This document shows, one piece after another, positions 1-59,472 of a stretch of DNA of 59,472 nucleotides. Source of the stretch: a virus. The position numbers and the translations under genes are program-made. Positions within the stretch are counted from its first letter, which is position 1. Each line of letters starts with the position of its first letter. The stretch is from the IMG/VR virus record IMGVR_UViG_3300010354_000097, positions 1 through 59,472 of that record. One strand, given 5' to 3'. The notes beneath the pieces are model-generated. The model was given only the letters and a program-made list of their open reading frames with translations. It searched no databases and was not told the origin of the DNA.

Positions 1-1
1 A

Positions 2-856
2 CTCAACGACAATCCTGCAACATTTAATAAAGAACAAAGACAGGTACAAAAATTAGAAATAGCTGCCGTTAAAAGAACAACTGATAATCGTAGACCCGTA
101 TATGATATTACCCAATTACCCACCCAATATAATAACAATGCAATCGTAGACAATCCCAATGTGGGCGGTCTCATTGAGGGACGCCCTTGGTTACCCGCTG
201 TGGTCACATCGGGTTTAACCATGCGTTTAGACGCTAATGACCCGGCTAGTTATCCTGGATCGGGTAACACTTGGATAGATCTGTCAGGTGTTGGTGCGAA
301 TCAAACTCTTGTAAACTCCCCGACATACGTTTCAGGAACTCCTAGCTATTTCTCCTTCAATGGCGTAAATCAATACTCAACAGGTTCACAACTTTTTGTA
401 ATCCCGCCAAATATGTACACCAAAATAGTTTGGTTCCAATTTAATACCTTGGCTGCTGACAACAATCTTGTCAGTAGTTCTGCAGGTGGACATTTTATAT
501 ATGGCTCTAATTCCTCTATTCTGTGGGCCGGTAATGCAGATAATCCTCCTTTTTCTGGCCCCGGTGCTTTCAGATCTACTGGTAGTTTAAGTGCGAACAC
601 TTGGTATTGTGCTGCTGTAGTTTTTTCTGCTCCACAGATTCGAATGTATATTAACGGCGTACTTAGTAGCATCGATATTACCTACGGTGACGGAACCGGG
701 CACGACGGAGATGGATCAGTTAATCTAGCTTGTTTTGCACCAGGCGGTAATTTATTAAATGGTAAAATAGCCGAAGTGTATTGTTATAGTCGAAATTTGT
801 CAGCAGACGAAGTATTACAAGTCTTTAACGCCACTAAATCTAAATACGGATTTTAA
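2..856 (+). CDS. Tail fibre/virion protein, C-terminal part with LamG-like domain (5' partial)
   Basis: The reading frame is open from the first complete codon at position 2, so this is the C-terminal end of a longer protein that begins outside the window; the GTG at 161 is only an internal codon. The last ~220 residues look like a concanavalin/LamG-type beta-sandwich: they open with LTMRLDANDPASY and contain a WIDLSG motif, FNGVNQYS, RMYINGVLSS and a closing GKIAEVYCYSRNLSADEV. That pattern is typical of carbohydrate-binding LamG domains in phage fibre and adhesion proteins. The next gene starts 3 bases after the stop and is also virion-like, so a role in host-surface binding is likely. The upstream part cannot be judged. 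Confidence 0.75.
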   Translation, partial: LNDNPATFNKEQRQVQKLEIAAVKRTTDNRRPVYDITQLPTQYNNNAIVDNPNVGGLIEGRPWLPAVVTSGLTMRLDANDPASYPGSGNTWIDLSGVGANQTLVNSPTYVSGTPSYFSFNGVNQYSTGSQLFVIPPNMYTKIVWFQFNTLAADNNLVSSSAGGHFIYGSNSSILWAGNADNPPFSGPGAFRSTGSLSANTWYCAAVVFSAPQIRMYINGVLSSIDITYGDGTGHDGDGSVNLACFAPGGNLLNGKIAEVYCYSRNLSADEVLQVFNATKSKYGF

Positions 857-859
857 AAT

Positions 860-2191
860 ATGGGAATACAAAACCCAAATTCCACAAATTACGTCCATTC
901 CGATGAACCCAATCTGCTGAATCTTCATAAAACTATGGAGTACAATGCATTGGGTCAGCCTGTACTTCGTACCACTCTTAAAGTAGGACAAACTGATGCG
1001 TTTGGTCGTATTCGTATGTCTAGCCCTTTTACTTTGGGTGACTACAAACATTTATATGGTTTAGATCCTAACTTTGTTGACAAGATATTCAATGGCGGCT
1101 CTGTAACCTTTCAATCCAATCAAGCCTGTGCAAGATTAACCACTTCAAATAATGCTAACAGTCGGGTAGTGCATCAAACTAAGTTTTATCATCATTATAT
1201 GCCTGGAAAGAGTCAGCAGATATTGTCTAGTATTAATTTCCACGCCGCTGTTCCTAATGTAACTAAACGCACTGGGTATTACGACGACAATAATGGAATA
1301 TTTTTCGAACAAGCCGGCAACGGTACACTGTCTTGGGTCATACGTAGTTATGTGTCCGGTGCTCCTGTGGAAAATCGTAAAACTCAGGCAGAGTGGAATA
1401 TTGATAAATGCAACGGCACTGGCGGAAGTCTTTTTAATTTAGATGTAACAAAAACACAGTTAGTGTTTATGGAATTTCAATGGTTGGGTGTAGGATCTGT
1501 AACAACGGGATTTGTACATGAGGGAGCATTTATACCTTGTCATCTTTTTCATCACTCGAATAGTTTAACCACTGTATACATGAGTACACCTAATTTACCA
1601 GTACGTTGTGAAATACTGAATACTGGTGCTACTGCTGGGGGATTTATGGATCAAATCTGTTCCACTGTGGTCAGTGAAGGCGGCTACGTAGAAGCAGGCA
1701 CAGATTGGGCTGTAACTAGCCCTACACTAAAAACTGTGACCGCAGGAGCAACATTACCTATTATAGCTATTAGATTGAAAACTGCATTCAAGACCTATTC
1801 TAATCGTATGATTGTTAGAATGGGCAATCTCAATATGTTCAGTGATGGCGAAAGCATTAAATGGAGATTATTAAAACTACCCGACAGCAGTTATCTCAAT
1901 GACACTACTTGGACAGACGTAGATGCAGACAGTGGAGTACAGTATAACGTAGATGCTACTACATGGACAGACGGTGACGAAATGGACAACGGATGGGTAG
2001 GAGCCAGCACACAAGGTAGTCAAAAAGCAGGAGGTGCTCCTGCATCTAATATGCCCAGCAGTGCCAAAAAGAATTATATCGTACAAAACTACGACAGTAC
2101 CGACAGTGAAATTTATTTGATAGTAGCCACCAACTTAGGAACACAGAGTACTAAAGTGGGTGCTGCTGTTCAATGGCGTGAAATTTATTAA
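860..2191 (+). CDS. Putative virion structural (fibre-associated) protein
   Basis: A 443-residue protein without signal peptide or membrane segments, rich in Gly, Thr, Ser and Asn as is common for beta-structured phage surface proteins. The N-terminal region (residues ~25-60, EYNALGQPVLRTTL, DAFGRIRMSSPFTLGDYKH) resembles a segment found in virion proteins of large marine phages, where DAFGRLRVS-type motifs begin a beta-structured domain. It follows a LamG-containing fibre protein by 3 bases, so both are probably made from one transcript. Assignment to the virion is by composition, motif memory and position; the exact place in the particle is unknown. Confidence 0.6.
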   Translation: MGIQNPNSTNYVHSDEPNLLNLHKTMEYNALGQPVLRTTLKVGQTDAFGRIRMSSPFTLGDYKHLYGLDPNFVDKIFNGGSVTFQSNQACARLTTSNNANSRVVHQTKFYHHYMPGKSQQILSSINFHAAVPNVTKRTGYYDDNNGIFFEQAGNGTLSWVIRSYVSGAPVENRKTQAEWNIDKCNGTGGSLFNLDVTKTQLVFMEFQWLGVGSVTTGFVHEGAFIPCHLFHHSNSLTTVYMSTPNLPVRCEILNTGATAGGFMDQICSTVVSEGGYVEAGTDWAVTSPTLKTVTAGATLPIIAIRLKTAFKTYSNRMIVRMGNLNMFSDGESIKWRLLKLPDSSYLNDTTWTDVDADSGVQYNVDATTWTDGDEMDNGWVGASTQGSQKAGGAPASNMPSSAKKNYIVQNYDSTDSEIYLIVATNLGTQSTKVGAAVQWREIY

Positions 2192-2198
2192 TTAACCG

Positions 2199-2786
2199 AT
2201 GAACACCGCCATCGTTTTTGTTCACGGGGCCTATAGCAGTTCAAACAGTTTTAATTATATCAAACATTGTTGTCAATTTGACAACGTGATCAATCTTGAT
2301 TATTCTATTTCAAAAAAATTCCCAACTAATTTAGAATCAATGAAATCCACTTTAGAATTTTTTGATGATCCACTATTTTTTATTGCTCATAGTTTGGGCG
2401 GTATATACGCACTACATCTCGCCGATCATTTTACTGATAGATGTTGCGGCGGAATTACCTTGAGTACTCCTTATGGTGGAAGTCAATTGGCTGATTTTTT
2501 AAAATATTTTGTAGCTAACGATCATTTTTATAGAGAAATTGGTACTCATGGTGATCCAATTACCTATGCCGAAGAAATCAAAATTCAGTGGCCTTGGATC
2601 AACTTAGTCAGTACTCGTGGACAGGTGCCCTGGATTATCGGAGACAATGATGGTGTGGTTTCTATTGCGTCAATGACTCATAATACTAATATCAAAACAG
2701 AAAAAATTGCTGCCACACATCACGAAATACTAATGCACCAAGATACCATAAATATTATTTTAGAACGAACTCAACATTTAAAATAA
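2199..2786 (+). CDS. Alpha/beta hydrolase (lipase/esterase-like)
   Basis: A 195-residue small alpha/beta hydrolase. The strand/oxyanion segment IVFVHGAYSS lies at residues 5-14, the nucleophile elbow AHSLGG places the catalytic serine at residue 65, a candidate acid is D149 or D151 in GDNDGVVS, and the catalytic histidine is H174 or H175 in ATHHEIL. The spacing fits the triad of lipases and esterases such as the DUF676/PGAP1-like group. There is no signal peptide, so it acts in the cytoplasm or is packaged. It directly follows fibre genes, which leaves open a role on host surface lipid or polysaccharide acyl groups. The substrate is unknown. Confidence 0.75.
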   Translation: MNTAIVFVHGAYSSSNSFNYIKHCCQFDNVINLDYSISKKFPTNLESMKSTLEFFDDPLFFIAHSLGGIYALHLADHFTDRCCGGITLSTPYGGSQLADFLKYFVANDHFYREIGTHGDPITYAEEIKIQWPWINLVSTRGQVPWIIGDNDGVVSIASMTHNTNIKTEKIAATHHEILMHQDTINIILERTQHLK

Positions 2787-2807
2787 GTTTATAAAAAGGA
2801 TTAGTAA

Positions 2808-3230
2808 ATGTACCGGAAGTATATTCAAATTGTCGAAGCAGCTAATAAAGGGTGTCCGGTGGCTACTTATGATATCGATGTTAACTTAAAAAATCGTCAG
2901 AAAGCTATAGACCGGTATCATTATGGTCCCGCTAATCCAGAAGAACCCGAGGACTACTGGAAACAGGCTGCTAAACGTTGGGGTATTACAGAAAAAACTG
3001 CTCAAACAATGAAATGTGCTAACTGTGCTGCATTCGATGTCAGTGATAAAATGTGGAAATGTATCGAAGATGGTGCAAAAGGTAGTGAGTCTAATGCCGA
3101 TACAATGGCTACAATACATAAAGCAGATCTAGGGTATTGTAACTTTCTGCACTTTAAATGTGCAGGAGATCGTAGTTGCACTGCTTGGGTAACAGGTGGT
3201 GCAATCGACAATAAAGATAGAACCGAATGA
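2808..3230 (+). CDS. Conserved cysteine-rich phage protein with capsid-targeting-like N-terminus
   Basis: A 140-residue protein with an ordered set of cysteines: CANC at 70-73, C85, C111 (GYC), C118 and C124 followed by TAW, plus C16. A CxxC...C...C-x-W order recalls high-potential iron-sulfur proteins, though the spacing differs, so a metal or Fe-S site is inference only. The segment GCPVATYDIDVNLKNRQKAI (15-34) looks strongly conserved by memory of similar phage proteins. The N-terminus MYRKYIQIVE|A fits the T4 prohead protease rule (L/I)-x-E, suggesting removal of ten residues and packaging in the head. An AAAAAGGA ribosome binding site precedes the ATG; the stop overlaps the next start (ATGA). 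Confidence 0.6.
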   Translation: MYRKYIQIVEAANKGCPVATYDIDVNLKNRQKAIDRYHYGPANPEEPEDYWKQAAKRWGITEKTAQTMKCANCAAFDVSDKMWKCIEDGAKGSESNADTMATIHKADLGYCNFLHFKCAGDRSCTAWVTGGAIDNKDRTE

Positions 3231-3865
3231 AACAATCTGAAATTATTTTTGAGAATGCTAAAATATTCCAAATAATGGATGATTACGGTCTAGGTTTCAC
3301 CGGTATTGATCAGTATATGAAAAGCAAGGGCTATCGTTTTCTTGCACATGGAGCCATGCAGGTTACATATAAATTACCTAATGCCGATCACGTAATTAAA
3401 ATATTTATGGGCGAAACAGGTTGTTCGCACACAAGACCTAAGATGGATCCCAGGCAGAGATTGATTAAATACTATTACGATTTCTGTAAAAACAATCAAG
3501 ACATACCTTTTCTTCCTAAAATGTTTGAATATCAAACATTTGTTTGGCCAATAAATTACACTGATTATTGTTTGAATTTACAAATCCGTATGGAAGCATT
3601 ATTAGAGCTGAACAATGAAGAAATAGTGTTTTACAGTAGACTTATAAGTTACACAGGAGTATATGATTTTGATATGTTTATAGATGAAATGTCAGAGGAT
3701 TTTCCTAGGCTGGTTAATCAATATAGACGTTTAAAACGATTTTATAATACAGTTATAGTTTTAAACAATTTATCAAAGAAGTATGGTTTTAGATTTGATC
3801 TGCATCCACAGAACATAATGAAAAGAAGCAACGGTACTCCAGTTATTGTAGATCCATGGGCATAA
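3227..3865 (+). CDS. Protein-kinase/aminoglycoside-phosphotransferase-fold protein
   Basis: A 212-residue protein with hallmarks of the kinase fold. The N-lobe has AHGAMQVTYKL (residues 40-50) resembling a glycine-loop strand, and K58 in HVIKIF at the ATP-lysine position. The C-terminal end has a catalytic-loop-like RFDLHPQN (D191, N196) and a metal-loop-like VIVDPWA (D209), where DFG is replaced by DPW. The protein stops right after this motif, so most of the usual C-lobe is missing; it may be a minimal or regulatory kinase. It overlaps the cysteine-rich gene upstream by 4 bases. Substrate unknown. Confidence 0.6.
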   Translation: MKQSEIIFENAKIFQIMDDYGLGFTGIDQYMKSKGYRFLAHGAMQVTYKLPNADHVIKIFMGETGCSHTRPKMDPRQRLIKYYYDFCKNNQDIPFLPKMFEYQTFVWPINYTDYCLNLQIRMEALLELNNEEIVFYSRLISYTGVYDFDMFIDEMSEDFPRLVNQYRRLKRFYNTVIVLNNLSKKYGFRFDLHPQNIMKRSNGTPVIVDPWA

Positions 3866-3866
3866 A

Positions 3867-3968
3867 ATGAGAGCACAAGAATTTGTCGCAGAGTGGGTAT
3901 ACCAAATGCGTCGCGGAAGGAATGAGAAAAATGAGAGATTTGATTCAAATAGTAGAAGGACAATTTAG
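3867..3968 (+). CDS. Possible small basic peptide with internal-protein-like leader
   Basis: A 33-residue ORF starting one base after the stop of the kinase-like gene, read in a different frame from the next gene and overlapping its start. Its first residues MRAQEFVAE closely resemble the T4 internal-protein leader (MKTYQEFIAE), which is cut by the prohead protease after the Glu. The remaining 24 residues are basic (RRGR, SRR). This could be a packaged internal peptide, or the remnant of a longer N-terminus of the following gene joined by a frameshift. The ORF is short, so chance is a real alternative. Confidence 0.3.
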   Translation: MRAQEFVAEWVYQMRRGRNEKNERFDSNSRRTI

Positions 3969-4314
3969 ATCCAACAATGTTGAGGAGTTTGTTCCGGATA
4001 ACGAATCACTTAACAACATAAAATCTAAATATCTTCCCGAATGGGAAATGTTAGATCATAGAACCCTTGAAGCACAATATGTTGCACAGGATCATAGACA
4101 AGCACTAGAATTTGTCAAATATATTAACTCTGTTAGCGAAGATATGGATCACTTTGCAGAAGTAATACAAGATGTCTCTGAAGTTACAATTAAAACAACT
4201 ACCACCGACGTTAATGGATTAACAATATTAGATTTTGAATTAGCTATGCGTATCGACGATTACGCTCGAAAAAATAATATAGAACAGATTAGAGGTGGTG
4301 GTAATTTCGATTGA
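3931..4314 (+). CDS. Hypothetical protein with capsid-targeting-like N-terminus
   Basis: Not recognised. Three in-frame starts exist: TTG 3883, ATG 3922 and ATG 3931. The GGAAGGA at 3915-3921 is nine bases before 3931 but abuts 3922, so 3931 is preferred, giving 127 residues. The N-terminus MRDLIQIVE|G then matches the (L/I)-x-E cleavage rule of T4-type prohead proteases, as in the gene at 2808. The rest is mostly helical and acidic, with no cysteines after the start. It follows the kinase-like gene. If the leader is real the protein is packaged in the head; otherwise the function is unknown. Confidence 0.55.
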   Translation: MRDLIQIVEGQFRSNNVEEFVPDNESLNNIKSKYLPEWEMLDHRTLEAQYVAQDHRQALEFVKYINSVSEDMDHFAEVIQDVSEVTIKTTTTDVNGLTILDFELAMRIDDYARKNNIEQIRGGGNFD

Positions 4315-4321
4315 GGATAAA

Positions 4322-4930
4322 ATGTTTAAGATAGCCGACATTCATTTTATTAAAGATCCTGTAATCAGTAAAAAGATAGATTTAATTTATTTCGATAATC
4401 CATCTTGTGTAGATTTTTTTGACAAAGATGGCTACGAGTTAACTCAACTCGAACAAACATATTACAAAGAACAAGGTTATCCTATAACAACGTACACTGC
4501 TGGTCATCCTGGGTTTTTTGAACCATGGATATCAGTTGATCACGCCCACATCAGTATCGATCATAGTTGTGCTATGTATAGATGTAATTTTGTAGGCGAG
4601 GCCGAAGAACAAATCGAAAAATATAAACAACACAATAATAGGATAGGATGGTTATTAACTTGTCAACAAAAATGGGGCCTGGATGTTGATATTGATTATT
4701 GTGATGAAAATTTTGCATTAGAAGTTCTTCATTTAGAATGGGACGCTCCTTCAGCTGAAATTATACAACAACATAAAGCTGAAGCCGAAAAACTCATTTT
4801 AAATACTGATTGGATTGATGCTGCTCATTGTATTTGGGCTCAAAGAGATCAATGGCAAAATCTTAAAGGGTGGTATGCTCAAGCTCATTGGAAATCTAAA
4901 TATTTTGGTTTGGAAAGACCTTGGTATTAA
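4322..4930 (+). CDS. Hypothetical protein, tryptophan- and histidine-rich
   Basis: A 202-residue protein that was not recognised. ATG 4322 is chosen over the in-frame GTG 4295 because GAGGA lies at a good distance before it and because GTG would overlap the previous gene. The middle has a histidine-rich stretch (VDHAHISIDHSC) and the C-terminal 60 residues carry many tryptophans and end in GLERPWY. There are no membrane segments or signal peptide. A 57-base AT-rich gap containing an imperfect inverted repeat separates it from the next gene. No function is proposed. Confidence 0.55.
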   Translation: MFKIADIHFIKDPVISKKIDLIYFDNPSCVDFFDKDGYELTQLEQTYYKEQGYPITTYTAGHPGFFEPWISVDHAHISIDHSCAMYRCNFVGEAEEQIEKYKQHNNRIGWLLTCQQKWGLDVDIDYCDENFALEVLHLEWDAPSAEIIQQHKAEAEKLILNTDWIDAAHCIWAQRDQWQNLKGWYAQAHWKSKYFGLERPWY

Positions 4931-4987
4931 AATTTTTATAGTTTTTAGTTATTAAATAACTAACTACATAAAATAAAGGAATCGAGT

Positions 4988-5848
4988 TTGAAAATTTTAG
5001 ATTGTTTCTCTTTCTATAACGAAAAAGAATTACTGGAATTAAGAGTAAAACTTTTATACGATAAAGTTGATCTCTTTGTTATTAGCGACGCAAATCGAAC
5101 TCACAGCGGTATACCTAAAGAATATACCTGTAAAGAAATTATCAAACGTTTCAATTTACCCAAAAATAAAATCGAAATAGTCGAAGTAGATTTGCCCGGG
5201 CCCGAGATCGAAACTGATAATTGGAATAGGGAAAGATTACAAAGAAATGCAGCTCAACAATATATAGATCAAAATACTGTAGCTATAGTTTCGGACTGTG
5301 ACGAAATCATTGATCCTACTTTTATAGATTATTATTCATCGTTAGCTCAAAATAATCCCGATAATATTTTAAGGATACCGATGAGTTACTTAAATTGTCG
5401 AGCCGATTTAGAAGTCTGCGACTCAAATGGAAATAAACGACCGTGGTCGGCAGGATTTATATGTTTACATAATCATATTCAAAAATATACTCTATCCGAT
5501 ATTAGAGAATCATTTTCGAGAGGATTAAATCACATTCCATTCCGAGACATTTACGCTATAGACAACGGAACAATTCAGGATGCCGGGTGGCACTTCAGTT
5601 GGATGGGCGATACCGAACGATTGAAAACAAAATGTCGATCGTTTGGTCATGCACACGAAATTGTTCATAATGCAGTAGCACCACTGTACAGCAATCAAAT
5701 GACCGAATTTTTAAATAACTATAGACCAACAGACGGAACCACAGATCCATTGGGAAGAAACGATCATATACTTAAATCTTACCCGGTGGAAAAATTACCA
5801 CAACTAATTTTCGAAAATCCAAATCTTAAAGAATTTCTTTTGCCTTAG
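4988..5848 (+). CDS. Glycosyltransferase family 17-like protein
   Basis: A 286-residue protein matching the GT17 family (N-acetylglucosaminyltransferase III-like) from end to end. It opens with KILDCFSFYNEKELLELRV, has VISDANRTHSG (32-41), a metal/nucleotide-sugar motif SDCDE with D103 and D105, and the late motif GWHFSWMGD. The family transfers sugar from a nucleotide donor through a GT-A fold. The start is TTG 4988, supported by AAAGGA about ten bases upstream. It may glycosylate host surface, phage virion or modified DNA; no acceptor can be read from sequence. Together with galE, the dehydrogenase and two other transferases it forms a sugar gene set. Confidence 0.8.
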   Translation: MKILDCFSFYNEKELLELRVKLLYDKVDLFVISDANRTHSGIPKEYTCKEIIKRFNLPKNKIEIVEVDLPGPEIETDNWNRERLQRNAAQQYIDQNTVAIVSDCDEIIDPTFIDYYSSLAQNNPDNILRIPMSYLNCRADLEVCDSNGNKRPWSAGFICLHNHIQKYTLSDIRESFSRGLNHIPFRDIYAIDNGTIQDAGWHFSWMGDTERLKTKCRSFGHAHEIVHNAVAPLYSNQMTEFLNNYRPTDGTTDPLGRNDHILKSYPVEKLPQLIFENPNLKEFLLP

Positions 5849-5850
5849 TA

Positions 5851-5879
5851 TTGCAATCTAGAAACAAAACATATATAAT
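5851..5879 (+). promoter_or_regulatory. Sigma70-type early promoter before dsbA-like gene and gene 43
   Basis: TTGCAA at 5851-5856, a 17-base spacer and TATAAT at 5874-5879. The predicted start falls about 18 bases before the GGAG ribosome binding site of the gene at 5904. It would drive the dsbA-like gene and DNA polymerase. Confidence 0.7.
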
Positions 5880-5903
5880 TACTTTTAACTATCGGAGAAT
5901 CAT

Positions 5904-6164
5904 ATGCCCCAAAGAATGTTTTCAGCTGAGGGTAAAGCTAAACTTACTCAATTAGTCAATGAAGGTATTTCGGTTATGAGCGAAGTACAAACACTTCAAG
6001 AAGGACTAAACGAAACTATTAAAGCCGTGGCCGAAGAACTAGAAATTAAACCGGCTCTGCTAAAAAAAGCTATCCGAATTGCTCAAAAGAGTAAATTCAC
6101 TGATACTAACCGCGATCACGAAGAACTAACTAATATTCTAGAAACTGTTGGACGTACACTATAA
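5904..6164 (+). CDS. dsbA: DsbA-like double-stranded DNA-binding protein
   Basis: An 86-residue helical protein resembling T4 DsbA (89 residues), a dsDNA-binding protein that binds at late promoters and aids late transcription. The recognisable part is IKAVAEELEIKPALLKKAI followed by a charged segment and EELTNILETVG, matching in order the T4 pattern (AKDELGVDGKMFNRLLALYHK ... EEVVELYDTVF). There are no membrane segments. It has its own sigma70-type promoter and GGAG site, and its stop is directly followed by the ATG of the DNA polymerase gene, so both are co-expressed. The family match is by pattern, not by search. Confidence 0.65.
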   Translation: MPQRMFSAEGKAKLTQLVNEGISVMSEVQTLQEGLNETIKAVAEELEIKPALLKKAIRIAQKSKFTDTNRDHEELTNILETVGRTL

Positions 6165-8816
6165 ATGTATGTTGATGCTATACACGATCGCCAGAACGAT
6201 CGTATCCATGTAGTTGAGCGAGTAAAAGGCGAACGGATATACAGAGAATATCCGGCCAACTACGTTTTTTATTATGACGACCCGCGAGGAAAGTATCGAA
6301 CAATATACGATACACCAGTGGGTCGATTTAGTACTCATAGTAATAAAGAATTTCAGAAAGAAGTAAAATTACATAGTCGGCAACGCTTATGGGAAAGCGA
6401 CATCAATCCGGTATTTAGGTCTTTGGCCGAAAACTATCTCGGATCCGAATCGCCTAAGTTACATACTTGTTTTTTCGATATTGAAGTAGACTTTGATCCA
6501 GCTCGCGGATATTCTAAACCTGAAGATCCATTTAATGCAATTACGTCTATCTCGATGTATCTCGATTGGTCTGAACAATTAATTACTCTTGTTGTTCCAC
6601 CTAAATCGATGTCTTGGGATAGTGCCAAAGATATCACAGACAAATACGATAATTGTTATCTGTTTGAACGAGAGGAAGATATGCTTAATACCTTCCTTGA
6701 TCTTATTGACGATGCAGATGTGTTAAGTGGTTGGAACTCAGAAGGCTTTGACATTCCTTATATGGTAATGCGTATTACTCGAGTGTTAAGTAAGGATGAT
6801 ACTCGACGATTTTGTCTTTGGAATCAATTGCCGAGACAACGCACATTTGAAAGATTCGGTGCCGAAAATATTACTTTTGATCTTTATGGCCGAGTGCATA
6901 TGGACTATATGCAGTTGTATCGAAAATATACTTACGAAGAACGACATAGCTATAGCCTAGATGCTATCGGCGAATACGAAGAAGTAGGCGGTAAGGTTGC
7001 TTATGAAGGTACATTAGATCAACTTTACAATCGAGAATTTGGTAAATTCATTGATTATAATAGACAAGACGTTATGTTGTTAGCCAAATTAGATCGTAAA
7101 TTAAGGTTCCTTGATTTGGCTAATGAACTAGCACACGATAATACTGTATTGCTTCCTACAACAATGGGTGCAGTAGCAGTAACCGAACAAGCTATTATCA
7201 ATGAAGCACATAGTCGAAATATGATTGTACCTAATCGACGAGAACATACCGGAGATACACAAGCAGCCGGTGCCTATGTGGCGTATCCTAAACAAGGAAT
7301 GCACAATGACATCGGAGCTATTGATTTAAACAGTCTGTATCCCTCTGCTATTCGTGCATTAAATATGGGTCCGGAAACTATTGTTGGTCAACTCAGACCA
7401 ACGATGACCGATCAATATATTAAAGAGAAAATAGAAGCAGGTAGCAGTTTCGCTGATGCTTGGGAAAATTTATTCGGAACACTAGAATATACCGCAGTTA
7501 TGGAAGGTCAGATCGGCACAGAAATAACCATTGACTGGGAAGGCGGAGAAGTCACTAGTCATAGTGCAGCTGATATATGGAAATTGATATTTCAAGGAGG
7601 TCAACCTTGGTGTCTAAGTGCCAATGGGACTATCTTTAAGTATAATGTTAGAGGAGTCGTGCCAGGATTATTGGAACGATGGTACGCTGAGCGTAAAGAA
7701 TTACAAAAGAAAAAGAAGGAAGCTGAAACAGATGAAACACGGGCGTTCTGGGATAAAAGGCAATTGGTCAAGAAGATCAACCTTAACAGTTTGTATGGTG
7801 CTATACTTAATCCTGGCTGTCGTTTCTTTGATAAAAGGATCGGTCAATCCACCACTCTAACCGGTCGAGTAATTGCTCGACATATGGATGCATTTGTAAA
7901 CGAATGTATAACCGGCGAATACAACCATGTCGGAAAAGCCATTATATATGGCGACACCGATTCGGTTTATTTTAGTGCTTGGCCTACAATCGAATCCGAT
8001 GTAAATTCTGGATCTATGGAATGGAATCGAGATCTTTGTATTCAACTCTATGACAATATTGCCGAGCAGGTCAACGAAAGTTTTCCTGAATTTATGGAAC
8101 GAGCTTGTCACTGTCCAAGAGAGATGGGCAGTATTATCCGAGCCGGTCGAGAATTAATCGCCAGCAAAGGTTTGTTTATTAAAAAGAAACGCTATGCAGT
8201 TTTAATCTATGATTTAGAAGGCAAACGGTTAGACACCGAAAACAAACCAGGAAAAGTCAAGGCAATGGGGTTAGATCTTAAACGTTCAGATACTCCTAAA
8301 GTTGTACAAGAATTTTTAAGTGCAATTTTGTTGAAAGTTCTAACCGGGACAGATCGAGATGCTATCATCGAAGAGATACGTGAGTTTAAAAATGAATTCA
8401 TTAAACGACCTCCTTGGGAAAAAGGAACACCTAAACGTGTTAATAACTTAACTAAGTATACCGAAGAAGAACAAAGAAAAGGTCGTACTAATATGCCCGG
8501 GCATGTTCGAGCTGCAATGAATTGGAATAATCTCAAAAAAATGTACGGAGATAATTACAGTATGAACATTGTAGACGGAATGAAAACTATTGTTTGCAAA
8601 CTTAAATCCAATCCGTTGGGTTTGACCAGTGTAGGTTACCCCACAGATGAAGCACGTATACCCCAATGGTTCAAAGACTTGCCCTTCGACGATGGATTAA
8701 TGGAAGATACTATTGTGGACCAAAAACTAGAAAACTTATTAGGGGTGCTGAAATGGGATATTTCAGCCAATGTAGATGTCAAATCTACTTTCTCAAGCTT
8801 TTTTAGTTTTAATTGA
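6165..8816 (+). CDS. 43: DNA polymerase, family B (T4 gp43)
   Basis: The replicative DNA polymerase, 883 residues against 898 in T4. The 3'-5' exonuclease has Exo I FFDIEVD (D105, E107), Exo II SGWNSEGFDIPYM and Exo III YNRQDVML. The polymerase has motif A AIDLNSLYPSAI (Asp near 386), motif B KKINLNSLYGA and motif C YGDTDSVY (Asp near 596 and 598), then the KKKRYA thumb motif. All key residues are present, so both activities should work. It starts immediately after the dsbA-like stop and is followed by the clamp gene under its own promoter. No inteins or introns interrupt it. Confidence 0.98.
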   Translation: MYVDAIHDRQNDRIHVVERVKGERIYREYPANYVFYYDDPRGKYRTIYDTPVGRFSTHSNKEFQKEVKLHSRQRLWESDINPVFRSLAENYLGSESPKLHTCFFDIEVDFDPARGYSKPEDPFNAITSISMYLDWSEQLITLVVPPKSMSWDSAKDITDKYDNCYLFEREEDMLNTFLDLIDDADVLSGWNSEGFDIPYMVMRITRVLSKDDTRRFCLWNQLPRQRTFERFGAENITFDLYGRVHMDYMQLYRKYTYEERHSYSLDAIGEYEEVGGKVAYEGTLDQLYNREFGKFIDYNRQDVMLLAKLDRKLRFLDLANELAHDNTVLLPTTMGAVAVTEQAIINEAHSRNMIVPNRREHTGDTQAAGAYVAYPKQGMHNDIGAIDLNSLYPSAIRALNMGPETIVGQLRPTMTDQYIKEKIEAGSSFADAWENLFGTLEYTAVMEGQIGTEITIDWEGGEVTSHSAADIWKLIFQGGQPWCLSANGTIFKYNVRGVVPGLLERWYAERKELQKKKKEAETDETRAFWDKRQLVKKINLNSLYGAILNPGCRFFDKRIGQSTTLTGRVIARHMDAFVNECITGEYNHVGKAIIYGDTDSVYFSAWPTIESDVNSGSMEWNRDLCIQLYDNIAEQVNESFPEFMERACHCPREMGSIIRAGRELIASKGLFIKKKRYAVLIYDLEGKRLDTENKPGKVKAMGLDLKRSDTPKVVQEFLSAILLKVLTGTDRDAIIEEIREFKNEFIKRPPWEKGTPKRVNNLTKYTEEEQRKGRTNMPGHVRAAMNWNNLKKMYGDNYSMNIVDGMKTIVCKLKSNPLGLTSVGYPTDEARIPQWFKDLPFDDGLMEDTIVDQKLENLLGVLKWDISANVDVKSTFSSFFSFN

Positions 8817-8833
8817 AAATACCGTCTAAATCA

Positions 8834-8863
8834 TTGACAGGTCTAAATAGTATCATCTATACT
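8834..8863 (+). promoter_or_regulatory. Sigma70-type promoter before sliding clamp gene
   Basis: TTGACA at 8834-8839, an 18-base spacer and TATACT at 8858-8863, in the gap between the polymerase and clamp genes. The start would fall near 8870, leaving a short leader with GGAG at 8874-8877. TCTAAATA at 8842-8849, similar to late motifs of T4-like phages, lies in the spacer and may be chance. Confidence 0.65.
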
Positions 8864-8883
8864 ATATTATAATGGAGATTTAT

Positions 8884-9606
8884 ATGAGAGATTATCTACT
8901 AGATATTATTAAGAATACACATAACCTAGGTCGAGTACCATTGGTTAAAATCACCGGAACTCAGGAAGAAACTCGTCTAAGTGCAATTGCCGACGAAAGA
9001 CTATTTGTCGTGGATGCTAAATTTCATAATCCTTTGCCCGACTTTATCGGTTCTTTTGGAATGCCGAATCTCGGCCGTTTATCGGTTATTTTAAATACCG
9101 ACGAATATAAAGAAGATGCTAGTATCACTGTTACTAAACATAATAACGAACCCGTTGGTATTCATTTTAAAAATAAAGTCGGGGATTTTAAAAACGATTA
9201 TCGTTTAATGAATAGTACTGTTGCAAACCAATTGCTTCCTGATGTAACGTTTCACGGAGCTAAATGGAACGTAGAATTAGTTCCTACAGTACAAAGCATT
9301 CAGCGTATGAAATTTCAAAGCACTATTAATAGTGACGAAAATCTTTTTTATGTTAAAACCGACGATAATAACAATTTAGTTTTTAGATTTGGAGATCCGG
9401 CTACATTAAATGGAGAATTCGTCTTTGAACAAAATATCAAAGGTTCTCTAAAAAGCGAGAGAGCATATCCAGTCCAAGCAATTTTATCTATTCTGAACCT
9501 TAATGGTGATAAGATCATGAAGTTCAGTCCAGATGGTGTTGTAATGATTACAGTAGACTCAGGATTGGCTTTATATAACTATATCCTTTTAGCTTTACAA
9601 AAATGA
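8884..9606 (+). CDS. 45: DNA polymerase sliding clamp (T4 gp45-like)
   Basis: A 240-residue protein fitting the gp45 processivity clamp (228 residues in T4), which encircles DNA, tethers gp43 and activates late transcription with gp55. The N-terminal clamp signature is present as VVDAKFHNPLPDFIG...MPNLGRLSVIL, equivalent to VIDFDVAIYDLNGFLGIL in T4, and the C-terminal half repeats the clamp fold and ends GLALYNYILLALQK. ATG 8884 is preferred over ATG 8872 because GGAG at 8874-8877 is six bases before it and nothing precedes 8872. It follows the polymerase gene and overlaps the next gene by four bases. Confidence 0.85.
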   Translation: MRDYLLDIIKNTHNLGRVPLVKITGTQEETRLSAIADERLFVVDAKFHNPLPDFIGSFGMPNLGRLSVILNTDEYKEDASITVTKHNNEPVGIHFKNKVGDFKNDYRLMNSTVANQLLPDVTFHGAKWNVELVPTVQSIQRMKFQSTINSDENLFYVKTDDNNNLVFRFGDPATLNGEFVFEQNIKGSLKSERAYPVQAILSILNLNGDKIMKFSPDGVVMITVDSGLALYNYILLALQK

Positions 9607-9944
9607 TTACTAGTATATCTACCGGTCAACATTTTGTAACTGTTTCCGGTCCATCGGGCACTTATTATAACAATAACGGTCAACCCACAACCGGTATGCT
9701 GAGGTACCACAGTGGTGGAAAAATTGAAGTCTACGACGGAAGTTATTGGCACCAAGTTAATACCCAATGTACTATCAATTTGAGCAACGAAGCAGAAAAG
9801 GCTATTAACTGGGCTATACAGAAAATGAAGGAAGAACAAGATTTAAAAAATCGTGTGGAAAAGTATCCGTCATTACGCGAAGCTTACAACCAGTTTCAAA
9901 CTATTGATTGTCTAACCAAAGAGGTCGAAAACCATAATGCTTGA
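9603..9944 (+). CDS. Conserved hypothetical phage protein
   Basis: A 113-residue protein in two parts. The first ~60 residues look like a short beta repeat seen in phage virion or fibre-associated proteins (GMLRYHSGGKIEVYDGSYWH). The second is a charged helix (EKAINWAIQKMKEEQDLKN). Similar small proteins occur in large phages but without known role. It overlaps the clamp gene (ATGA) and dpdA (8 bases), so translation is coupled to both. Confidence 0.6.
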   Translation: MITSISTGQHFVTVSGPSGTYYNNNGQPTTGMLRYHSGGKIEVYDGSYWHQVNTQCTINLSNEAEKAINWAIQKMKEEQDLKNRVEKYPSLREAYNQFQTIDCLTKEVENHNA

Positions 9945-11535
9945 GGAAGACGATTTCACCAGTAAACAAAAAGATTACGCTATCTTTTTGCCGGCTATCA
10001 GCGGATTTTATTCTACTTTTATAGGCAAACAAAGAGCCACTGGTAATTATGTTGATCCGGCTCGTATGCCTATTTCTATTAAGGATATGGAACAACTTAA
10101 TTGGCTCAATAGTCAAAAAGGTCTATTTAAATATCAGTGGAGTTTGTATTCGGGCGGTCATGCTAATTTAGATCTTACAGTCAAAGACGACAGCGAGGAT
10201 ATGGTTCGTAATAGAGAGCCGGGCACTTTTATGTTAGGAGATTCGGGCGGATTCCAAATTGCTAAAGGGCTTTGGCCCGGCGAATGGCGTGATCCCACTA
10301 GTGCTCCAGTAAAAGCTAAAATGGCTTCTCTGGTTGCGGCAGGGCCTACTACAATTAAAAACAAAAAAGGCAAAAATGTCACAGTAGATCCAGCTAAACA
10401 ATATCAAGATCAAATTGATGCAGCACAGAAGAAACGAGAAAGTGTTTTGCGTTGGCTGGACGGAATTGCAGATTATGGAATGATTCTAGATATTCCTACT
10501 TGGGTAGTAATTGATAAAAAAGCCGGAGAGGCCTGTGGTATAACTACTCATACTGAAGCAATTGATGCTACCAAATATAACAACGAATACTTTATCGCTA
10601 ATCGTCTTGGTGTAGAAAATGGTGGTGCAAAATTTTTAAATGTATTGCAAGGAGCCAATCACACCGAAGCCGAAGATTGGTATCAGACCATGAAAAAATA
10701 CTGTGACCCAACCCAGTATCCTGGTCGCCATTTCGATGGTTGGGCTATGGGTGGACAAAATATGTGCGATGTCCATCTAATACTTAAAAGATTAGTAGCA
10801 CTACGTTACGACAATTTATTGCAACCTGGTGTGCATGATTGGATGCACTTTCTTGGAACCAGTAAATTAGAATGGGCAGTATTGTTAACAGTACTACAAC
10901 GAGCTATCCGAAAATATGTAAATCCTAATTTTACTATTAGTTTCGATTGTGCTAGCCCGTTTTTAGCCACTGCCAATGGACAAATATATCACGAAATAGA
11001 TTTACCACATCTCAAAAAGTGGACATATCGAATGAGTCCTAGTGTAGATGATAAAAAATATTCTACCGATACTAGATCTATGCGTGATGTTTTCCTACAA
11101 GATTTTCCAGATCGGTTTTCTAAGTTTGACGAAAGTCCTATCAGTTCAAGATGTCAAATTAAAGATATATGTGTATATCGACCCGGAGACCTAAATAAAT
11201 TAGGTAAAGAAGGCAAGACTAGCTGGGATAGTTTCAGCTATGCATTACAAATGGCACACAATGTTTGGACACATATAGAAGCTGTACAAGAAGCTAATCG
11301 ACGATTTGACGCAGGATCTTGGCCGGGTATGTTACAAGATAATCGTCCCAATAAAGATTTGTTTGTACTAATTGTAGATAGAATTTTTTCAGCCAGCACA
11401 AGATCCGAAGCAGAAAAAATAATCGAAGATTACAGTAATTATTGGATTCAAATCGTAGGTGGACGCGGATTTATTGGAAAAAAAGCCATCAATACTACTA
11501 CAACATTCAATCAAAAATTTGAGATACATCAATGA
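9937..11535 (+). CDS. dpdA: DpdA, DNA 7-deazaguanine transglycosylase (TGT-like)
   Basis: A 532-residue member of the tRNA-guanine transglycosylase superfamily of the phage DpdA type. These enzymes swap guanine in DNA for a 7-deazaguanine base (preQ0 or derivatives). TGT landmarks are in order: LGDSGGFQI with D102, the QGANHTEAE segment near 239, FDGWAMGG near 266-273, and TISFDCASPF with the likely nucleophile D337. The CxCxxC zinc motif of tRNA-TGT is not seen, and the protein is longer than bacterial TGT (about 375), both in line with DpdA rather than tRNA queuosine insertion. folE, queD and queE lie within the next 11 kb, which supports a DNA-modification role. Confidence 0.85.
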   Translation: MLEEDDFTSKQKDYAIFLPAISGFYSTFIGKQRATGNYVDPARMPISIKDMEQLNWLNSQKGLFKYQWSLYSGGHANLDLTVKDDSEDMVRNREPGTFMLGDSGGFQIAKGLWPGEWRDPTSAPVKAKMASLVAAGPTTIKNKKGKNVTVDPAKQYQDQIDAAQKKRESVLRWLDGIADYGMILDIPTWVVIDKKAGEACGITTHTEAIDATKYNNEYFIANRLGVENGGAKFLNVLQGANHTEAEDWYQTMKKYCDPTQYPGRHFDGWAMGGQNMCDVHLILKRLVALRYDNLLQPGVHDWMHFLGTSKLEWAVLLTVLQRAIRKYVNPNFTISFDCASPFLATANGQIYHEIDLPHLKKWTYRMSPSVDDKKYSTDTRSMRDVFLQDFPDRFSKFDESPISSRCQIKDICVYRPGDLNKLGKEGKTSWDSFSYALQMAHNVWTHIEAVQEANRRFDAGSWPGMLQDNRPNKDLFVLIVDRIFSASTRSEAEKIIEDYSNYWIQIVGGRGFIGKKAINTTTTFNQKFEIHQ

Positions 11536-12098
11536 AAAGACCTTATATAGATAACGAATCGGAATCGGTGACCTTTTTTATCGGAACCGAAGTAGAGCAT
11601 ACCCCGGCACATGGATTAAAAACTCTTTTTGTAGTCGGCGTACACAAATTCGAAGATATTAAAAAAATATTAGATGATCCACTTATTTCTGCGGGTGGTC
11701 CTATCCAACACATCTATTTTGGAGCAAACATGAGTTTCCCCAAATTAGAAATCAACGACTATCATAATTGGTCACTTTGGGAAATTATGATCGAACACTG
11801 TTTGAACCAAGGTTACCTTTGTACCTTGGATATTCCGGTAGACTGTGTTGAGGGATTACTTGAATCGAATTTATGCGAACATCATCAATTTATTCCGATG
11901 ATTTCGGTTAAATTGCCCTATGTACAACAGCTAGGATATAATGCTACAATTAAACTTGATGACAAGGATTTTGCAGCAACTAATCCTGGCGTTTGGTGCC
12001 ATAGCTTGCATTCATTAATGAAAAGAGATATGGTGTTTACAGATTGGTCTAAATATACCAAGGATCAAATAGTTTCAACAACTTCACAGATTAAATAA
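11532..12098 (+). CDS. Conserved phage protein of unknown function, coupled to dpdA
   Basis: A 188-residue protein overlapping dpdA by four bases (ATGA). Landmarks are FFIGTEVEHTPAHGLKTLFV (residues 15-34), HIYFGANMSF, a segment GYLCTLDIPVDCVEG, and IPMISVKLPYVQQLGYNATI with NPGVWCHSL near the end. I recall similar sequences in T4-like marine phages but no assigned function. Alternating strand/helix segments could be a partial TIM-barrel-like fold; that is speculation. There is no CxxxCxxC cluster motif, so it is not itself a radical SAM enzyme. Coupled translation suggests a partner of DpdA, but the family may also occur without dpdA. Confidence 0.6.
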   Translation: MKRPYIDNESESVTFFIGTEVEHTPAHGLKTLFVVGVHKFEDIKKILDDPLISAGGPIQHIYFGANMSFPKLEINDYHNWSLWEIMIEHCLNQGYLCTLDIPVDCVEGLLESNLCEHHQFIPMISVKLPYVQQLGYNATIKLDDKDFAATNPGVWCHSLHSLMKRDMVFTDWSKYTKDQIVSTTSQIK

Positions 12099-12113
12099 TT
12101 TTACAGGCAAAAA

Positions 12114-12569
12114 ATGAATCAAAGAGATCAAGCTTTAAAAGAAACACAACAAAGAATTCTTGAAAAAGCAGAAAAGAAAATTTGGGTAACATTTCAAAAA
12201 GAAGGAATTCATTGTTATCCAGCAGCATCGGTAGATCCTATGCTAGCCACTAATGATCAGTATGACGTAAGTTTTCTTGCTTCACCGCATCGTCATATTT
12301 TTCATTTCCGTGTTTGGATCGAAGTGTCACACAATGATCGAGACATTGAATTTATTCAATTTAAACGTTGGCTTGAACAACTTTATACAGGTCAAGAAAG
12401 TGTACTTAAATTGGATTATAAGAGTTGCGAAATGATCGCCGAAGATCTTTTTGCAAAAATTGCTGAACGATATCCACATCGCAGTATTCATATCGAAGTC
12501 AGCGAAGATGGCGAAAATGGTTGTTTTATTAAATTTGATACACACAAACCTCAATTAATTTCTGTTTAA
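12114..12569 (+). CDS. Conserved phage protein, possible T-fold (QueD-like) relative
   Basis: A 151-residue protein not assigned to a named family. The segment PHRHIFHFRVWIEVSHNDR, then DIEFIQFKRWLEQL, then SCEMIAEDLFAKI, then SIHIEVSEDGENGCFIKF follows the order of the tunnelling fold: a histidine strand, a long hairpin ending in DF..LK, a helix with SEN-LA, and a final strand with a Glu. QueD and QueF belong to that fold. Zinc ligands do not line up clearly, so this is a weak suggestion. It sits 16 bases after the dpdA partner gene, inside the deazaguanine block. Confidence 0.55.
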   Translation: MNQRDQALKETQQRILEKAEKKIWVTFQKEGIHCYPAASVDPMLATNDQYDVSFLASPHRHIFHFRVWIEVSHNDRDIEFIQFKRWLEQLYTGQESVLKLDYKSCEMIAEDLFAKIAERYPHRSIHIEVSEDGENGCFIKFDTHKPQLISV

Positions 12570-12581
12570 AAGGAACTCAAA

Positions 12582-12830
12582 ATGGCTTCTAATCCCGGTT
12601 ATTACGTTAAACAATATCGTGAAACTACCAAATCCACAGTGGACAAAATTTTCGAGGATCTCGAAAACTTTCAAAACTTTTGTGTAACCTATGGTTACAA
12701 TTATAACCCCGCTTTGCTTTATAAAGAGAATAATGGCATTTATAAAGAATTTGTAAAATTTAGTAAAGGTCGCGAACCACGTAATCGTTGGATCGAAGAC
12801 GCTAAAAAATTTAATAGTGAAAATGAGTAA
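12582..12830 (+). CDS. Hypothetical small phage protein
   Basis: An 82-residue, mostly helical, charged protein that was not recognised. AAAGGAACTCAAA precedes the ATG, a good ribosome binding site. Tyr is frequent (YYVKQYRE, YGYNYNPALLY). It overlaps the Acb1-like gene by eight bases (GAAAATGAGTAA), so the two are translated together. Confidence 0.55.
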   Translation: MASNPGYYVKQYRETTKSTVDKIFEDLENFQNFCVTYGYNYNPALLYKENNGIYKEFVKFSKGREPRNRWIEDAKKFNSENE

Positions 12831-13332
12831 GAAGTTACAAGAATATATTGATCTTGTTGAATCTGAACAAGATCATCCTAATGGTACTTACGCAGAGGTT
12901 CTTCCTAGTGTTAAATCACTGCGAGTAATTGAAAAAATTATCAGTCAGCTTAAGATTGATAATCCTACTCCTAGTGCGGAAATTCATTGTACTGTAACTT
13001 ACAGTAGGAAACCTTGTCCGTCTCTGGCAGACTACGAACCAGACTTTCCTATGCGAGCCACAGTTAAAGGATTCAAGATTTTTCCTTTACGCACAGGTGG
13101 TAATTGTTTGGTACTTGAACTGTCTAGTCCTGAGATCGAAGAACTACATGAATATGCTCGTAGTTTGGGTTGTACACACGATTACCCAGAGTACACACCT
13201 CATATTACACTTACATATGCATGGCCATCGGATCAATTGCCCGATATGGATCTCAGTAACATTAATTTAATTTTCGATCATTGGGCAGTTAAACCATTGA
13301 ATCCCGATTATATTCCAGGAAAAGAAGAATGA
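12823..13332 (+). CDS. acb1: Acb1-like anti-CBASS 2H phosphoesterase
   Basis: A 169-residue 2H phosphoesterase with both signature motifs: HCT at 55-57 in IHCTVTYSRK and HIT at 127-129 in YTPHITLTYA. Size, the NGTYAEV segment and YSRKP after the first motif resemble T4 gp57B (Acb1), which degrades the cyclic nucleotides that activate CBASS defence. ATG 12823 is preferred over the GTG at 12817. The N-terminus MSKKLQEYIDLVE|S also looks like a capsid-targeting leader with an (L/I)-x-E cut site, so the enzyme might be packaged and injected. An RNA-ligase-type (LigT) activity is the alternative. It overlaps the next gene by four bases. Confidence 0.75.
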   Translation: MSKKLQEYIDLVESEQDHPNGTYAEVLPSVKSLRVIEKIISQLKIDNPTPSAEIHCTVTYSRKPCPSLADYEPDFPMRATVKGFKIFPLRTGGNCLVLELSSPEIEELHEYARSLGCTHDYPEYTPHITLTYAWPSDQLPDMDLSNINLIFDHWAVKPLNPDYIPGKEE

Positions 13333-14516
13333 GAAAACTTTGGTATATGGGCCTTGAACCTTATCAAGGAAGATACACATTACAATTGCAGGATTGGAAC
13401 GAACGTGTATTTCGGCGTCGAGGTATCGACTATGAAATTGTTCTAGGAGATACTCTCAGCAACGATCAAAGCATCGTAACTGGACAAGTATTAGATGCCC
13501 ATGGTCGTACCTATTACAGTTTGAGTCAAATGATGCGTTTGGTTCAACTAATGAAACAGGGTCAAGTAACCAGCAACGATGTTGTTTATTTCGAAGATAT
13601 GTACACGACCGGATTAGATGCGTTGGGTTATATTATGGATCAGGTTGATCCTCAATATCGTCCACGTATCTTTGTTCGTTGTTTGGCACAAACAATTGAT
13701 CCTGACGATTTCCTACATGTTTGGAACATGACTGATTGGATGCGTCATTATGAGGCTAGCACTAATGCTATTATTAAAAAATCCGGAGGAGCTATATTAG
13801 CCACCGATGAAGAAATGGTAGCTCATATGCGTGTTGCTGGTTGGGATGCTCCGATCTATAATATCAGTGGACTAGCGTTTGGCAAGGAAGAAGTACAAAG
13901 TCGAGTTGAAAAGATTAATTCTTTCGATATGAGACCTCTTCGTATTGGATATGCAGCTCGCTGGGACCAGGAAAAACAACCAGGTTTCTTCATGGATCTT
14001 ATTGATGAATGGTATAGAAGATTTCCAAACATGAAACTCGATTTTGCTATTTTCTCTGGCGGTCCTTTACGTAGTAATGATCCAAAGTATGTTACTCGTG
14101 CCCGAGAAATGCAATCAGCTGGCCGATTATCAATCCATGAAAATTTGAAGAAAAATGATTACTATGCACTATTGAATAATACTAGAATCTTGTTTAACTG
14201 TGCATTACAAGATTGGGTTTCAAACACATTAAGTGAAGCCGATGCATTAGGTTGTAATGTATTGTTCCCTGCATATCGTAGCTTCCCTGAAGTATTTTCT
14301 AATGATCATACCAGAATGTATGTTCCTTGGTCTATGGATGATATTATTTCTAAAATTCATTATCTACTAGCTGGTGAGCACCATAATCAAGGAAAAATCA
14401 GTGATTGGACCGATGGGACTATCGATCGTATTTGTGATATTCTAGAAGGTAGTGGTGAACAATGGTCTAGAAATAATAAAAATTATCGAAATCATACATC
14501 TGAGTCTAAATACTAA
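13329..14516 (+). CDS. Glycosyltransferase, GT-B type (GT4-like)
   Basis: A 395-residue protein with a GT-B outline. The C-terminal nucleotide-sugar half has PLRIGYAARWDQEKQPGFFM (residue ~205 onward), a FAIFSGGPL strand, a helix region KNDYYALLNNTRILFNCA, and SNTLSEADALGCNVLFPAY, where the family E-x7-E-like motif would sit. The N-terminal half has KLWYMGLEPYQGRYT. It follows the Acb1-like gene with an ATGA overlap and precedes galE by one base, so a UDP-sugar donor made by the phage is plausible. Acceptor unknown: DNA base, virion or host surface are all possible. Confidence 0.75.
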   Translation: MRKLWYMGLEPYQGRYTLQLQDWNERVFRRRGIDYEIVLGDTLSNDQSIVTGQVLDAHGRTYYSLSQMMRLVQLMKQGQVTSNDVVYFEDMYTTGLDALGYIMDQVDPQYRPRIFVRCLAQTIDPDDFLHVWNMTDWMRHYEASTNAIIKKSGGAILATDEEMVAHMRVAGWDAPIYNISGLAFGKEEVQSRVEKINSFDMRPLRIGYAARWDQEKQPGFFMDLIDEWYRRFPNMKLDFAIFSGGPLRSNDPKYVTRAREMQSAGRLSIHENLKKNDYYALLNNTRILFNCALQDWVSNTLSEADALGCNVLFPAYRSFPEVFSNDHTRMYVPWSMDDIISKIHYLLAGEHHNQGKISDWTDGTIDRICDILEGSGEQWSRNNKNYRNHTSESKY

Positions 14517-14517
14517 T

Positions 14518-15465
14518 ATGAAAACAGTCTGTATTACCGGAGGATCAGGTTATATCGGTGGAGTAACTGCTATACATCTAAAAGAACATGGATATCATGT
14601 TTGTGTAATCGATGAATTGCCTCTTCCAGAAAGTCTAAAACCTTTTGTAGATGTATTTGTACAAAGTCGGGCCAGCGATTCCACAACTATTTCTTCTAAG
14701 TACGAGAATATTGTTTTTTGTGCCGGAAGTAGTTTGGTTGGTCCATCGATGACTAATCCCGGTAATTATTATTACAATAATACCGGAGAGTTAGCAAGAT
14801 TTTTAGAATTAATGTCTTTAAATAAATGGAACGGTAAATTAGTTTTTAGTAGTAGTGCTTCGGTCTACGGTAATACAGACAAAATGCCTCTTCACGAGGA
14901 CGACACACTAGACCCAATGAACCCTTATGGCACCAGCAAATTTTTCTGCGAAAGAGTATTAACTGATAGTGTTAATGCATACAAATTTTCTGCTGTATCG
15001 TTAAGGTATTTTAATGCCTGTGGTGCTGATATTCAAGGTCGACACGGACAACCAATTTCTGCGTCTCATATATTTCCGAAGTTATTTTCGGCAATTCAAA
15101 ATAACCAAACATTCCATATTCGAGGAAATCAATATAATACCAATGATGGTACTTGTGTAAGAGACTATATTCATGTTGTTGATATCGCCGAAGCACATCG
15201 ATTAAGTTTGGAAAATAATTTAGAAAAACAACATTACATTTTCAACATCGGAACTGGCACTGGTGTTTCTAATTTAGAGATCGTTAAGGCAACAGAACAA
15301 GTTTTAAACAAAAAAATAGATTATCTAATCGATGACGTAAGGCCCGGTGATCCAGGATTATTAATAGCCGATTGCAACAGATTTAAAAATTATTTCAATT
15401 GGATTCCGAAAAATTCAGACTTAATTACAATCGTTTCATCGTTGCAAAAATGGTACCATGCCTAG
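14518..15465 (+). CDS. galE: NAD-dependent epimerase, UDP-glucose 4-epimerase-like
   Basis: A 315-residue extended short-chain dehydrogenase/epimerase. The NAD-binding GGSGYIGG is at residues 8-15, the SSSASVYG strand carries the catalytic Ser, and Y137-x3-K141 (YGTSK) is intact. SLRYFNACGAD and GTCVRDYIHVVDIA are typical of GalE, which interconverts UDP-glucose and UDP-galactose. ATG 14518 is one base after the previous stop; the longer in-frame ATG at 14452 would overlap the transferase and lacks homology. E. coli GalE is about 338 residues, so this copy is slightly short but complete. It is translated with the two neighbouring sugar genes. Confidence 0.9.
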   Translation: MKTVCITGGSGYIGGVTAIHLKEHGYHVCVIDELPLPESLKPFVDVFVQSRASDSTTISSKYENIVFCAGSSLVGPSMTNPGNYYYNNTGELARFLELMSLNKWNGKLVFSSSASVYGNTDKMPLHEDDTLDPMNPYGTSKFFCERVLTDSVNAYKFSAVSLRYFNACGADIQGRHGQPISASHIFPKLFSAIQNNQTFHIRGNQYNTNDGTCVRDYIHVVDIAEAHRLSLENNLEKQHYIFNIGTGTGVSNLEIVKATEQVLNKKIDYLIDDVRPGDPGLLIADCNRFKNYFNWIPKNSDLITIVSSLQKWYHA

Positions 15466-15826
15466 TAATAATGGAGCCTTTAATTCAAATCCATACTCCA
15501 TTACTTCAAACCAAGTAATGGGTGTATCTCCGGAGTCTAGTGCCAGTTTAAGTGTTAAGGGCGATATTCAAATAACCGGTAGTATCTATCAAAGCAATGG
15601 TAATGAGTTGTTCGAAAGATTAAGCACTATTGAACGTTTACTAGCCATACCTCCAAGAAACCCTGAATTAGAAAAGAAACATCCTGAATTAAAACAACTT
15701 CACCAAGATTACATGAAAGAATTAGAGCAAACATTAAAGGAAAAAAATGCTCGATTGACTATGCTTTCAGAGAAATATATGCTAGAATTAGAGAAGTATA
15801 CAATGTGGGAAAATCTTAAAAAATGA
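15458..15826 (+). CDS. Small coiled-coil phage protein
   Basis: A 122-residue protein. The first half is Ser/Asn/Gly-rich with ASLSVKGDIQITGSIYQSNG, like a beta-strand segment of phage structural proteins. The second half (residues ~50-118) is a charged helix likely to form a coiled coil (LEKKHPELKQLHQDYMKELE). Function unknown. It overlaps galE by eight bases and the HIT gene by four. Confidence 0.55.
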   Translation: MPSNNGAFNSNPYSITSNQVMGVSPESSASLSVKGDIQITGSIYQSNGNELFERLSTIERLLAIPPRNPELEKKHPELKQLHQDYMKELEQTLKEKNARLTMLSEKYMLELEKYTMWENLKK

Positions 15827-16194
15827 CTGACTTAGAAAGGGCATTAAACGATGGGCTGGCTCCTTGGAAAGAAATTGAACACCGCACACGACACTTTTGG
15901 ATCTTCCGTGATGGTTACCCGGTCACAGAAGGACATTTGTTATTTGTGCCGACCTACTCAAATTCAGAATGTCTCGAAGCCTGTTTTCGAGCCGCATATA
16001 AATGGGGCTATGACGGAGTCGAACTTGAACGGTGGGACGGATTCAACATTGGACAAAATGTCGGATCGGCAGCTGGTCAAACTGTAATGTATCCACATGT
16101 ACATATGATACCACGTCGAAATGGAGATTGCGAGGATCCGCGAGGCGGAGTACGACATGTAATCCCAAAGAAAGGAAATTATCTTGCAACTTAA
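15823..16194 (+). CDS. HIT-family nucleotide hydrolase-like protein
   Basis: A 123-residue histidine-triad family protein. The core HVHMIPRR (92-99) is the end of the HxHxH motif, preceded by the usual GQTV, and GHLLFVP (37-43) matches the N-terminal strand of HIT proteins that hydrolyse dinucleoside polyphosphates or nucleotide conjugates. The first His of the triad is replaced by Tyr (Y90-P-H92-V-H94), but the likely nucleophile is retained. A C-terminal segment RGGVRHVIPKKGNY is common in small HIT proteins. It sits in a run of overlapping sugar and deazaguanine genes, so a nucleotide-clearing role is possible but unproved. Confidence 0.85.
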   Translation: MTDLERALNDGLAPWKEIEHRTRHFWIFRDGYPVTEGHLLFVPTYSNSECLEACFRAAYKWGYDGVELERWDGFNIGQNVGSAAGQTVMYPHVHMIPRRNGDCEDPRGGVRHVIPKKGNYLAT

Positions 16195-17005
16195 CTCAAT
16201 TAACCGTATTCAATTAACTGTAGGAATCATTGGATTAGGTGTTGTGGGGTCGGCTGTGTCTCACTCACTTGAATCGACATCGATGATTAAAATTATTAAA
16301 ATCGACCCAGATCCGAAAAAAAATTGTCATGGAACGTACGAAGAATTAGAAAACGTTGATGCTGTTTTTATTTGTGTTCCTAGTCCAATCGGTAAAGACA
16401 GTAGATATGATGTAACTGCACTAGAAGTATCTTTAGAGAAACTAAGAAATTTTCGTGGTGTTATTATAAGTAAAGTAACTGCTACGCCCGACATTTATCG
16501 ACGATTAGGAAATCTTTATCCAAATTTAGTTCATGTTCCAGAATTTTTAACCGCAGCCAATTCGATAAAAGACTATGCCAATAGTAGATTTATGATCATC
16601 GGCGGAACTGTCCCTGCTTATCAACGGGAAGCTGAAAGAATTATTAGAATTGGTGGGCATGAAGGAGTTAGTTTCAATTTTTGCTCTCTTGAAGAAGCCT
16701 CTATGGCTAAGATATGCATTAATAGTTTTCTAGCGACTAAAGTAATCTTTATGAACGAACTGTATAGATTATGTCAAGTTAATAATATCGAGTTTGATAA
16801 TGTAACTGCATTAATGACCAAAGATGACAGGATTGGAAAAAGTCATATGAAGGTTCCAGGACCTGATGGACATTTCGGATTCGGAGGTATGTGTTTTCCT
16901 AAAGATACCGAAGCATTACTGAACTATTCATACGAATCCCAAGAGTTTCTTAACTTGCTCGATACAGCTATTAAAAAAAATACATTGCTAAGATTGCAAA
17001 AATAA
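16184..17005 (+). CDS. UDP-glucose/GDP-mannose-type sugar dehydrogenase
   Basis: A 273-residue protein of the UDP-sugar 6-dehydrogenase family, which oxidises a nucleotide sugar to its uronic acid with NAD. The N-terminal VGIIGLGVVGSA binds NAD, followed by CVPSPIG, the substrate segment HVPEFLTAANSIKD, the central helix EEASMAKICIN, and the catalytic-loop FGGMCFPKD with Cys at 237. Bacterial enzymes are 390-450 residues; here the third (C-terminal) domain is absent, as in some short viral forms. The TTG start at 16184 has AAAGGAA eight bases before it and overlaps the HIT gene by 11 bases. UDP-glucose from the host is the likely substrate. Confidence 0.85.
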   Translation: MQLNSINRIQLTVGIIGLGVVGSAVSHSLESTSMIKIIKIDPDPKKNCHGTYEELENVDAVFICVPSPIGKDSRYDVTALEVSLEKLRNFRGVIISKVTATPDIYRRLGNLYPNLVHVPEFLTAANSIKDYANSRFMIIGGTVPAYQREAERIIRIGGHEGVSFNFCSLEEASMAKICINSFLATKVIFMNELYRLCQVNNIEFDNVTALMTKDDRIGKSHMKVPGPDGHFGFGGMCFPKDTEALLNYSYESQEFLNLLDTAIKKNTLLRLQK

Positions 17006-17013
17006 AATATAAT
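16985..17013 (+). promoter_or_regulatory. Possible sigma70-type promoter before folE
   Basis: TTGCTA at 16985-16990, a 17-base spacer and a perfect TATAAT at 17008-17013, inside the end of the dehydrogenase gene. The start would be near 17020, with GGAG at 17034-17037 ahead of the folE TTG. The -35 has two mismatches. Confidence 0.5.
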
Positions 17014-17045
17014 GACATCCTCGTCATTAACTCGGAGAATATAAT

Positions 17046-17846
17046 TTGACTTACTTACCAAAAACAGAATTTCAAGCCGACACTGATGTTGCCGGTAAAC
17101 ATAATCAACCGGAGTTTGTTCCTTTGGACATTCCAGTCTACACCACTAGCGAAAATGTTACTAAACCCGGACGACATCTTAGCGAAATAATTCGAGAAAG
17201 ACTTAAACGAGATAATGCTCGATTTCATGCTAATGACAATATTAGCGATTACATCAACGAATATGAAATTGACCAACTTGTAGATGAAGTAGCTGAAAAG
17301 TTTCAAGGTGTTCTAAACGCCTTGGTTATTGATACAGAGAACGACCATAATACTCAAGAAACTGCTCGCCGTGTAGCTAAAATGATGGTTAAAGAAACAT
17401 TTAGTGGTCGTTATCGCACTGTACCCAAAGTTACAGCATTTCCTAATATGGGATATAAAAGCCTGTATACTACTGGGCCGATTAGCATTCGTAGTACTTG
17501 TGCTCATCATTTTCAAAACATTGTCGGACGTTGTTGGGTAGGTATTGTACCTGAAGAAGAAGTAATCGGTCTAAGTAAATTTAATCGTATTGTACATCAT
17601 ATTGCTGAACGCCCACAGATTCAAGAAGAACTCACTACACAGATTGCCGATGCTCTTAAACAATATGCAAAAACTGAACATATTGCTGTAGTAGTCAAAG
17701 CCGAACATCATTGTATGACTATGCGTGGTGTCAGAGAACATGAGTCGGATATGACAACTGCTATTATGCTGGGAGCATTTAACACAGATCCAGCTCTTAA
17801 AAAAGAGTTCTATGATATTTGCTTGAGCATGAAAGGCCACGGTTAA
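17046..17846 (+). CDS. folE: GTP cyclohydrolase I
   Basis: A 266-residue FolE, which opens GTP to 7,8-dihydroneopterin triphosphate, the first step to 7-deazaguanines. The catalytic core (residues ~85-250) has HNTQETARRVAKMM, STCAHHF with zinc ligands C152 and H155 and catalytic H154, VIGLSKFNRIVHHIAERPQI, and EHHCMTMRGV with C223. All ligands are intact. The N-terminal ~75 residues are an extension compared with bacterial FolE (about 220 residues). TTG 17046 is set by GGAG eight bases upstream. With queD, queE and dpdA it points to base modification rather than folate supply. Confidence 0.95.
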   Translation: MTYLPKTEFQADTDVAGKHNQPEFVPLDIPVYTTSENVTKPGRHLSEIIRERLKRDNARFHANDNISDYINEYEIDQLVDEVAEKFQGVLNALVIDTENDHNTQETARRVAKMMVKETFSGRYRTVPKVTAFPNMGYKSLYTTGPISIRSTCAHHFQNIVGRCWVGIVPEEEVIGLSKFNRIVHHIAERPQIQEELTTQIADALKQYAKTEHIAVVVKAEHHCMTMRGVREHESDMTTAIMLGAFNTDPALKKEFYDICLSMKGHG

Positions 17847-17847
17847 A

Positions 17848-18261
17848 ATGGCTACCTGGCAGATTTCAAATTACTACAAAAAAGAAGCTGTAGAACGTCA
17901 ATTCTGGACCAAAGACGATCTCACAATTATTAAGTCGGAAGGCTTTAGATGGGGCACTTGGCAATGCGAAAGCGACGAGAAACCCGACATTGACTTAAAC
18001 AATCCCGACGGCTATGAGCTAATGTTTACCGATTATGACTGGGACATGGTAATGATGGACGATGGTTGTTGGCTTGAATGGGATTGGCCCGAGGATATGC
18101 CCGACGAAGAACGCGAACGTATTGAACAACTATGGGACGAAGATTGGTTCGAAGGACTAGAATCTGATGGTTGGTCCAATGACGAAACCGAACATTGGAT
18201 TTATGGTCCTATTAAATTAGTGAATATGGATACCGGCGAAGAATATATAGGAGAGGTATAA
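17848..18261 (+). CDS. Acidic conserved hypothetical protein
   Basis: A 137-residue, very acidic, tryptophan-rich protein (for example CWLEWDWPEDMPDEERER and EQLWDEDWFEG). The N-terminal WQISNYYKKEAVERQFW and FRWGTWQCESDE segments recall conserved proteins of T4-like phages without known role. Its charge is like that of DNA mimics, but no structural evidence supports that. The ATG is one base after folE stops, and its last base is the first base of the next ATG. Confidence 0.6.
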   Translation: MATWQISNYYKKEAVERQFWTKDDLTIIKSEGFRWGTWQCESDEKPDIDLNNPDGYELMFTDYDWDMVMMDDGCWLEWDWPEDMPDEERERIEQLWDEDWFEGLESDGWSNDETEHWIYGPIKLVNMDTGEEYIGEV

Positions 18262-18539
18262 TGGCTCGTCAAAAGAAAGAATCTGTTGCAGTAAAAGAAA
18301 ATTGGCCGATGGTTGTTGATGGTCGTCATAGTCGATTTGTCTTTAACGAAGATGGTTCGTTCGAACATCACATCGATTGGGATAAATTAGGTCAAGAAAT
18401 TAATCAAGCCATAGCAGACTATGATAAACATAAATCAACTACCAAAACAGAGACCGAAGCCGTTTCCCACAGTGGGACGGAAACACGCGAAGTTTTCAAA
18501 ACTGTTAAAAAGACAAAAACTAAAAAGGTCTCAAAATAA
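18261..18539 (+). CDS. Hypothetical small basic-tailed protein
   Basis: A 92-residue protein that was not recognised. The middle has SRFVFNEDGSFEHHIDWDKL, and the C-terminus is a lysine-rich tail (TVKKTKTKKVSK) that could bind nucleic acid. It starts at the stop of the acidic gene (GGAGAGG precedes) and is followed one base later by the next ATG, so three small genes form one translational unit. Confidence 0.55.
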   Translation: MARQKKESVAVKENWPMVVDGRHSRFVFNEDGSFEHHIDWDKLGQEINQAIADYDKHKSTTKTETEAVSHSGTETREVFKTVKKTKTKKVSK

Positions 18540-18540
18540 A

Positions 18541-18798
18541 ATGCGTTGGCTTAAAGAAAAAATAAAGGATTGGCTTTTTGACACTTCAATTCAGCCTACT
18601 CCCGAAGTTCGATCTATTAGTTCCGATGGCTTATTCACTTTGGAGGTGTATAGTGCTAATGGTGGCAAAATTTTGGAGTTTCGACGTAATGATCCTAAAT
18701 TGGATCATTATGTATATGATCTATATCTTATCAGTGATGACCAAGATTTCAATGTCGAAGCAGCTAAAATTATTAGTTTAGAGATAATGAAAAGTTAA
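18541..18798 (+). CDS. Hypothetical small protein
   Basis: An 85-residue protein that was not recognised. The ATG at 18541 is one base after the previous stop; an in-frame ATG at 18421 would put 40 residues inside the previous gene and is rejected. It begins with an amphipathic helix (RWLKEKIKDWLFD) followed by strands (LFTLEVYSANGGKILEF). The 89 bases after it carry no gene. Confidence 0.5.
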   Translation: MRWLKEKIKDWLFDTSIQPTPEVRSISSDGLFTLEVYSANGGKILEFRRNDPKLDHYVYDLYLISDDQDFNVEAAKIISLEIMKS

Positions 18799-18887
18799 TA
18801 AATAGATTTTTATATAGTGGACTGCTAGACTTTCATCCCACTCTAAAAATTCTGCAAGTCATCAAACTTACTCTAGAGAGGCAAGAG

Positions 18888-19442
18888 ATGGCAAAATCTT
18901 CAACACAAGAACTAATCCGTCATATGGAACAGAACTTTCCTTATCGCGGACCCGTTACTTACAAATACACTAGCACAAAGGAATATCACGATTCATTTCC
19001 TTGTGCATATCGTCAATGGCGAGCTGACAGTCATTGTAATCTAATTCATGGTTACAGTTTTAGTATGAAATTTTATTTCGGCACCAATGATCTTGACGTT
19101 CGCAATTGGGCTGCTGACTATGGTGGTCTAAAAGAACTTAAAAAAATTCTCGAAGATCAATTTGATCATACTTTACTAGTAGCCGAAGATGATCCAGAGT
19201 TAGAAACATTTAAACTGCTACAGGAAAAACATTTAGCCAAATTAACTATCCTTCCGCGACTAGGTTGTGAAGGTCTGGCTGATATGTTGTATAAGTATGT
19301 TAACGGAGTTTATATTCCAGATATGTGGGGACCGGGAGAAGCTGCCCGTCTCTGGTGTTATCGTGTAGAAGTTCGAGAAACACAAAGCAATATGGCATTT
19401 AGAGAAGGGCACAGAGAATGGGAAGAAAATCTCCTTGATTAA
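18888..19442 (+). CDS. queD: 6-carboxy-5,6,7,8-tetrahydropterin synthase-like QueD
   Basis: A 184-residue QueD of the phage type, turning dihydroneopterin triphosphate into carboxytetrahydropterin. The active region is ADSHCNLIHGYSFSMKFYF, with catalytic-type C50 and zinc-type H54; the usual HGH is HGY here, so the third zinc ligand differs from E. coli QueD (H49 just before the Cys might compensate). ADYGGLKELKKIL matches the DF..LK step, FDHTLL (H94) is the second catalytic site, CEGLADMLYKYV the helix, and RVEVRETQSNMA carries the Glu. Start supported by AGAGGCAAGAG. It lies between folE and queE, so the pathway order is kept. Confidence 0.88.
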   Translation: MAKSSTQELIRHMEQNFPYRGPVTYKYTSTKEYHDSFPCAYRQWRADSHCNLIHGYSFSMKFYFGTNDLDVRNWAADYGGLKELKKILEDQFDHTLLVAEDDPELETFKLLQEKHLAKLTILPRLGCEGLADMLYKYVNGVYIPDMWGPGEAARLWCYRVEVRETQSNMAFREGHREWEENLLD

Positions 19443-19650
19443 TTTAGAATGGATTTTAAAATGGGGTGCTACTGCGTTAATTTTAATTGCTACTGTAGCA
19501 ACTAGTTTTGATTTTACACCTTTAAATAAATGGTTATTTTTAATAGGTAGCCTTTGTTGGGCATGGGTAGGATATCTATGGCGTCAACCTAGTTTATTAG
19601 TATTAAATAGTATTACATCTGCAATTTATATTGCCGGAATTTATTTTTAA
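19435..19650 (+). CDS. Small two-span membrane protein
   Basis: A 71-residue hydrophobic protein with two or three membrane segments (ATALILIATVATSF, WLFLIGSLCWAWVGYLW, SLLVLNSITSAIYIAGIYF). Similar small proteins with the LKWxAT start and WRxPSLLVLN occur in phages and bacteria without known function. The best start is TTG 19435, overlapping queD by eight bases; no ATG is available in frame. It ends directly before the next ATG. Confidence 0.6.
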   Translation: MINLEWILKWGATALILIATVATSFDFTPLNKWLFLIGSLCWAWVGYLWRQPSLLVLNSITSAIYIAGIYF

Positions 19651-20448
19651 ATGCACCTCGATATTATATTAAGAACTCATTATCAATCATCTAAAAACAA
19701 TTCTAACTTAGTTAGAATTTGTGGTCCAGATAGAAAAGAAATGATTCTTCGATGTTTAATTTCGTTGGTAAATGCTATCAACAATTGTAATCTTTTACCA
19801 ATAAATCTGGTAATACTAGACGATCACAGTGACAGTGATATTATTGATGAATATCAAAAAATTTTAAAAAAAGCTCAATGTAGTGTTGATTTCGTTAATT
19901 TAGAAGTCACCGGTATTAATCTTCCTTGCTTTGAACAAGCTAAACGAGCATCCGAATCGACCGGATTAGTTTATATGGTAGAGGACGATTATCTACACGA
20001 ACCTAATGCAATAAATTCATTGATAACTGCATTTTATACATTAGACCATAATTTAAAACAAAAAGTTGCATTATATCCGTTTGATTGTCCTTTTCGTTAT
20101 GTTAATCCCGAACCATCATTGATATTATATGATGGCACCAGATATTGGAGAGGGATCAAACAAACAACTTTTGTAATATTTTCCCACAGTGAATTATTTA
20201 AAAATTTTTTTCATCTTTTTAAAGAAATGAGTCTAGGGATGCCACATGTCTACGAGGGCGAAACAATTAATTTAATGTATAAAGATGTTGTTACTCAAAC
20301 CGGCGAGATAATGGCTTTTTGCCCAATTCCTTCAGTCGCGTATCATTTAGGATATCAAGAACCGGCAAGAATTCTAACTGACCATTTAAACTGGGAATCT
20401 TTATGGAATTCCATTGATTACAAACCTGTTGCTTCTAATCAAAAATAG
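19651..20448 (+). CDS. Glycosyltransferase, GT-A type (GT2-like)
   Basis: A 265-residue protein resembling GT-A family 2 transferases. The opening HLDIILRTHYQ leads to the first strand, NLVILDDHSDSDIIDEYQ is the typical second strand with acidic turn, and LVYMVEDDYLHEPNAI (near 108-123) holds the metal-binding ED-D that replaces DxD. There are no membrane segments, so it acts in the cytoplasm. It is placed between queD and queE. Acceptor unknown; it could act on the phage-modified base, on virion protein or on host lipopolysaccharide. Confidence 0.7.
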   Translation: MHLDIILRTHYQSSKNNSNLVRICGPDRKEMILRCLISLVNAINNCNLLPINLVILDDHSDSDIIDEYQKILKKAQCSVDFVNLEVTGINLPCFEQAKRASESTGLVYMVEDDYLHEPNAINSLITAFYTLDHNLKQKVALYPFDCPFRYVNPEPSLILYDGTRYWRGIKQTTFVIFSHSELFKNFFHLFKEMSLGMPHVYEGETINLMYKDVVTQTGEIMAFCPIPSVAYHLGYQEPARILTDHLNWESLWNSIDYKPVASNQK

Positions 20449-20479
20449 TTTTATAATTGTAAAAAATTTAAGGTTGCTT

Positions 20480-21334
20480 ATGTCAAAAATTAAGATCAGT
20501 GAATTATTTTATTCTATTCAAGGCGAAGGACGTTACATGGGAGTACCTAGTGTATTCCTAAGAACATTCGGTTGTAATTTTACTTGTAGTGGATTTGGAA
20601 TGCTTACAGGAGAAATCAGCCGAGAACGCGACGATGTAGCAGCCAACGTAACCTTCTACGCTAATTATAAAGATTTACCTTTAGTAAGTACCGGCTGCGA
20701 TAGCTATGCCAGCTGGGACCCAAGATTTAAACATCTTAGCCCTGTAGTCGAAGTCGATGGATTAGCACAAAATATCGTCGATCTATTACCGCACAAAGAA
20801 TGGCGAGACGAGCATTTGGTTATTACCGGCGGAGAGCCCTTACTGGGATGGCAACGTGCTTACCCAGATTTATTAAATCATTCTCTCATGAGAAGGCTCA
20901 GCGAAATTACTTTCGAAACAAATGGCACACAACCATTGGAAGAAAAATTCAAAGAGTCCTTGTTTGATTGGCTACGCTGGTATGTAACTTCTCCTAAAGA
21001 AATTACTTTTTCGGTTTCGCCTAAACTAAGTGTCAGCGGAGAAAGTTGGGAAGATGCTATTAAACCCGATACAGTTGTCGATTATCAATCAATTGGATAT
21101 ACATATCTTAAATTTGTAGTCACTGGAGAAAAAGACACTGAAGAGATTCGTACTGCTGTTGACGAATATCGTATTGCAGGATTTACCGGACCGGTATACT
21201 TAATGCCAGTAGGCGGTGTAGAAACTGTTTACTCAATGAATAATCGTGCGGTAGCAGACTTGGCAATGAAATTAGGATACAGGTATAGTGACCGATTACA
21301 AGTTCCACTATTTAAAAATGCCTGGGGGACCTGA
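20480..21334 (+). CDS. queE: 7-carboxy-7-deazaguanine synthase QueE (radical SAM)
   Basis: A 284-residue QueE, which contracts carboxytetrahydropterin to 7-carboxy-7-deazaguanine with S-adenosylmethionine and a 4Fe-4S cluster. FYSIQGEGRYMGVPSVFLRT is the classic N-terminus. The cluster cysteines are C32 and C36 in FGCNFTC, but the third is displaced to C73 (TGCDSYASW) by an insertion of about 35 residues; bacterial QueE has CxxxCxxC together. ITGGEPLL binds SAM and FETNGT matches the next strand. ATG 20480 follows AAGG; an in-frame ATG at 20414 would overlap the transferase gene and adds an unrelated N-terminus. Confidence 0.92.
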   Translation: MSKIKISELFYSIQGEGRYMGVPSVFLRTFGCNFTCSGFGMLTGEISRERDDVAANVTFYANYKDLPLVSTGCDSYASWDPRFKHLSPVVEVDGLAQNIVDLLPHKEWRDEHLVITGGEPLLGWQRAYPDLLNHSLMRRLSEITFETNGTQPLEEKFKESLFDWLRWYVTSPKEITFSVSPKLSVSGESWEDAIKPDTVVDYQSIGYTYLKFVVTGEKDTEEIRTAVDEYRIAGFTGPVYLMPVGGVETVYSMNNRAVADLAMKLGYRYSDRLQVPLFKNAWGT

Positions 21335-21363
21335 CTATAATAGTGGGCACATCAAAAAATAAA

Positions 21364-21822
21364 ATGGCTAGTAATTTATTAGATGGAAGGCACAGCAAAG
21401 ATCTTGAAGTAGATAATCTTCTGGTGCCTTTTATCAATCGCAATGCATCAACATATCCGACCGAAATTGGTAGTGCTGCTTTTGCTCCTGTACCAATCAA
21501 AGAACAAAAAGATATAATGCTAAATGTTGCTAGAGCAAATGCTGAACAAGAATTTCAACGTATAATGGATTTAGTCGAAGTCTTAAAAAAACAAGCTAAC
21601 GATCTTGAACAGCGATTGCTCTTAACTGAAAAAATTCATCAGGCGAAATTCAATTTTAAACCAGTGGTAAACTCGATATATTGGGTAGTTCAAGTTGACA
21701 CAGATCAAATATTAACTCCTCTAGGTCCTAATGATTGGTCTACCGGTGCTCCAAATAATTATAAGTACATGTATAAAGTTAAATTCTTAGGAGACTATAC
21801 TTGGATCAATATAGAATCTTAA
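21364..21822 (+). CDS. DUF2452-like protein
   Basis: A 152-residue protein with the layout of DUF2452: YPTEIGSAAFAPVPI followed by a long helix (EFQRIMDLVEVLKKQANDL) and FNFKPVVNSIYWVVQ. This family of unknown function occurs in bacteria and phages. ATG 21364 is chosen; GTG 21343 is possible but neither has a clear ribosome binding site. It is close to queE (29 bases), but nothing links it to that pathway. Confidence 0.6.
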   Translation: MASNLLDGRHSKDLEVDNLLVPFINRNASTYPTEIGSAAFAPVPIKEQKDIMLNVARANAEQEFQRIMDLVEVLKKQANDLEQRLLLTEKIHQAKFNFKPVVNSIYWVVQVDTDQILTPLGPNDWSTGAPNNYKYMYKVKFLGDYTWINIES

Positions 21823-21838
21823 ATAAGGAAAAAAATAA

Positions 21839-22141
21839 ATGTCGATAATGAATCTCTTTAAGAAAAAACCTACTACAAAACCACCCAAAGAAGAAAAAGT
21901 TGTTCGTCAATCTTCAACGAAAGAAATAAGTGAAAAAGATCAATTTACACAACGTGGAGAACCCTGGGTTAAAGTAATTGGATTCGAATTAGATAAACAA
22001 AATATCGGCACCGGGGCTATCGAACTCGACTATAATGATATTTTTGTAGCAAGACTGGTAAAAGCCGGTTATCGCGGAAAAGATGATAGACAAATCGTAG
22101 ACCAATGGTTTACTGATATTTGTCGTAATATTGTTTTATAA
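21839..22141 (+). CDS. Conserved phage protein ending at an in-frame TAA with coding-like extension
   Basis: A 100-residue protein; AAGGAA sits eight bases before the ATG. Its core (EPWVKVIGFELD, IELDYNDIFVARLVKAGYRG, RQIVDQWFTDICRN) resembles a well-conserved family of T4-like phages with unknown role. After the TAA at 22139-22141 the same frame stays open for 27 more codons to TGA 22223-22225, reading TFEQEQADPDKRMINRKDIG then GGRSEFS. That stretch looks like the normal end of this family. So the TAA may be read through, be a recent mutation, or be a sequence error. Confidence 0.65.
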   Translation: MSIMNLFKKKPTTKPPKEEKVVRQSSTKEISEKDQFTQRGEPWVKVIGFELDKQNIGTGAIELDYNDIFVARLVKAGYRGKDDRQIVDQWFTDICRNIVL

Positions 22142-22221
22142 ACATTCGAACAAGAGCAAGCTGACCCCGATAAAAGAATGATTAATCGAAAAGATATCGG
22201 TGGCGGCCGATCTGAATTTAG

Positions 22222-22250
22222 TTGACAACAAAAAAGAATTTTGTTATAAT
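22222..22250 (+). promoter_or_regulatory. Consensus sigma70 promoter before RNase H gene
   Basis: Perfect TTGACA at 22222-22227, 17-base spacer, perfect TATAAT at 22245-22250. The start would be near 22257, 25 bases before the ATG at 22282, with TAAGGA in the leader. Its first bases overlap the TGA that ends the extended frame of the previous gene. Confidence 0.85.
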
Positions 22251-22281
22251 TGGCTTATCCTAACTGTCTAAGGACTTATCG

Positions 22282-23283
22282 ATGAGTCGTTTTATACTTG
22301 TAGATTTTACAAATCTATATTTTCGAGGTCGGCATACTGCAACTAGAGCAGCAGATCTCGAAGATCGCCTTGGTATGGCTGTTCATACCACATTAGCTAG
22401 TATTAATAAATGTTGGCGGCTGCTCAAAGGCGATCATGTTATTATTGCATTAGAAGGACGCAGTTGGCGTCGTGATCATTATCCACAATATAAAGCACAA
22501 AGGCATGAAGCTCGTGCTGCTCTAAGTCCCAAAGAAGCTGCCGAGGATCGAGCATTCTGGGAAACTCTTGATCAACTTAAAGAATTTTTTATAGACAAAA
22601 CTAATTGCACGATTCTACACCACCCTAATCTCGAAGCCGACGATCTTATTGCAGGGTGGATCCAAAATCATCCCGACGACCATCACGTTATTGTTAGTAC
22701 CGACGGAGACTTTGCTCAACTTCTGGCAGAAAATGTTGAACAATACAACGGAGTTACTGGCCAAATTATTAACCTAAAAGGTTACTTTGACGAGCGTGGC
22801 AAACCTGTAGTAGATAAAAAAACCAAAGAAGTCAAAGGAGCACCGGATCCCGAATGGCTTCTATTTGAAAAATGTATGCGTGGTGATGTTAGTGATAATA
22901 TCTTTAGTGCTTATCCCGGTGTTAGAACCAAAGGAACAAAAAACAAAATTGGGTTGATTGAGGCATTTAACGACCGTTATAACAAAGGTTATACCTGGAA
23001 TAATTTAATGCTTCAACGTTGGACCGACCACGAAGGTAAAGAAAATCGAGTTATCGATTGCTATAACAGAAATGTATTACTGTGCGATCTACGTGCCCAA
23101 CCCGAAGAAGTTAAAAATCAAATTCAAGAAACGATCCAATCGGCTAGTGTACCTAGATCAAAACCACAGATTGGAATGCATTTTATGAAATTTTGTGGTC
23201 GACATAATCTTATAAAAATTAGCGAGCAGGCTCAACAATATGCAGAAATTTTCTCAGCAGGATATCCTGTCGATTCCCAGTAA
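22282..23283 (+). CDS. rnh: RNase H / 5'-3' exonuclease (T4 Rnh-like, FEN family)
   Basis: A 333-residue FEN-family nuclease like T4 RNase H (305 residues), which removes RNA primers and flaps in lagging-strand repair. The metal-site acids are D8 (ILVDFTNLY), EADD at 118-121 and STDGD with D141 and D143, and KCMRGDVSDNI supplies the next two Asp residues. The FEN clamp/H3TH region follows (GTKNKIGLIEAF). It has its own consensus promoter and overlaps the next gene by 44 bases. All catalytic residues are intact. Confidence 0.9.
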   Translation: MSRFILVDFTNLYFRGRHTATRAADLEDRLGMAVHTTLASINKCWRLLKGDHVIIALEGRSWRRDHYPQYKAQRHEARAALSPKEAAEDRAFWETLDQLKEFFIDKTNCTILHHPNLEADDLIAGWIQNHPDDHHVIVSTDGDFAQLLAENVEQYNGVTGQIINLKGYFDERGKPVVDKKTKEVKGAPDPEWLLFEKCMRGDVSDNIFSAYPGVRTKGTKNKIGLIEAFNDRYNKGYTWNNLMLQRWTDHEGKENRVIDCYNRNVLLCDLRAQPEEVKNQIQETIQSASVPRSKPQIGMHFMKFCGRHNLIKISEQAQQYAEIFSAGYPVDSQ

Positions 23284-23863
23284 CGACAAATATCTAATCC
23301 AACTTATTAAACCAGATTTAATTAATGGCCCCTGGATCGCCGGCGGAGCGGTTATTCAATGGTTTAATGGTCTTCCTGTGAGATCTCACGATGTAGATAT
23401 ATTTTTTAAAAATAGTAGTCAGTATCACTTGTATGAAAAATTTTTTCAACAATCAATAGTTTCATCATACGACTACCCGACATCAACCCCGAACGATCTT
23501 AAAGATTGTTCATTGGTATTTGATAGTCCAAAAGCCAAAACATACAAATACCAACATTGGAAAATACAGCTAATTAAAACAAATTTTTTCAACTCAATTA
23601 ATGATCTATTAGATCATTTTGATATTACTGCCTGTAAACTAGCCACAGACGGGAAACGATGGTACACTAATCATCCATCAACTATCAATCATATAGAAAA
23701 TAAAATTCTAGACATGGATCTTCTACGTCCCGAAATGGCTGTTAAGAGGTTATTTAAATATTGGATTTATGGTTATCAACCAACGGTGGAACTAATTGAA
23801 CGCATTCAGCAAACTCCTAACATCGAAAACGACTTTGCCTACTCGACTGATTACGACTCCTGA
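23240..23863 (+). CDS. Nucleotidyltransferase-like protein
   Basis: A 207-residue protein with a nucleotidyltransferase (pol-beta type) core. GPWIAGGAVIQWFNG (residues ~30-44) followed by HDVDIFF matches the hG[G/S]...DxD pattern, and a third acidic strand could be in HFDITACKL. Such proteins are common in T4-like phages with unknown targets. It begins inside the RNase H gene, sharing 44 bases, and itself overlaps the next gene. Confidence 0.7.
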   Translation: MQKFSQQDILSIPSNDKYLIQLIKPDLINGPWIAGGAVIQWFNGLPVRSHDVDIFFKNSSQYHLYEKFFQQSIVSSYDYPTSTPNDLKDCSLVFDSPKAKTYKYQHWKIQLIKTNFFNSINDLLDHFDITACKLATDGKRWYTNHPSTINHIENKILDMDLLRPEMAVKRLFKYWIYGYQPTVELIERIQQTPNIENDFAYSTDYDS

Positions 23864-24206
23864 ATATACCTGGAGTCTAATTAGCCCTACACCGATCTAT
23901 GTTGAAGGGTCCGATCCTCATCTTTATTGGTGGAAAGGTGTAGGACTGACTGAGCCAATGTTATTATGCTTGGTAGGAAAATATTGTTTTAGTATTAGTC
24001 CTACACCTGAATGCAGAGATATTGCTATACGCAGTCAATATGAAGCCGAGAGGAATCATGCATTTGAGGGACAAGATACCTTCGAAGGAGACTTACCCAC
24101 TGATATGCATTTTCATAACATTGACTTAATCTTTGCACGTAAAGAGCGTAAAATACATCAAGTAAAAGAAGTACTCAACTGGATTAAAAAAAGGAAAAAT
24201 AAATGA
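23796..24206 (+). CDS. Conserved hypothetical phage protein
   Basis: A 136-residue protein. The middle has YVEGSDPHLYWWKGVGLTEP, then ECRDIAIRS, and DTFEGDLPTDMHFHNIDLIF, which I recall as a conserved phage family of unknown role. The start is uncertain. TTG 23796 has GGTGGA five bases before it but gives 68 bases of overlap with the nucleotidyltransferase gene; TTG 23835 is the alternative. The stop overlaps the next ATG (ATGA). Confidence 0.55.
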   Translation: MNAFSKLLTSKTTLPTRLITTPEYTWSLISPTPIYVEGSDPHLYWWKGVGLTEPMLLCLVGKYCFSISPTPECRDIAIRSQYEAERNHAFEGQDTFEGDLPTDMHFHNIDLIFARKERKIHQVKEVLNWIKKRKNK

Positions 24207-24670
24207 TCGCTAAACCTGTTGTAAAAAACAAATTCTGGATTGTAGAGCACCAAGGAGAAAAGGTCGCTACAATTCAACGTTGCGACCAAGGCCTGACCTG
24301 GGTCTGCGATAATCAACGACAAAGATTCGATAGTTTTGATAATTTAAAAAATCATTACAATCTTAATGTCGATAAATGGCGTAATAGCACCTCTAAAACA
24401 AATTCTAATTCAGTTTACAAATATCCTTGTGATTCTGTGCCATACAACTCGGTTTGGGATTTAAGGCATCGAGTTCCACTTTATACAAAGACTAAAAAAA
24501 GTCGTTGTTATTATGCTGCTGGATATTATGTAATGGATGGTCAGATTGTTTTTTGTCCTAAATATATTTTTATAAATAGAGTAGAGTTCAAAGGCCCATT
24601 TTTTACAGAACAAGAAGCTGAACAACAAAATCATGGACAAACCACTACCTATAACACCCAGTCTGAATAA
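24203..24670 (+). CDS. Conserved hypothetical phage protein
   Basis: A 155-residue protein. The N-terminal half looks like a small beta domain (FWIVEHQGEKVATIQR). The C-terminal half has YKYPCDSVPYNSVWDLRHRV, KSRCYYAAGYYVM, FCPKYIFINRVEFKGPF, a pattern I recall from many T4-like phages. Function unknown. It overlaps the next gene by 38 bases. Confidence 0.6.
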   Translation: MIAKPVVKNKFWIVEHQGEKVATIQRCDQGLTWVCDNQRQRFDSFDNLKNHYNLNVDKWRNSTSKTNSNSVYKYPCDSVPYNSVWDLRHRVPLYTKTKKSRCYYAAGYYVMDGQIVFCPKYIFINRVEFKGPFFTEQEAEQQNHGQTTTYNTQSE

Positions 24671-24854
24671 ATTTATCGAAAAAGTCCGTGTGCTGAATCA
24701 AAGTCAAAATAAATCTTTGGTGTTAACTGCTATAGAAGCAAGAAACATTGAATCAGATATTATGACTTTGCTAACCATGGTCGTGGATTTGCAGGCCGAA
24801 AAAATAAAACAAGCCCAAACTATTGAGATCGATCTTGGTGGTTCAAAATTTTAA
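24633..24854 (+). CDS. Small conserved phage protein
   Basis: A 73-residue helical protein (SLNKFIEKVRVLNQSQNKSL, LTAIEARNIESDIMTLL). Similar short proteins occur in T4-like phages; function unknown. It overlaps the end of the preceding gene by 38 bases in a different frame and ends seven bases before the next ATG. Confidence 0.6.
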   Translation: MDKPLPITPSLNKFIEKVRVLNQSQNKSLVLTAIEARNIESDIMTLLTMVVDLQAEKIKQAQTIEIDLGGSKF

Positions 24855-24861
24855 ATAATGT

Positions 24862-25173
24862 ATGAGTAGGCCTAAGCCAGAAATATTGCTAGAATCGGTT
24901 GATAAAAAAACCTATATCAGCGAACAAATCTTGAGCAGTCAAGGAATTTGGGCTGTTTACTATGACGGTAATCCTATTAATCTAAGAAATCAAAATCTTT
25001 TGGTTAGCTATCCTGGACCACGTTATAAAAAAACTGCTTTTGCTAATCCCGGTCATGCAATAAATCTAGCAAAAAAACTTAATTTGCATCATAAAACAAA
25101 TAAGTTTACTGTGGTACTACTCGATAAGGGAGAAACAATATATCCGTTGCCATCTCCAATAACAAAAGAATAA
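24862..25173 (+). CDS. Conserved hypothetical phage protein
   Basis: A 103-residue protein resembling a conserved T4-like phage family of unknown function. Landmarks are MSRPKPEILLESVDKKTY, ILSSQGIWAVYYDGNPINL, YPGPRYKKTAFANPGHAINL and KFTVVLLDKGE. There are no membrane segments. Its last 34 bases overlap the following gene, whose apparent start lies inside it. Confidence 0.6.
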   Translation: MSRPKPEILLESVDKKTYISEQILSSQGIWAVYYDGNPINLRNQNLLVSYPGPRYKKTAFANPGHAINLAKKLNLHHKTNKFTVVLLDKGETIYPLPSPITKE

Positions 25174-25499
25174 AAGAAGAACTTGTTGAAAGCTTAATAA
25201 CATTAGCTCAAGAAAAAGGAATTAGTTCGTCTGAACTTAAACTAGAGTCTCGTCATTGGTGGTGGTCAAACGCTAATCTACGATTGACTCCCCAAGGGCA
25301 TTCTTATTTAAAAACAATGTTAGGGTTAGATAGCTATCATATTAAACTATCCGAACCACTCACAAATCGTCGACTAATTAAACTAGTTAACTATTGTAAA
25401 GGTCCGTTTTACATAAAAAATAGTTCCGAAGTCTGGTTATACAGCCAAAGCGATAGTGTTTTTTTAATATTAAATAACAACAATATCGACGGACTATAA
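25140..25499 (+). CDS. Conserved phage protein without a standard start codon (AUA proposed)
   Basis: The frame is open from 25128 to the TAA at 25497-25499 and gives about 119 residues. Landmarks are SRHWWWSNANLRLTPQGHSY, KLSEPLTNRRLIKLVNYC, GPFYIKN and a hydrophobic end, an arrangement I recall as a conserved phage family. No ATG or GTG lies in the first 40 codons; the first TTG, at 25275, and the first ATG, at 25317, would remove the conserved part or most of it. An AGGGAG at 25127-25132 is seven bases before ATA 25140, which I propose as start. A frameshift from the upstream gene is the alternative. Confidence 0.55.
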   Translation: MSVAISNNKRIKEELVESLITLAQEKGISSSELKLESRHWWWSNANLRLTPQGHSYLKTMLGLDSYHIKLSEPLTNRRLIKLVNYCKGPFYIKNSSEVWLYSQSDSVFLILNNNNIDGL

Positions 25500-25506
25500 A
25501 ATTCGG

Positions 25507-25535
25507 TTGACATCTTTATTTTTTTATGCTACATT
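25507..25535 (+). promoter_or_regulatory. Sigma70-type promoter before a 38-residue membrane ORF
   Basis: TTGACA at 25507-25512, a 17-base spacer rich in T, and TACATT at 25530-25535. The start would fall at about 25542, which is the ATG of the next ORF. Confidence 0.6.
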
Positions 25536-25541
25536 ACCACA

Positions 25542-25658
25542 ATGCTTAAAGTTATTTTTATTCTTATACTAATGGCATTTTTAATTTGGTCCGGTGTCTT
25601 AGGATGGGCATTAGAGGTCATTGGGTACACTGTTTGGTCCTTAGGACGGCTGATCTAA
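25542..25658 (+). CDS. 38-residue single-span membrane protein, possibly leaderless
   Basis: A short ORF of 38 residues: a lysine near the start, then a long hydrophobic segment (VIFILIL-MAFLIW-SGVLGW) and a C-terminal RLI. It has a promoter whose start point coincides with its ATG, and no ribosome binding site between, so a leaderless message is suggested. It fills the only space between two promoters. Tiny membrane proteins are common in early regions of T4-like phages, often acting on the host envelope. Evidence is limited by the small size. Confidence 0.4.
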   Translation: MLKVIFILILMAFLIWSGVLGWALEVIGYTVWSLGRLI

Positions 25659-25686
25659 ACTGTTGTAATAAAGCAACATTTCGAAC

Positions 25687-25715
25687 TTGACAAGAATTTT
25701 TAATTGTCATATAAT
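25687..25715 (+). promoter_or_regulatory. Consensus sigma70 promoter before MoxR ATPase gene
   Basis: Perfect TTGACA at 25687-25692, 17-base spacer, perfect TATAAT at 25710-25715. Start near 25722; AAGGAG at 25740-25745 and ATG 25752 follow. Both hexamers and the ribosome binding site are at consensus, so high expression is expected. Confidence 0.88.
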
Positions 25716-25751
25716 ACTGAAACTGTAACAAAACTTTCCAAGGAGATCCAA

Positions 25752-26855
25752 ATGACTACAGTTAGTCAAACACTCACTATTACTGCTCGCGAAGCTCGTC
25801 GAGCAATTGTTAAATGTTTTAAAACTCAACGCCCGGTGTTCCTGTGGGGGCCGCCCGGAATTGGCAAAAGTGAACTTGTTTCCACTATCGCTAGTGACCT
25901 AGGAGGTGCTTTTATCGACCTTCGCTTGGCACAAATGGAACCCACTGACATTCGTGGTATCCCATATTACAATAAAGAATTGAACAAAATGGATTGGGCT
26001 CCCCCGATTGATCTACCCGACGAAGAATTTGCATCGCAGTACCCGTTGGTTTGTCTATTCCTTGACGAGCTTAACTCAGCTAGTCCCAGTGTTCAGGCTA
26101 CTGCCTATCAGCTGATTCTCAACCGCCGTGTAGGCAAATATGTTTTGCCCGACAATGTAGTTCTAATCGCTGCCGGTAATCGTGAAAGCGACAAAGGTGT
26201 TACTTTCCGTATGCCTGCTCCGCTGGCTAACCGTTTCGTTCATTTTGAACTGCGAGTGGACTTTCCTAGCTGGGAAGAATGGGCTATTACTAACAAGATT
26301 CATAAAGATGTAGTCGGGTATCTTTCGTTTGCTAAACAGGATCTTTATGACTTTAATCCTAAGTCGTCTAATCGTTCGTTCGCTACTCCACGTTCGTGGT
26401 TCTTTGTTAGCGAACTGCTCAAAGACGAAGATTGCTCGCCCGACGAACTTACAATTCTAATTTCGGGTACAGTCGGCGAAGGTCTTGCTGCTAAGTTTAT
26501 GGCTCACCGTAAACTGTCTGGCAAATTGCCCAAACCTATCGACATCCTTGAGGGTCGCGAAAAAGATCTTGAGATCAAAGAAATCTCTGCCATGTACAGT
26601 CTGGCAGTTGGTCTCTGCTACGAACTTGTTGAAACTTTGGACAAGTTCGGACGCGAAGATAGCAAGAAATGGCACGAACAAGTGGATAATTTCTTCTCAT
26701 ACATGATGAAGAACTTCACCACCGAGACTACGGTTATGGCTGCTCGTGCTGCCCTCACTACCCATAATCTTCCGATCAGCCCTAACAAGCTCAAGACCTT
26801 TGACGAGTTCCATAAGAAATACGGCAAGTACATCATGGCCGCTGTCGGTGAATAA
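25752..26855 (+). CDS. MoxR-type AAA+ ATPase
   Basis: A 367-residue AAA+ ATPase of the MoxR class. Walker A is GPPGIGKS at 33-40, Walker B is CLFLDELN with D105 and E106, AAGNRESD is sensor 1, and PAPLANRFVH carries the arginine finger. MoxR proteins act as chaperones or remodellers, usually with a VWA-domain partner, which is encoded next. ATG 25752 is set by AAGGAG six bases upstream; an earlier in-frame ATG (25704) lies before the transcription start. Codon choice is richer in C and G at third positions than in neighbouring genes, as in highly expressed genes. A strong terminator follows. Confidence 0.9.
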   Translation: MTTVSQTLTITAREARRAIVKCFKTQRPVFLWGPPGIGKSELVSTIASDLGGAFIDLRLAQMEPTDIRGIPYYNKELNKMDWAPPIDLPDEEFASQYPLVCLFLDELNSASPSVQATAYQLILNRRVGKYVLPDNVVLIAAGNRESDKGVTFRMPAPLANRFVHFELRVDFPSWEEWAITNKIHKDVVGYLSFAKQDLYDFNPKSSNRSFATPRSWFFVSELLKDEDCSPDELTILISGTVGEGLAAKFMAHRKLSGKLPKPIDILEGREKDLEIKEISAMYSLAVGLCYELVETLDKFGREDSKKWHEQVDNFFSYMMKNFTTETTVMAARAALTTHNLPISPNKLKTFDEFHKKYGKYIMAAVGE

Positions 26856-26874
26856 TTAGCCCTTGGAAAGGCGG

Positions 26875-26906
26875 GGTGTGGCAGAAATGTCACACCTTTT
26901 TTTTTT
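26875..26906 (+). terminator. Rho-independent terminator after MoxR gene
   Basis: A nine-pair stem (GGTGTGGCA with TGTCACACC, one G-T pair) closed by a GAAA tetraloop, followed by ten T residues at 26897-26906. It is the clearest terminator in the window and separates the ATPase from its partner, which has its own promoter three bases later. Confidence 0.92.
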
Positions 26907-26908
26907 GG

Positions 26909-26937
26909 TTGACCAAAAAGATAAATTGTTATATAAT
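26909..26937 (+). promoter_or_regulatory. Sigma70-type promoter before VWA/metallopeptidase gene
   Basis: TTGACC at 26909-26914, 17-base spacer, perfect TATAAT at 26932-26937. It begins directly after the terminator T-run; AAGGAG at 26952-26957 precedes ATG 26965. Confidence 0.85.
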
Positions 26938-26964
26938 TACAAAATTGCAATAAGGAGTTATGGT

Positions 26965-28233
26965 ATGACTAGCACTGTAGACAATCCAGTAAAAGACGCT
27001 GCCACAATGAAACGGCTTGAGAACGAAGCCATTGAGCGGTTGGTTGTTGCTCGAATCGGTATGCTTATTCGTCATCCGTTTTTTGGAAATCTAATCACTC
27101 GTATGAAGCTGATTAATGCTCATGAGTGGTGCCCTACTGCGGCTACCGACGGACGTAATCTATACTTTAATCCCGAATTCATTAAGAAGCTAGACAATAA
27201 GGAACTTGAGTTCCTTTTAGGGCACGAAGTTCTTCATATGATCTATGACCACATCGCTCGTATCGGTAGTCGAGATCGTAAACTTAGCAATATTGCACAA
27301 GATTACGTGGTTAATTCTGATTTGATTGATTTCAAAGTCGGTCGCAAAATTACTACGGTGCCATGTCTTTACGACAAAAAATACGCTGGCTGGACTTGGG
27401 AGGCTGTTTACGACGACCTTTACGAGCAGGCAGAAAAAATCAATATCGATCAGCTTGTTGAGCAGATGCTAGACGAGCATCTTGCTGATCAAGAAGACGG
27501 TGAAGCAACCGGTGGTTCTGGAGAAGACGGAGATAAAAAAGGCAAAGGACGGCCGCGTCTAAGCGATGCCGAAAAAGAAGAACTACGTAAAGAAATGAAG
27601 CAGGCTGTTCTCGAAGCTGCTCAAAGTGTCGGAGCTAGTAATTTGCCCGCCGGCATCAAACGTTTGGTTAGTTCTCTAACCGATCATAAAATGAACTGGC
27701 GTGAAATGCTTCAACAAAGAATCCAAAGTGTGTTCAAAGCTGATTATTCTTGGATGCGTCCTAGTCGTCGTAGTGCTCATCTAGAAGCTGTTCTGCCCGG
27801 AATGAAGCCCGGCGACATGGTTGATGTATGCGTAGCTATCGATGTCAGTGGCAGCATTTCCGAAAAGCAGGCTAAGGACTTGCTAGGAGAAGTTTCAGGT
27901 ATCATCCAAAGCTTTGATGAGTATCGTGTACATGTAATGACTTTTGACACCGAAGTATATAATCCACAAGTGTTCACATCCGACGGCATCGACACTATCG
28001 AAGAATATGAGGTAATGGGCGGTGGCGGAACCGACTTCTCCTGTGTATGGCGTTACTTACAAGAAAATGATATCGTACCCAAACAATTGATCATGTTCAC
28101 CGACGGATATGATTTCGGTGACAAAGGTGCTCAGTTTGAAGGTTACTGTCCTACTATGTTCCTTATTCACAGTAACCCAGAATTCGAGCCCGGTTGGGAC
28201 GCAGAGTCTGTTCAATATGATGAAAGAGTCTGA
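26965..28233 (+). CDS. Putative metallopeptidase with C-terminal VWA domain (DUF2201-like), MoxR partner
   Basis: A 422-residue protein in three parts. Residues ~20-190 form a zinc-peptidase-like domain with HEVLH at 87-91 (HExxH). A charged, low-complexity linker follows (EDGEATGGSGEDGDKKGKG). Residues ~285-420 are a VWA-like domain with the metal-site DVSGSIS (Asp 293) and MFTDGYD. This layout matches the DUF2201 family, which pairs with MoxR ATPases. ATG 26965 has AAGGAG seven bases before it; an in-frame ATG at 26863 lies in the terminator. Activity on protein is possible but not shown; the host or phage target is unknown. Confidence 0.88.
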   Translation: MTSTVDNPVKDAATMKRLENEAIERLVVARIGMLIRHPFFGNLITRMKLINAHEWCPTAATDGRNLYFNPEFIKKLDNKELEFLLGHEVLHMIYDHIARIGSRDRKLSNIAQDYVVNSDLIDFKVGRKITTVPCLYDKKYAGWTWEAVYDDLYEQAEKINIDQLVEQMLDEHLADQEDGEATGGSGEDGDKKGKGRPRLSDAEKEELRKEMKQAVLEAAQSVGASNLPAGIKRLVSSLTDHKMNWREMLQQRIQSVFKADYSWMRPSRRSAHLEAVLPGMKPGDMVDVCVAIDVSGSISEKQAKDLLGEVSGIIQSFDEYRVHVMTFDTEVYNPQVFTSDGIDTIEEYEVMGGGGTDFSCVWRYLQENDIVPKQLIMFTDGYDFGDKGAQFEGYCPTMFLIHSNPEFEPGWDAESVQYDERV

Positions 28234-28486
28234 TTTCGAAGAATTGAGACGACTCCGTCAATTAGATTTTTGGAGTCCGCATCTAACCATTGTAGATGTA
28301 ACCGGAATTCGTAGCTATGAAAAGAAAATATCCGATTGGGTATGGAAGCATACCAAAGGAAGATTTTGGATTGGCGAACATTACGAAAACCGTACCTGGA
28401 AATTTTTAATCGGGTTTGAGGTCGCTTACGAAGCTACTTATTTTAATTTGAAATTTTTTTCAACTTTGCATTCTGACCTTAAATAA
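28217..28486 (+). CDS. Hypothetical small protein
   Basis: An 89-residue protein that was not recognised. It starts at ATG 28217 or ATG 28220, inside the last codons of the VWA gene; the longer frame from 28109 lies wholly in that gene and is rejected. The middle segment IVDVTGIRSYEKKISDWVWKH and RFWIGEHYENRTWKFLIGFE resembles a small alpha/beta protein. Because its start overlaps the VWA gene, it may be coupled to it. Confidence 0.5.
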   Translation: MMKESDFEELRRLRQLDFWSPHLTIVDVTGIRSYEKKISDWVWKHTKGRFWIGEHYENRTWKFLIGFEVAYEATYFNLKFFSTLHSDLK

Positions 28487-28513
28487 AACTAGAACTAAAA
28501 TTTGGAGAGTTCT

Positions 28514-29191
28514 ATGATAAAACATGTAGGTAAACATAATCAGAAGAAAATAGTCTTATTGTATAGACAAGTACCCGGTGAGGATCATATGTGTTTAGTC
28601 ACGTATAGTGAAACGTTACCGAGACAAATTCACGACGATTTAATGAAAGCTTTAGAAAGTTCGGCAGGACAACAAGCCAAAGAACTCTCCGAAGTACTGT
28701 TTCGTTCGTTAGGAAACAACGGAAGAAGTATTCTAGGTACTTTGCATAGTGAAGGATTCATTAAAAAAGTTCCAACCAATCAAGTATTAATAACGCCAAA
28801 TAGTACTAGCTCTGTTCGACTAGATGAACTTAATAAAATACTTAACGAAATGGCTTTAGGCGAAGATGCGGTTAAACGCCTTGAACAATTAGAAAACGAT
28901 AAGGGCATGACCGGCAAGGCAAATAAAAAGAAATCAACTTCGCAATCTAAAACTACTAGTCAATCGGTTTCTGGTGAATCAAACACAACAGATGTTCTTA
29001 GTGACTCTGCTTTGGCGTCAAATTTTAGAGAACAGGCAAACAAGATGATCGCCGAAGCCAAAGCTTTAATGGCCGAAAGTGAGAGACTAATGCAAGAAGC
29101 TGCACAATTAGATCCTGTGATTCCCGAAACAAATGTCAAACCAAAGTCAACCAAAACCAAAAAAACCGCAGACAAAGTCAAAGCGAATTAA
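28514..29191 (+). CDS. Conserved phage protein with coiled-coil C-terminus
   Basis: A 225-residue protein. The N-terminal part (KKIVLLYRQVPGEDHMCLVT, YSETLPRQIHDDLMKALES, FIKKVPTNQVLITP, SVRLDELNKIL) looks strongly conserved by memory of T4-like phages; its role is unknown. After residue ~125 come a Ser/Thr/Lys linker, a helix (EQANKMIAEAKALMAESERL) and a lysine-rich tail. ATG 28514 with GGAGAG just upstream is preferred over TTG 28502. It overlaps the next gene by 59 bases. Confidence 0.65.
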   Translation: MIKHVGKHNQKKIVLLYRQVPGEDHMCLVTYSETLPRQIHDDLMKALESSAGQQAKELSEVLFRSLGNNGRSILGTLHSEGFIKKVPTNQVLITPNSTSSVRLDELNKILNEMALGEDAVKRLEQLENDKGMTGKANKKKSTSQSKTTSQSVSGESNTTDVLSDSALASNFREQANKMIAEAKALMAESERLMQEAAQLDPVIPETNVKPKSTKTKKTADKVKAN

Positions 29192-29483
29192 TATAAATTA
29201 TAAAGGCCAGTGGCGACAAATTTTAAAAGAAGTTGATAAAGAAAAAGTACCATTGAATCTCTTAGATTGTATGGTACTTAAATTAATTGACGGAACTAAA
29301 GTAACTATATCAGTTAAAAAATTAATCGATAACAATGTTGACATTGATGCAATCGAAGAAAAAATAACTGAAAAATTGTCGGCACTGGATCATATGATCA
29401 CCGATATTGATTTTTTTATCAGTATCGAAAGAGTTAATCAAGTAGTTAAACCTATCACTGACGAAATACTTAAAGACCTATGA
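29133..29483 (+). CDS. Hypothetical small protein
   Basis: A 116-residue protein that was not recognised. It begins in the lysine-rich tail of the previous gene in another frame, so its first ~20 residues are also Lys/Gln-rich. The rest has LLDCMVLKLIDGTKVTISVK and a helix-rich end (KITEKLSALDHMITDIDFF). It overlaps thyX by four bases (ATGA). Confidence 0.5.
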   Translation: MSNQSQPKPKKPQTKSKRININYKGQWRQILKEVDKEKVPLNLLDCMVLKLIDGTKVTISVKKLIDNNVDIDAIEEKITEKLSALDHMITDIDFFISIERVNQVVKPITDEILKDL

Positions 29484-30154
29484 AAGTAAAATTGATTAGT
29501 TATAGTAAACCCACCGAAGAATTTGTAACATTGGGTATCGACGATGTGCAAGAACTTATTGCTTATTGTGCTCGTGTTAGTAATCCTAGTAATCAGTTTA
29601 ACACTGATACAAGTGAAAAACTGATTCGATATCTAATTAAAAATCAACACTGGTCGCCATTGGAAATGGTTTCGGCTTGTTTAGAAATTGAAACTACAAG
29701 AGACATTGCAAGGCAGATACTCAGACATCGTAGTTTTAGCTTTCAAGAATTTAGTCAACGTTATGCGGATCCTGTTCGAGATTTAGAGTTTGTACTTCGA
29801 GAAGCCCGTTTGCAGGATATGAAGAATCGACAAAACAGTATTCCTTTAGATCTCGGACAGGACGCACATCGATCAATTGATCAACAATGGCAAACAGTTC
29901 AACAAAAAGTTATCACAGAAGCTAAAAATGCATACCAATGGGCTATTGAAAACGGAATCGCTAAGGAACAGGCACGTGCTGTTCTGCCCGAAGGTCTTAC
30001 TGCTAGTCGAATGTACATGAATGGTACTCTACGTAGTTGGATTCATTACATCGAACTTCGTAGTGCCAATGGCACTCAGCTCGAGCACCAGTTAATTGCT
30101 AAAGAGTGTGCTCGAGTTATTGCCGAAGTGTTTCCGATGGCTACTACATTATGA
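29480..30154 (+). CDS. thyX: Flavin-dependent thymidylate synthase ThyX
   Basis: A 224-residue ThyX, making dTMP from dUMP with FAD and NADPH. The signature RHRSFSFQEFSQRY spans residues 82-95 (RHRxxSxxxxSxRY). EARAVLPEGL and TLRSWIHYIELR are the C-terminal substrate motifs. T4 uses the unrelated Td enzyme; ThyX is usual in marine T4-like phages. It overlaps the dCMP deaminase start (ATGA), so dUMP supply and its use are coupled. Confidence 0.95.
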   Translation: MKVKLISYSKPTEEFVTLGIDDVQELIAYCARVSNPSNQFNTDTSEKLIRYLIKNQHWSPLEMVSACLEIETTRDIARQILRHRSFSFQEFSQRYADPVRDLEFVLREARLQDMKNRQNSIPLDLGQDAHRSIDQQWQTVQQKVITEAKNAYQWAIENGIAKEQARAVLPEGLTASRMYMNGTLRSWIHYIELRSANGTQLEHQLIAKECARVIAEVFPMATTL

Positions 30155-30642
30155 AAGAAAGAATGATCGACTTCTATATGCGGATAGCTAGAGAAACCGC
30201 AAAACTAAGTCGAGCACGTAGACTTCAAGTTGGTTGTGTTATTGTCAAGGATGATAACATAATCAGCTTTGGGTGGAATGGTACCCCTCCGGGATGGGAT
30301 AACGACTGCGAGTATAAAGACTATTGTATCAGCCGAGACTTCACTGGTAACTACTTCCCTGGGACAGAAAACGAGTACCCGTTTGAAGATGAGTACGGCA
30401 GATACAAGCTTAAAACCAAGCCTGAAGTGTTACATGCTGAGGCTAATGCACTATTAAAATTGTGTCGTACTCACGAAAGTAGCTCAGCGGCCAGTTTATT
30501 CCTAACCCATGCACCATGTATCGAGTGTGCAAAATTAATTTTTAGTTCCGGAATTAAAAATGTTTTTTACAACGAAGTGTATCGTAACACAGATGGAATT
30601 AATTTTTTAAATAACACCGATATCAAAGTATTAAAAATTTAA
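30151..30642 (+). CDS. dCMP deaminase
   Basis: A 163-residue cytidine/deoxycytidylate deaminase. Zinc ligands are H95 of HAEAN and the pair C123-x2-C126 of APCIEC, with E97 as catalytic acid; WNGTPPGWDNDCE near 42-54 is the substrate loop of the dCMP deaminase class. It makes dUMP for ThyX, encoded just upstream. ATG 30151 is chosen; the earlier in-frame ATG at 30106 lies in thyX. The stop is only two bases from the stop of the convergent gene on the other strand. Confidence 0.9.
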   Translation: MKERMIDFYMRIARETAKLSRARRLQVGCVIVKDDNIISFGWNGTPPGWDNDCEYKDYCISRDFTGNYFPGTENEYPFEDEYGRYKLKTKPEVLHAEANALLKLCRTHESSSAASLFLTHAPCIECAKLIFSSGIKNVFYNEVYRNTDGINFLNNTDIKVLKI

Positions 30643-30644
30643 TA

Positions 30645-31379
30645 TCAGTCTACAGCTATCGAAATAGCAATTGCCCCAAATGCAACAGATGGTGCTCCGG
30701 CCGATTCACCGATATATCCTTCACAAAAAATATCAAGATAATATGTAACTCCTACTGCTTCGTTTGGTAGATTTACTGAAATAGAAGAAGAAGTGGTACT
30801 AGAATTACCAGTAGTTTGCGATATTCCTCCAACAACATTAACTATTTCATTACCGGCACCGTCTCTAATTCTATATCCCGGATATCCAACTTCTGACAAA
30901 TCTGTATCATCAAAAATTGGATATCCGGTACCGGAATCATAATATCCTTGCACCGACATGGTCACAGGGTTGACTTTGAGTCTTCCGCGATATGGAACCG
31001 TAAAATTTAAAACATTATCTAATCTGTATCGTGTGGTCCATTGACCTCCGCTAACTGCCGAAAACCCATTTGCATTAACAAAATTTATCAATCCACCGGT
31101 GCCGGCATAGGAATAATTAGAAATTGCATATTCCCTAGCTCCTGAAAATTGACTTAATTGGATCGGGGTAGTGGCAGGAGCAACTGGAGTAGACGGAATA
31201 TTTGCATTACTAGTAGAAGAATGTGGACTAGTTGTACTAGCCATATTTCCGCCCGAATCTTGTAATGATGCAGTGGTGTTAGCACTACTTTTATAATATT
31301 CTGATAGACTAATAGGATTTGATCCACCGAATTCAGTCTGTAAATCTGAAAATTTAATATTATTAGCAGGAATAGTCAT
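30645..31379 (-). CDS. Virion/tail fibre-like structural protein
   Basis: A 244-residue protein, last gene of the late - strand block. Its N-terminus NIKFSDLQTEFGGSNPISLS-EYY is a widespread start of phage fibre and virion proteins, followed by a Ser/Thr/Pro-rich stretch and a beta-rich domain (LNFTVPYRGRLKVNPVTMSV, GVTYYLDIFCEGYIG). It overlaps the ParB-like gene upstream by four bases. Placement in the tail tip or on the head surface is inferred only from context. There is no space for a terminator after it. Confidence 0.7.
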   Translation of the reverse strand: MTIPANNIKFSDLQTEFGGSNPISLSEYYKSSANTTASLQDSGGNMASTTSPHSSTSNANIPSTPVAPATTPIQLSQFSGAREYAISNYSYAGTGGLINFVNANGFSAVSGGQWTTRYRLDNVLNFTVPYRGRLKVNPVTMSVQGYYDSGTGYPIFDDTDLSEVGYPGYRIRDGAGNEIVNVVGGISQTTGNSSTTSSSISVNLPNEAVGVTYYLDIFCEGYIGESAGAPSVAFGAIAISIAVD

Positions 31380-32398
31380 ATTCGAATCCCAAGATAAGTT
31401 TGATTACTGTCGTCCATTCTTTTTGAACTGGATAGATAAATTTTATTATAACTTTTTAATTCTTCGACAAGATTTAACTGATCTTCAAATAACTCAGTCC
31501 CGTAAGAAGTATTTTCGGTATAAGTTCCTTTATATACTTTTTTATTTTGATTATTTGCAAACTTATGCTGGAAAACAAAATTTTTTTCTTCTCTTTCAGG
31601 AAATTGTCGGAAGTAAAATTTCCATGTGGAAATTTTATTAGTTATAGAATCATAATACATTCCTAGAGATAATAAGTTTTCAAATTTAATTTGATCTGAT
31701 ATTTGTAAATTCTGCTGTATTATACTAGGCATTAAATCGTTTTGAAAATTTACATGATCATTATTTAAAAGAGAAGCATTTTGTAAGAAATAAAAAACTT
31801 TGTTTTCGGGCAAAGATATAGGAGTAAATTCTAAACTTGGAATAACATATGCGTTAACTGTTTTAACATTTTGATTTAAAAGTTTTTGTATCCTGTGTCT
31901 TCCGTCGACAGTCGATAAATTACCAAATGAATCTTTTAATACAACGAGAGGATAATTGGTATCCACAATATCAACCTTTTTTACCCATCTTTCGTAACGA
32001 TTACTGGCTTTAATAGTCTCCAATGCTGAATTAAGATTAGGTATTAACTTTTCTATTTCTATAGATTCAAGGGGATATTTTTTTGCCTGCTCCCATAAGG
32101 AAAACATTCTAATAGAAGTTTTCGGTACATAAAATCTAAATATGTTGGACGATAGAGATTCGACGTCGAAACCAATTTCTTTTATTTTTTCAAAATGCGA
32201 TTTTATTTCTTCCGAAATATGGATATTATTTACATTTAAAAATTTAAAAAATTCTTCATTAGACAAAGTACATGCAACAGTGAGATTATTATTTCTATTA
32301 CATATCGCTATGTTATCAACTGTTTTGTACCCAGATAATGATCCAAAAGAAGGTATTTTATTTTTTAGCAAATTTATTAAATCTTCGGTAGTGATCAC
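31376..32398 (-). CDS. ParB/sulfiredoxin-like domain protein within the fibre operon
   Basis: A 340-residue protein, starting with GTG and overlapping its neighbours by four bases on each side. The region 120-190 has PLVVLKDSFGNLSTVDGRHR-IQ and TVNAYVIP, typical of the ParB/Srx N-terminal fold (a strand, then DGRHRI at the nucleotide-binding turn). N- and C-terminal parts are helical and not recognised. ParB-like enzymes in phages may bind nucleotides, nick DNA or modify proteins; here the location between fibre genes is odd. It may be made with the fibres and act on them, or be packaged. No HTH was seen. Confidence 0.6.
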   Translation of the reverse strand: MITTEDLINLLKNKIPSFGSLSGYKTVDNIAICNRNNNLTVACTLSNEEFFKFLNVNNIHISEEIKSHFEKIKEIGFDVESLSSNIFRFYVPKTSIRMFSLWEQAKKYPLESIEIEKLIPNLNSALETIKASNRYERWVKKVDIVDTNYPLVVLKDSFGNLSTVDGRHRIQKLLNQNVKTVNAYVIPSLEFTPISLPENKVFYFLQNASLLNNDHVNFQNDLMPSIIQQNLQISDQIKFENLLSLGMYYDSITNKISTWKFYFRQFPEREEKNFVFQHKFANNQNKKVYKGTYTENTSYGTELFEDQLNLVEELKSYNKIYLSSSKRMDDSNQTYLGIRI

Positions 32399-34131
32399 TG
32401 TTGATTATCCCTGTACAATTTTTGTTTTAATTGTGAAACTTCATTACTTAATTCTTTAACAGATTCGATTAGTAAAGAAACCAACCGATCGTACTTAACT
32501 GCTAAATGCCCGTCTTCTTTTTTTGCTACAACTTCGGGTAATATTTTTTCTACTTCTTGTGCTATAACTCCTACATCCTTTTTTCTTACAAAATAACCAT
32601 CCTCGCCTCCGCGACTCTGTATATATTCGTCCTTCCAGTCAAAATATACACCGCTTATTTGTTGTAATTTTTCTAAAGCATTATTTATAGGAGAAATGTT
32701 TTCTTTCCACGTTATGTCTGAAGTATAAAATGCTGTAATATCTCCGGTGGCTCTAATATCGCCTAATCCAGCAGGTACGGCTGCTGCGTCTGTTCCTACT
32801 CCTAAACTACCCATTTGCACAGCCGATGTGGTCCCGATAGAGACTTGTGGTTCCCATCCTTCTGCAGCGACTCCCGTAATAGTTATACCATTAGTACCGG
32901 TTATATTATCTATATAATTACCTGTAGTATCAGTTCCTAGTTCCACCGAATTAGGAGCAATAGTTAATACAACATTGGAGACATTGGCGGATCCGTCGAT
33001 ACTAAAACTACCGGTTACATCTCCAGTGGCAAAAGCTACCGAACGAGCAGTATTCCACTTATCAGCAGTTGCTGCCGACAAATTCGTCACTGTGGTTGTA
33101 CTTGTTACTACTAATGGTGCTGTTCCTACAGCAACACTACTAATAAGCTGATCACCGGTTACATCTCCGGTAGCAGTAATAGCACCTGAAGAAGTTATAT
33201 TTGCCACCGATAATGTATTAGTACTAGGGTTATAAGTAAGATCAGTATCGACTGTAACATCATTATTACCGGTAGTTGCTGCCACAAAAGGAACATATCG
33301 AGCGGTATTAGTTGAATCTGTAGTAATATTGACCTTAGACGCATTTGTTGCATCAACTGCGGTAGTAGCCGAAGATGCTGCCACACCTGTTATGTTAGCT
33401 CCGCTTCCGTGAAAGTTAGTAGCATAAACATTAGCCCATTTTTTTGCAGTAGAACCTAAATTTGTTACATTATCAGTATTGGGAAAAATACCATTTTCTT
33501 CAATACTAACTGTTTTAGTCAGAATCTCACCAACTTCGCTACCTCTTCTGAAATTAATACCCGGTATTAAAGTAGCAGGGAAATTAGCTATCGGAGTCGA
33601 GGGGGTAAATTCTGTATTGCTAAAAATAGCTATATCAGTTCCGGCGATACTCAATCTTAAAATTATATTACCGTCGATTGTATCACCAAATAAACCAGTT
33701 GTTCCGCCGCCTCCGCTATTTTCCGGACCAATGGTTACCCATGTATTATTGTAATATAATTTAAGTTGCTGTACACCGACACTAGTATCATACCATAAAT
33801 CACCAACACTGGGATTAGTGGGTTGACTTGAACTAGTGACTGGATTACCAATTGGTTTCCAATCTGTTGCGTCTACACCGGTATTCTGAAATTTTACTTT
33901 GAGTAATTCCGTGGTATTATCCCACCAAATTTGTCCGACTAAACTTTCTGCAGGAGCTGAACTATTAGCAAAATGCTCAACCATTTTTACTAAATTTTCA
34001 TTAAGAGCTTCGCCATAATTGGCTTTGCTGCGTCCTATTAGTGTAATTCCTGCTACTGTATCAACAGTATTTTCTGCTAAATCTGACACTAATACACTAT
34101 TGTCAGTCTTATTAATCGTATAACCAGCCAT
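32395..34131 (-). CDS. Tail fibre protein with C-terminal S74 chaperone/peptidase
   Basis: A 578-residue fibre protein. Residues 1-80 form an attachment module (YGEALNENLVKMVEHFA, LVGQIWWDNTT) shared with the collar protein upstream. The middle is Thr/Ala/Val-rich beta repeat. The last ~110 residues are an S74 intramolecular chaperone: SDITWKENI has the Ser and Lys of the self-cleavage dyad, and KKDVGVIAQEVEKILPEVV, DGHLAVKYDRLVSLLIES-VKEL are its usual motifs. The chaperone trimerises the fibre and is then cut off. A GATAAATA late promoter lies just upstream, and CTGGAG precedes its ATG. Confidence 0.9.
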   Translation of the reverse strand: MAGYTINKTDNSVLVSDLAENTVDTVAGITLIGRSKANYGEALNENLVKMVEHFANSSAPAESLVGQIWWDNTTELLKVKFQNTGVDATDWKPIGNPVTSSSQPTNPSVGDLWYDTSVGVQQLKLYYNNTWVTIGPENSGGGGTTGLFGDTIDGNIILRLSIAGTDIAIFSNTEFTPSTPIANFPATLIPGINFRRGSEVGEILTKTVSIEENGIFPNTDNVTNLGSTAKKWANVYATNFHGSGANITGVAASSATTAVDATNASKVNITTDSTNTARYVPFVAATTGNNDVTVDTDLTYNPSTNTLSVANITSSGAITATGDVTGDQLISSVAVGTAPLVVTSTTTVTNLSAATADKWNTARSVAFATGDVTGSFSIDGSANVSNVVLTIAPNSVELGTDTTGNYIDNITGTNGITITGVAAEGWEPQVSIGTTSAVQMGSLGVGTDAAAVPAGLGDIRATGDITAFYTSDITWKENISPINNALEKLQQISGVYFDWKDEYIQSRGGEDGYFVRKKDVGVIAQEVEKILPEVVAKKEDGHLAVKYDRLVSLLIESVKELSNEVSQLKQKLYRDNQQ

Positions 34132-34149
34132 AATATCTCCAGTTTTATC

Positions 34150-34157
34150 TATTTATC
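34150..34157 (-). promoter_or_regulatory. T4-type late promoter overlapping the collar gene stop
   Basis: On the - strand the sequence is GATAAATA, the T4-like late -10 motif read by gp55. It includes the TAA stop of the collar gene and is 19 bases before the ATG of the S74 fibre, with a GGAG between. Confidence 0.55.
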
Positions 34158-34992
34158 CGGTAATTTTCATAATATAGCATAGAGCATAATATGAAGGTAA
34201 ACTTGCTCCGTTTCCTTTGTTTCCTGTAGTATTTGTTGAATTAGCAGCATAAAGGTTACCGGCCCCGATAACAAATTTATCTCTTAGATCCGGAGTATCA
34301 TTTCCTCCATTACATAATGCCCAACCGGTTGGTATATTAGAAGTATCGCCATACCATAAAACTATAGAACCTTTAGGCAATATGTCATGTACAAATCCAG
34401 TAGTAGCTATAGCAGTCGAATCGTCTGCTACCGCAGCAGTAGGAGCAACCGGTACTCCGGTCATATTAGCATAATCTAAATAGTATGATCCATGTTGACC
34501 GTCTAAACGATCAGCATTTAAATTAGTTACCAAAGTTTGACTTTGTACGGTTAATGGTGCTGTTCCTGTTGTTTGAGTTAAAGTAGCCGAAGTAAATGTC
34601 GGAGATGCAGAATTATTAATGTCTTGAGGTAAACTCAATGTAATATTAGGCCCCGAAATAGTAACAGTAATTTGATTAGCTGTGCCCGATATATTACTGA
34701 CCGACGGAATAGATACCCAACCGGATGTGGGGCCTCTATAAACTTTAATAGCATTAGCGTTTTTATCCCACCATAATTGTCCGAGTACAGGGCCACTCGG
34801 TGCTGTATTGTTAGCAAAATTTTCCATTAATTTTAGAAAATTTTCGTTAAGTATTTCTCCATAATTACCATAATCTTTACCAATGAACACAATAGTTTTA
34901 TCTGAGTTAATGGTATTATCTAAAACCACCAATGGATTACCAGATGAATCTGTTAATGGCGATCCATCTGTTTTAGTAATTGAATACGGCAT
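34153..34992 (-). CDS. Tail collar/fibre protein
   Basis: A 279-residue protein. The N-terminal module (YGEILNENFLKLMENFA, LGQLWWDKNA) is a close relative of that in the S74 fibre. The middle holds short beta repeats (APLTVQSQTLVTNLNADRLD). The C-terminal ~70 residues are a phage tail collar domain: PKGSIVLWYGDTSNIPTGWA-LCNG and TPDLRDKFVIGAG, ending ALCYIMKI. Such proteins form fibre tips or short tail fibres. It begins three bases after the previous gene. Confidence 0.85.
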   Translation of the reverse strand: MPYSITKTDGSPLTDSSGNPLVVLDNTINSDKTIVFIGKDYGNYGEILNENFLKLMENFANNTAPSGPVLGQLWWDKNANAIKVYRGPTSGWVSIPSVSNISGTANQITVTISGPNITLSLPQDINNSASPTFTSATLTQTTGTAPLTVQSQTLVTNLNADRLDGQHGSYYLDYANMTGVPVAPTAAVADDSTAIATTGFVHDILPKGSIVLWYGDTSNIPTGWALCNGGNDTPDLRDKFVIGAGNLYAANSTNTTGNKGNGASLPSYYALCYIMKITG

Positions 34993-34995
34993 TAA

Positions 34996-35589
34996 TTATA
35001 CTCCACTCAAATTAGTTAAAGTCTGAATTCTAATTGTATAATCGATTTGAATTAATCGATTTAATGATTTTTGTATCGGATGAAAAATAACATGAGTTAA
35101 CAATTTATCTTCACTGGATTTAATACCTAACTCATCAAATACATAAGTTCCGTCGGTATCTTCGGCTGTATCAAATGCATCCTGTCCACTGGGTTCATTA
35201 TAATCAAGTAAACAACTAATTAAAATATCTGTATAGACTTCTCCAGCTAGATGTCTTATTTCCATTTTATTGTTAATCGGATCGGTATTTTCTCCCGAAA
35301 ATTGATTAATAACTTTTGAATATGATTGTAAATATAAATCCGATTGTTGAGTGTTTGTGTTTGGGGGTAGATATGTAATAATTCCAGTTACATCTACACT
35401 AGTTCCCCCTCTTCCAAATGCCATACTTTTAATAGATCCTCCGCCGACGCCAGATACACAATTAGCCAATGAAACACTCATGTTTTCATAATGAATTTGA
35501 TTATCTTTATCTACTAGTACGCGATTTTCTGTCAAATCGGTAATTTTTACATGTCCGTGCATTAATGTTGGTAATATCATTTTAACCAT
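34996..35589 (-). CDS. Tail-associated structural protein, unidentified
   Basis: A 197-residue protein that was not recognised beyond context. The N-terminus PTLMHGHVKITDLTENRVLV and SIKSMAFGRGGTSVDVTGII suggest a beta-rich virion protein; it has no membrane segments. AGAGGA lies four bases before ATG 35589 (ATG 35580 is also possible). It is in the middle of the tail operon between the 47-residue gene and the collar gene, so it is probably part of the tail or fibre base. Confidence 0.6.
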   Translation of the reverse strand: MVKMILPTLMHGHVKITDLTENRVLVDKDNQIHYENMSVSLANCVSGVGGGSIKSMAFGRGGTSVDVTGIITYLPPNTNTQQSDLYLQSYSKVINQFSGENTDPINNKMEIRHLAGEVYTDILISCLLDYNEPSGQDAFDTAEDTDGTYVFDELGIKSSEDKLLTHVIFHPIQKSLNRLIQIDYTIRIQTLTNLSGV

Positions 35590-35733
35590 TTATCCTCTAG
35601 TTTTTAGTAATACCTGCCCAGTTTTTGGATCTGAAATTTTTAAATGAGCTTGCAACAATAGACCAGCAGCTACATCCGGTTTGATCTTTTTTTCTTGTTC
35701 AGGTACCAATGGTTTATCTTTTTTATTCATCAT
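35590..35733 (-). CDS. 47-residue small protein in tail operon
   Basis: A short ORF filling the gap between the giant gene and the next tail gene. It begins with two ATG codons and encodes a basic helix followed by PDVAAGLLLQAHLKISDP and GQVLLKTRG. The stop TAA is part of the ribosome binding region of the following gene. The composition and close packing support a real gene, and I recall similar short proteins in related phages. Function unknown. Confidence 0.6.
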   Translation of the reverse strand: MMNKKDKPLVPEQEKKIKPDVAAGLLLQAHLKISDPKTGQVLLKTRG

Positions 35734-35743
35734 TTATTTATTC

Positions 35744-38700
35744 TCAATTTGATGGATCGTAACTGTACTTAGTTTTTAAGAAGCCCGCCTGTGTAGTAAT
35801 ACTATCAAATAACTTAGTTCCAGTTTGACTCCATACAACCGAATCGGCGTTATCGATTACTTGTTGTTGACTTGCATCCGAAATTAAACTGCCAGATGCG
35901 TGAATCTCCGGTATACCTGTTCCACTTACTCCTCTTGTTAGTTGTCCTAATGTATGAGTAACATAATTTATTGTCCAATAAACTATTTTCTCTCCGTTTA
36001 TAAAAACAATACCGGGGATATTATCGGTCGATGACGGCTGTATAAAATTAGTCGAATCGGTTAATTTAATTTCCGTGTCATAATAGTTTAGTGGCTCTGC
36101 TAAAGTAGTTGTATGATCTCCGCTAATACGATAGTAGAATCTATAATCTTTAAGATTGTCAAGCACTGTCACAAAACTTCCAGAAGGATGATTGACTGCC
36201 CCGGCTCCACGTATCATGCCGCTGATAATTCCTGATCCGGGATTATAATTAGTGTATTGTATAGTTTCTCCATTGATTACAATTGTTGGATTGTATGTGG
36301 CCTGCGGTCCCGAAAATGGTAGCATAACTGCACTATTTTCGTAAGTAATAACTTTAACCGATGTAGCAGAATTACTTAACGATTCTGCCAATTGCACAGT
36401 CGGTTGCGGATTCAAATTCGAATCTGTAGTGTTGCAATTCATAGTATGAAATACTCGGAATCCGATAAAGTTTCCGGAATCTTCTGTGAAAACTCTAATC
36501 TCTAATGTATCATATATTCTACCCGGTATTAATTCTTCGGGTGCATGACTGTTAAATGTATCAACAAATTTTCCGCCATGAACATTAATATCTTCGGCTC
36601 GAGTTCCGAGACTAGTATCCAAGAAAGAACTTCTATAGAAAACATCTATATTTTCTAACTCGGGCTGCGGTGCTCCTTCATATTCGATATCGTATACAGT
36701 AACTTGTTCTCCAGCAAACTCACCGGTTCCTTGTACTCTAACACCTGAATAATCTACTCCTGAGAATAGTTGTTTAACATCATTGGGTGTCATTCCTGTG
36801 CCAGGCTGATAATAGTAATAAGCACGTTCCATAGCTGATCGAAGTTCTGCTATACCGATTTCTTTATAATTAAATCTTTTAACTGTACTACCGATCGAAT
36901 GAGCTGCTGCGGTAGAATCTAATTTAGCTCTTGTTACCCCTTCGAATCTATTGAATGCTAATGTGATATAATCATATTGGAATATTTCGTCATCGATGAT
37001 AAAATAACCACCAGTTGATTCAAATCCGCTTATGCTTACTACATCAATGTAGGCAGGATTTGACTCGTCGGTTAGTGCAGTGAGTAACGTGGTAGTTGGT
37101 GCCGTAGTAAACGTTGCTCCTGAAGTAAAATCGTTGTAGGTTAAATAAAATTTATTTTCGTGAACAAAAATATCATTGTTTACATAAGATGTATTTGCTT
37201 GCCAGTTTTGTATTTGGCCGGTATATGCAATACGATCAAACTTAATAGTTGTAGCAATACTTCTCACTGTTTTATTTGTTAATCTTGCTATTAACTGAGC
37301 TGAATTTCCAAAATCCGCCGGCACTACTGTGATAGTAGGCACTTCCATAAAATCGCCGCCGCCATTGACTATTGTAACACCAGTGATAATTCCTCCTTCG
37401 ACGGTAGCTCTTAGTCTTGCTTTTCCGTTTCCTCCATTTACTATTAGTGTTGGTTCTTTAAAATAATCGCCTCCACCATTGATTATTTCTACATTTTCTA
37501 TGTAAAAACTATGATTTTGATTCCACAAAGAATACGGTTGTTGTTCTAATAATTCAGTATCAGTTTCTGTATCAATTGATCTGTATCTTCCTAATTCCGG
37601 ATCGTAATATGCAGGTAAATCAAAATCTGATAAGGAAAGAGGTGCTATATCGTCACCTTCATATCTTAAGAGATATTCTCTAATTTTTGTTCGATATGGT
37701 TTAACTTCTTCGATATAAGATCGATAATAGTCTTGATTATCTCTGACATAACTAGGATATTGATCTAAACGACGAAGATTGTGATTCACAGAAATAAAAC
37801 TAGTTTTAAATAACCAATCAGGCTGTTTCTGCTCGTAGAAAATATATTCAAACATAGCAAAAATCGATCCGACGAAAATATATTTTAAATCATCAATAAG
37901 AATGTCATTACGGAGAGTTTCTATCATTGTTCTGAATGCAATAGTTGGATTATAGTCGAATCGAATCGAGTCAAAACTAAGAATATCTAATCCTATACCG
38001 GCACTAGTAGGATCATATATTAACGAATTAATTTGAATAGTTCCATTACCTATTCCTTTGGGATCATATGATAAACCTGATTTTTGATAAATTCCCCAAT
38101 TCCCGTCCCCGATATTATTAATGCGAACGATCTCACCTTCTTGTACATTATATCCGGCCAATTCCGAGAAGGTGTTAATTATATAATTAGGAATTGTTTT
38201 TTGATTAAATTCATCAGCATACCAATCCGAGAAAGCCCAGTAGTCATCTAAATTGTATTGTTGTACTTGTATAGCAGTTAGTTCTCCGTCATCAATTTGG
38301 TATAATGCCCAATTGCCCATATACTCGCTGCTACTATGAACTAGAACAACTGTACCGTTGTCCAATGAAGTCAAATCTATAGAAATCAATTCTTCATACG
38401 AATCAAATTCTAATGTATAACCCAGGGTCGGCTCAGGATCTTTTTGATATAAATTTGTTATGTCCTTAGACCCCACTATAATGTTTTTTTGTAATTCTCT
38501 ATTAATGTAATTAACAAAGATTTTAGAAGCTGCTAATCTATCTACAAACATTGTTTGTCGAGGACGAATAGATATTCCATATCTCATATTGTCAGACAAT
38601 GTAGTATCAGGAACTTCTCTTAATTCGTTGCCCACTACACTATTTCCTAACAAACTATCAACTAATTTAGTTACTAAAAACTCAGGAATAGTTTCGTCGT

Positions 38701-41700
38701 TTTTCTCTCTGATTATTTGCCACTCGTGATGTACTGGTAAATCTTTACTAAGCCCTCGACTTGTAATTTTTAGTACTATATCGTTACTACTGAAATATTG
38801 ATTACAATTAAATATTGCCAATGATCTATCATCTAGTACAGCAACATAAGGAATATCTTGTTGAACTGGATCTTGTATAATATTTTTAATTGAGCTAATA
38901 CTGATCGATTTATTAGTTATTGCAGTTATTTTGTCTGTGACCCAAAAATAATATTTGGTTTTTAATAAACCCGACTGTGTATCAACCTGTGTAATTTGAC
39001 TATATCGAGAATCGTCCTCGAATAAAGGAATCCCCGAAAGTCCTCGACTACGATACTGAGAGGGAAGAACCGGACTTTCAACCCATTCGCATATTTCGAC
39101 CTGACTTCCTTCAAACAATTTGCCCCAATTTCTTAAACGGTATTCTCTATTAGACTGTTGATAATCAATATACCTTATCTTGTCTAAATTCCACCAAACT
39201 TTACCGATCTGATAGCTTGACCAAAAATAATCAGAATCTGATGTTGTACTGTTTATTTTATTATAAACAGCTGGATCAAATGACGATTTAAAATCTAAAA
39301 ATTGATCCGCAACCCCTAACACTTTACCTCTGGCAGGGTCAATATGATCCAAATATGTCACTAAAGAATTTGTTCTTTTATTGTAAAGATAAAAATTATC
39401 AATACTATTTAGATCTACAATTTGTCCTTGCGATCTAACCAGACTCCAACCTTTCTTTCCACTGGGATTTTTGAATATATCGATTTTACCGACCACAGCA
39501 TCTTTTTTGCTCAACATTATAGCAGAATTATTTCCAATGGCCATAACTTTGTTAAAATCGGGATCGTCTATTAGAGTTTCTGGTATTAAGCTTTGTACAT
39601 AAGCAATTATTGTAGTATCATCGGGATCTGTTAATAAATCATATTCGTATATTGTTCCTGCCTGATCGATTTCATCAAAGAAATTAGTACTATTAGAATC
39701 CCAAGTTGTTTCGTCGGACCACGTTGGTCTGTAAATGATTGTAGTATTGCCTCCTGAAACATAAAATCGTTCAGCATCGGGACTTAATTCAATACTATAA
39801 CCATAATCCTGGTCGGAGTCTCCGGGCTTAAAAATGTTTTGACTAAACTCAAAAATTGTTAATTCGAGATCTTCTAGTCCAGTTCCTAGGCCGGGTAATA
39901 TTCTTAGTGTATTATTAGCCAACACCGAGTCTGCACTGATCGTAATTTTTCCGTTGCTTTGTGATACTGAAATACCAGGTATCGAGGCATTTTCTATATC
40001 ATCGATCACCGATGTCAATGATTGCCCGGTAAAGAAAATTTCAAAATCATTTATTCGAATTGAATGCCCAATAGTTACACAAGAAGACGGAGATGAAATA
40101 ATACCTCCTGTAATAGATCCTTCGATCCGAGACCTATTAACATATCTAGATACTACACCTTTTTTATAAGTCGGTGTTTGATATTCAGGTTGTGAAACAT
40201 AAACACTACAATTATAACTACATAAATTCACTCTACTACCAAATCTCGAATTAGCTTGATCGAGTTCACTAATAAATTCTTGTATTAAATTAAATTGATT
40301 GTTTTCTATTTCTACTATATCTCCGCCATTCAATGTGTAAGTGAATGTGATAGTATCCGAATCGGTTCTGACATAATCAACTAGATATTCTTTAAGTAAT
40401 CCGTTGACTCTTACATCAAATAAAGGCTGCGAACCCGACAATTGTAAACTTCTTTCACAATCAAAAACAGTCGACCCTTGCAACGAAGTAAATGCCTCAA
40501 CTGTCCGATCATATATGAATATTTTTCCCGAATCGGAATTTCTACCAGGTGCACCAACAATTAATTGTCTACCGTCGGTACTACATTTAATATCGTATCC
40601 AAACTCGTCGCCGGCGGATGGAGAAGGCTCAGTAATTTCTCCGGCATACACATAGTGACTGTCTTTAAATATTGTATATTCTGTTGTTGCTGGTACTGTA
40701 AAAGTAATCGAATCATTAGTACCAGTGATTGTGTAATCAATACCTTCCGCTAACCATTGTTCACTAGATGTCTCGTAAACACGTATAGCTTGCGATGATA
40801 AAGGATCTACTGTCCAATTTAAACTATAAGTTACTGTAGGAGCTGTAGTAGAGAGCGTAAACAATTCTCTAGGAACTTCGTATCTTTTAAATCGTCTTAC
40901 TTTATTATCTCCGGGTACTCCAGCATAAAGCCATCTCTGATCCTCGCTGACTGACATAGAGTAACCAAATTTACCAGTACTAGCATTACCCCCTAATAGG
41001 ATCTGATCTAAATAATATGCTTGCCCAACTAGTTTATATACTGCAATATATCCCCTATTAGAACTATATCCATAGCTAGAAATAAACATTCTATTGTTTG
41101 TTAATTCGACGCTATGACCAAAATAAGTAGATCCCGACAAAGGCGGGGCTATTGTTAGTCTATATGGAGTACTAGCTATATTATAATATTCGACAATCGG
41201 ACTACTCTTAGGAACACCAATGGCTAACATTCTTTCGTTAGGAGATAGTTTGGCTATTCTTCCCCAATTACTATCAGTTATAGTTGTATTAAATGTCGAA
41301 TCCCATTGCCACGGGCTAGATTTCTCGTATACATTACTGTTATTAGGATAAGTTACATAAACTAAATCGCCATCCATCCAGTTTGATTTATCGCCGACAT
41401 CTGTTAACCTATCTAATTTCATTGATTCTAATTTAAAAATTATTCCCGAAGATTCGACGGTGACTGCTGACTCTAAATATGCAGTTCGGGTTCCGCCGGT
41501 TATTACAGTAACAGAATATAAAGAATCAACACTTAAAACTTGATAAACACCGTCTAGTATATCATCAAACCCTTTTACAATAATTATTTCTTCTTCGCTT
41601 AAATCGTGACGATTGTAAAAAACAAATTCTGCTGTATTGTCAACTCCGTAATTTATTGTTGTTAAGAGATTGTCAGTATTGACTGTTTGGTATATATTCC

Positions 41701-44700
41701 ATTGACTAGAAAAATCTTTTGCAGTCCAAATTTTATACCCAGTATCAATATTAGATACTAAACTACTGGGTTGATTTATAAGATCTCTAAAATTGAATAT
41801 AGCATAATCTGCTTCGTCTGGTCTTACCGGCCCGGCGGTTACAATATCCTGATCGTATATTCCATCTTGATTGTTTCTATAATTAAATAAATTTCCAGAG
41901 AAATCGGTTTCTTTGCTATACAGATCCGCTACACTATAAGATCTAAACATATCACCCGAGCCGGTTTCATTCGAACTTAAAATTTCAACACCAAAAGGAT
42001 TAGAATCTCTCAGTTGCTCATTGATGATTACTTCGGTAATTTTTTTATTAGATACAGCACCAAAAGACCCTACACGAACTGCCCACTCTTCGTAAAAATC
42101 TATATCTCCACCTAACTTATTAAATTGAGCATTTGTTAATGCATTAACTGCATTTCGTGTGCCTTTTTGTTTAATAAATCCTTGATAAAATTTGACCTGT
42201 GTCTTGGGTTCTAAGCTAAAATCGTCGAGGTAAGATCTATTTCTAAATCCAATTAAACTATGACTATAAAGTTCTAAGTTAACATCATAATAATCAGAAT
42301 CCACATCATATATGCTTACAAATTTTTTGGCATCAGCAGAGAAATTTAAAAATAAAGTCGGTGTAGTTGTTGCTGTAGTGTTTAAACTCCAGTCGGCAAA
42401 ATCAAATAAATCCTTCGCTGGAATAAAATCAATTGCAGAATATATTCTGTTTTTAAAAGAAACTAAATCACCTTTTTGATAATCTTTTCCTGCTTGCCAA
42501 TTTGGTATAGATCCGTTTGTATAGATAAACCCAGGAGCAAATAATCGCCCTGCCCAATCGGCTGTTTTTGATCCGACTAATTTTAATCTAAATTGTCTAC
42601 CTCCAACATTGGGATCATAAATTATATCACTAAAAACTGTTTGATTATCTAATAGCAATACGTGTTCGTATTGCACCAAACTTAAATCTGCTAATCCAAT
42701 GATTTTATTTTGAAAAGTTTCTACAACAAAACTATCACTATCACGCACAGTTTCAAATTCTGATCCTTTGATGGAAACAAAATTTTGATCCAGTAATCGA
42801 GATCCTCCCCAGATTCCGTTGATCTCGTCTACTACCGCAGAACTGTCCTCAAGATAAAGTTTTCCAATAGCTGGACTTAGTACAAGTATTGAGTTTTCCC
42901 CCCATCCTTGCTCACTCCATACTAAAAATTCTTGTGAGCTCAAATTCCAATCTTGAGCTTTTTTAAGCTCATCGTTGAATTCATCAAACTTAAATCCTAG
43001 ACTATTGAGATATCGTTGGTAACTAATTAAAAAATCTACTACCTGTTGTCTATTTTGAAATTCATATCCGTAAGGTATTGTTAGATACACTAACTGGTAA
43101 TCTTTATAAATTTTAGCAGACTTTTCTATTCCTTTAATTACTGAATAATTATTGTTACTTCTACTAGGTACAATAGTAAAATATGGATTATGATAATCAT
43201 AACCCTCAACACTATATCCCGTTCTGGTCTTTTTAATAATCACTGCACTGTAAACTGCTCTACGAACAGGAGTAGATTTATGTAATAGAAGTTGATAATT
43301 TTCTGCCGGAACTAAAATAGAATCGTTAGTACTGCCCGGGCTAGTTTGTTCGGCATAAATTTTTAATAAATTTTTATCAGTAAACCCACTGAGTTTATAA
43401 CTTAATCTTATATCAATTTGATCTAATAATCTACGAACCTCTGCATAGCCCGAAATTCCTTGGCCGTTTAAATAATCTACTATCCAATTTAGCCAACTAG
43501 CACTTCTCTGTATTTGGCCATCAACTGTTGATCCATGGACCACTATCCTCGAAGGTTTAATTCTATCTTTAGTGCCAGAATATAACATTTGATTGAGTTC
43601 GCTAAAGTACAGATATCTATTATTGTCTATCCCTAATCCAAAATATTCAGCCGGTGAAGTTAATGCCAATGCGATCTGCATAGCATAAGGATAATCACTG
43701 CTCATTCTCCATGCTGATTCAACAGGACCCATATCACCGACTGCCCAACTACTAGCTGTATTGTTTCCGTTAAAATTTTTAATTAAGAACGTATCTGGAG
43801 TTTTTAAATCTCCGTATTCGTCCACAGGAATTATTCTACTCAGTCCCGGTCTAGAAAATCTCGAATCAATTCCTATTCTGGTTCCTTGTCTAATATAACC
43901 GTTTTCTAAATCAGTCCAAAGAATACTATTTCCTTTTGTATAAGGAGCAGCACCATATTCTTCGTCCCACCAACTTGGTTTTTCACTAAATCCTAACATT
44001 TCCCAAGGATGACTGTGAGGTCTATCCGTATCGTAGAAATATCTATAAATTCCACGCCAATTTCCAGGCAAAACTTCATTATCTAAAACACTGGTGGATT
44101 TTTTAAAATTCCAAGTTTTAGAATTATTACTATCATAAAATTGATTAGTAATATAATCTAACTGGTTTGATCCTACCCATTTAAGAAAATTACTCGAAAT
44201 AATTAAATCAAACTCATTCTTTGTAAATTTTGAAACTCGAAATTTACCAGGAAGTATATTCCACATAACACTACGATTTTCTATATCGTACTGAGTTTTT
44301 AGATTGTTAAATATTCTTTTTTCTAATTCTAATAAAAATAAATCTCTATAATCGTTGAAAGCCGGGGTGATACTTCCGTCATGCCCCTGTATTACCGAAA
44401 TAGGTTCACTAAACCTATCATCTAAATAAATTTTAGGTTCAAATTTGGGATAAAGACCTAATTTAGTTGGTGTCTCAGGAACAAAATTACCATCGGTGTT
44501 AGTATATTCTACGATAGTAATAATATCATTTAACGATCTTGATAACTCAGGCAATAATTTGATTGCTGGTAAAGTTTGACTTACTTCGTAATCTTTATTT
44601 TTGATTAGTTGCTCAGAATTTAGATAAACTAATACCGCTCGATTACTAGCTGCCGACTCGCTTATAATCGATTCAATTTGATAATATTCTATATCTACAT

Positions 44701-47700
44701 CTAATACTGTATAAGAATAAGTGGTCCGATTGTCTCCATAAGGAACCATATCACTATAGTACCATGGACTATCTGTTGCTCGAGCCAGTACTAATTGCTT
44801 GAGTATTTCGTCTACATGTTCAGCGACTTTGGTTTGATCGTAGAAGTTGACCGACTTAGCACGTTCAAGAAATCTATTTTTAAATTTGTTATATTCCTTC
44901 TGAGCGTACTGTACACCTTGAATAAAATTAGCTTTTTGATGTGTTAAAAATAGTCCTCCGTAGATCATCGGTGAACTATGCTGTAATATTGTTCCTGATA
45001 TTTGACTATAATCTAAATCTTTAGAATTATTATTTCCTAATTCTACTCCAACTAAATCTTGTAAACTAGAAAATACTTCTTTAACATGAGAACGAATTTG
45101 TCCCAATGTTAATTCACTAAAATCATCGTTTAGTGCATTGTTTTCTAAATTTGACGGTATTTGATAAAATCCACTATTATCCGTTTGATCGCTATAGATT
45201 AGTATATCGATTTTACTATCCGCTTCTGGAACACGATCCAAAACTATAGTAGTTTTATTATCAGCGATAGTGATTACTATATTGTCAAAATTTTCTAATT
45301 CGTTGTCTATATAAACTTTAACCGGGGTGTTTACTCCTGAAGTGCTTACAATAAGATTATATGTAAACGAATCTTTGATACCATCTCCGATTTCCGAAAA
45401 TAATTGATATTGTTGAGTTTTATCGACGGAGCTTGACCAAACATTTATTTTTTGTTGTTCGGTCCTAGAAATATTTTTTCCTAAAAATCCTACACTAACA
45501 TCGCTGGTAGTTAAAAGATTGTCAATCTGATAATTAAATCTGTCTACTTCAAAATTATTTGTAAATTCGATGTCGCCGACATTTCCTAAATTACGATACG
45601 AAAGAGGAAATCCTAATACACTGTCGTCGGTCCCGGTACCTACTTTATAAGAAAATAAACTAGTACCAACGAAATTACTGAACTGCCACTCAGATAAACT
45701 CAGTCCTTCGATATCAAAAACATCAAATAATGGTTTCTGTTGAATCGTTGATTTAATTTGACTCTGAAACCATTGATTATTTTGATAATGATAATATTTG
45801 TTAGCATAAAATCCGTTAGTAACTTCTACGTTCTGATATTCTTCCACCACTGCGTATGGTGTCAATATAATAGTATCGTTGCCATCTAATTCTACAATAG
45901 AAATTTCGTATATAGTTTTTTTTACATCGTTGTCAGTATCAGCACCAAATATAATTTTCATACCCGAGGTTAATGTAACATCCTGAAACACTAATGTAGT
46001 TAAAGGATTGGTAGTAAGATCAGTGGATCCAGCAAAAGTAATTATTGTTTCTGTGCCAAAGGCATCGGTGTAGGTATTATCATAGAAATCAACTTGAGTA
46101 ATAAACTCTCTGCCAAAGTTGAATAACTGCAAGTCCGACTCAAATTCAATTATTGGTCGTTTTGCTCGATAAGATTGATTTAATATCATTGGTACTTTGT
46201 TATAGTTGGCAGAACTTAATATTGTGCGTTGATGGAACCAGCGATTAGTTCTACTCCAAAGATTTTTGTCTCTGCTTCCTCGATTGATAGTTATGTAATC
46301 GATGTTATCATAAAATTCGTAATTAATTCCTTTACTAGTTCCTGGTTCATCGAATGTTGTTCCTGAAGTAAAATCTGTAGTTACTTTATAGGCTATTTTA
46401 TCATAAAGAAATAAATCATCTACAGAATATGCTGTTGATGATTCCCAATCAGCAATTAAATCTTCTACTTTAATTAAACGAATACTTTTTCCAACACCTT
46501 CGATATAGTATTCATTATTAGCATAGGACGAGGGCGTTACCGAATTATCAAATCCGATTTTAAGTCCGTTTTCAAATTTTATACCATTGGGGCTTGTATA
46601 TTCGGTCTTACCTAATATTTCCGATTCTATATCGATAACAGTTGTTTCTAAATCAACTAAACGTATACGGCCGGATAAATTAGGATTAGAATCATTTTGA
46701 TAAAATAATATATCTTGATCAGCTGTAATAATAGGATATTCTACTAAACTATTTCCCGATCTATACCATTGCAATCCGCCGTAATTTTCTCCGTTGTTTA
46801 CAAAAATTCTAGTATCTGTTATTGTATTATGGACATTTATTAATGTAACAAGATAATCAGTAGTTAATTCTATTAGTTTAATTTGGAATACATTAGCTCG
46901 ATTAGTCAACGAGATAGTTTGACTAGGATATCCCGGTAATGGATTATCGTTCTCATCTAGTGCAGCAATACTAGTCCAATTTCCCCCGGTGTTCTCGGGG
47001 TCTAAAAATATAATATATTTGTTATTTAAATCTCCGACATATCCATCGATTGATTCATAGTCGCCGAGCACATCACTAAGCAGTCTATTGGCTAGTTGAT
47101 TATACGATAATGTTGTGGCTAAGTCGGCGTTAAATCCAACCGGCATATTTTTAAATGAGTCTTGATCGCTAGATAGTGGAACATTAAAAACTACAGTACC
47201 AGTATTAACACCGTTATTCACAACACCAAAAATTTCTCGTGTTGAAATGTTAGGATTGTTTACACTAACACCTGATCCTAATTCTGTTTGAATATAAAAT
47301 TTACTTCCGCTATGTCCAACAGCAAAACTATAAGATCCGCCACGTCGTAAAATTATTTCGGGATTTTTATTGGGATCAGTATCAAACAAATAACCATTGT
47401 TTTTATTATTAACTGTTACTACAAAATCTTTTTCCAATGGAACATAATCTAATCCCACTTCAACTACATCTGGTCCATTTGGCAACCAATAATACTGTGT
47501 AAAATTGACCAGCTTATCTAAGTCAAAGTGTCCATTATAACTATAATTTTGATTAGCAAACAATCTGCTATGAGCATTTGTTATGCCACCATTGAAATTA
47601 ATTTGCTGTAATATATCGGTATAGTTAGCATAAAATTCTGCCATACCCCGATCGTCTGATATTACAATGCTGGGTTCCAGTTGATAATTTTGACGATCTG

Positions 47701-47887
47701 AAGTATTTTCGATTACATATTTGTCGTCACGTCGCGATACTGGAGAAAATTGTCTTCCAATATAGCCGTTGAATTTTTTCAACCTTGGTTCAGACATTAA
47801 TTGATCTAAGGTAGCACCCAAGAATCTTTTATTTGCTGACGTTTTTAAATATTCTGGTAAAAAATCTAAAGTTTTACTGTTTGCCAT
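35744..47887 (-). CDS. Giant baseplate/tail structural protein (4047 residues)
   Basis: The largest gene, one uninterrupted frame of 4047 codons between gp6 and the fibre genes. The first ~250 residues (LDFLPEYLKTSANKRFLGAT, YYWLPNGPDVVEV) resemble large structural proteins of marine T4-like phages. Residues ~2200-2720 contain FG-GAP-like propeller blades (FGYDIKCSTDGRQLIVGAPG and others). Residues ~3470-3520 carry paired NGGGDYFKEPTLIV repeats. Residues ~3630-4000 hold three copies of an NGE.I.Y ... RG ... H.SGS module. The size suggests a baseplate-peripheral or long fibre-like protein, perhaps replacing gp7/gp8/gp10. A self-complementary hairpin lies just before its start. Confidence 0.8.
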   Translation of the reverse strand: MANSKTLDFLPEYLKTSANKRFLGATLDQLMSEPRLKKFNGYIGRQFSPVSRRDDKYVIENTSDRQNYQLEPSIVISDDRGMAEFYANYTDILQQINFNGGITNAHSRLFANQNYSYNGHFDLDKLVNFTQYYWLPNGPDVVEVGLDYVPLEKDFVVTVNNKNNGYLFDTDPNKNPEIILRRGGSYSFAVGHSGSKFYIQTELGSGVSVNNPNISTREIFGVVNNGVNTGTVVFNVPLSSDQDSFKNMPVGFNADLATTLSYNQLANRLLSDVLGDYESIDGYVGDLNNKYIIFLDPENTGGNWTSIAALDENDNPLPGYPSQTISLTNRANVFQIKLIELTTDYLVTLINVHNTITDTRIFVNNGENYGGLQWYRSGNSLVEYPIITADQDILFYQNDSNPNLSGRIRLVDLETTVIDIESEILGKTEYTSPNGIKFENGLKIGFDNSVTPSSYANNEYYIEGVGKSIRLIKVEDLIADWESSTAYSVDDLFLYDKIAYKVTTDFTSGTTFDEPGTSKGINYEFYDNIDYITINRGSRDKNLWSRTNRWFHQRTILSSANYNKVPMILNQSYRAKRPIIEFESDLQLFNFGREFITQVDFYDNTYTDAFGTETIITFAGSTDLTTNPLTTLVFQDVTLTSGMKIIFGADTDNDVKKTIYEISIVELDGNDTIILTPYAVVEEYQNVEVTNGFYANKYYHYQNNQWFQSQIKSTIQQKPLFDVFDIEGLSLSEWQFSNFVGTSLFSYKVGTGTDDSVLGFPLSYRNLGNVGDIEFTNNFEVDRFNYQIDNLLTTSDVSVGFLGKNISRTEQQKINVWSSSVDKTQQYQLFSEIGDGIKDSFTYNLIVSTSGVNTPVKVYIDNELENFDNIVITIADNKTTIVLDRVPEADSKIDILIYSDQTDNSGFYQIPSNLENNALNDDFSELTLGQIRSHVKEVFSSLQDLVGVELGNNNSKDLDYSQISGTILQHSSPMIYGGLFLTHQKANFIQGVQYAQKEYNKFKNRFLERAKSVNFYDQTKVAEHVDEILKQLVLARATDSPWYYSDMVPYGDNRTTYSYTVLDVDIEYYQIESIISESAASNRAVLVYLNSEQLIKNKDYEVSQTLPAIKLLPELSRSLNDIITIVEYTNTDGNFVPETPTKLGLYPKFEPKIYLDDRFSEPISVIQGHDGSITPAFNDYRDLFLLELEKRIFNNLKTQYDIENRSVMWNILPGKFRVSKFTKNEFDLIISSNFLKWVGSNQLDYITNQFYDSNNSKTWNFKKSTSVLDNEVLPGNWRGIYRYFYDTDRPHSHPWEMLGFSEKPSWWDEEYGAAPYTKGNSILWTDLENGYIRQGTRIGIDSRFSRPGLSRIIPVDEYGDLKTPDTFLIKNFNGNNTASSWAVGDMGPVESAWRMSSDYPYAMQIALALTSPAEYFGLGIDNNRYLYFSELNQMLYSGTKDRIKPSRIVVHGSTVDGQIQRSASWLNWIVDYLNGQGISGYAEVRRLLDQIDIRLSYKLSGFTDKNLLKIYAEQTSPGSTNDSILVPAENYQLLLHKSTPVRRAVYSAVIIKKTRTGYSVEGYDYHNPYFTIVPSRSNNNYSVIKGIEKSAKIYKDYQLVYLTIPYGYEFQNRQQVVDFLISYQRYLNSLGFKFDEFNDELKKAQDWNLSSQEFLVWSEQGWGENSILVLSPAIGKLYLEDSSAVVDEINGIWGGSRLLDQNFVSIKGSEFETVRDSDSFVVETFQNKIIGLADLSLVQYEHVLLLDNQTVFSDIIYDPNVGGRQFRLKLVGSKTADWAGRLFAPGFIYTNGSIPNWQAGKDYQKGDLVSFKNRIYSAIDFIPAKDLFDFADWSLNTTATTTPTLFLNFSADAKKFVSIYDVDSDYYDVNLELYSHSLIGFRNRSYLDDFSLEPKTQVKFYQGFIKQKGTRNAVNALTNAQFNKLGGDIDFYEEWAVRVGSFGAVSNKKITEVIINEQLRDSNPFGVEILSSNETGSGDMFRSYSVADLYSKETDFSGNLFNYRNNQDGIYDQDIVTAGPVRPDEADYAIFNFRDLINQPSSLVSNIDTGYKIWTAKDFSSQWNIYQTVNTDNLLTTINYGVDNTAEFVFYNRHDLSEEEIIIVKGFDDILDGVYQVLSVDSLYSVTVITGGTRTAYLESAVTVESSGIIFKLESMKLDRLTDVGDKSNWMDGDLVYVTYPNNSNVYEKSSPWQWDSTFNTTITDSNWGRIAKLSPNERMLAIGVPKSSPIVEYYNIASTPYRLTIAPPLSGSTYFGHSVELTNNRMFISSYGYSSNRGYIAVYKLVGQAYYLDQILLGGNASTGKFGYSMSVSEDQRWLYAGVPGDNKVRRFKRYEVPRELFTLSTTAPTVTYSLNWTVDPLSSQAIRVYETSSEQWLAEGIDYTITGTNDSITFTVPATTEYTIFKDSHYVYAGEITEPSPSAGDEFGYDIKCSTDGRQLIVGAPGRNSDSGKIFIYDRTVEAFTSLQGSTVFDCERSLQLSGSQPLFDVRVNGLLKEYLVDYVRTDSDTITFTYTLNGGDIVEIENNQFNLIQEFISELDQANSRFGSRVNLCSYNCSVYVSQPEYQTPTYKKGVVSRYVNRSRIEGSITGGIISSPSSCVTIGHSIRINDFEIFFTGQSLTSVIDDIENASIPGISVSQSNGKITISADSVLANNTLRILPGLGTGLEDLELTIFEFSQNIFKPGDSDQDYGYSIELSPDAERFYVSGGNTTIIYRPTWSDETTWDSNSTNFFDEIDQAGTIYEYDLLTDPDDTTIIAYVQSLIPETLIDDPDFNKVMAIGNNSAIMLSKKDAVVGKIDIFKNPSGKKGWSLVRSQGQIVDLNSIDNFYLYNKRTNSLVTYLDHIDPARGKVLGVADQFLDFKSSFDPAVYNKINSTTSDSDYFWSSYQIGKVWWNLDKIRYIDYQQSNREYRLRNWGKLFEGSQVEICEWVESPVLPSQYRSRGLSGIPLFEDDSRYSQITQVDTQSGLLKTKYYFWVTDKITAITNKSISISSIKNIIQDPVQQDIPYVAVLDDRSLAIFNCNQYFSSNDIVLKITSRGLSKDLPVHHEWQIIREKNDETIPEFLVTKLVDSLLGNSVVGNELREVPDTTLSDNMRYGISIRPRQTMFVDRLAASKIFVNYINRELQKNIIVGSKDITNLYQKDPEPTLGYTLEFDSYEELISIDLTSLDNGTVVLVHSSSEYMGNWALYQIDDGELTAIQVQQYNLDDYWAFSDWYADEFNQKTIPNYIINTFSELAGYNVQEGEIVRINNIGDGNWGIYQKSGLSYDPKGIGNGTIQINSLIYDPTSAGIGLDILSFDSIRFDYNPTIAFRTMIETLRNDILIDDLKYIFVGSIFAMFEYIFYEQKQPDWLFKTSFISVNHNLRRLDQYPSYVRDNQDYYRSYIEEVKPYRTKIREYLLRYEGDDIAPLSLSDFDLPAYYDPELGRYRSIDTETDTELLEQQPYSLWNQNHSFYIENVEIINGGGDYFKEPTLIVNGGNGKARLRATVEGGIITGVTIVNGGGDFMEVPTITVVPADFGNSAQLIARLTNKTVRSIATTIKFDRIAYTGQIQNWQANTSYVNNDIFVHENKFYLTYNDFTSGATFTTAPTTTLLTALTDESNPAYIDVVSISGFESTGGYFIIDDEIFQYDYITLAFNRFEGVTRAKLDSTAAAHSIGSTVKRFNYKEIGIAELRSAMERAYYYYQPGTGMTPNDVKQLFSGVDYSGVRVQGTGEFAGEQVTVYDIEYEGAPQPELENIDVFYRSSFLDTSLGTRAEDINVHGGKFVDTFNSHAPEELIPGRIYDTLEIRVFTEDSGNFIGFRVFHTMNCNTTDSNLNPQPTVQLAESLSNSATSVKVITYENSAVMLPFSGPQATYNPTIVINGETIQYTNYNPGSGIISGMIRGAGAVNHPSGSFVTVLDNLKDYRFYYRISGDHTTTLAEPLNYYDTEIKLTDSTNFIQPSSTDNIPGIVFINGEKIVYWTINYVTHTLGQLTRGVSGTGIPEIHASGSLISDASQQQVIDNADSVVWSQTGTKLFDSITTQAGFLKTKYSYDPSN

Positions 47888-47907
47888 ATCTCAGCACTGA
47901 TTGTAAA

Positions 47908-47933
47908 GTTATACAGAATGAACTCTGTATAAC
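47908..47933. repeat. Perfect 10-base inverted repeat before the giant gene
   Basis: GTTATACAGA and TCTGTATAAC flank a six-base loop, giving a perfect 10-pair hairpin in the 58-base gap between gp6 and the giant gene. There is no T-run of note on either side, so it is a poor terminator. On the - strand GTAAATA, a weak late-promoter-like motif, precedes it, so it may form in the 5' leader of the giant gene's message. Confidence 0.6.
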
Positions 47934-47945
47934 TATTTACCATTA

Positions 47946-50900
47946 TTAAAGACGGCCGATTTGCGAGGCAGTTACCGCCGGAATAATTTCTACATTGTCC
48001 ACTGTGGCAGCACTAGTAATTATTTCGTATGGCTCAGCATTAACTTGAAATAGATCTCCAAATTCACTATTAGCACTAGTTGGAACTATAATTACACTAG
48101 CTATTGTGGGTGATAACGTAGAATGCAAATATGCACTCAGTTCTGTGAAATAAAAACTTTCTCCAAAATCCCAATTTTCAATCTCAAAATATCGATTAAT
48201 GGCCGATATAACAGTGGTTTTAATTTCATTATCGCTAACCGACACGTTAGGATTTTTAACCACTTTAAATGTAGCTCTTAGTGTTTCGGGTGCTTTATTT
48301 CCAAATAAAGGCTTGAAACTTGCCGGATTCATTATTAGAGAGTCGCTAATGCTTTTAACATCATCTAAGTCTGCAAATTCTTGATTTAATGCATCAGTTG
48401 TGGGTTTTTCTGGTTCAATTAATATGCCGGTTGTATCTCGTAACCAAGCACCGTATTCGTCGTTATAACTCTTAGTTAGCACAAATATATCAATGATATT
48501 AGTAGTACTAGGATCTATACGTCTAGTATTATTAGCATTGTGTTGATATTGAAAGTATAAATCTTGTCTTCCTGTAAATTTCATATATCCGTTGCCGGCA
48601 TCAACTACTGTTTTTGTATTATTACTTAAAATAGTTTTATAGAATAATCCAAAATTAGTAGCATAAAAGAGTTGCCCAACAGGATAAAAGTTTTTAGCAT
48701 TTATAATGTCTGTTTCAGTCTGATAATCCGATACTACTGTTTGATTATCTATAAAATTTCTTTCTACCAATCCATCATACCCGGCTTCATTTCTGAAATA
48801 AACTAAATCTTTAACACCAGCTTCTCCGGTACGTACAATACGATCAAACAGATATGGATTATCTGGAATACTATCGTTGTCTAAATCTGCGTAGGTTACT
48901 AATACACGTTTGGGATTTTGATATCCGTCGATCTCTATTACATTATCATAAATGTTCCAGACCATATCCGATTCGTAACTTTCTCCAGTCACTGGATCTG
49001 TATTAATGGAAAGAACATTTATTTGATCTTTTATTACTGTACCGGTTACTGCATCAAAAATTCGTTGGTTGTTATCAAAATAAAAATTAGTTTCTCTTAC
49101 ACTTTCAAAATAGTATTCGATACTTCGAAACTTTACATTGTAGACCCCGTTACCCGAATGATCAAATAAAATCAACCAATTTTTTTCCGAATCGTTAATA
49201 TCAAAATCAGCTGAGGTATTCACTGGGCTTTCAATCGACCAACTACTTGTAACATTATCATAACTTAACCCGAATGTATTGTTGGACAACATTTCCGTTT
49301 TAATACTAGATATAACACTGTCACTAAAATTATTACTAAATTCAGGAATAGCTCTAGATACAATTGCCTCGGTGGGAGCAATATTATTAATCGATACTGC
49401 ACCTAATCCATTGGCATTAATACCTGTATTACTAATACCCAACCCGTCGGTGGTTGCTAAAATTTTTACATAGATTACTGTTTTTTCATTCTTGTTAGTT
49501 GGTGTTCCGACCACTAATTGATTCTGAGCATTAAAGAATTTACCTGCTGGTGCAGTAAGTTCGATTAAGCTACCTGATTTAATTGATGCATAACCACCCG
49601 ACCCAATGGTTTGAACAGTTCCACTGCCGTTAACAAAATATCCCGTGTTAAGATTAGAATCTGTTGTTTGAGATACCCATTCTAAATTCGATATAGTTGT
49701 CGGATCGTAATTTTCATAATAAAAATGTAATACGTATGGTTGACTTAAAATAGGGATAATCGAATTTCTTAGAAATATTTCTATTTCGCTAGAATAATTA
49801 AATGAGAACGATGACAATACTTTCAACGAAGTATTTTTATATATTACTCCGTCTTGAGCAAATATATTAGTTCTAGAATATTTTCCTGATGCATCTACTA
49901 ACTCTAAAAATTTACTTATACCACTACTAGTTCGATTAATTGATTTAACTTTTAATATATTAGAATATGCAGTATAGGGATAGATATTGTAATCTTCTCC
50001 CGATATCATTCGACTCTGAGTATAATATTGTTGTGGTGCTCGAGTTTTGATCTCTGTTAAAGTTTCTCTTGCAGTAGCATTATTAACAGTATATTTTAAA
50101 CTAGCTCGTAAGGTTAATGTCTCGACTCGATTTGTTCGACTAACATAGTCGATTGATATCAATATATTTTGTAATTCTTGGCTACTTATTTTATAGGAAA
50201 CTCCGTTAGCTACACGATAATAAAATCGAAAATTACCAGTCGGTATATTAGCAAAACTACCATCGCCAAACACTAAACTAATTTGATCATTGGCTCGACT
50301 ATTAATTTGAAAAATGTTTCTATTTAGACTATTGTTATAGATAACATTTACACCACTAACAGTAGCAGTTTTTGTCCATGCTGTAGTTTCAACACCGCTG
50401 GAATTTAGTTGATATAACCATTGGTCTTCTTGATTAATATCATTGACATCAATATTAATAACCCGATTAGGTAAGGATTCGTTCAATACTAAATCAATAC
50501 TTGATGTAGTTCCCTGTTTAAACATTAAAAAGAATCCAGTATTTGTACTATTATTACCCAAATTATCGTTACGATAAAGAATATTAAAATTTTGTCCCAA
50601 TAAAGGAGGTTGCTCGTACAAATAACTTTGATTTAAACTAGAAGGACTAATAACTTCAAAATTCATTGTTATATCATTGACTGTGCTTTGAAACGGGATA
50701 ACCGGACTTTGAGTTCCTGTCAAATTAACACTATATTCTTCAGTTCGTATTCCCGAAATAGTTTGACTATTTCCGGGTTTACCTATTATTTGGCTGTTAA
50801 TTAATGCGGAATTCAATACTGTTCTGAATTGTTCTAACCAATTTTCGTTAGATACATCATTCCACGAGATGGCAATATTTGCTAAATTAATTCCGTCACT

Positions 50901-51293
50901 GTCTAATACTGATTCTGTAGTACTGACACTATCTATTTTTAATAACCCCTGAGCACTTTGTGTTCTTTTAGGATTGTAGTTAATAAGTTTAGCTAATTTA
51001 AGTACACTATCTCTACGTTCGGCCGTGTCAATAAAGTTTTCACGTGCATTTAAATCTGTTCTAAAAGCTAGATTTTGTCCAAGCCAAGCAATTAAATCAA
51101 TTAAGGCAATATATTCGCTGCTTTCAATGTAATCGTTAAAATTTTCTGGATAGTAAAGTCGTAGATAATCGATCATACTTTTACGTAGAGTTTCAAAATC
51201 ATAACTTTGAAAATCTGCGTTTTTAAAACTTTGATAAATTCTAGTCCAATCTTCGGCAGCAATTGTTCGATTTTGTCTATTAGTTATGGCCAT
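47946..51293 (-). CDS. 6: Baseplate wedge protein gp6
   Basis: A 1115-residue gp6-type wedge protein (660 in T4). The N-terminus has YQSFKNADFQSYDFETLRKS-MIDYLR, NDYIESSEYIALIDLIAWLG and NLAFRTDLNARENFIDTAER, which are hallmarks of gp6. A long beta-rich middle (residues ~380-900) follows, and the C-terminal ~200 residues (FKVVKNPNVSVSDNEIKTTV, FYFTELSAYLHS) resemble the baseplate J-like ending. It forms the inner ring of the baseplate with gp53 and gp25. A TATAAATA late promoter lies 23 bases upstream. Confidence 0.92.
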   Translation of the reverse strand: MAITNRQNRTIAAEDWTRIYQSFKNADFQSYDFETLRKSMIDYLRLYYPENFNDYIESSEYIALIDLIAWLGQNLAFRTDLNARENFIDTAERRDSVLKLAKLINYNPKRTQSAQGLLKIDSVSTTESVLDSDGINLANIAISWNDVSNENWLEQFRTVLNSALINSQIIGKPGNSQTISGIRTEEYSVNLTGTQSPVIPFQSTVNDITMNFEVISPSSLNQSYLYEQPPLLGQNFNILYRNDNLGNNSTNTGFFLMFKQGTTSSIDLVLNESLPNRVINIDVNDINQEDQWLYQLNSSGVETTAWTKTATVSGVNVIYNNSLNRNIFQINSRANDQISLVFGDGSFANIPTGNFRFYYRVANGVSYKISSQELQNILISIDYVSRTNRVETLTLRASLKYTVNNATARETLTEIKTRAPQQYYTQSRMISGEDYNIYPYTAYSNILKVKSINRTSSGISKFLELVDASGKYSRTNIFAQDGVIYKNTSLKVLSSFSFNYSSEIEIFLRNSIIPILSQPYVLHFYYENYDPTTISNLEWVSQTTDSNLNTGYFVNGSGTVQTIGSGGYASIKSGSLIELTAPAGKFFNAQNQLVVGTPTNKNEKTVIYVKILATTDGLGISNTGINANGLGAVSINNIAPTEAIVSRAIPEFSNNFSDSVISSIKTEMLSNNTFGLSYDNVTSSWSIESPVNTSADFDINDSEKNWLILFDHSGNGVYNVKFRSIEYYFESVRETNFYFDNNQRIFDAVTGTVIKDQINVLSINTDPVTGESYESDMVWNIYDNVIEIDGYQNPKRVLVTYADLDNDSIPDNPYLFDRIVRTGEAGVKDLVYFRNEAGYDGLVERNFIDNQTVVSDYQTETDIINAKNFYPVGQLFYATNFGLFYKTILSNNTKTVVDAGNGYMKFTGRQDLYFQYQHNANNTRRIDPSTTNIIDIFVLTKSYNDEYGAWLRDTTGILIEPEKPTTDALNQEFADLDDVKSISDSLIMNPASFKPLFGNKAPETLRATFKVVKNPNVSVSDNEIKTTVISAINRYFEIENWDFGESFYFTELSAYLHSTLSPTIASVIIVPTSANSEFGDLFQVNAEPYEIITSAATVDNVEIIPAVTASQIGRL

Positions 51294-51315
51294 TCTGATT
51301 ATCTCACTTATCTAT

Positions 51316-51323
51316 TATTTATA
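51316..51323 (-). promoter_or_regulatory. T4-type late promoter before gp6
   Basis: Perfect TATAAATA on the - strand, overlapping the TAA stop of gene 25. The predicted start is near 51309, leaving a leader of about 16 bases before the gp6 ATG. Confidence 0.65.
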
Positions 51324-51696
51324 TAGTGTTTACCGTGGGTGCTGTACGTTGATCAAATGTCACTGTCATGTTTTCTAGTTCGTTAGTATCTCTAATGAGA
51401 ATTTGTAATTCAATTTGAATCCCATGTTGATAATCAGTAACTGATGCGGCTTCTATAACAACTCTGGGATCTGAATTAGCAATCCTTGTGATATCGTCCT
51501 GTATAGCAGTTCTTAGTTCTTCGGTAAATGGATCAAATAATAAATCCCAAATAATAGTTCCAAAATTGGGATTCATTACACGTTCCCCTTTTCGTGTATT
51601 AAAATGATTTAACAGATCTTGTTTTATAAGTTCGTAGTCATTTAATTTGTAATTTTTAATTTTATTTTTTGAGCTAAACCCACGATATATTGTCAT
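51319..51696 (-). CDS. 25: Baseplate wedge protein gp25
   Basis: A 125-residue gp25 family protein (132 in T4), the lysozyme-fold wedge subunit that links baseplate to sheath and belongs to the family shared with type VI secretion. Typical features are LIKQDLLNHFNTRKGERVMN, PNFGTIIWDLLFDPFTEEL and IQDDITRIANSDPRV. AAAGGAACATAAATC precedes the ATG. It sits between gp5 and gp6, as in other T4-like phages. Confidence 0.95.
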   Translation of the reverse strand: MTIYRGFSSKNKIKNYKLNDYELIKQDLLNHFNTRKGERVMNPNFGTIIWDLLFDPFTEELRTAIQDDITRIANSDPRVVIEAASVTDYQHGIQIELQILIRDTNELENMTVTFDQRTAPTVNTI

Positions 51697-51699
51697 GAT

Positions 51700-53883
51700 T
51701 TATGTTCCTTTTGCTAACACATCGATAGCATATCTTCCATAGTTATAATATTCTATCCCTGTAGTTCCATTGGCATCAGCACCTGATCCGGTTTGTCTCC
51801 ATCCCAGAGCCCCGGGTCTTGCTCCGCCTTTATTAGGTCCTAACAAATGAGCTACACACAGCATACCAGCTATAGTACATTTATCGTCGCCGTCTTTAAT
51901 TCCGCCGTTTCCTACCATACGTTGATAATTAGCCTGTAGCTGTTCGTACATAACTTGTTCTTGTATTTGACTGTTTGCCAACCAAGCTGCTCGATTATTA
52001 ATTCCATTTTTTCCGGTCCAAGCTAATGCAACAGTCAATGCGGCATTTTTATATTGATCATAGTATTCTTTTTTAATATAGCCGCGATCAACTAATGCCG
52101 CAGCACCAAATTGATATTTTCCAGCATACCCAATGGTATTCAATGCCGAGTAGTTCCAGGTACTTTCTTTCCATCCTAATTGTCCCATAACTGCTCTTAC
52201 TTCGCCGGCACTCAATGGGCCTATTCCTCCGATCGGTGTTGGTTGATCTTTCATTTGACTGGGATTCAACCGTGTTTTTAACGGTTTTCCCAAGGCCGAA
52301 CTCGGACCGGGATCTAATTGTCTAGTCCCGGTTCCAACCGGAGTTCCATCTTCTGTAGTTAAAACTCCTCCAGATACTTGAACTTCATTGACATTACACT
52401 CGATGGAAGACATTTCAGGAATATTAGGATTCTGTTCATTAACATTTTCTCCGTCAACATTGCCCGACGAAGCCGAAGTCGAATAAGATGTTGACGGAGA
52501 ACTATTATTAACAGTAACACCGGCACGACGTGTATAAGGTTCATGGGTTGGTGCCACAGAAACAATACTGGTTAAAGATTTTTCCAATGACTCATAAACT
52601 CCTGTCCCTGTGTTTTTCTTTACATCATCTAACTCTTTGATTGGTATAGGCTCCGGTACACTGATTGGATCTCCTGAATTTTCTAAAATTTGAGCTCCTT
52701 GAATTTTCACGTTTGAGCTTGCTAACATATCAAAATTCGAAGCATACATCGTATGAGTTGTAGTAGTTGTAAAATCTGTTTTCTGTGCCTCGACTTTTAG
52801 CCCATTTGCTGCTTTCATGTTAATATTTGCATTAGAATGAATATTAACATCTCTATCGGCGTGAAAATTCAAATCTCCCTGTGTCCGAACATTTAACCCG
52901 TTACTTGAGAATATGTGCATTTGTCCCGAATTACTTAACTCAATCCAAACACTACCGTTGCTGTTACTAATGTACATTGTTTGGCCGCTATCATGCATAA
53001 CAATTTGATGGCCACCTGCGGTTCTTATTCTTATTTGTTGATCATTGCCATTAACTGTTCCGTCATCTAAAACTATGGTATGACCGCCTTGTCTTGCAGT
53101 AACTATAAAATCTTCTGCGGTGGCTTCGTTTTTTGAAAGCTTTTCTAATAATGCTGCATTATCTTTAGTATCTGGTAACGGTCTGCCGGGAGTACTAAAT
53201 CCAAAAACTGCACTAGGAGTTTCTCTCTGACTACTACTAGTGGTAGTTCCGCGAACTGGATCGTTTTCTAATCCTTGATTAACTAGATTTGTGAATTGTG
53301 TTCTGTGTAAAGGTCTTTCGTTTTTTGATAGATATCCCGGTGTACGTAATTCTTGATTATTTTCGTTGAATTCGATAGTAGGATATTGATTGCCATCCTT
53401 GGTTTGAGCTTGTATATCTGCAGGTAATTCTGCTTTAACTTTTTCTCCGTTCCATTTAGTAGTCGACGATACACCTGGAATCATATTATGACTAACATGT
53501 GGAGATATACAAGCGAACCAATATCCTTTATCGGGTCTTCCTCCAACAAATGTTACTAATACTTGAGCTCCGATATCAGGAGGTATCATCCAAAATCCGT
53601 AAGTATGATTTACAGTTGAGAAGGTAGTTTCTTTAGAATCGTTATTTGGATAAGTGCTACCCATAAACGGACTAGCATAGCTCACCGGCTTCCACATTCG
53701 ACTGTCATTTTCATCACCGCCTAAGTCAGGAATAAAAACTTCCAAACGACCTTTTCTTGCATCATCGAGATTATTCTTAACAATTCCTATATAAACTCCT
53801 GTATCAATCCTCGACGAACTTAATTCCGGTCTACTATATGCTGCTGGTTTATTGTCAGATCTTTTATCGTTATATTGAGCCAA
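51700..53883 (-). CDS. 5: Baseplate hub/spike protein gp5 with C-terminal cell-wall hydrolase
   Basis: A 727-residue spike protein. Residues ~28-150 form the gp5/VgrG OB-fold (YIGIVKNNLDDARKGRLEVF, GFWMIPPDIGAQVLVTFVGG). Residues ~255-400 form a beta-helix needle with repeats such as DLNFHADRDVNIHSNANINM. The C-terminal ~180 residues are a muramidase/lytic-transglycosylase-like domain: GWKESTWNYSA with a Glu near 573, then GKYQFGAAALVDRGY. In T4 the lysozyme sits between OB-fold and needle; here it is placed after the needle and a Ser/Asn linker. It punctures the outer membrane and cuts peptidoglycan. Confidence 0.9.
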   Translation of the reverse strand: MAQYNDKRSDNKPAAYSRPELSSSRIDTGVYIGIVKNNLDDARKGRLEVFIPDLGGDENDSRMWKPVSYASPFMGSTYPNNDSKETTFSTVNHTYGFWMIPPDIGAQVLVTFVGGRPDKGYWFACISPHVSHNMIPGVSSTTKWNGEKVKAELPADIQAQTKDGNQYPTIEFNENNQELRTPGYLSKNERPLHRTQFTNLVNQGLENDPVRGTTTSSSQRETPSAVFGFSTPGRPLPDTKDNAALLEKLSKNEATAEDFIVTARQGGHTIVLDDGTVNGNDQQIRIRTAGGHQIVMHDSGQTMYISNSNGSVWIELSNSGQMHIFSSNGLNVRTQGDLNFHADRDVNIHSNANINMKAANGLKVEAQKTDFTTTTTHTMYASNFDMLASSNVKIQGAQILENSGDPISVPEPIPIKELDDVKKNTGTGVYESLEKSLTSIVSVAPTHEPYTRRAGVTVNNSSPSTSYSTSASSGNVDGENVNEQNPNIPEMSSIECNVNEVQVSGGVLTTEDGTPVGTGTRQLDPGPSSALGKPLKTRLNPSQMKDQPTPIGGIGPLSAGEVRAVMGQLGWKESTWNYSALNTIGYAGKYQFGAAALVDRGYIKKEYYDQYKNAALTVALAWTGKNGINNRAAWLANSQIQEQVMYEQLQANYQRMVGNGGIKDGDDKCTIAGMLCVAHLLGPNKGGARPGALGWRQTGSGADANGTTGIEYYNYGRYAIDVLAKGT

Positions 53884-53885
53884 AG

Positions 53886-56800
53886 TTATCCTCCTGTACT
53901 ATAGCTATCTTCTTGAGAAGGTGCATCTACTGTAGCTCCCTCAGGTATACCAAATGCAGAAGTTAATCTTTGATTTAATCTTCTATTGCTAGCTACTTGC
54001 TCGGCACTAATTGCATCAGGATTATTTGATTGATTTTGAATTCTTAATGCTTCCAATCTATCTTGATCTGTTACACCGCTTAATGCTGGGGTTTCATTAT
54101 AGTTTGTGTTTGGATCTGAAAACGGATCTGAGAAATTTCTCGGTACACTTGCGAATGTCTGTAACGACGGAATAGCTGGCGGTTGAATTATTGCCGCCGG
54201 CGAAGGTATTATAGAATTTTTCCCCGGCATAGTATTACCAACAAACCCTGTTCTTCCCAGTCTAGCAGTTTCGGCCGCGGATTGATTTTCGGGAGCAACA
54301 CTGCTTCTAGGAGTTTCTTCCCTTCTGGCAGTTTCAGTCGGGGATTGATTTTCAACAGGAAAATCATTCTTTTCGTTGAATATTTTTATTAGATCTAATG
54401 TTTGATCAAATTTACCCCGAGAAAAAGAATTTTCTACACGTATAATTCTATACAAACCAGAAAATCGACTGGTTACATATTTTCCATTGGTTTCTAATAA
54501 TCCTGTGGTAGAATCGTAATCCACTGGTGTATTAAATATTAATCTTACATATCTTTCTTCATAATCAAAAATTATACTATTATTTTTCGACAATATTTCT
54601 GTTTTTAAATTTTCAGAATTTTGAGGATTATAAAAAATATCATCCTGTTTAATATAACGGGGATCTCCGATAATAGTTAGTCTGACATTAATCATGTCTC
54701 CACGAGACGAACTCAAAACTGTATTATAAAAATCGGATGCTGCGATTCCCTTAGCTGTATCGGAATCAACGCTACCTATCTGTAATGGAATGTTGCTACT
54801 TACTGGTATAGTTTTTATTGGCATAAAGGTATCCGACGGAGAATATCCTTTGGATTCATCTCTGTCAGTCGGAGCACCGGCAGCAGAATTCCATAGATTC
54901 CATTTTTGTCTATCTGCTGTGGCCATTGTAAAAAACAATACATTGAAATCTATGTCTAGATCGATTATGTGACGATTTTTGCCTGTAAAAATATATTGAT
55001 ATTCTTGTAACCAACGTGTCGGCAAACTTTTTGGGGCTAACGGAGATTTAGTATTATAAATTATATGTTTTACAATATTAAAATTTATAACTTTACTGTA
55101 AGTATTTCTTTTTGGATCAAATTTTTCTAATGTAACACTAGGAATTATTTTAAACCAATTAATAGGTTTTTCCTCAGCATTGGCAATTTCTACTCCGTCT
55201 TCCTTGTTAGAAATTTTTTGACTTTTTTCTGTTAATTGATTTTTAATATAATCACTATTTCGGAGTATCATATTAATAACATTAACAATGCTAGTACCGG
55301 CATTAATTGAAAAAATTCCTTGTTTAGGTGTTTCTGTTGCTGCTCCGCCCTCTTGCCTATTAGAACTATTGGAACTAAATGCTAATCGATTAGTCGGTAT
55401 TAATTTTGGATCTACAATCAAAGTTTTAGCTATATCCTCATCTATAGTAAAAGTATAGACATCGGGTTCTTCGACTTGTTTTAAAAATTTTAATCTTTGT
55501 TGAAAAGCATTTAGTGCCTGTGTATAACTGCTGGCATTAAAAACTTTCTTTTTAAAATTAGTTTGTACTTCATTTATAGCTCTTCTTCGATCCTCTGCCG
55601 AAGTTACACCTAAGTCAATATCAGTTGCAGCAGTCGACGATAACACAGAAACACGAGTTTCTGCTTCTCTTTGTGAATTAACTAAATCCTCAGTCAATTT
55701 ACTAGTATTAGTATTATTTGCAAAAAAATCCGCTACAGTTTTAGCAGTAACCTGAAGATTAACCGGAGTAGATCCGTGTTCAGTGGCTTGATACGCTATA
55801 TGATTATATGGTATCGCAGTAATATCATAAGTTGACCCTGCTGATGTTACTTTAAACTTAGCATTGATTAACTTGATAGGAATATACTTTGTATGTTGAT
55901 TTAATGTGACCGGTAGTCCGTCATCGGTATTGCCTCTAAATTCGATTATAAGCATGTAAGGGAGTTCAATATAATTTCTTGCTCCTAACTCTGTGGCCAT
56001 GGTATATAATCTATCAAAAAAACTTACTCCCATTGGTTCGATTATTTTAAAGGTTAAGTTTATAACATTGCTACCTTTAGTTCTACTATTAAGTCCAACA
56101 ATGGTATCAAATTTTAAATCTGTTAAAAAAAAGTCTTTAGTAAAATTTTTGTCTCGAGAAATTTGATCATTATTACGACTTCCAGTAGCCAATACTACAT
56201 GCTCAGGACGATATGTATAATCTTTTAATTTTACAATCTTATTGTAAACGTCCGGTTTAATAGCTGCCAACGTAAATGCATAAGAATAATCAGCTAATTG
56301 ATCTAAAGGATTTTCTCCTAGTATCTGTCCAATAGTTTGACCAGTGGATCCTTTTTCTTGTTTCTGCTCTGATACTTGTGTGGTAGTTGTATTGGATCCA
56401 CTGTCTTCGCCAGAAGGTCTGACTGAAGTCCTACCAGACTCATTGGTTATATTATTAGATGTATTTGCATTAGTTCCTGGGGGTAACTGAGCACCGGTTT
56501 CAGAAACATTATTTCCCTTAGCAATATTCTCAGCTGACTGACTATCCCGAGGTATTTGATTTTGAGCACCAGCAGCCGGTGTTGGGACCGCATGATTGGT
56601 AGTAGTAGTAGAACTAGATGTTACCTCTGACTTTTGTACTTGTTGTGTACTATCGACAGATTCTTGAGCTGTATTCGATCTTGTTATTTCTGGCGATACT
56701 GACTGACCGGTATCTAAATCGTAACCTTGCCTTAAAGCCTGAGATTTTAGACGATCTATCGAATCTGACGCTGCACTAGCTGTTGCTGAATCATTACTAA

Positions 56801-56930
56801 AGAGAGGATTTCGAAGAGATCCACTTATCGCTTGGTTAGGCGAAGAGCCGGTACCAACAGTTTTCCCTGATTCAGTATCGACTACAATCCATTGCCCATT
56901 GGATTCTCTTTGTATACTGTAATTAAACAC
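53886..56930 (-). CDS. Baseplate hub structural protein (gp27-like position)
   Basis: A 1014-residue protein two bases upstream of gp5. The first ~200 residues are Ser/Thr/Asn/Gln-rich and low in complexity. The core (residues ~210-850) is a structured hub-like region: ADYSYAFTLAAIKPDVYNKI, IVGLNSRTKGSNVINLTFKI, GDPRYIKQDDIF and FSGLYRIIRVENSFSRGKFD, the last two resembling the end of tail hub proteins. The final ~150 residues are again low complexity. Its place between gp53 and gp5 suggests the hub that holds gp5 (gp27 role), but sequence likeness to T4 gp27 is not evident. Confidence 0.7.
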   Translation of the reverse strand: MFNYSIQRESNGQWIVVDTESGKTVGTGSSPNQAISGSLRNPLFSNDSATASAASDSIDRLKSQALRQGYDLDTGQSVSPEITRSNTAQESVDSTQQVQKSEVTSSSTTTTNHAVPTPAAGAQNQIPRDSQSAENIAKGNNVSETGAQLPPGTNANTSNNITNESGRTSVRPSGEDSGSNTTTTQVSEQKQEKGSTGQTIGQILGENPLDQLADYSYAFTLAAIKPDVYNKIVKLKDYTYRPEHVVLATGSRNNDQISRDKNFTKDFFLTDLKFDTIVGLNSRTKGSNVINLTFKIIEPMGVSFFDRLYTMATELGARNYIELPYMLIIEFRGNTDDGLPVTLNQHTKYIPIKLINAKFKVTSAGSTYDITAIPYNHIAYQATEHGSTPVNLQVTAKTVADFFANNTNTSKLTEDLVNSQREAETRVSVLSSTAATDIDLGVTSAEDRRRAINEVQTNFKKKVFNASSYTQALNAFQQRLKFLKQVEEPDVYTFTIDEDIAKTLIVDPKLIPTNRLAFSSNSSNRQEGGAATETPKQGIFSINAGTSIVNVINMILRNSDYIKNQLTEKSQKISNKEDGVEIANAEEKPINWFKIIPSVTLEKFDPKRNTYSKVINFNIVKHIIYNTKSPLAPKSLPTRWLQEYQYIFTGKNRHIIDLDIDFNVLFFTMATADRQKWNLWNSAAGAPTDRDESKGYSPSDTFMPIKTIPVSSNIPLQIGSVDSDTAKGIAASDFYNTVLSSSRGDMINVRLTIIGDPRYIKQDDIFYNPQNSENLKTEILSKNNSIIFDYEERYVRLIFNTPVDYDSTTGLLETNGKYVTSRFSGLYRIIRVENSFSRGKFDQTLDLIKIFNEKNDFPVENQSPTETARREETPRSSVAPENQSAAETARLGRTGFVGNTMPGKNSIIPSPAAIIQPPAIPSLQTFASVPRNFSDPFSDPNTNYNETPALSGVTDQDRLEALRIQNQSNNPDAISAEQVASNRRLNQRLTSAFGIPEGATVDAPSQEDSYSTGG

Positions 56931-56940
56931 GTTTTATATC

Positions 56941-57243
56941 CTAAATTCCCAATGCAGAGTTTAAAGTTTCTTGTGTGGGAATATAAATGGTTCTTCCTGT
57001 AACAAAGTCAAAAATTGGATCTTCGATTGCATTCGGATTGCGTGCTGCAAATACCCACCAAAGATTGCTGTCACCATATAGGTCGTTGGCTAACAAGTCT
57101 GGTCTATATTGATATATTGCATCAATAATATAAATTACATCACTGGGAAATTTAGGAATATTTCTAAATTGCATAACATCTAAAAATTTTCCAAAAGTTT
57201 TAGTTTCTGAATAAGGACTGGCTTTACTGTATGCAATTGCCAT
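56941..57243 (-). CDS. 53: Baseplate wedge protein gp53
   Basis: A 100-residue protein of the gp53 family (196 in T4), a wedge component binding gp6 and gp25. The typical segment is YQYRPDLLANDLYGDSNLWW then VFAARNPNAIEDPIFDFVTG and IYIP. ATG 57243 is chosen; a TTG at 57249 is closer to the AAAGGA site and would add two residues. It overlaps or abuts the tail-tube junction gene upstream. Confidence 0.85.
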   Translation of the reverse strand: MAIAYSKASPYSETKTFGKFLDVMQFRNIPKFPSDVIYIIDAIYQYRPDLLANDLYGDSNLWWVFAARNPNAIEDPIFDFVTGRTIYIPTQETLNSALGI

Positions 57244-57245
57244 GA

Positions 57246-58130
57246 TCAAATATATCCTTTTTTAAGATAATCTCCACGAGAGAATGCTTCGGTACTAAAT
57301 TCAGCAACTTTAGATCTACTGTATACAGGCTGTAAAGTAACACTTATTGTACTAATGACAGGTATTTTAGTTCTTACTGAACTTGCACCTGCTACATAGT
57401 CTGAGTCGGGTTCTCCGGGAGGAACTGGATTTTTTCTTGCTTCTTTTATATCTAAAGAAGGAGCACTAATATAATCAACATCTTCGGGCATACTGTGTTG
57501 AAATTGGGTAAGTACACAAGGAACATGTGGCAAATAATATTGTCCGTAACCATCCAAGAATAACATTGGCGGAGGATTTCCTGCTAAACTGTCTTTACCT
57601 GTAAACATTTTTCCAGCTGAACGAAAGAAATGTATTACTGCTAATACATATTGTGCTTCTTCGGGTGTTTGAGCTGTAAACTCTGCACCTATTGTAATCG
57701 AACTTACACTTGATCGATTGTACGAATAAAATCCGTAGTTAGTATGAGTAATATCGGTGTCAGTATACTGACTTTGAAATGTTATATCTACTTTAGGAGT
57801 ATAAGGAAAAATAACTCCTTTTGTGGCTACTAACGGTTTTAATATATTTCCCGGATTTGTAGCCTGATATAAAATGTTACTATTTTCCCCCACTGATATA
57901 CGTACACGCCAGTCGTCAACTTCTTTCATTCCTGAGAAAGTTGTCTTGGTATCAACACGAGCTAAAGAAGATTTTGATTTAGCTTTTCCCCCGACATTTA
58001 ATCCTGCGTTTAGTAATCTTCCCATTTTGGGATCTACTGCACTAACCAAGCCAACACCAGCTTGTGTTACACTACCGATAACACCTTGGGTTCCTCTAAC
58101 AACAGAATTAAATAAATTGAACACAGGCAT
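57246..58130 (-). CDS. Baseplate-tail tube junction protein (gp48/gp54-like)
   Basis: A 294-residue protein, first gene of the late block. Features are DWRVRISVGENSNILYQATN near 75, PYTPKVDITFQSQYTDTDIT, AQYVLAVIHFFRSAGKMF and YYLPHVPCVLTQFQHSMPED-VDYI. These match the tail-tube cap/initiator proteins (T4 gp48 and gp54) on the tube-like domain; I cannot tell which of the two. AAAGGAACTGCT precedes the ATG, and a GATAAATA late promoter lies 18 bases upstream. Confidence 0.8.
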   Translation of the reverse strand: MPVFNLFNSVVRGTQGVIGSVTQAGVGLVSAVDPKMGRLLNAGLNVGGKAKSKSSLARVDTKTTFSGMKEVDDWRVRISVGENSNILYQATNPGNILKPLVATKGVIFPYTPKVDITFQSQYTDTDITHTNYGFYSYNRSSVSSITIGAEFTAQTPEEAQYVLAVIHFFRSAGKMFTGKDSLAGNPPPMLFLDGYGQYYLPHVPCVLTQFQHSMPEDVDYISAPSLDIKEARKNPVPPGEPDSDYVAGASSVRTKIPVISTISVTLQPVYSRSKVAEFSTEAFSRGDYLKKGYI

Positions 58131-58147
58131 AGCAGTTCCTTTTATTA

Positions 58148-58155
58148 TATTTATC
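58148..58155 (-). promoter_or_regulatory. T4-type late promoter for the baseplate operon
   Basis: GATAAATA on the - strand, 18 bases before the ATG of the junction protein gene, with an AAAGGAA ribosome binding site between. It faces away from the sigma70-type promoter of gene 55 in the same 101-base gap. Confidence 0.6.
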
Positions 58156-58174
58156 GGTGAAAATACCGCATGAT

Positions 58175-58204
58175 TTGACTTTAACTAGTTAAACATTGTA
58201 CAAT
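58175..58204 (+). promoter_or_regulatory. Sigma70-type promoter before gene 55
   Basis: TTGACT at 58175-58180, an 18-base spacer containing AACTAGTT, and TACAAT at 58199-58204. The start would be near 58211, 21 bases before the gene 55 ATG, with AGAGAGG in the leader. Confidence 0.6.
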
Positions 58205-58231
58205 CCTCTTAGAGAGGTAGATAAATATTAG

Positions 58232-59074
58232 ATGAAAACAAATTATCTTAACAATCGCGATATGCTTCGCGAAATTCATAAAAGCAAAATTTCGTATTCT
58301 AGCTTTAAATCCGTTGAAGATCGAGATTACGATATTATCGTACACGATCTAAAAGAAATCGAACAACGAATTACTGAAGCTAAAGAAACTCGTGCTGCTC
58401 GAATAGCACAAAAAAATTACGAAAATTCTTCCCGCGAGAATAAAAAAGTAAAATTAGAAGAATTTAAAATCCCTCCGGATAGTATCCCTGTTACAGATCT
58501 AGTTTTTAGATTAATGACATGGCAACATATTCCGGAAAATGCCAGCTTTACTGAAAAAATGAATAGGCTCGAAGAAGAATCTGAGGATTCAGACGAAGAA
58601 CTAGACATTGAGACAATTAAAATGAGTAAACGGCATGTTCGTGTTAACTTTCCTCCATTCGAACACTATCGAATTAATTCGGATCTTAGTCCTTACTGTG
58701 TAGGAAGAAGTCATTGGAACGGCGACTTAGAGGGCGGATCTTTTTCTAAAGACCATGGATCAATGACTCGTGAATTGGCTATGATGTTTATGAAACTATG
58801 CGATCGCTATGCTAGTCGAGGAAATTGGCGTGGATATACTTATAATGACGAAATGAAAGGACAGGCCCTCCTTCATTTAACTCAAATCGGTTTACAATTC
58901 GACGAAAGCAAAAGTAGTAACCCTTTTAGTTATTATACACAAAGTTTAACTAACAGTTTTACCCGTGTATTGAACATCGAAAAACGTCATCAAAATATTC
59001 GAGACGATATTCTTGAACTCAATAACTATAATCCTAGCTACACACGCCAAGGCGACTGGAAATACGACGAATAA
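58232..59074 (+). CDS. 55: Late sigma factor gp55
   Basis: A 280-residue gp55-type sigma factor (185 in T4) that directs host RNA polymerase to TATAAATA-type late promoters with the gp45 clamp. The sigma region 2-like core is in the C-terminal half: YASRGNWRGYTYNDEMKGQA, LQFDESKSSNPFSYYTQSLT and NSFTRVLNIEKRHQNIRDD. The N-terminal ~100 residues are an extra, charged segment that includes an acidic Ser/Glu run (EEESEDSDEELDIE). It is expressed from a sigma70-type promoter and is followed directly by gene 47. Confidence 0.88.
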   Translation: MKTNYLNNRDMLREIHKSKISYSSFKSVEDRDYDIIVHDLKEIEQRITEAKETRAARIAQKNYENSSRENKKVKLEEFKIPPDSIPVTDLVFRLMTWQHIPENASFTEKMNRLEEESEDSDEELDIETIKMSKRHVRVNFPPFEHYRINSDLSPYCVGRSHWNGDLEGGSFSKDHGSMTRELAMMFMKLCDRYASRGNWRGYTYNDEMKGQALLHLTQIGLQFDESKSSNPFSYYTQSLTNSFTRVLNIEKRHQNIRDDILELNNYNPSYTRQGDWKYDE

Positions 59075-59472
59075 ATGAATAATTTGTTTCACCGGGCCAT
59101 AGTGTTCACCGATATACACTATGGCTTAAAATCAAATAGTCAATTGCATAACGAGGATTGTTGGCGTTTTGTACAATGGGCCACTGATTTAGCTCGAGAA
59201 AAAGATTGCGAAACTTGTTTCTTTCTGGGTGATTGGCACAACAATCGCAGCACTATAAATATTCTCACGCTGAATTACAGTTTAAAATCTTTGGAGTACT
59301 TGAATGCTAACTTTGATCGAGTGTTTTTTATTCCTGGCAATCATGATCTCTATTATCGGGATAAACGTGATATTCAAAGTGTGGAATGGGCTCGTCACCT
59401 CAATCGGGTTCAACTTGTTAATGATTGGTTTATCGATAAAGACGTTGTCATTGCTCCATGGTTGGTAGGCGA
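59075..59472 (+). CDS. 47: Recombination nuclease subunit gp47 (SbcD/Mre11-like), 3' partial
   Basis: The first 132 residues of a gp47-type metallophosphoesterase, cut by the window end. Metal-site motifs are FTDIHYG (D13, H15), FLGDWHNNR and PGNHDLYY, followed by APWLVG, in the order of T4 gp47. With gp46 it forms the SbcCD/Mre11-Rad50-like nuclease that resects DNA ends for recombination-dependent replication. The ATG at 59075 directly follows the gp55 stop. Confidence 0.92.
   Translation, partial: MNNLFHRAIVFTDIHYGLKSNSQLHNEDCWRFVQWATDLAREKDCETCFFLGDWHNNRSTINILTLNYSLKSLEYLNANFDRVFFIPGNHDLYYRDKRDIQSVEWARHLNRVQLVNDWFIDKDVVIAPWLVG

Follow-up and report, generated by a model that had tools for sequence, protein, structure and literature searches.

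A T4-type capsid-targeting-like leader recurs on Acb1-family anti-CBASS enzymes and may mark some of them for packaging and injection

Anti-CBASS hydrolases are usually viewed as being made once infection has begun. An Acb1-like open reading frame (ORF) with a short N-terminal leader raises the question of whether some of these enzymes could already arrive with the virion, as the sequence-only reading of this locus had suggested. The ORF lies on a 59,472-base IMG/VR fragment of an uncultured T4-like phage (IMGVR_UViG_3300010354_000097), which is referred to here as the window. The window carries T4-type baseplate genes, a DNA polymerase gene and a gene for a gp55-type late sigma factor, the latter pointing to a T4-like late programme; the nearest named relatives of its gp6 belong to jumbo myoviruses, e.g., Salicola phage SCTP-2, Agrobacterium phage Atu_ph07 and PA5oct. 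The acb1-like ORF is part of a run of co-directional, overlapping genes, with an in-frame GTG at 12817 ahead of its ATG, which overlaps the stop codon of the preceding 82-aa ORF (ATGAGTAA), so that acb1 is likely to be translationally coupled to the latter. The coordinates of all features are compiled in Table 1.

Table 1. Features of the window (positions in window coordinates; the arrow marks a putative cut).
Feature	Position	Strand	Evidence or remark
140-aa ORF, unrelated to Acb1, function unassigned	2808..3230	+	leader MYRKYIQIVE↓A
Pterin-4a-carbinolamine dehydratase (PF01329)	3922..4314	+	leader MRKMRDLIQIVE↓G
Upstream ORF, 82 aa, function unassigned	12582..12830	+	overlaps acb1 start; syntenic in L013
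acb1-like ORF, 169 aa	12823..13332	+	ATG 12823 to stop 13332; 2H phosphoesterase, Acb1 family; PF23474, phrog_755, PDB 7t26, AlphaFold
CTS-like leader, residues 1-13	12823..12861	+	MSKKLQEYIDLVE; putative prohead-protease cut after E13 (L-V-E↓S); T4 CTS comparison; kept in L013
Linker SEQDHPN, putative cut to Acb1 core (G21)	12862..12882	+	EQDH also in L021 leader
First catalytic motif, H55-C-T57	12985..12993	+	aligned to T4 H44/T46
Second catalytic motif, H127-I-T129	13201..13209	+	aligned to T4 H113/T115
K157, at the place of T4/FBB1 E141	13291..13293	+	alignment of 44 sequences
T4 gp55-type late sigma factor	58232..59074	+	phrog_12791, E=4.1e-75

Family, fold and catalytic tetrad together strongly support the ORF as a true Acb1-family protein, in agreement with what had been read from the sequence. 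Pfam PF23474 (Acb1) matched residues 20-163 with E=2.3e-29 and 102.4 bits (cut-off 27), which was also the result of the own-genome search; PHROG 755 matched with E=3e-37, and the best PDB sequence match was the Acb1 of Erwinia phage FBB1 (7t26, E=1.6e-17). PADLOC gave no defence gene match for this ORF. Both HxT motifs of a 2H phosphoesterase were present, as had been noted previously, and the tetrad H55, T57, H127 and T129 was invariant in an alignment of 44 Acb1 sequences. From these properties, the enzyme is predicted to hydrolyze CBASS cyclic oligonucleotides. Acb1 relatives were obtained via an alignment search of viral contigs, among which L013 (69% identity) was the only close relative of the window Acb1 found; a single-protein query against viral contigs returned zero relatives of the ORF. 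The DNA polymerase gene of L013 (L013:221-4055) appears to be interrupted by an insertion that resembles an intein or endonuclease.

The family is labelled RNA ligase in databases and E. coli LigT shares its fold (Z 12.0), which would fit an RNA-repair or LigT-type 2',3'-cyclic phosphodiesterase and not an enzyme that hydrolyzes defence signals. We regard this as very improbable. The AlphaFold model of the window Acb1 (pLDDT 84.9) was closest to the FBB1 Acb1 structures 7t27 and 7t26 (7t27: Z 18.7, 140 residues at 1.9 Å), with Acb1 structures at Z 16.2-18.7, so that the structural comparison favoured Acb1 and LigT was not the best match. In contrast to PF23474, which was far above its cut-off, both the LigT profile and TIGR02258 (16.3 bits vs 65.7) stayed below theirs. 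Moreover, the aromatic residues that stack on the ligand in Acb1 (Y12, W74, F107 and W147) correspond to Y23, F87, Y121 and Y163 in the window, all of them aromatic and three conservatively changed.

Among the ligand contacts, the position of E141, which in FBB1/T4 Acb1 contacts adenine N6 (PMC9117128), was occupied by glutamate in 35 of the 44 Acb1 sequences, whereas lysine was limited to the window (K157), L013 and L021. The substrate preference of the window Acb1 may differ. One could go further and propose that E141 to K157, together with W74 to F87, alters base recognition and directs the enzyme to a different cyclic oligonucleotide system, a reading that fits packaging and ordinary expression alike. 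We consider it unlikely, though not negligible, given that ligand recognition by Acb1 is mainly base-independent (PMC9117128) and that phenylalanine at the W74 position is common (23 of the 44 sequences).

With regard to the leader, no in-frame ATG, GTG or TTG was found between codon 1 and the first residue of the core, G21, and the approximately 20-residue extension is therefore truly translated; a mis-called start codon was rejected on the same grounds. In T4, the first ten residues of IPIII (MKTYQEFIAE↓A) are enough for packaging; within this T4 capsid-targeting propeptide (CTS), positions 4 and 7 are relevant for targeting and 8 and 10 for processing, and the gp21 protease follows an L/I-x-E rule in cutting it (PMC9026906). 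MSKKLQEYIDLVE↓SEQ resembles this CTS: the window segment L-Q-E-Y-I-D-L-V-E↓S has the same order of residues, its glutamate being preceded by two additional ones, and L11-V12-E13↓S14 makes an L/I-x-E site 10-19 residues from the start, as the gp21 rule asks. By sequence match, then, the leader may be cleavable after E13. The L013 leader reads MTKNLREYIDLVESEQDHPD, and non-synonymous divergence between the window and L013 was lower in the leader than in the core (pN of 0.131 vs 0.236), which indicates that the leader is at least as constrained as the core. AlphaFold placed a short helix at residues 8-13 ahead of the fold, with low confidence for the leader. Within the viral contigs, the exact window leader occurred on the contig of L013 only, and no non-Acb1 carriers were found elsewhere. 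A profile of T-even CTS leaders (see below) gave p=0.09 for the window leader and p=0.29 for that of L013; taken alone, the window leader is thus suggestive as a CTS. The earlier proposal of a cleavable leader is supported insofar as the leader is translated, conserved in L013 and endowed with an L-V-E↓S site, but the leader is a divergent one.

These p values, together with the cleavage glutamate lying two residues further than in IPIII, weaken the case for packaging, and they also bear on its main rival, according to which the protein is an ordinary cytoplasmic Acb1 expressed from the injected genome, like T4 Acb1, with the leader as a decayed or neutral N-terminal extension. We take this alternative seriously and regard it as a little short of an even chance. 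It is favoured by T4 Acb1 itself, whose N-terminus is short (MMEFKDFSTGLY) and which nevertheless defeats CBASS (PMC9117128); T4 Acb1 works without a full CTS. A leader better conserved than the core it precedes, however, speaks against a decayed or neutral extension.

A further argument against the latter came from other Acb1 proteins, in whose leaders the recurring positions are those of T4 CTS residues 4, 7, 8 and 10. Closer CTS matches than that of the window were found on environmental Acb1, often at its start, namely MKSFKEFIME (L080), MKTVKEFLTE (L050), MSFKDFMTE (L021), MRFSEFCNE (L088) and KRKTFIDYLNE (L023). Among cultured phages, Cronobacter phage LPCS28 (MKTFAQLVE↓S) and Pantoea phage Phynn are candidate carriers of an Acb1 with such a leader. 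A strict CTS pattern, written post hoc, matched 10 of 35 Acb1 leaders, compared with 0.08 expected from shuffled leaders; for a laxer pattern, likewise post hoc, these values were 16 of 35, window included, and 0.46. Since these patterns, as well as the lineage motif described below, were chosen once the sequences had been seen, we also employed an independent profile trained solely on 44 T-even-type internal-protein leaders. Of the 35 Acb1 leaders, 11 reached p<0.05 with this profile (p=5.6e-12 when combined by Fisher's method), so that similar Acb1 leaders both exceed the shuffled expectation and match T-even CTS. A position-specific matrix built from the Acb1 leaders was dropped (with small pseudocounts, it ranked T4 proteins poorly), and the patterns and the T-even profile were used in its place. 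These data indicate that environmental T4-like phages repeatedly bear CTS-type leaders on their Acb1, and the family signal, which supports the packaging proposal, is stronger than that of the window alone. Most Tevenvirinae Acb1, on the other hand, lack a full CTS, as ordinary cytoplasmic expression would predict.

In the T4 genome, the strict pattern retrieved six ORFs, including gp24 and the packaged proteins IPII and IPIII. Of these, gp24 is a gp21 substrate (PMC9026906). Two small T4 proteins also fitted the strict pattern (OL964735, 16753-16917, MKTFKEFIKE..., and 111711-111953, LEFKQFLYEA...) and could be unrecognised packaged proteins.

The window leader has counterparts within the window itself. 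Three ORFs, namely acb1 and those starting at 2808 and 3922, have (Y/L)-I-x-(I/L)-V-E at the N-terminus, a motif chosen post hoc that followed 1 of 4007 internal methionines. ORF 2808 belongs to a family of 386 environmental phage loci (83-91% identity in the best 80 of 386), and the leaders of both ORFs persist in kin phages; a pattern-based collection of kin pterin-dehydratase N-termini gave none. Similar leaders on unrelated proteins would be consistent with packaging, which is weakened, in turn, by the p value of 0.58 that the ORF 3922 leader obtained with the T-even profile and by the nature of its bearer, a metabolic-type enzyme and thus an unexpected cargo. Similar leaders on a pterin dehydratase and a conserved 140-aa protein, along with the short helix in the AlphaFold model, would also fit a function unrelated to packaging, e.g., a helix for docking or dimerisation, or a tag that localises several phage proteins made during infection. 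We judge this improbable, as the conserved positions are those mapped for the CTS, with a protease-type L/I-x-E site at their end, and other CTS-type genes surround CTS-type Acb1 genes. The phage with the leader-bearing pterin dehydratase also encodes a GTP cyclohydrolase I (17046-17846) and a PTPS-family protein (18888-19442). The stretch 3227-3865, whose product starts with MKQSEIIFEN, matched phage protein kinases (T7 gp0.7-type) weakly.

On a tree built from Acb1 cores, with the leaders left out, the window and L013 fell into a nine-row group (SH-aLRT 94) that also holds L021 and L023, both of which have leaders that clearly match the CTS (T-even profile p=0.0003 and p=0.004, respectively). 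The CTS-type label underwent about seven changes on this tree, of which the starred branches force only two; repeated gain of such leaders on Acb1 is suggested. An S77 prohead protease, the type of enzyme to which gp21 belongs, was encoded on the contigs of L021 and L014 and in near-complete jumbo phage contigs of the kin (L199, L236, L257, L101 and L110). In L080, L081 and L088, CTS-bearing neighbours adjoin the CTS-bearing Acb1 gene; on the 146-kb phage contig of L088 (G021, read as L305), five CTS-type ORFs including Acb1 are clustered at C1:80656-86006, which we regard as a candidate injected-protein locus. The company of L021 and L023, the S77 proteases and the CTS-bearing neighbours speak for packaging. 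In contrast, the near-complete kin genome G029 (357 kb) had zero strict-pattern leaders and a mild excess with the lax pattern (10 leaders vs 5.2 shuffled). Such a low number weakens the proposal, and we make no claim that this lineage packages many proteins. A search of 23 kin contigs gave no Acb1, so that acb1 seems to be sporadic among kin phages.

The genomic setting of the window was less favourable to packaging. Neither head genes nor a prohead protease were found within its 59 kb, and a late-promoter scan of the window detected TATAAATA less often than expected by chance, with one copy before gp6; immediately ahead of the acb1 gene group, no late promoter was evident. The latter result is again in line with an ordinary cytoplasmic Acb1.

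Taking both sides together, we hold with moderate confidence that the Acb1-family enzyme of the window bears a divergent T4-type capsid-targeting propeptide, through which it would be packaged, cut and injected. According to this model, the Acb1 precursor would enter the core of the prohead by means of its first 13 or so residues and be processed behind E13 by an S77 protease like gp21. Once mature, the enzyme would exit the capsid together with the DNA and destroy the alarm nucleotide as soon as infection starts, while Acb1 made from the genome during infection would account for continued activity in the cytoplasm. More generally, the chances seem to us about even that, in scattered T4-like phages, Acb1 has joined the arsenal of injected internal proteins by means of a cleavable leader, with the CBASS signal being destroyed before phage gene expression. 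The earlier idea of a packaged, injected Acb1 thus gains from the CTS leaders that recur on Acb1 and on two more window ORFs and from the S77 protease of kin phages; the divergence of the window leader itself counts against it. If some Acb1 is indeed packaged, phages would be able to counter nucleotide-signalling immunity from time zero, in the way that T4 internal proteins counter restriction enzymes; the internal-protein system would then comprise, beyond restriction inhibitors, an enzyme that degrades an immune signal, and the leader would provide a sequence tag for finding more injected anti-defence proteins.

Compared with known systems, the window Acb1 is akin to T4 Acb1 (gp57B) and FBB1 Acb1 (7t26, 7t27; PMC9117128) in PF23474, the HxT/HxT motifs, the 2H fold and the aromatic contacts, at approximately 30% identity. 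It differs from both in the changes of E141 to K and W147 to Y, and from T4 Acb1 in an additional leader of about 11 residues. T4 acb1 adjoins ipI (PMC9117128), a neighbourhood that lends some support to packaging, whereas the window acb1 is not located beside ip genes. The phosphodiesterase of phage BCSR5 (PDB 9q2g, 9q2y) shares the Acb1 fold (Z 16-17) and is more distant (28% identity). In Roseobacter phage DSS3P8, a gene annotated as HK97 prohead protease (L309:2489-2941) matched the Acb1 domain instead, and its annotation is probably wrong.

T4 IPI, IPII and IPIII are CTS-tagged, cut by gp21 and injected, and block GmrSD enzymes (PMC9026906, PMC12373910), and CTS-tagged injected anti-restriction proteins are already known (PMC9026906, PMC12373910, PMC9391042). 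The window resembles this system in a short leader with an aromatic or hydrophobic residue, an acidic one, an aromatic one and I/L, followed by L/I-x-E, in the presence of similar leaders on unrelated proteins of the same phage and in an anti-defence payload. It differs in its payload, which would act enzymatically on a signal nucleotide instead of inhibiting restriction enzymes, and in a leader two residues longer before the cut than that of IPIII; further, the internal proteins are packaged proteins, whereas packaging of the window Acb1 is predicted from its sequence.

A literature search that reached few subscription papers came across neither a CTS on Acb1 nor a packaged Acb1, in keeping with the earlier statement that a packaged Acb1 had not been described. 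While Acb1 and CTS-tagged injected proteins were each known before, the recurrent CTS-like leader on Acb1 is apparently unreported. Packaging of 2H domains by other means had, however, been proposed: a 2017 survey described fusions of 2H domains with portal or MuF proteins, regarded these polyvalent proteins as likely packaged and proposed that they perhaps degrade defence nucleotides (PMC5512222). In line with this, the portal protein of Rhizobium phage RHph_Y1_1 (L012:1043-2890) consists of PF06381 and a C-terminal PF23474 domain (E=3.4e-35) with both HxT motifs kept, and 53 phage records matched the domain query, the Pam3 portal (PDB 8hds) among them. In these fusions, as in the window, an Acb1-type domain is predicted to travel with the virion, by covalent attachment to the portal in another phage group and by a cleavable-type leader in the phage described here.
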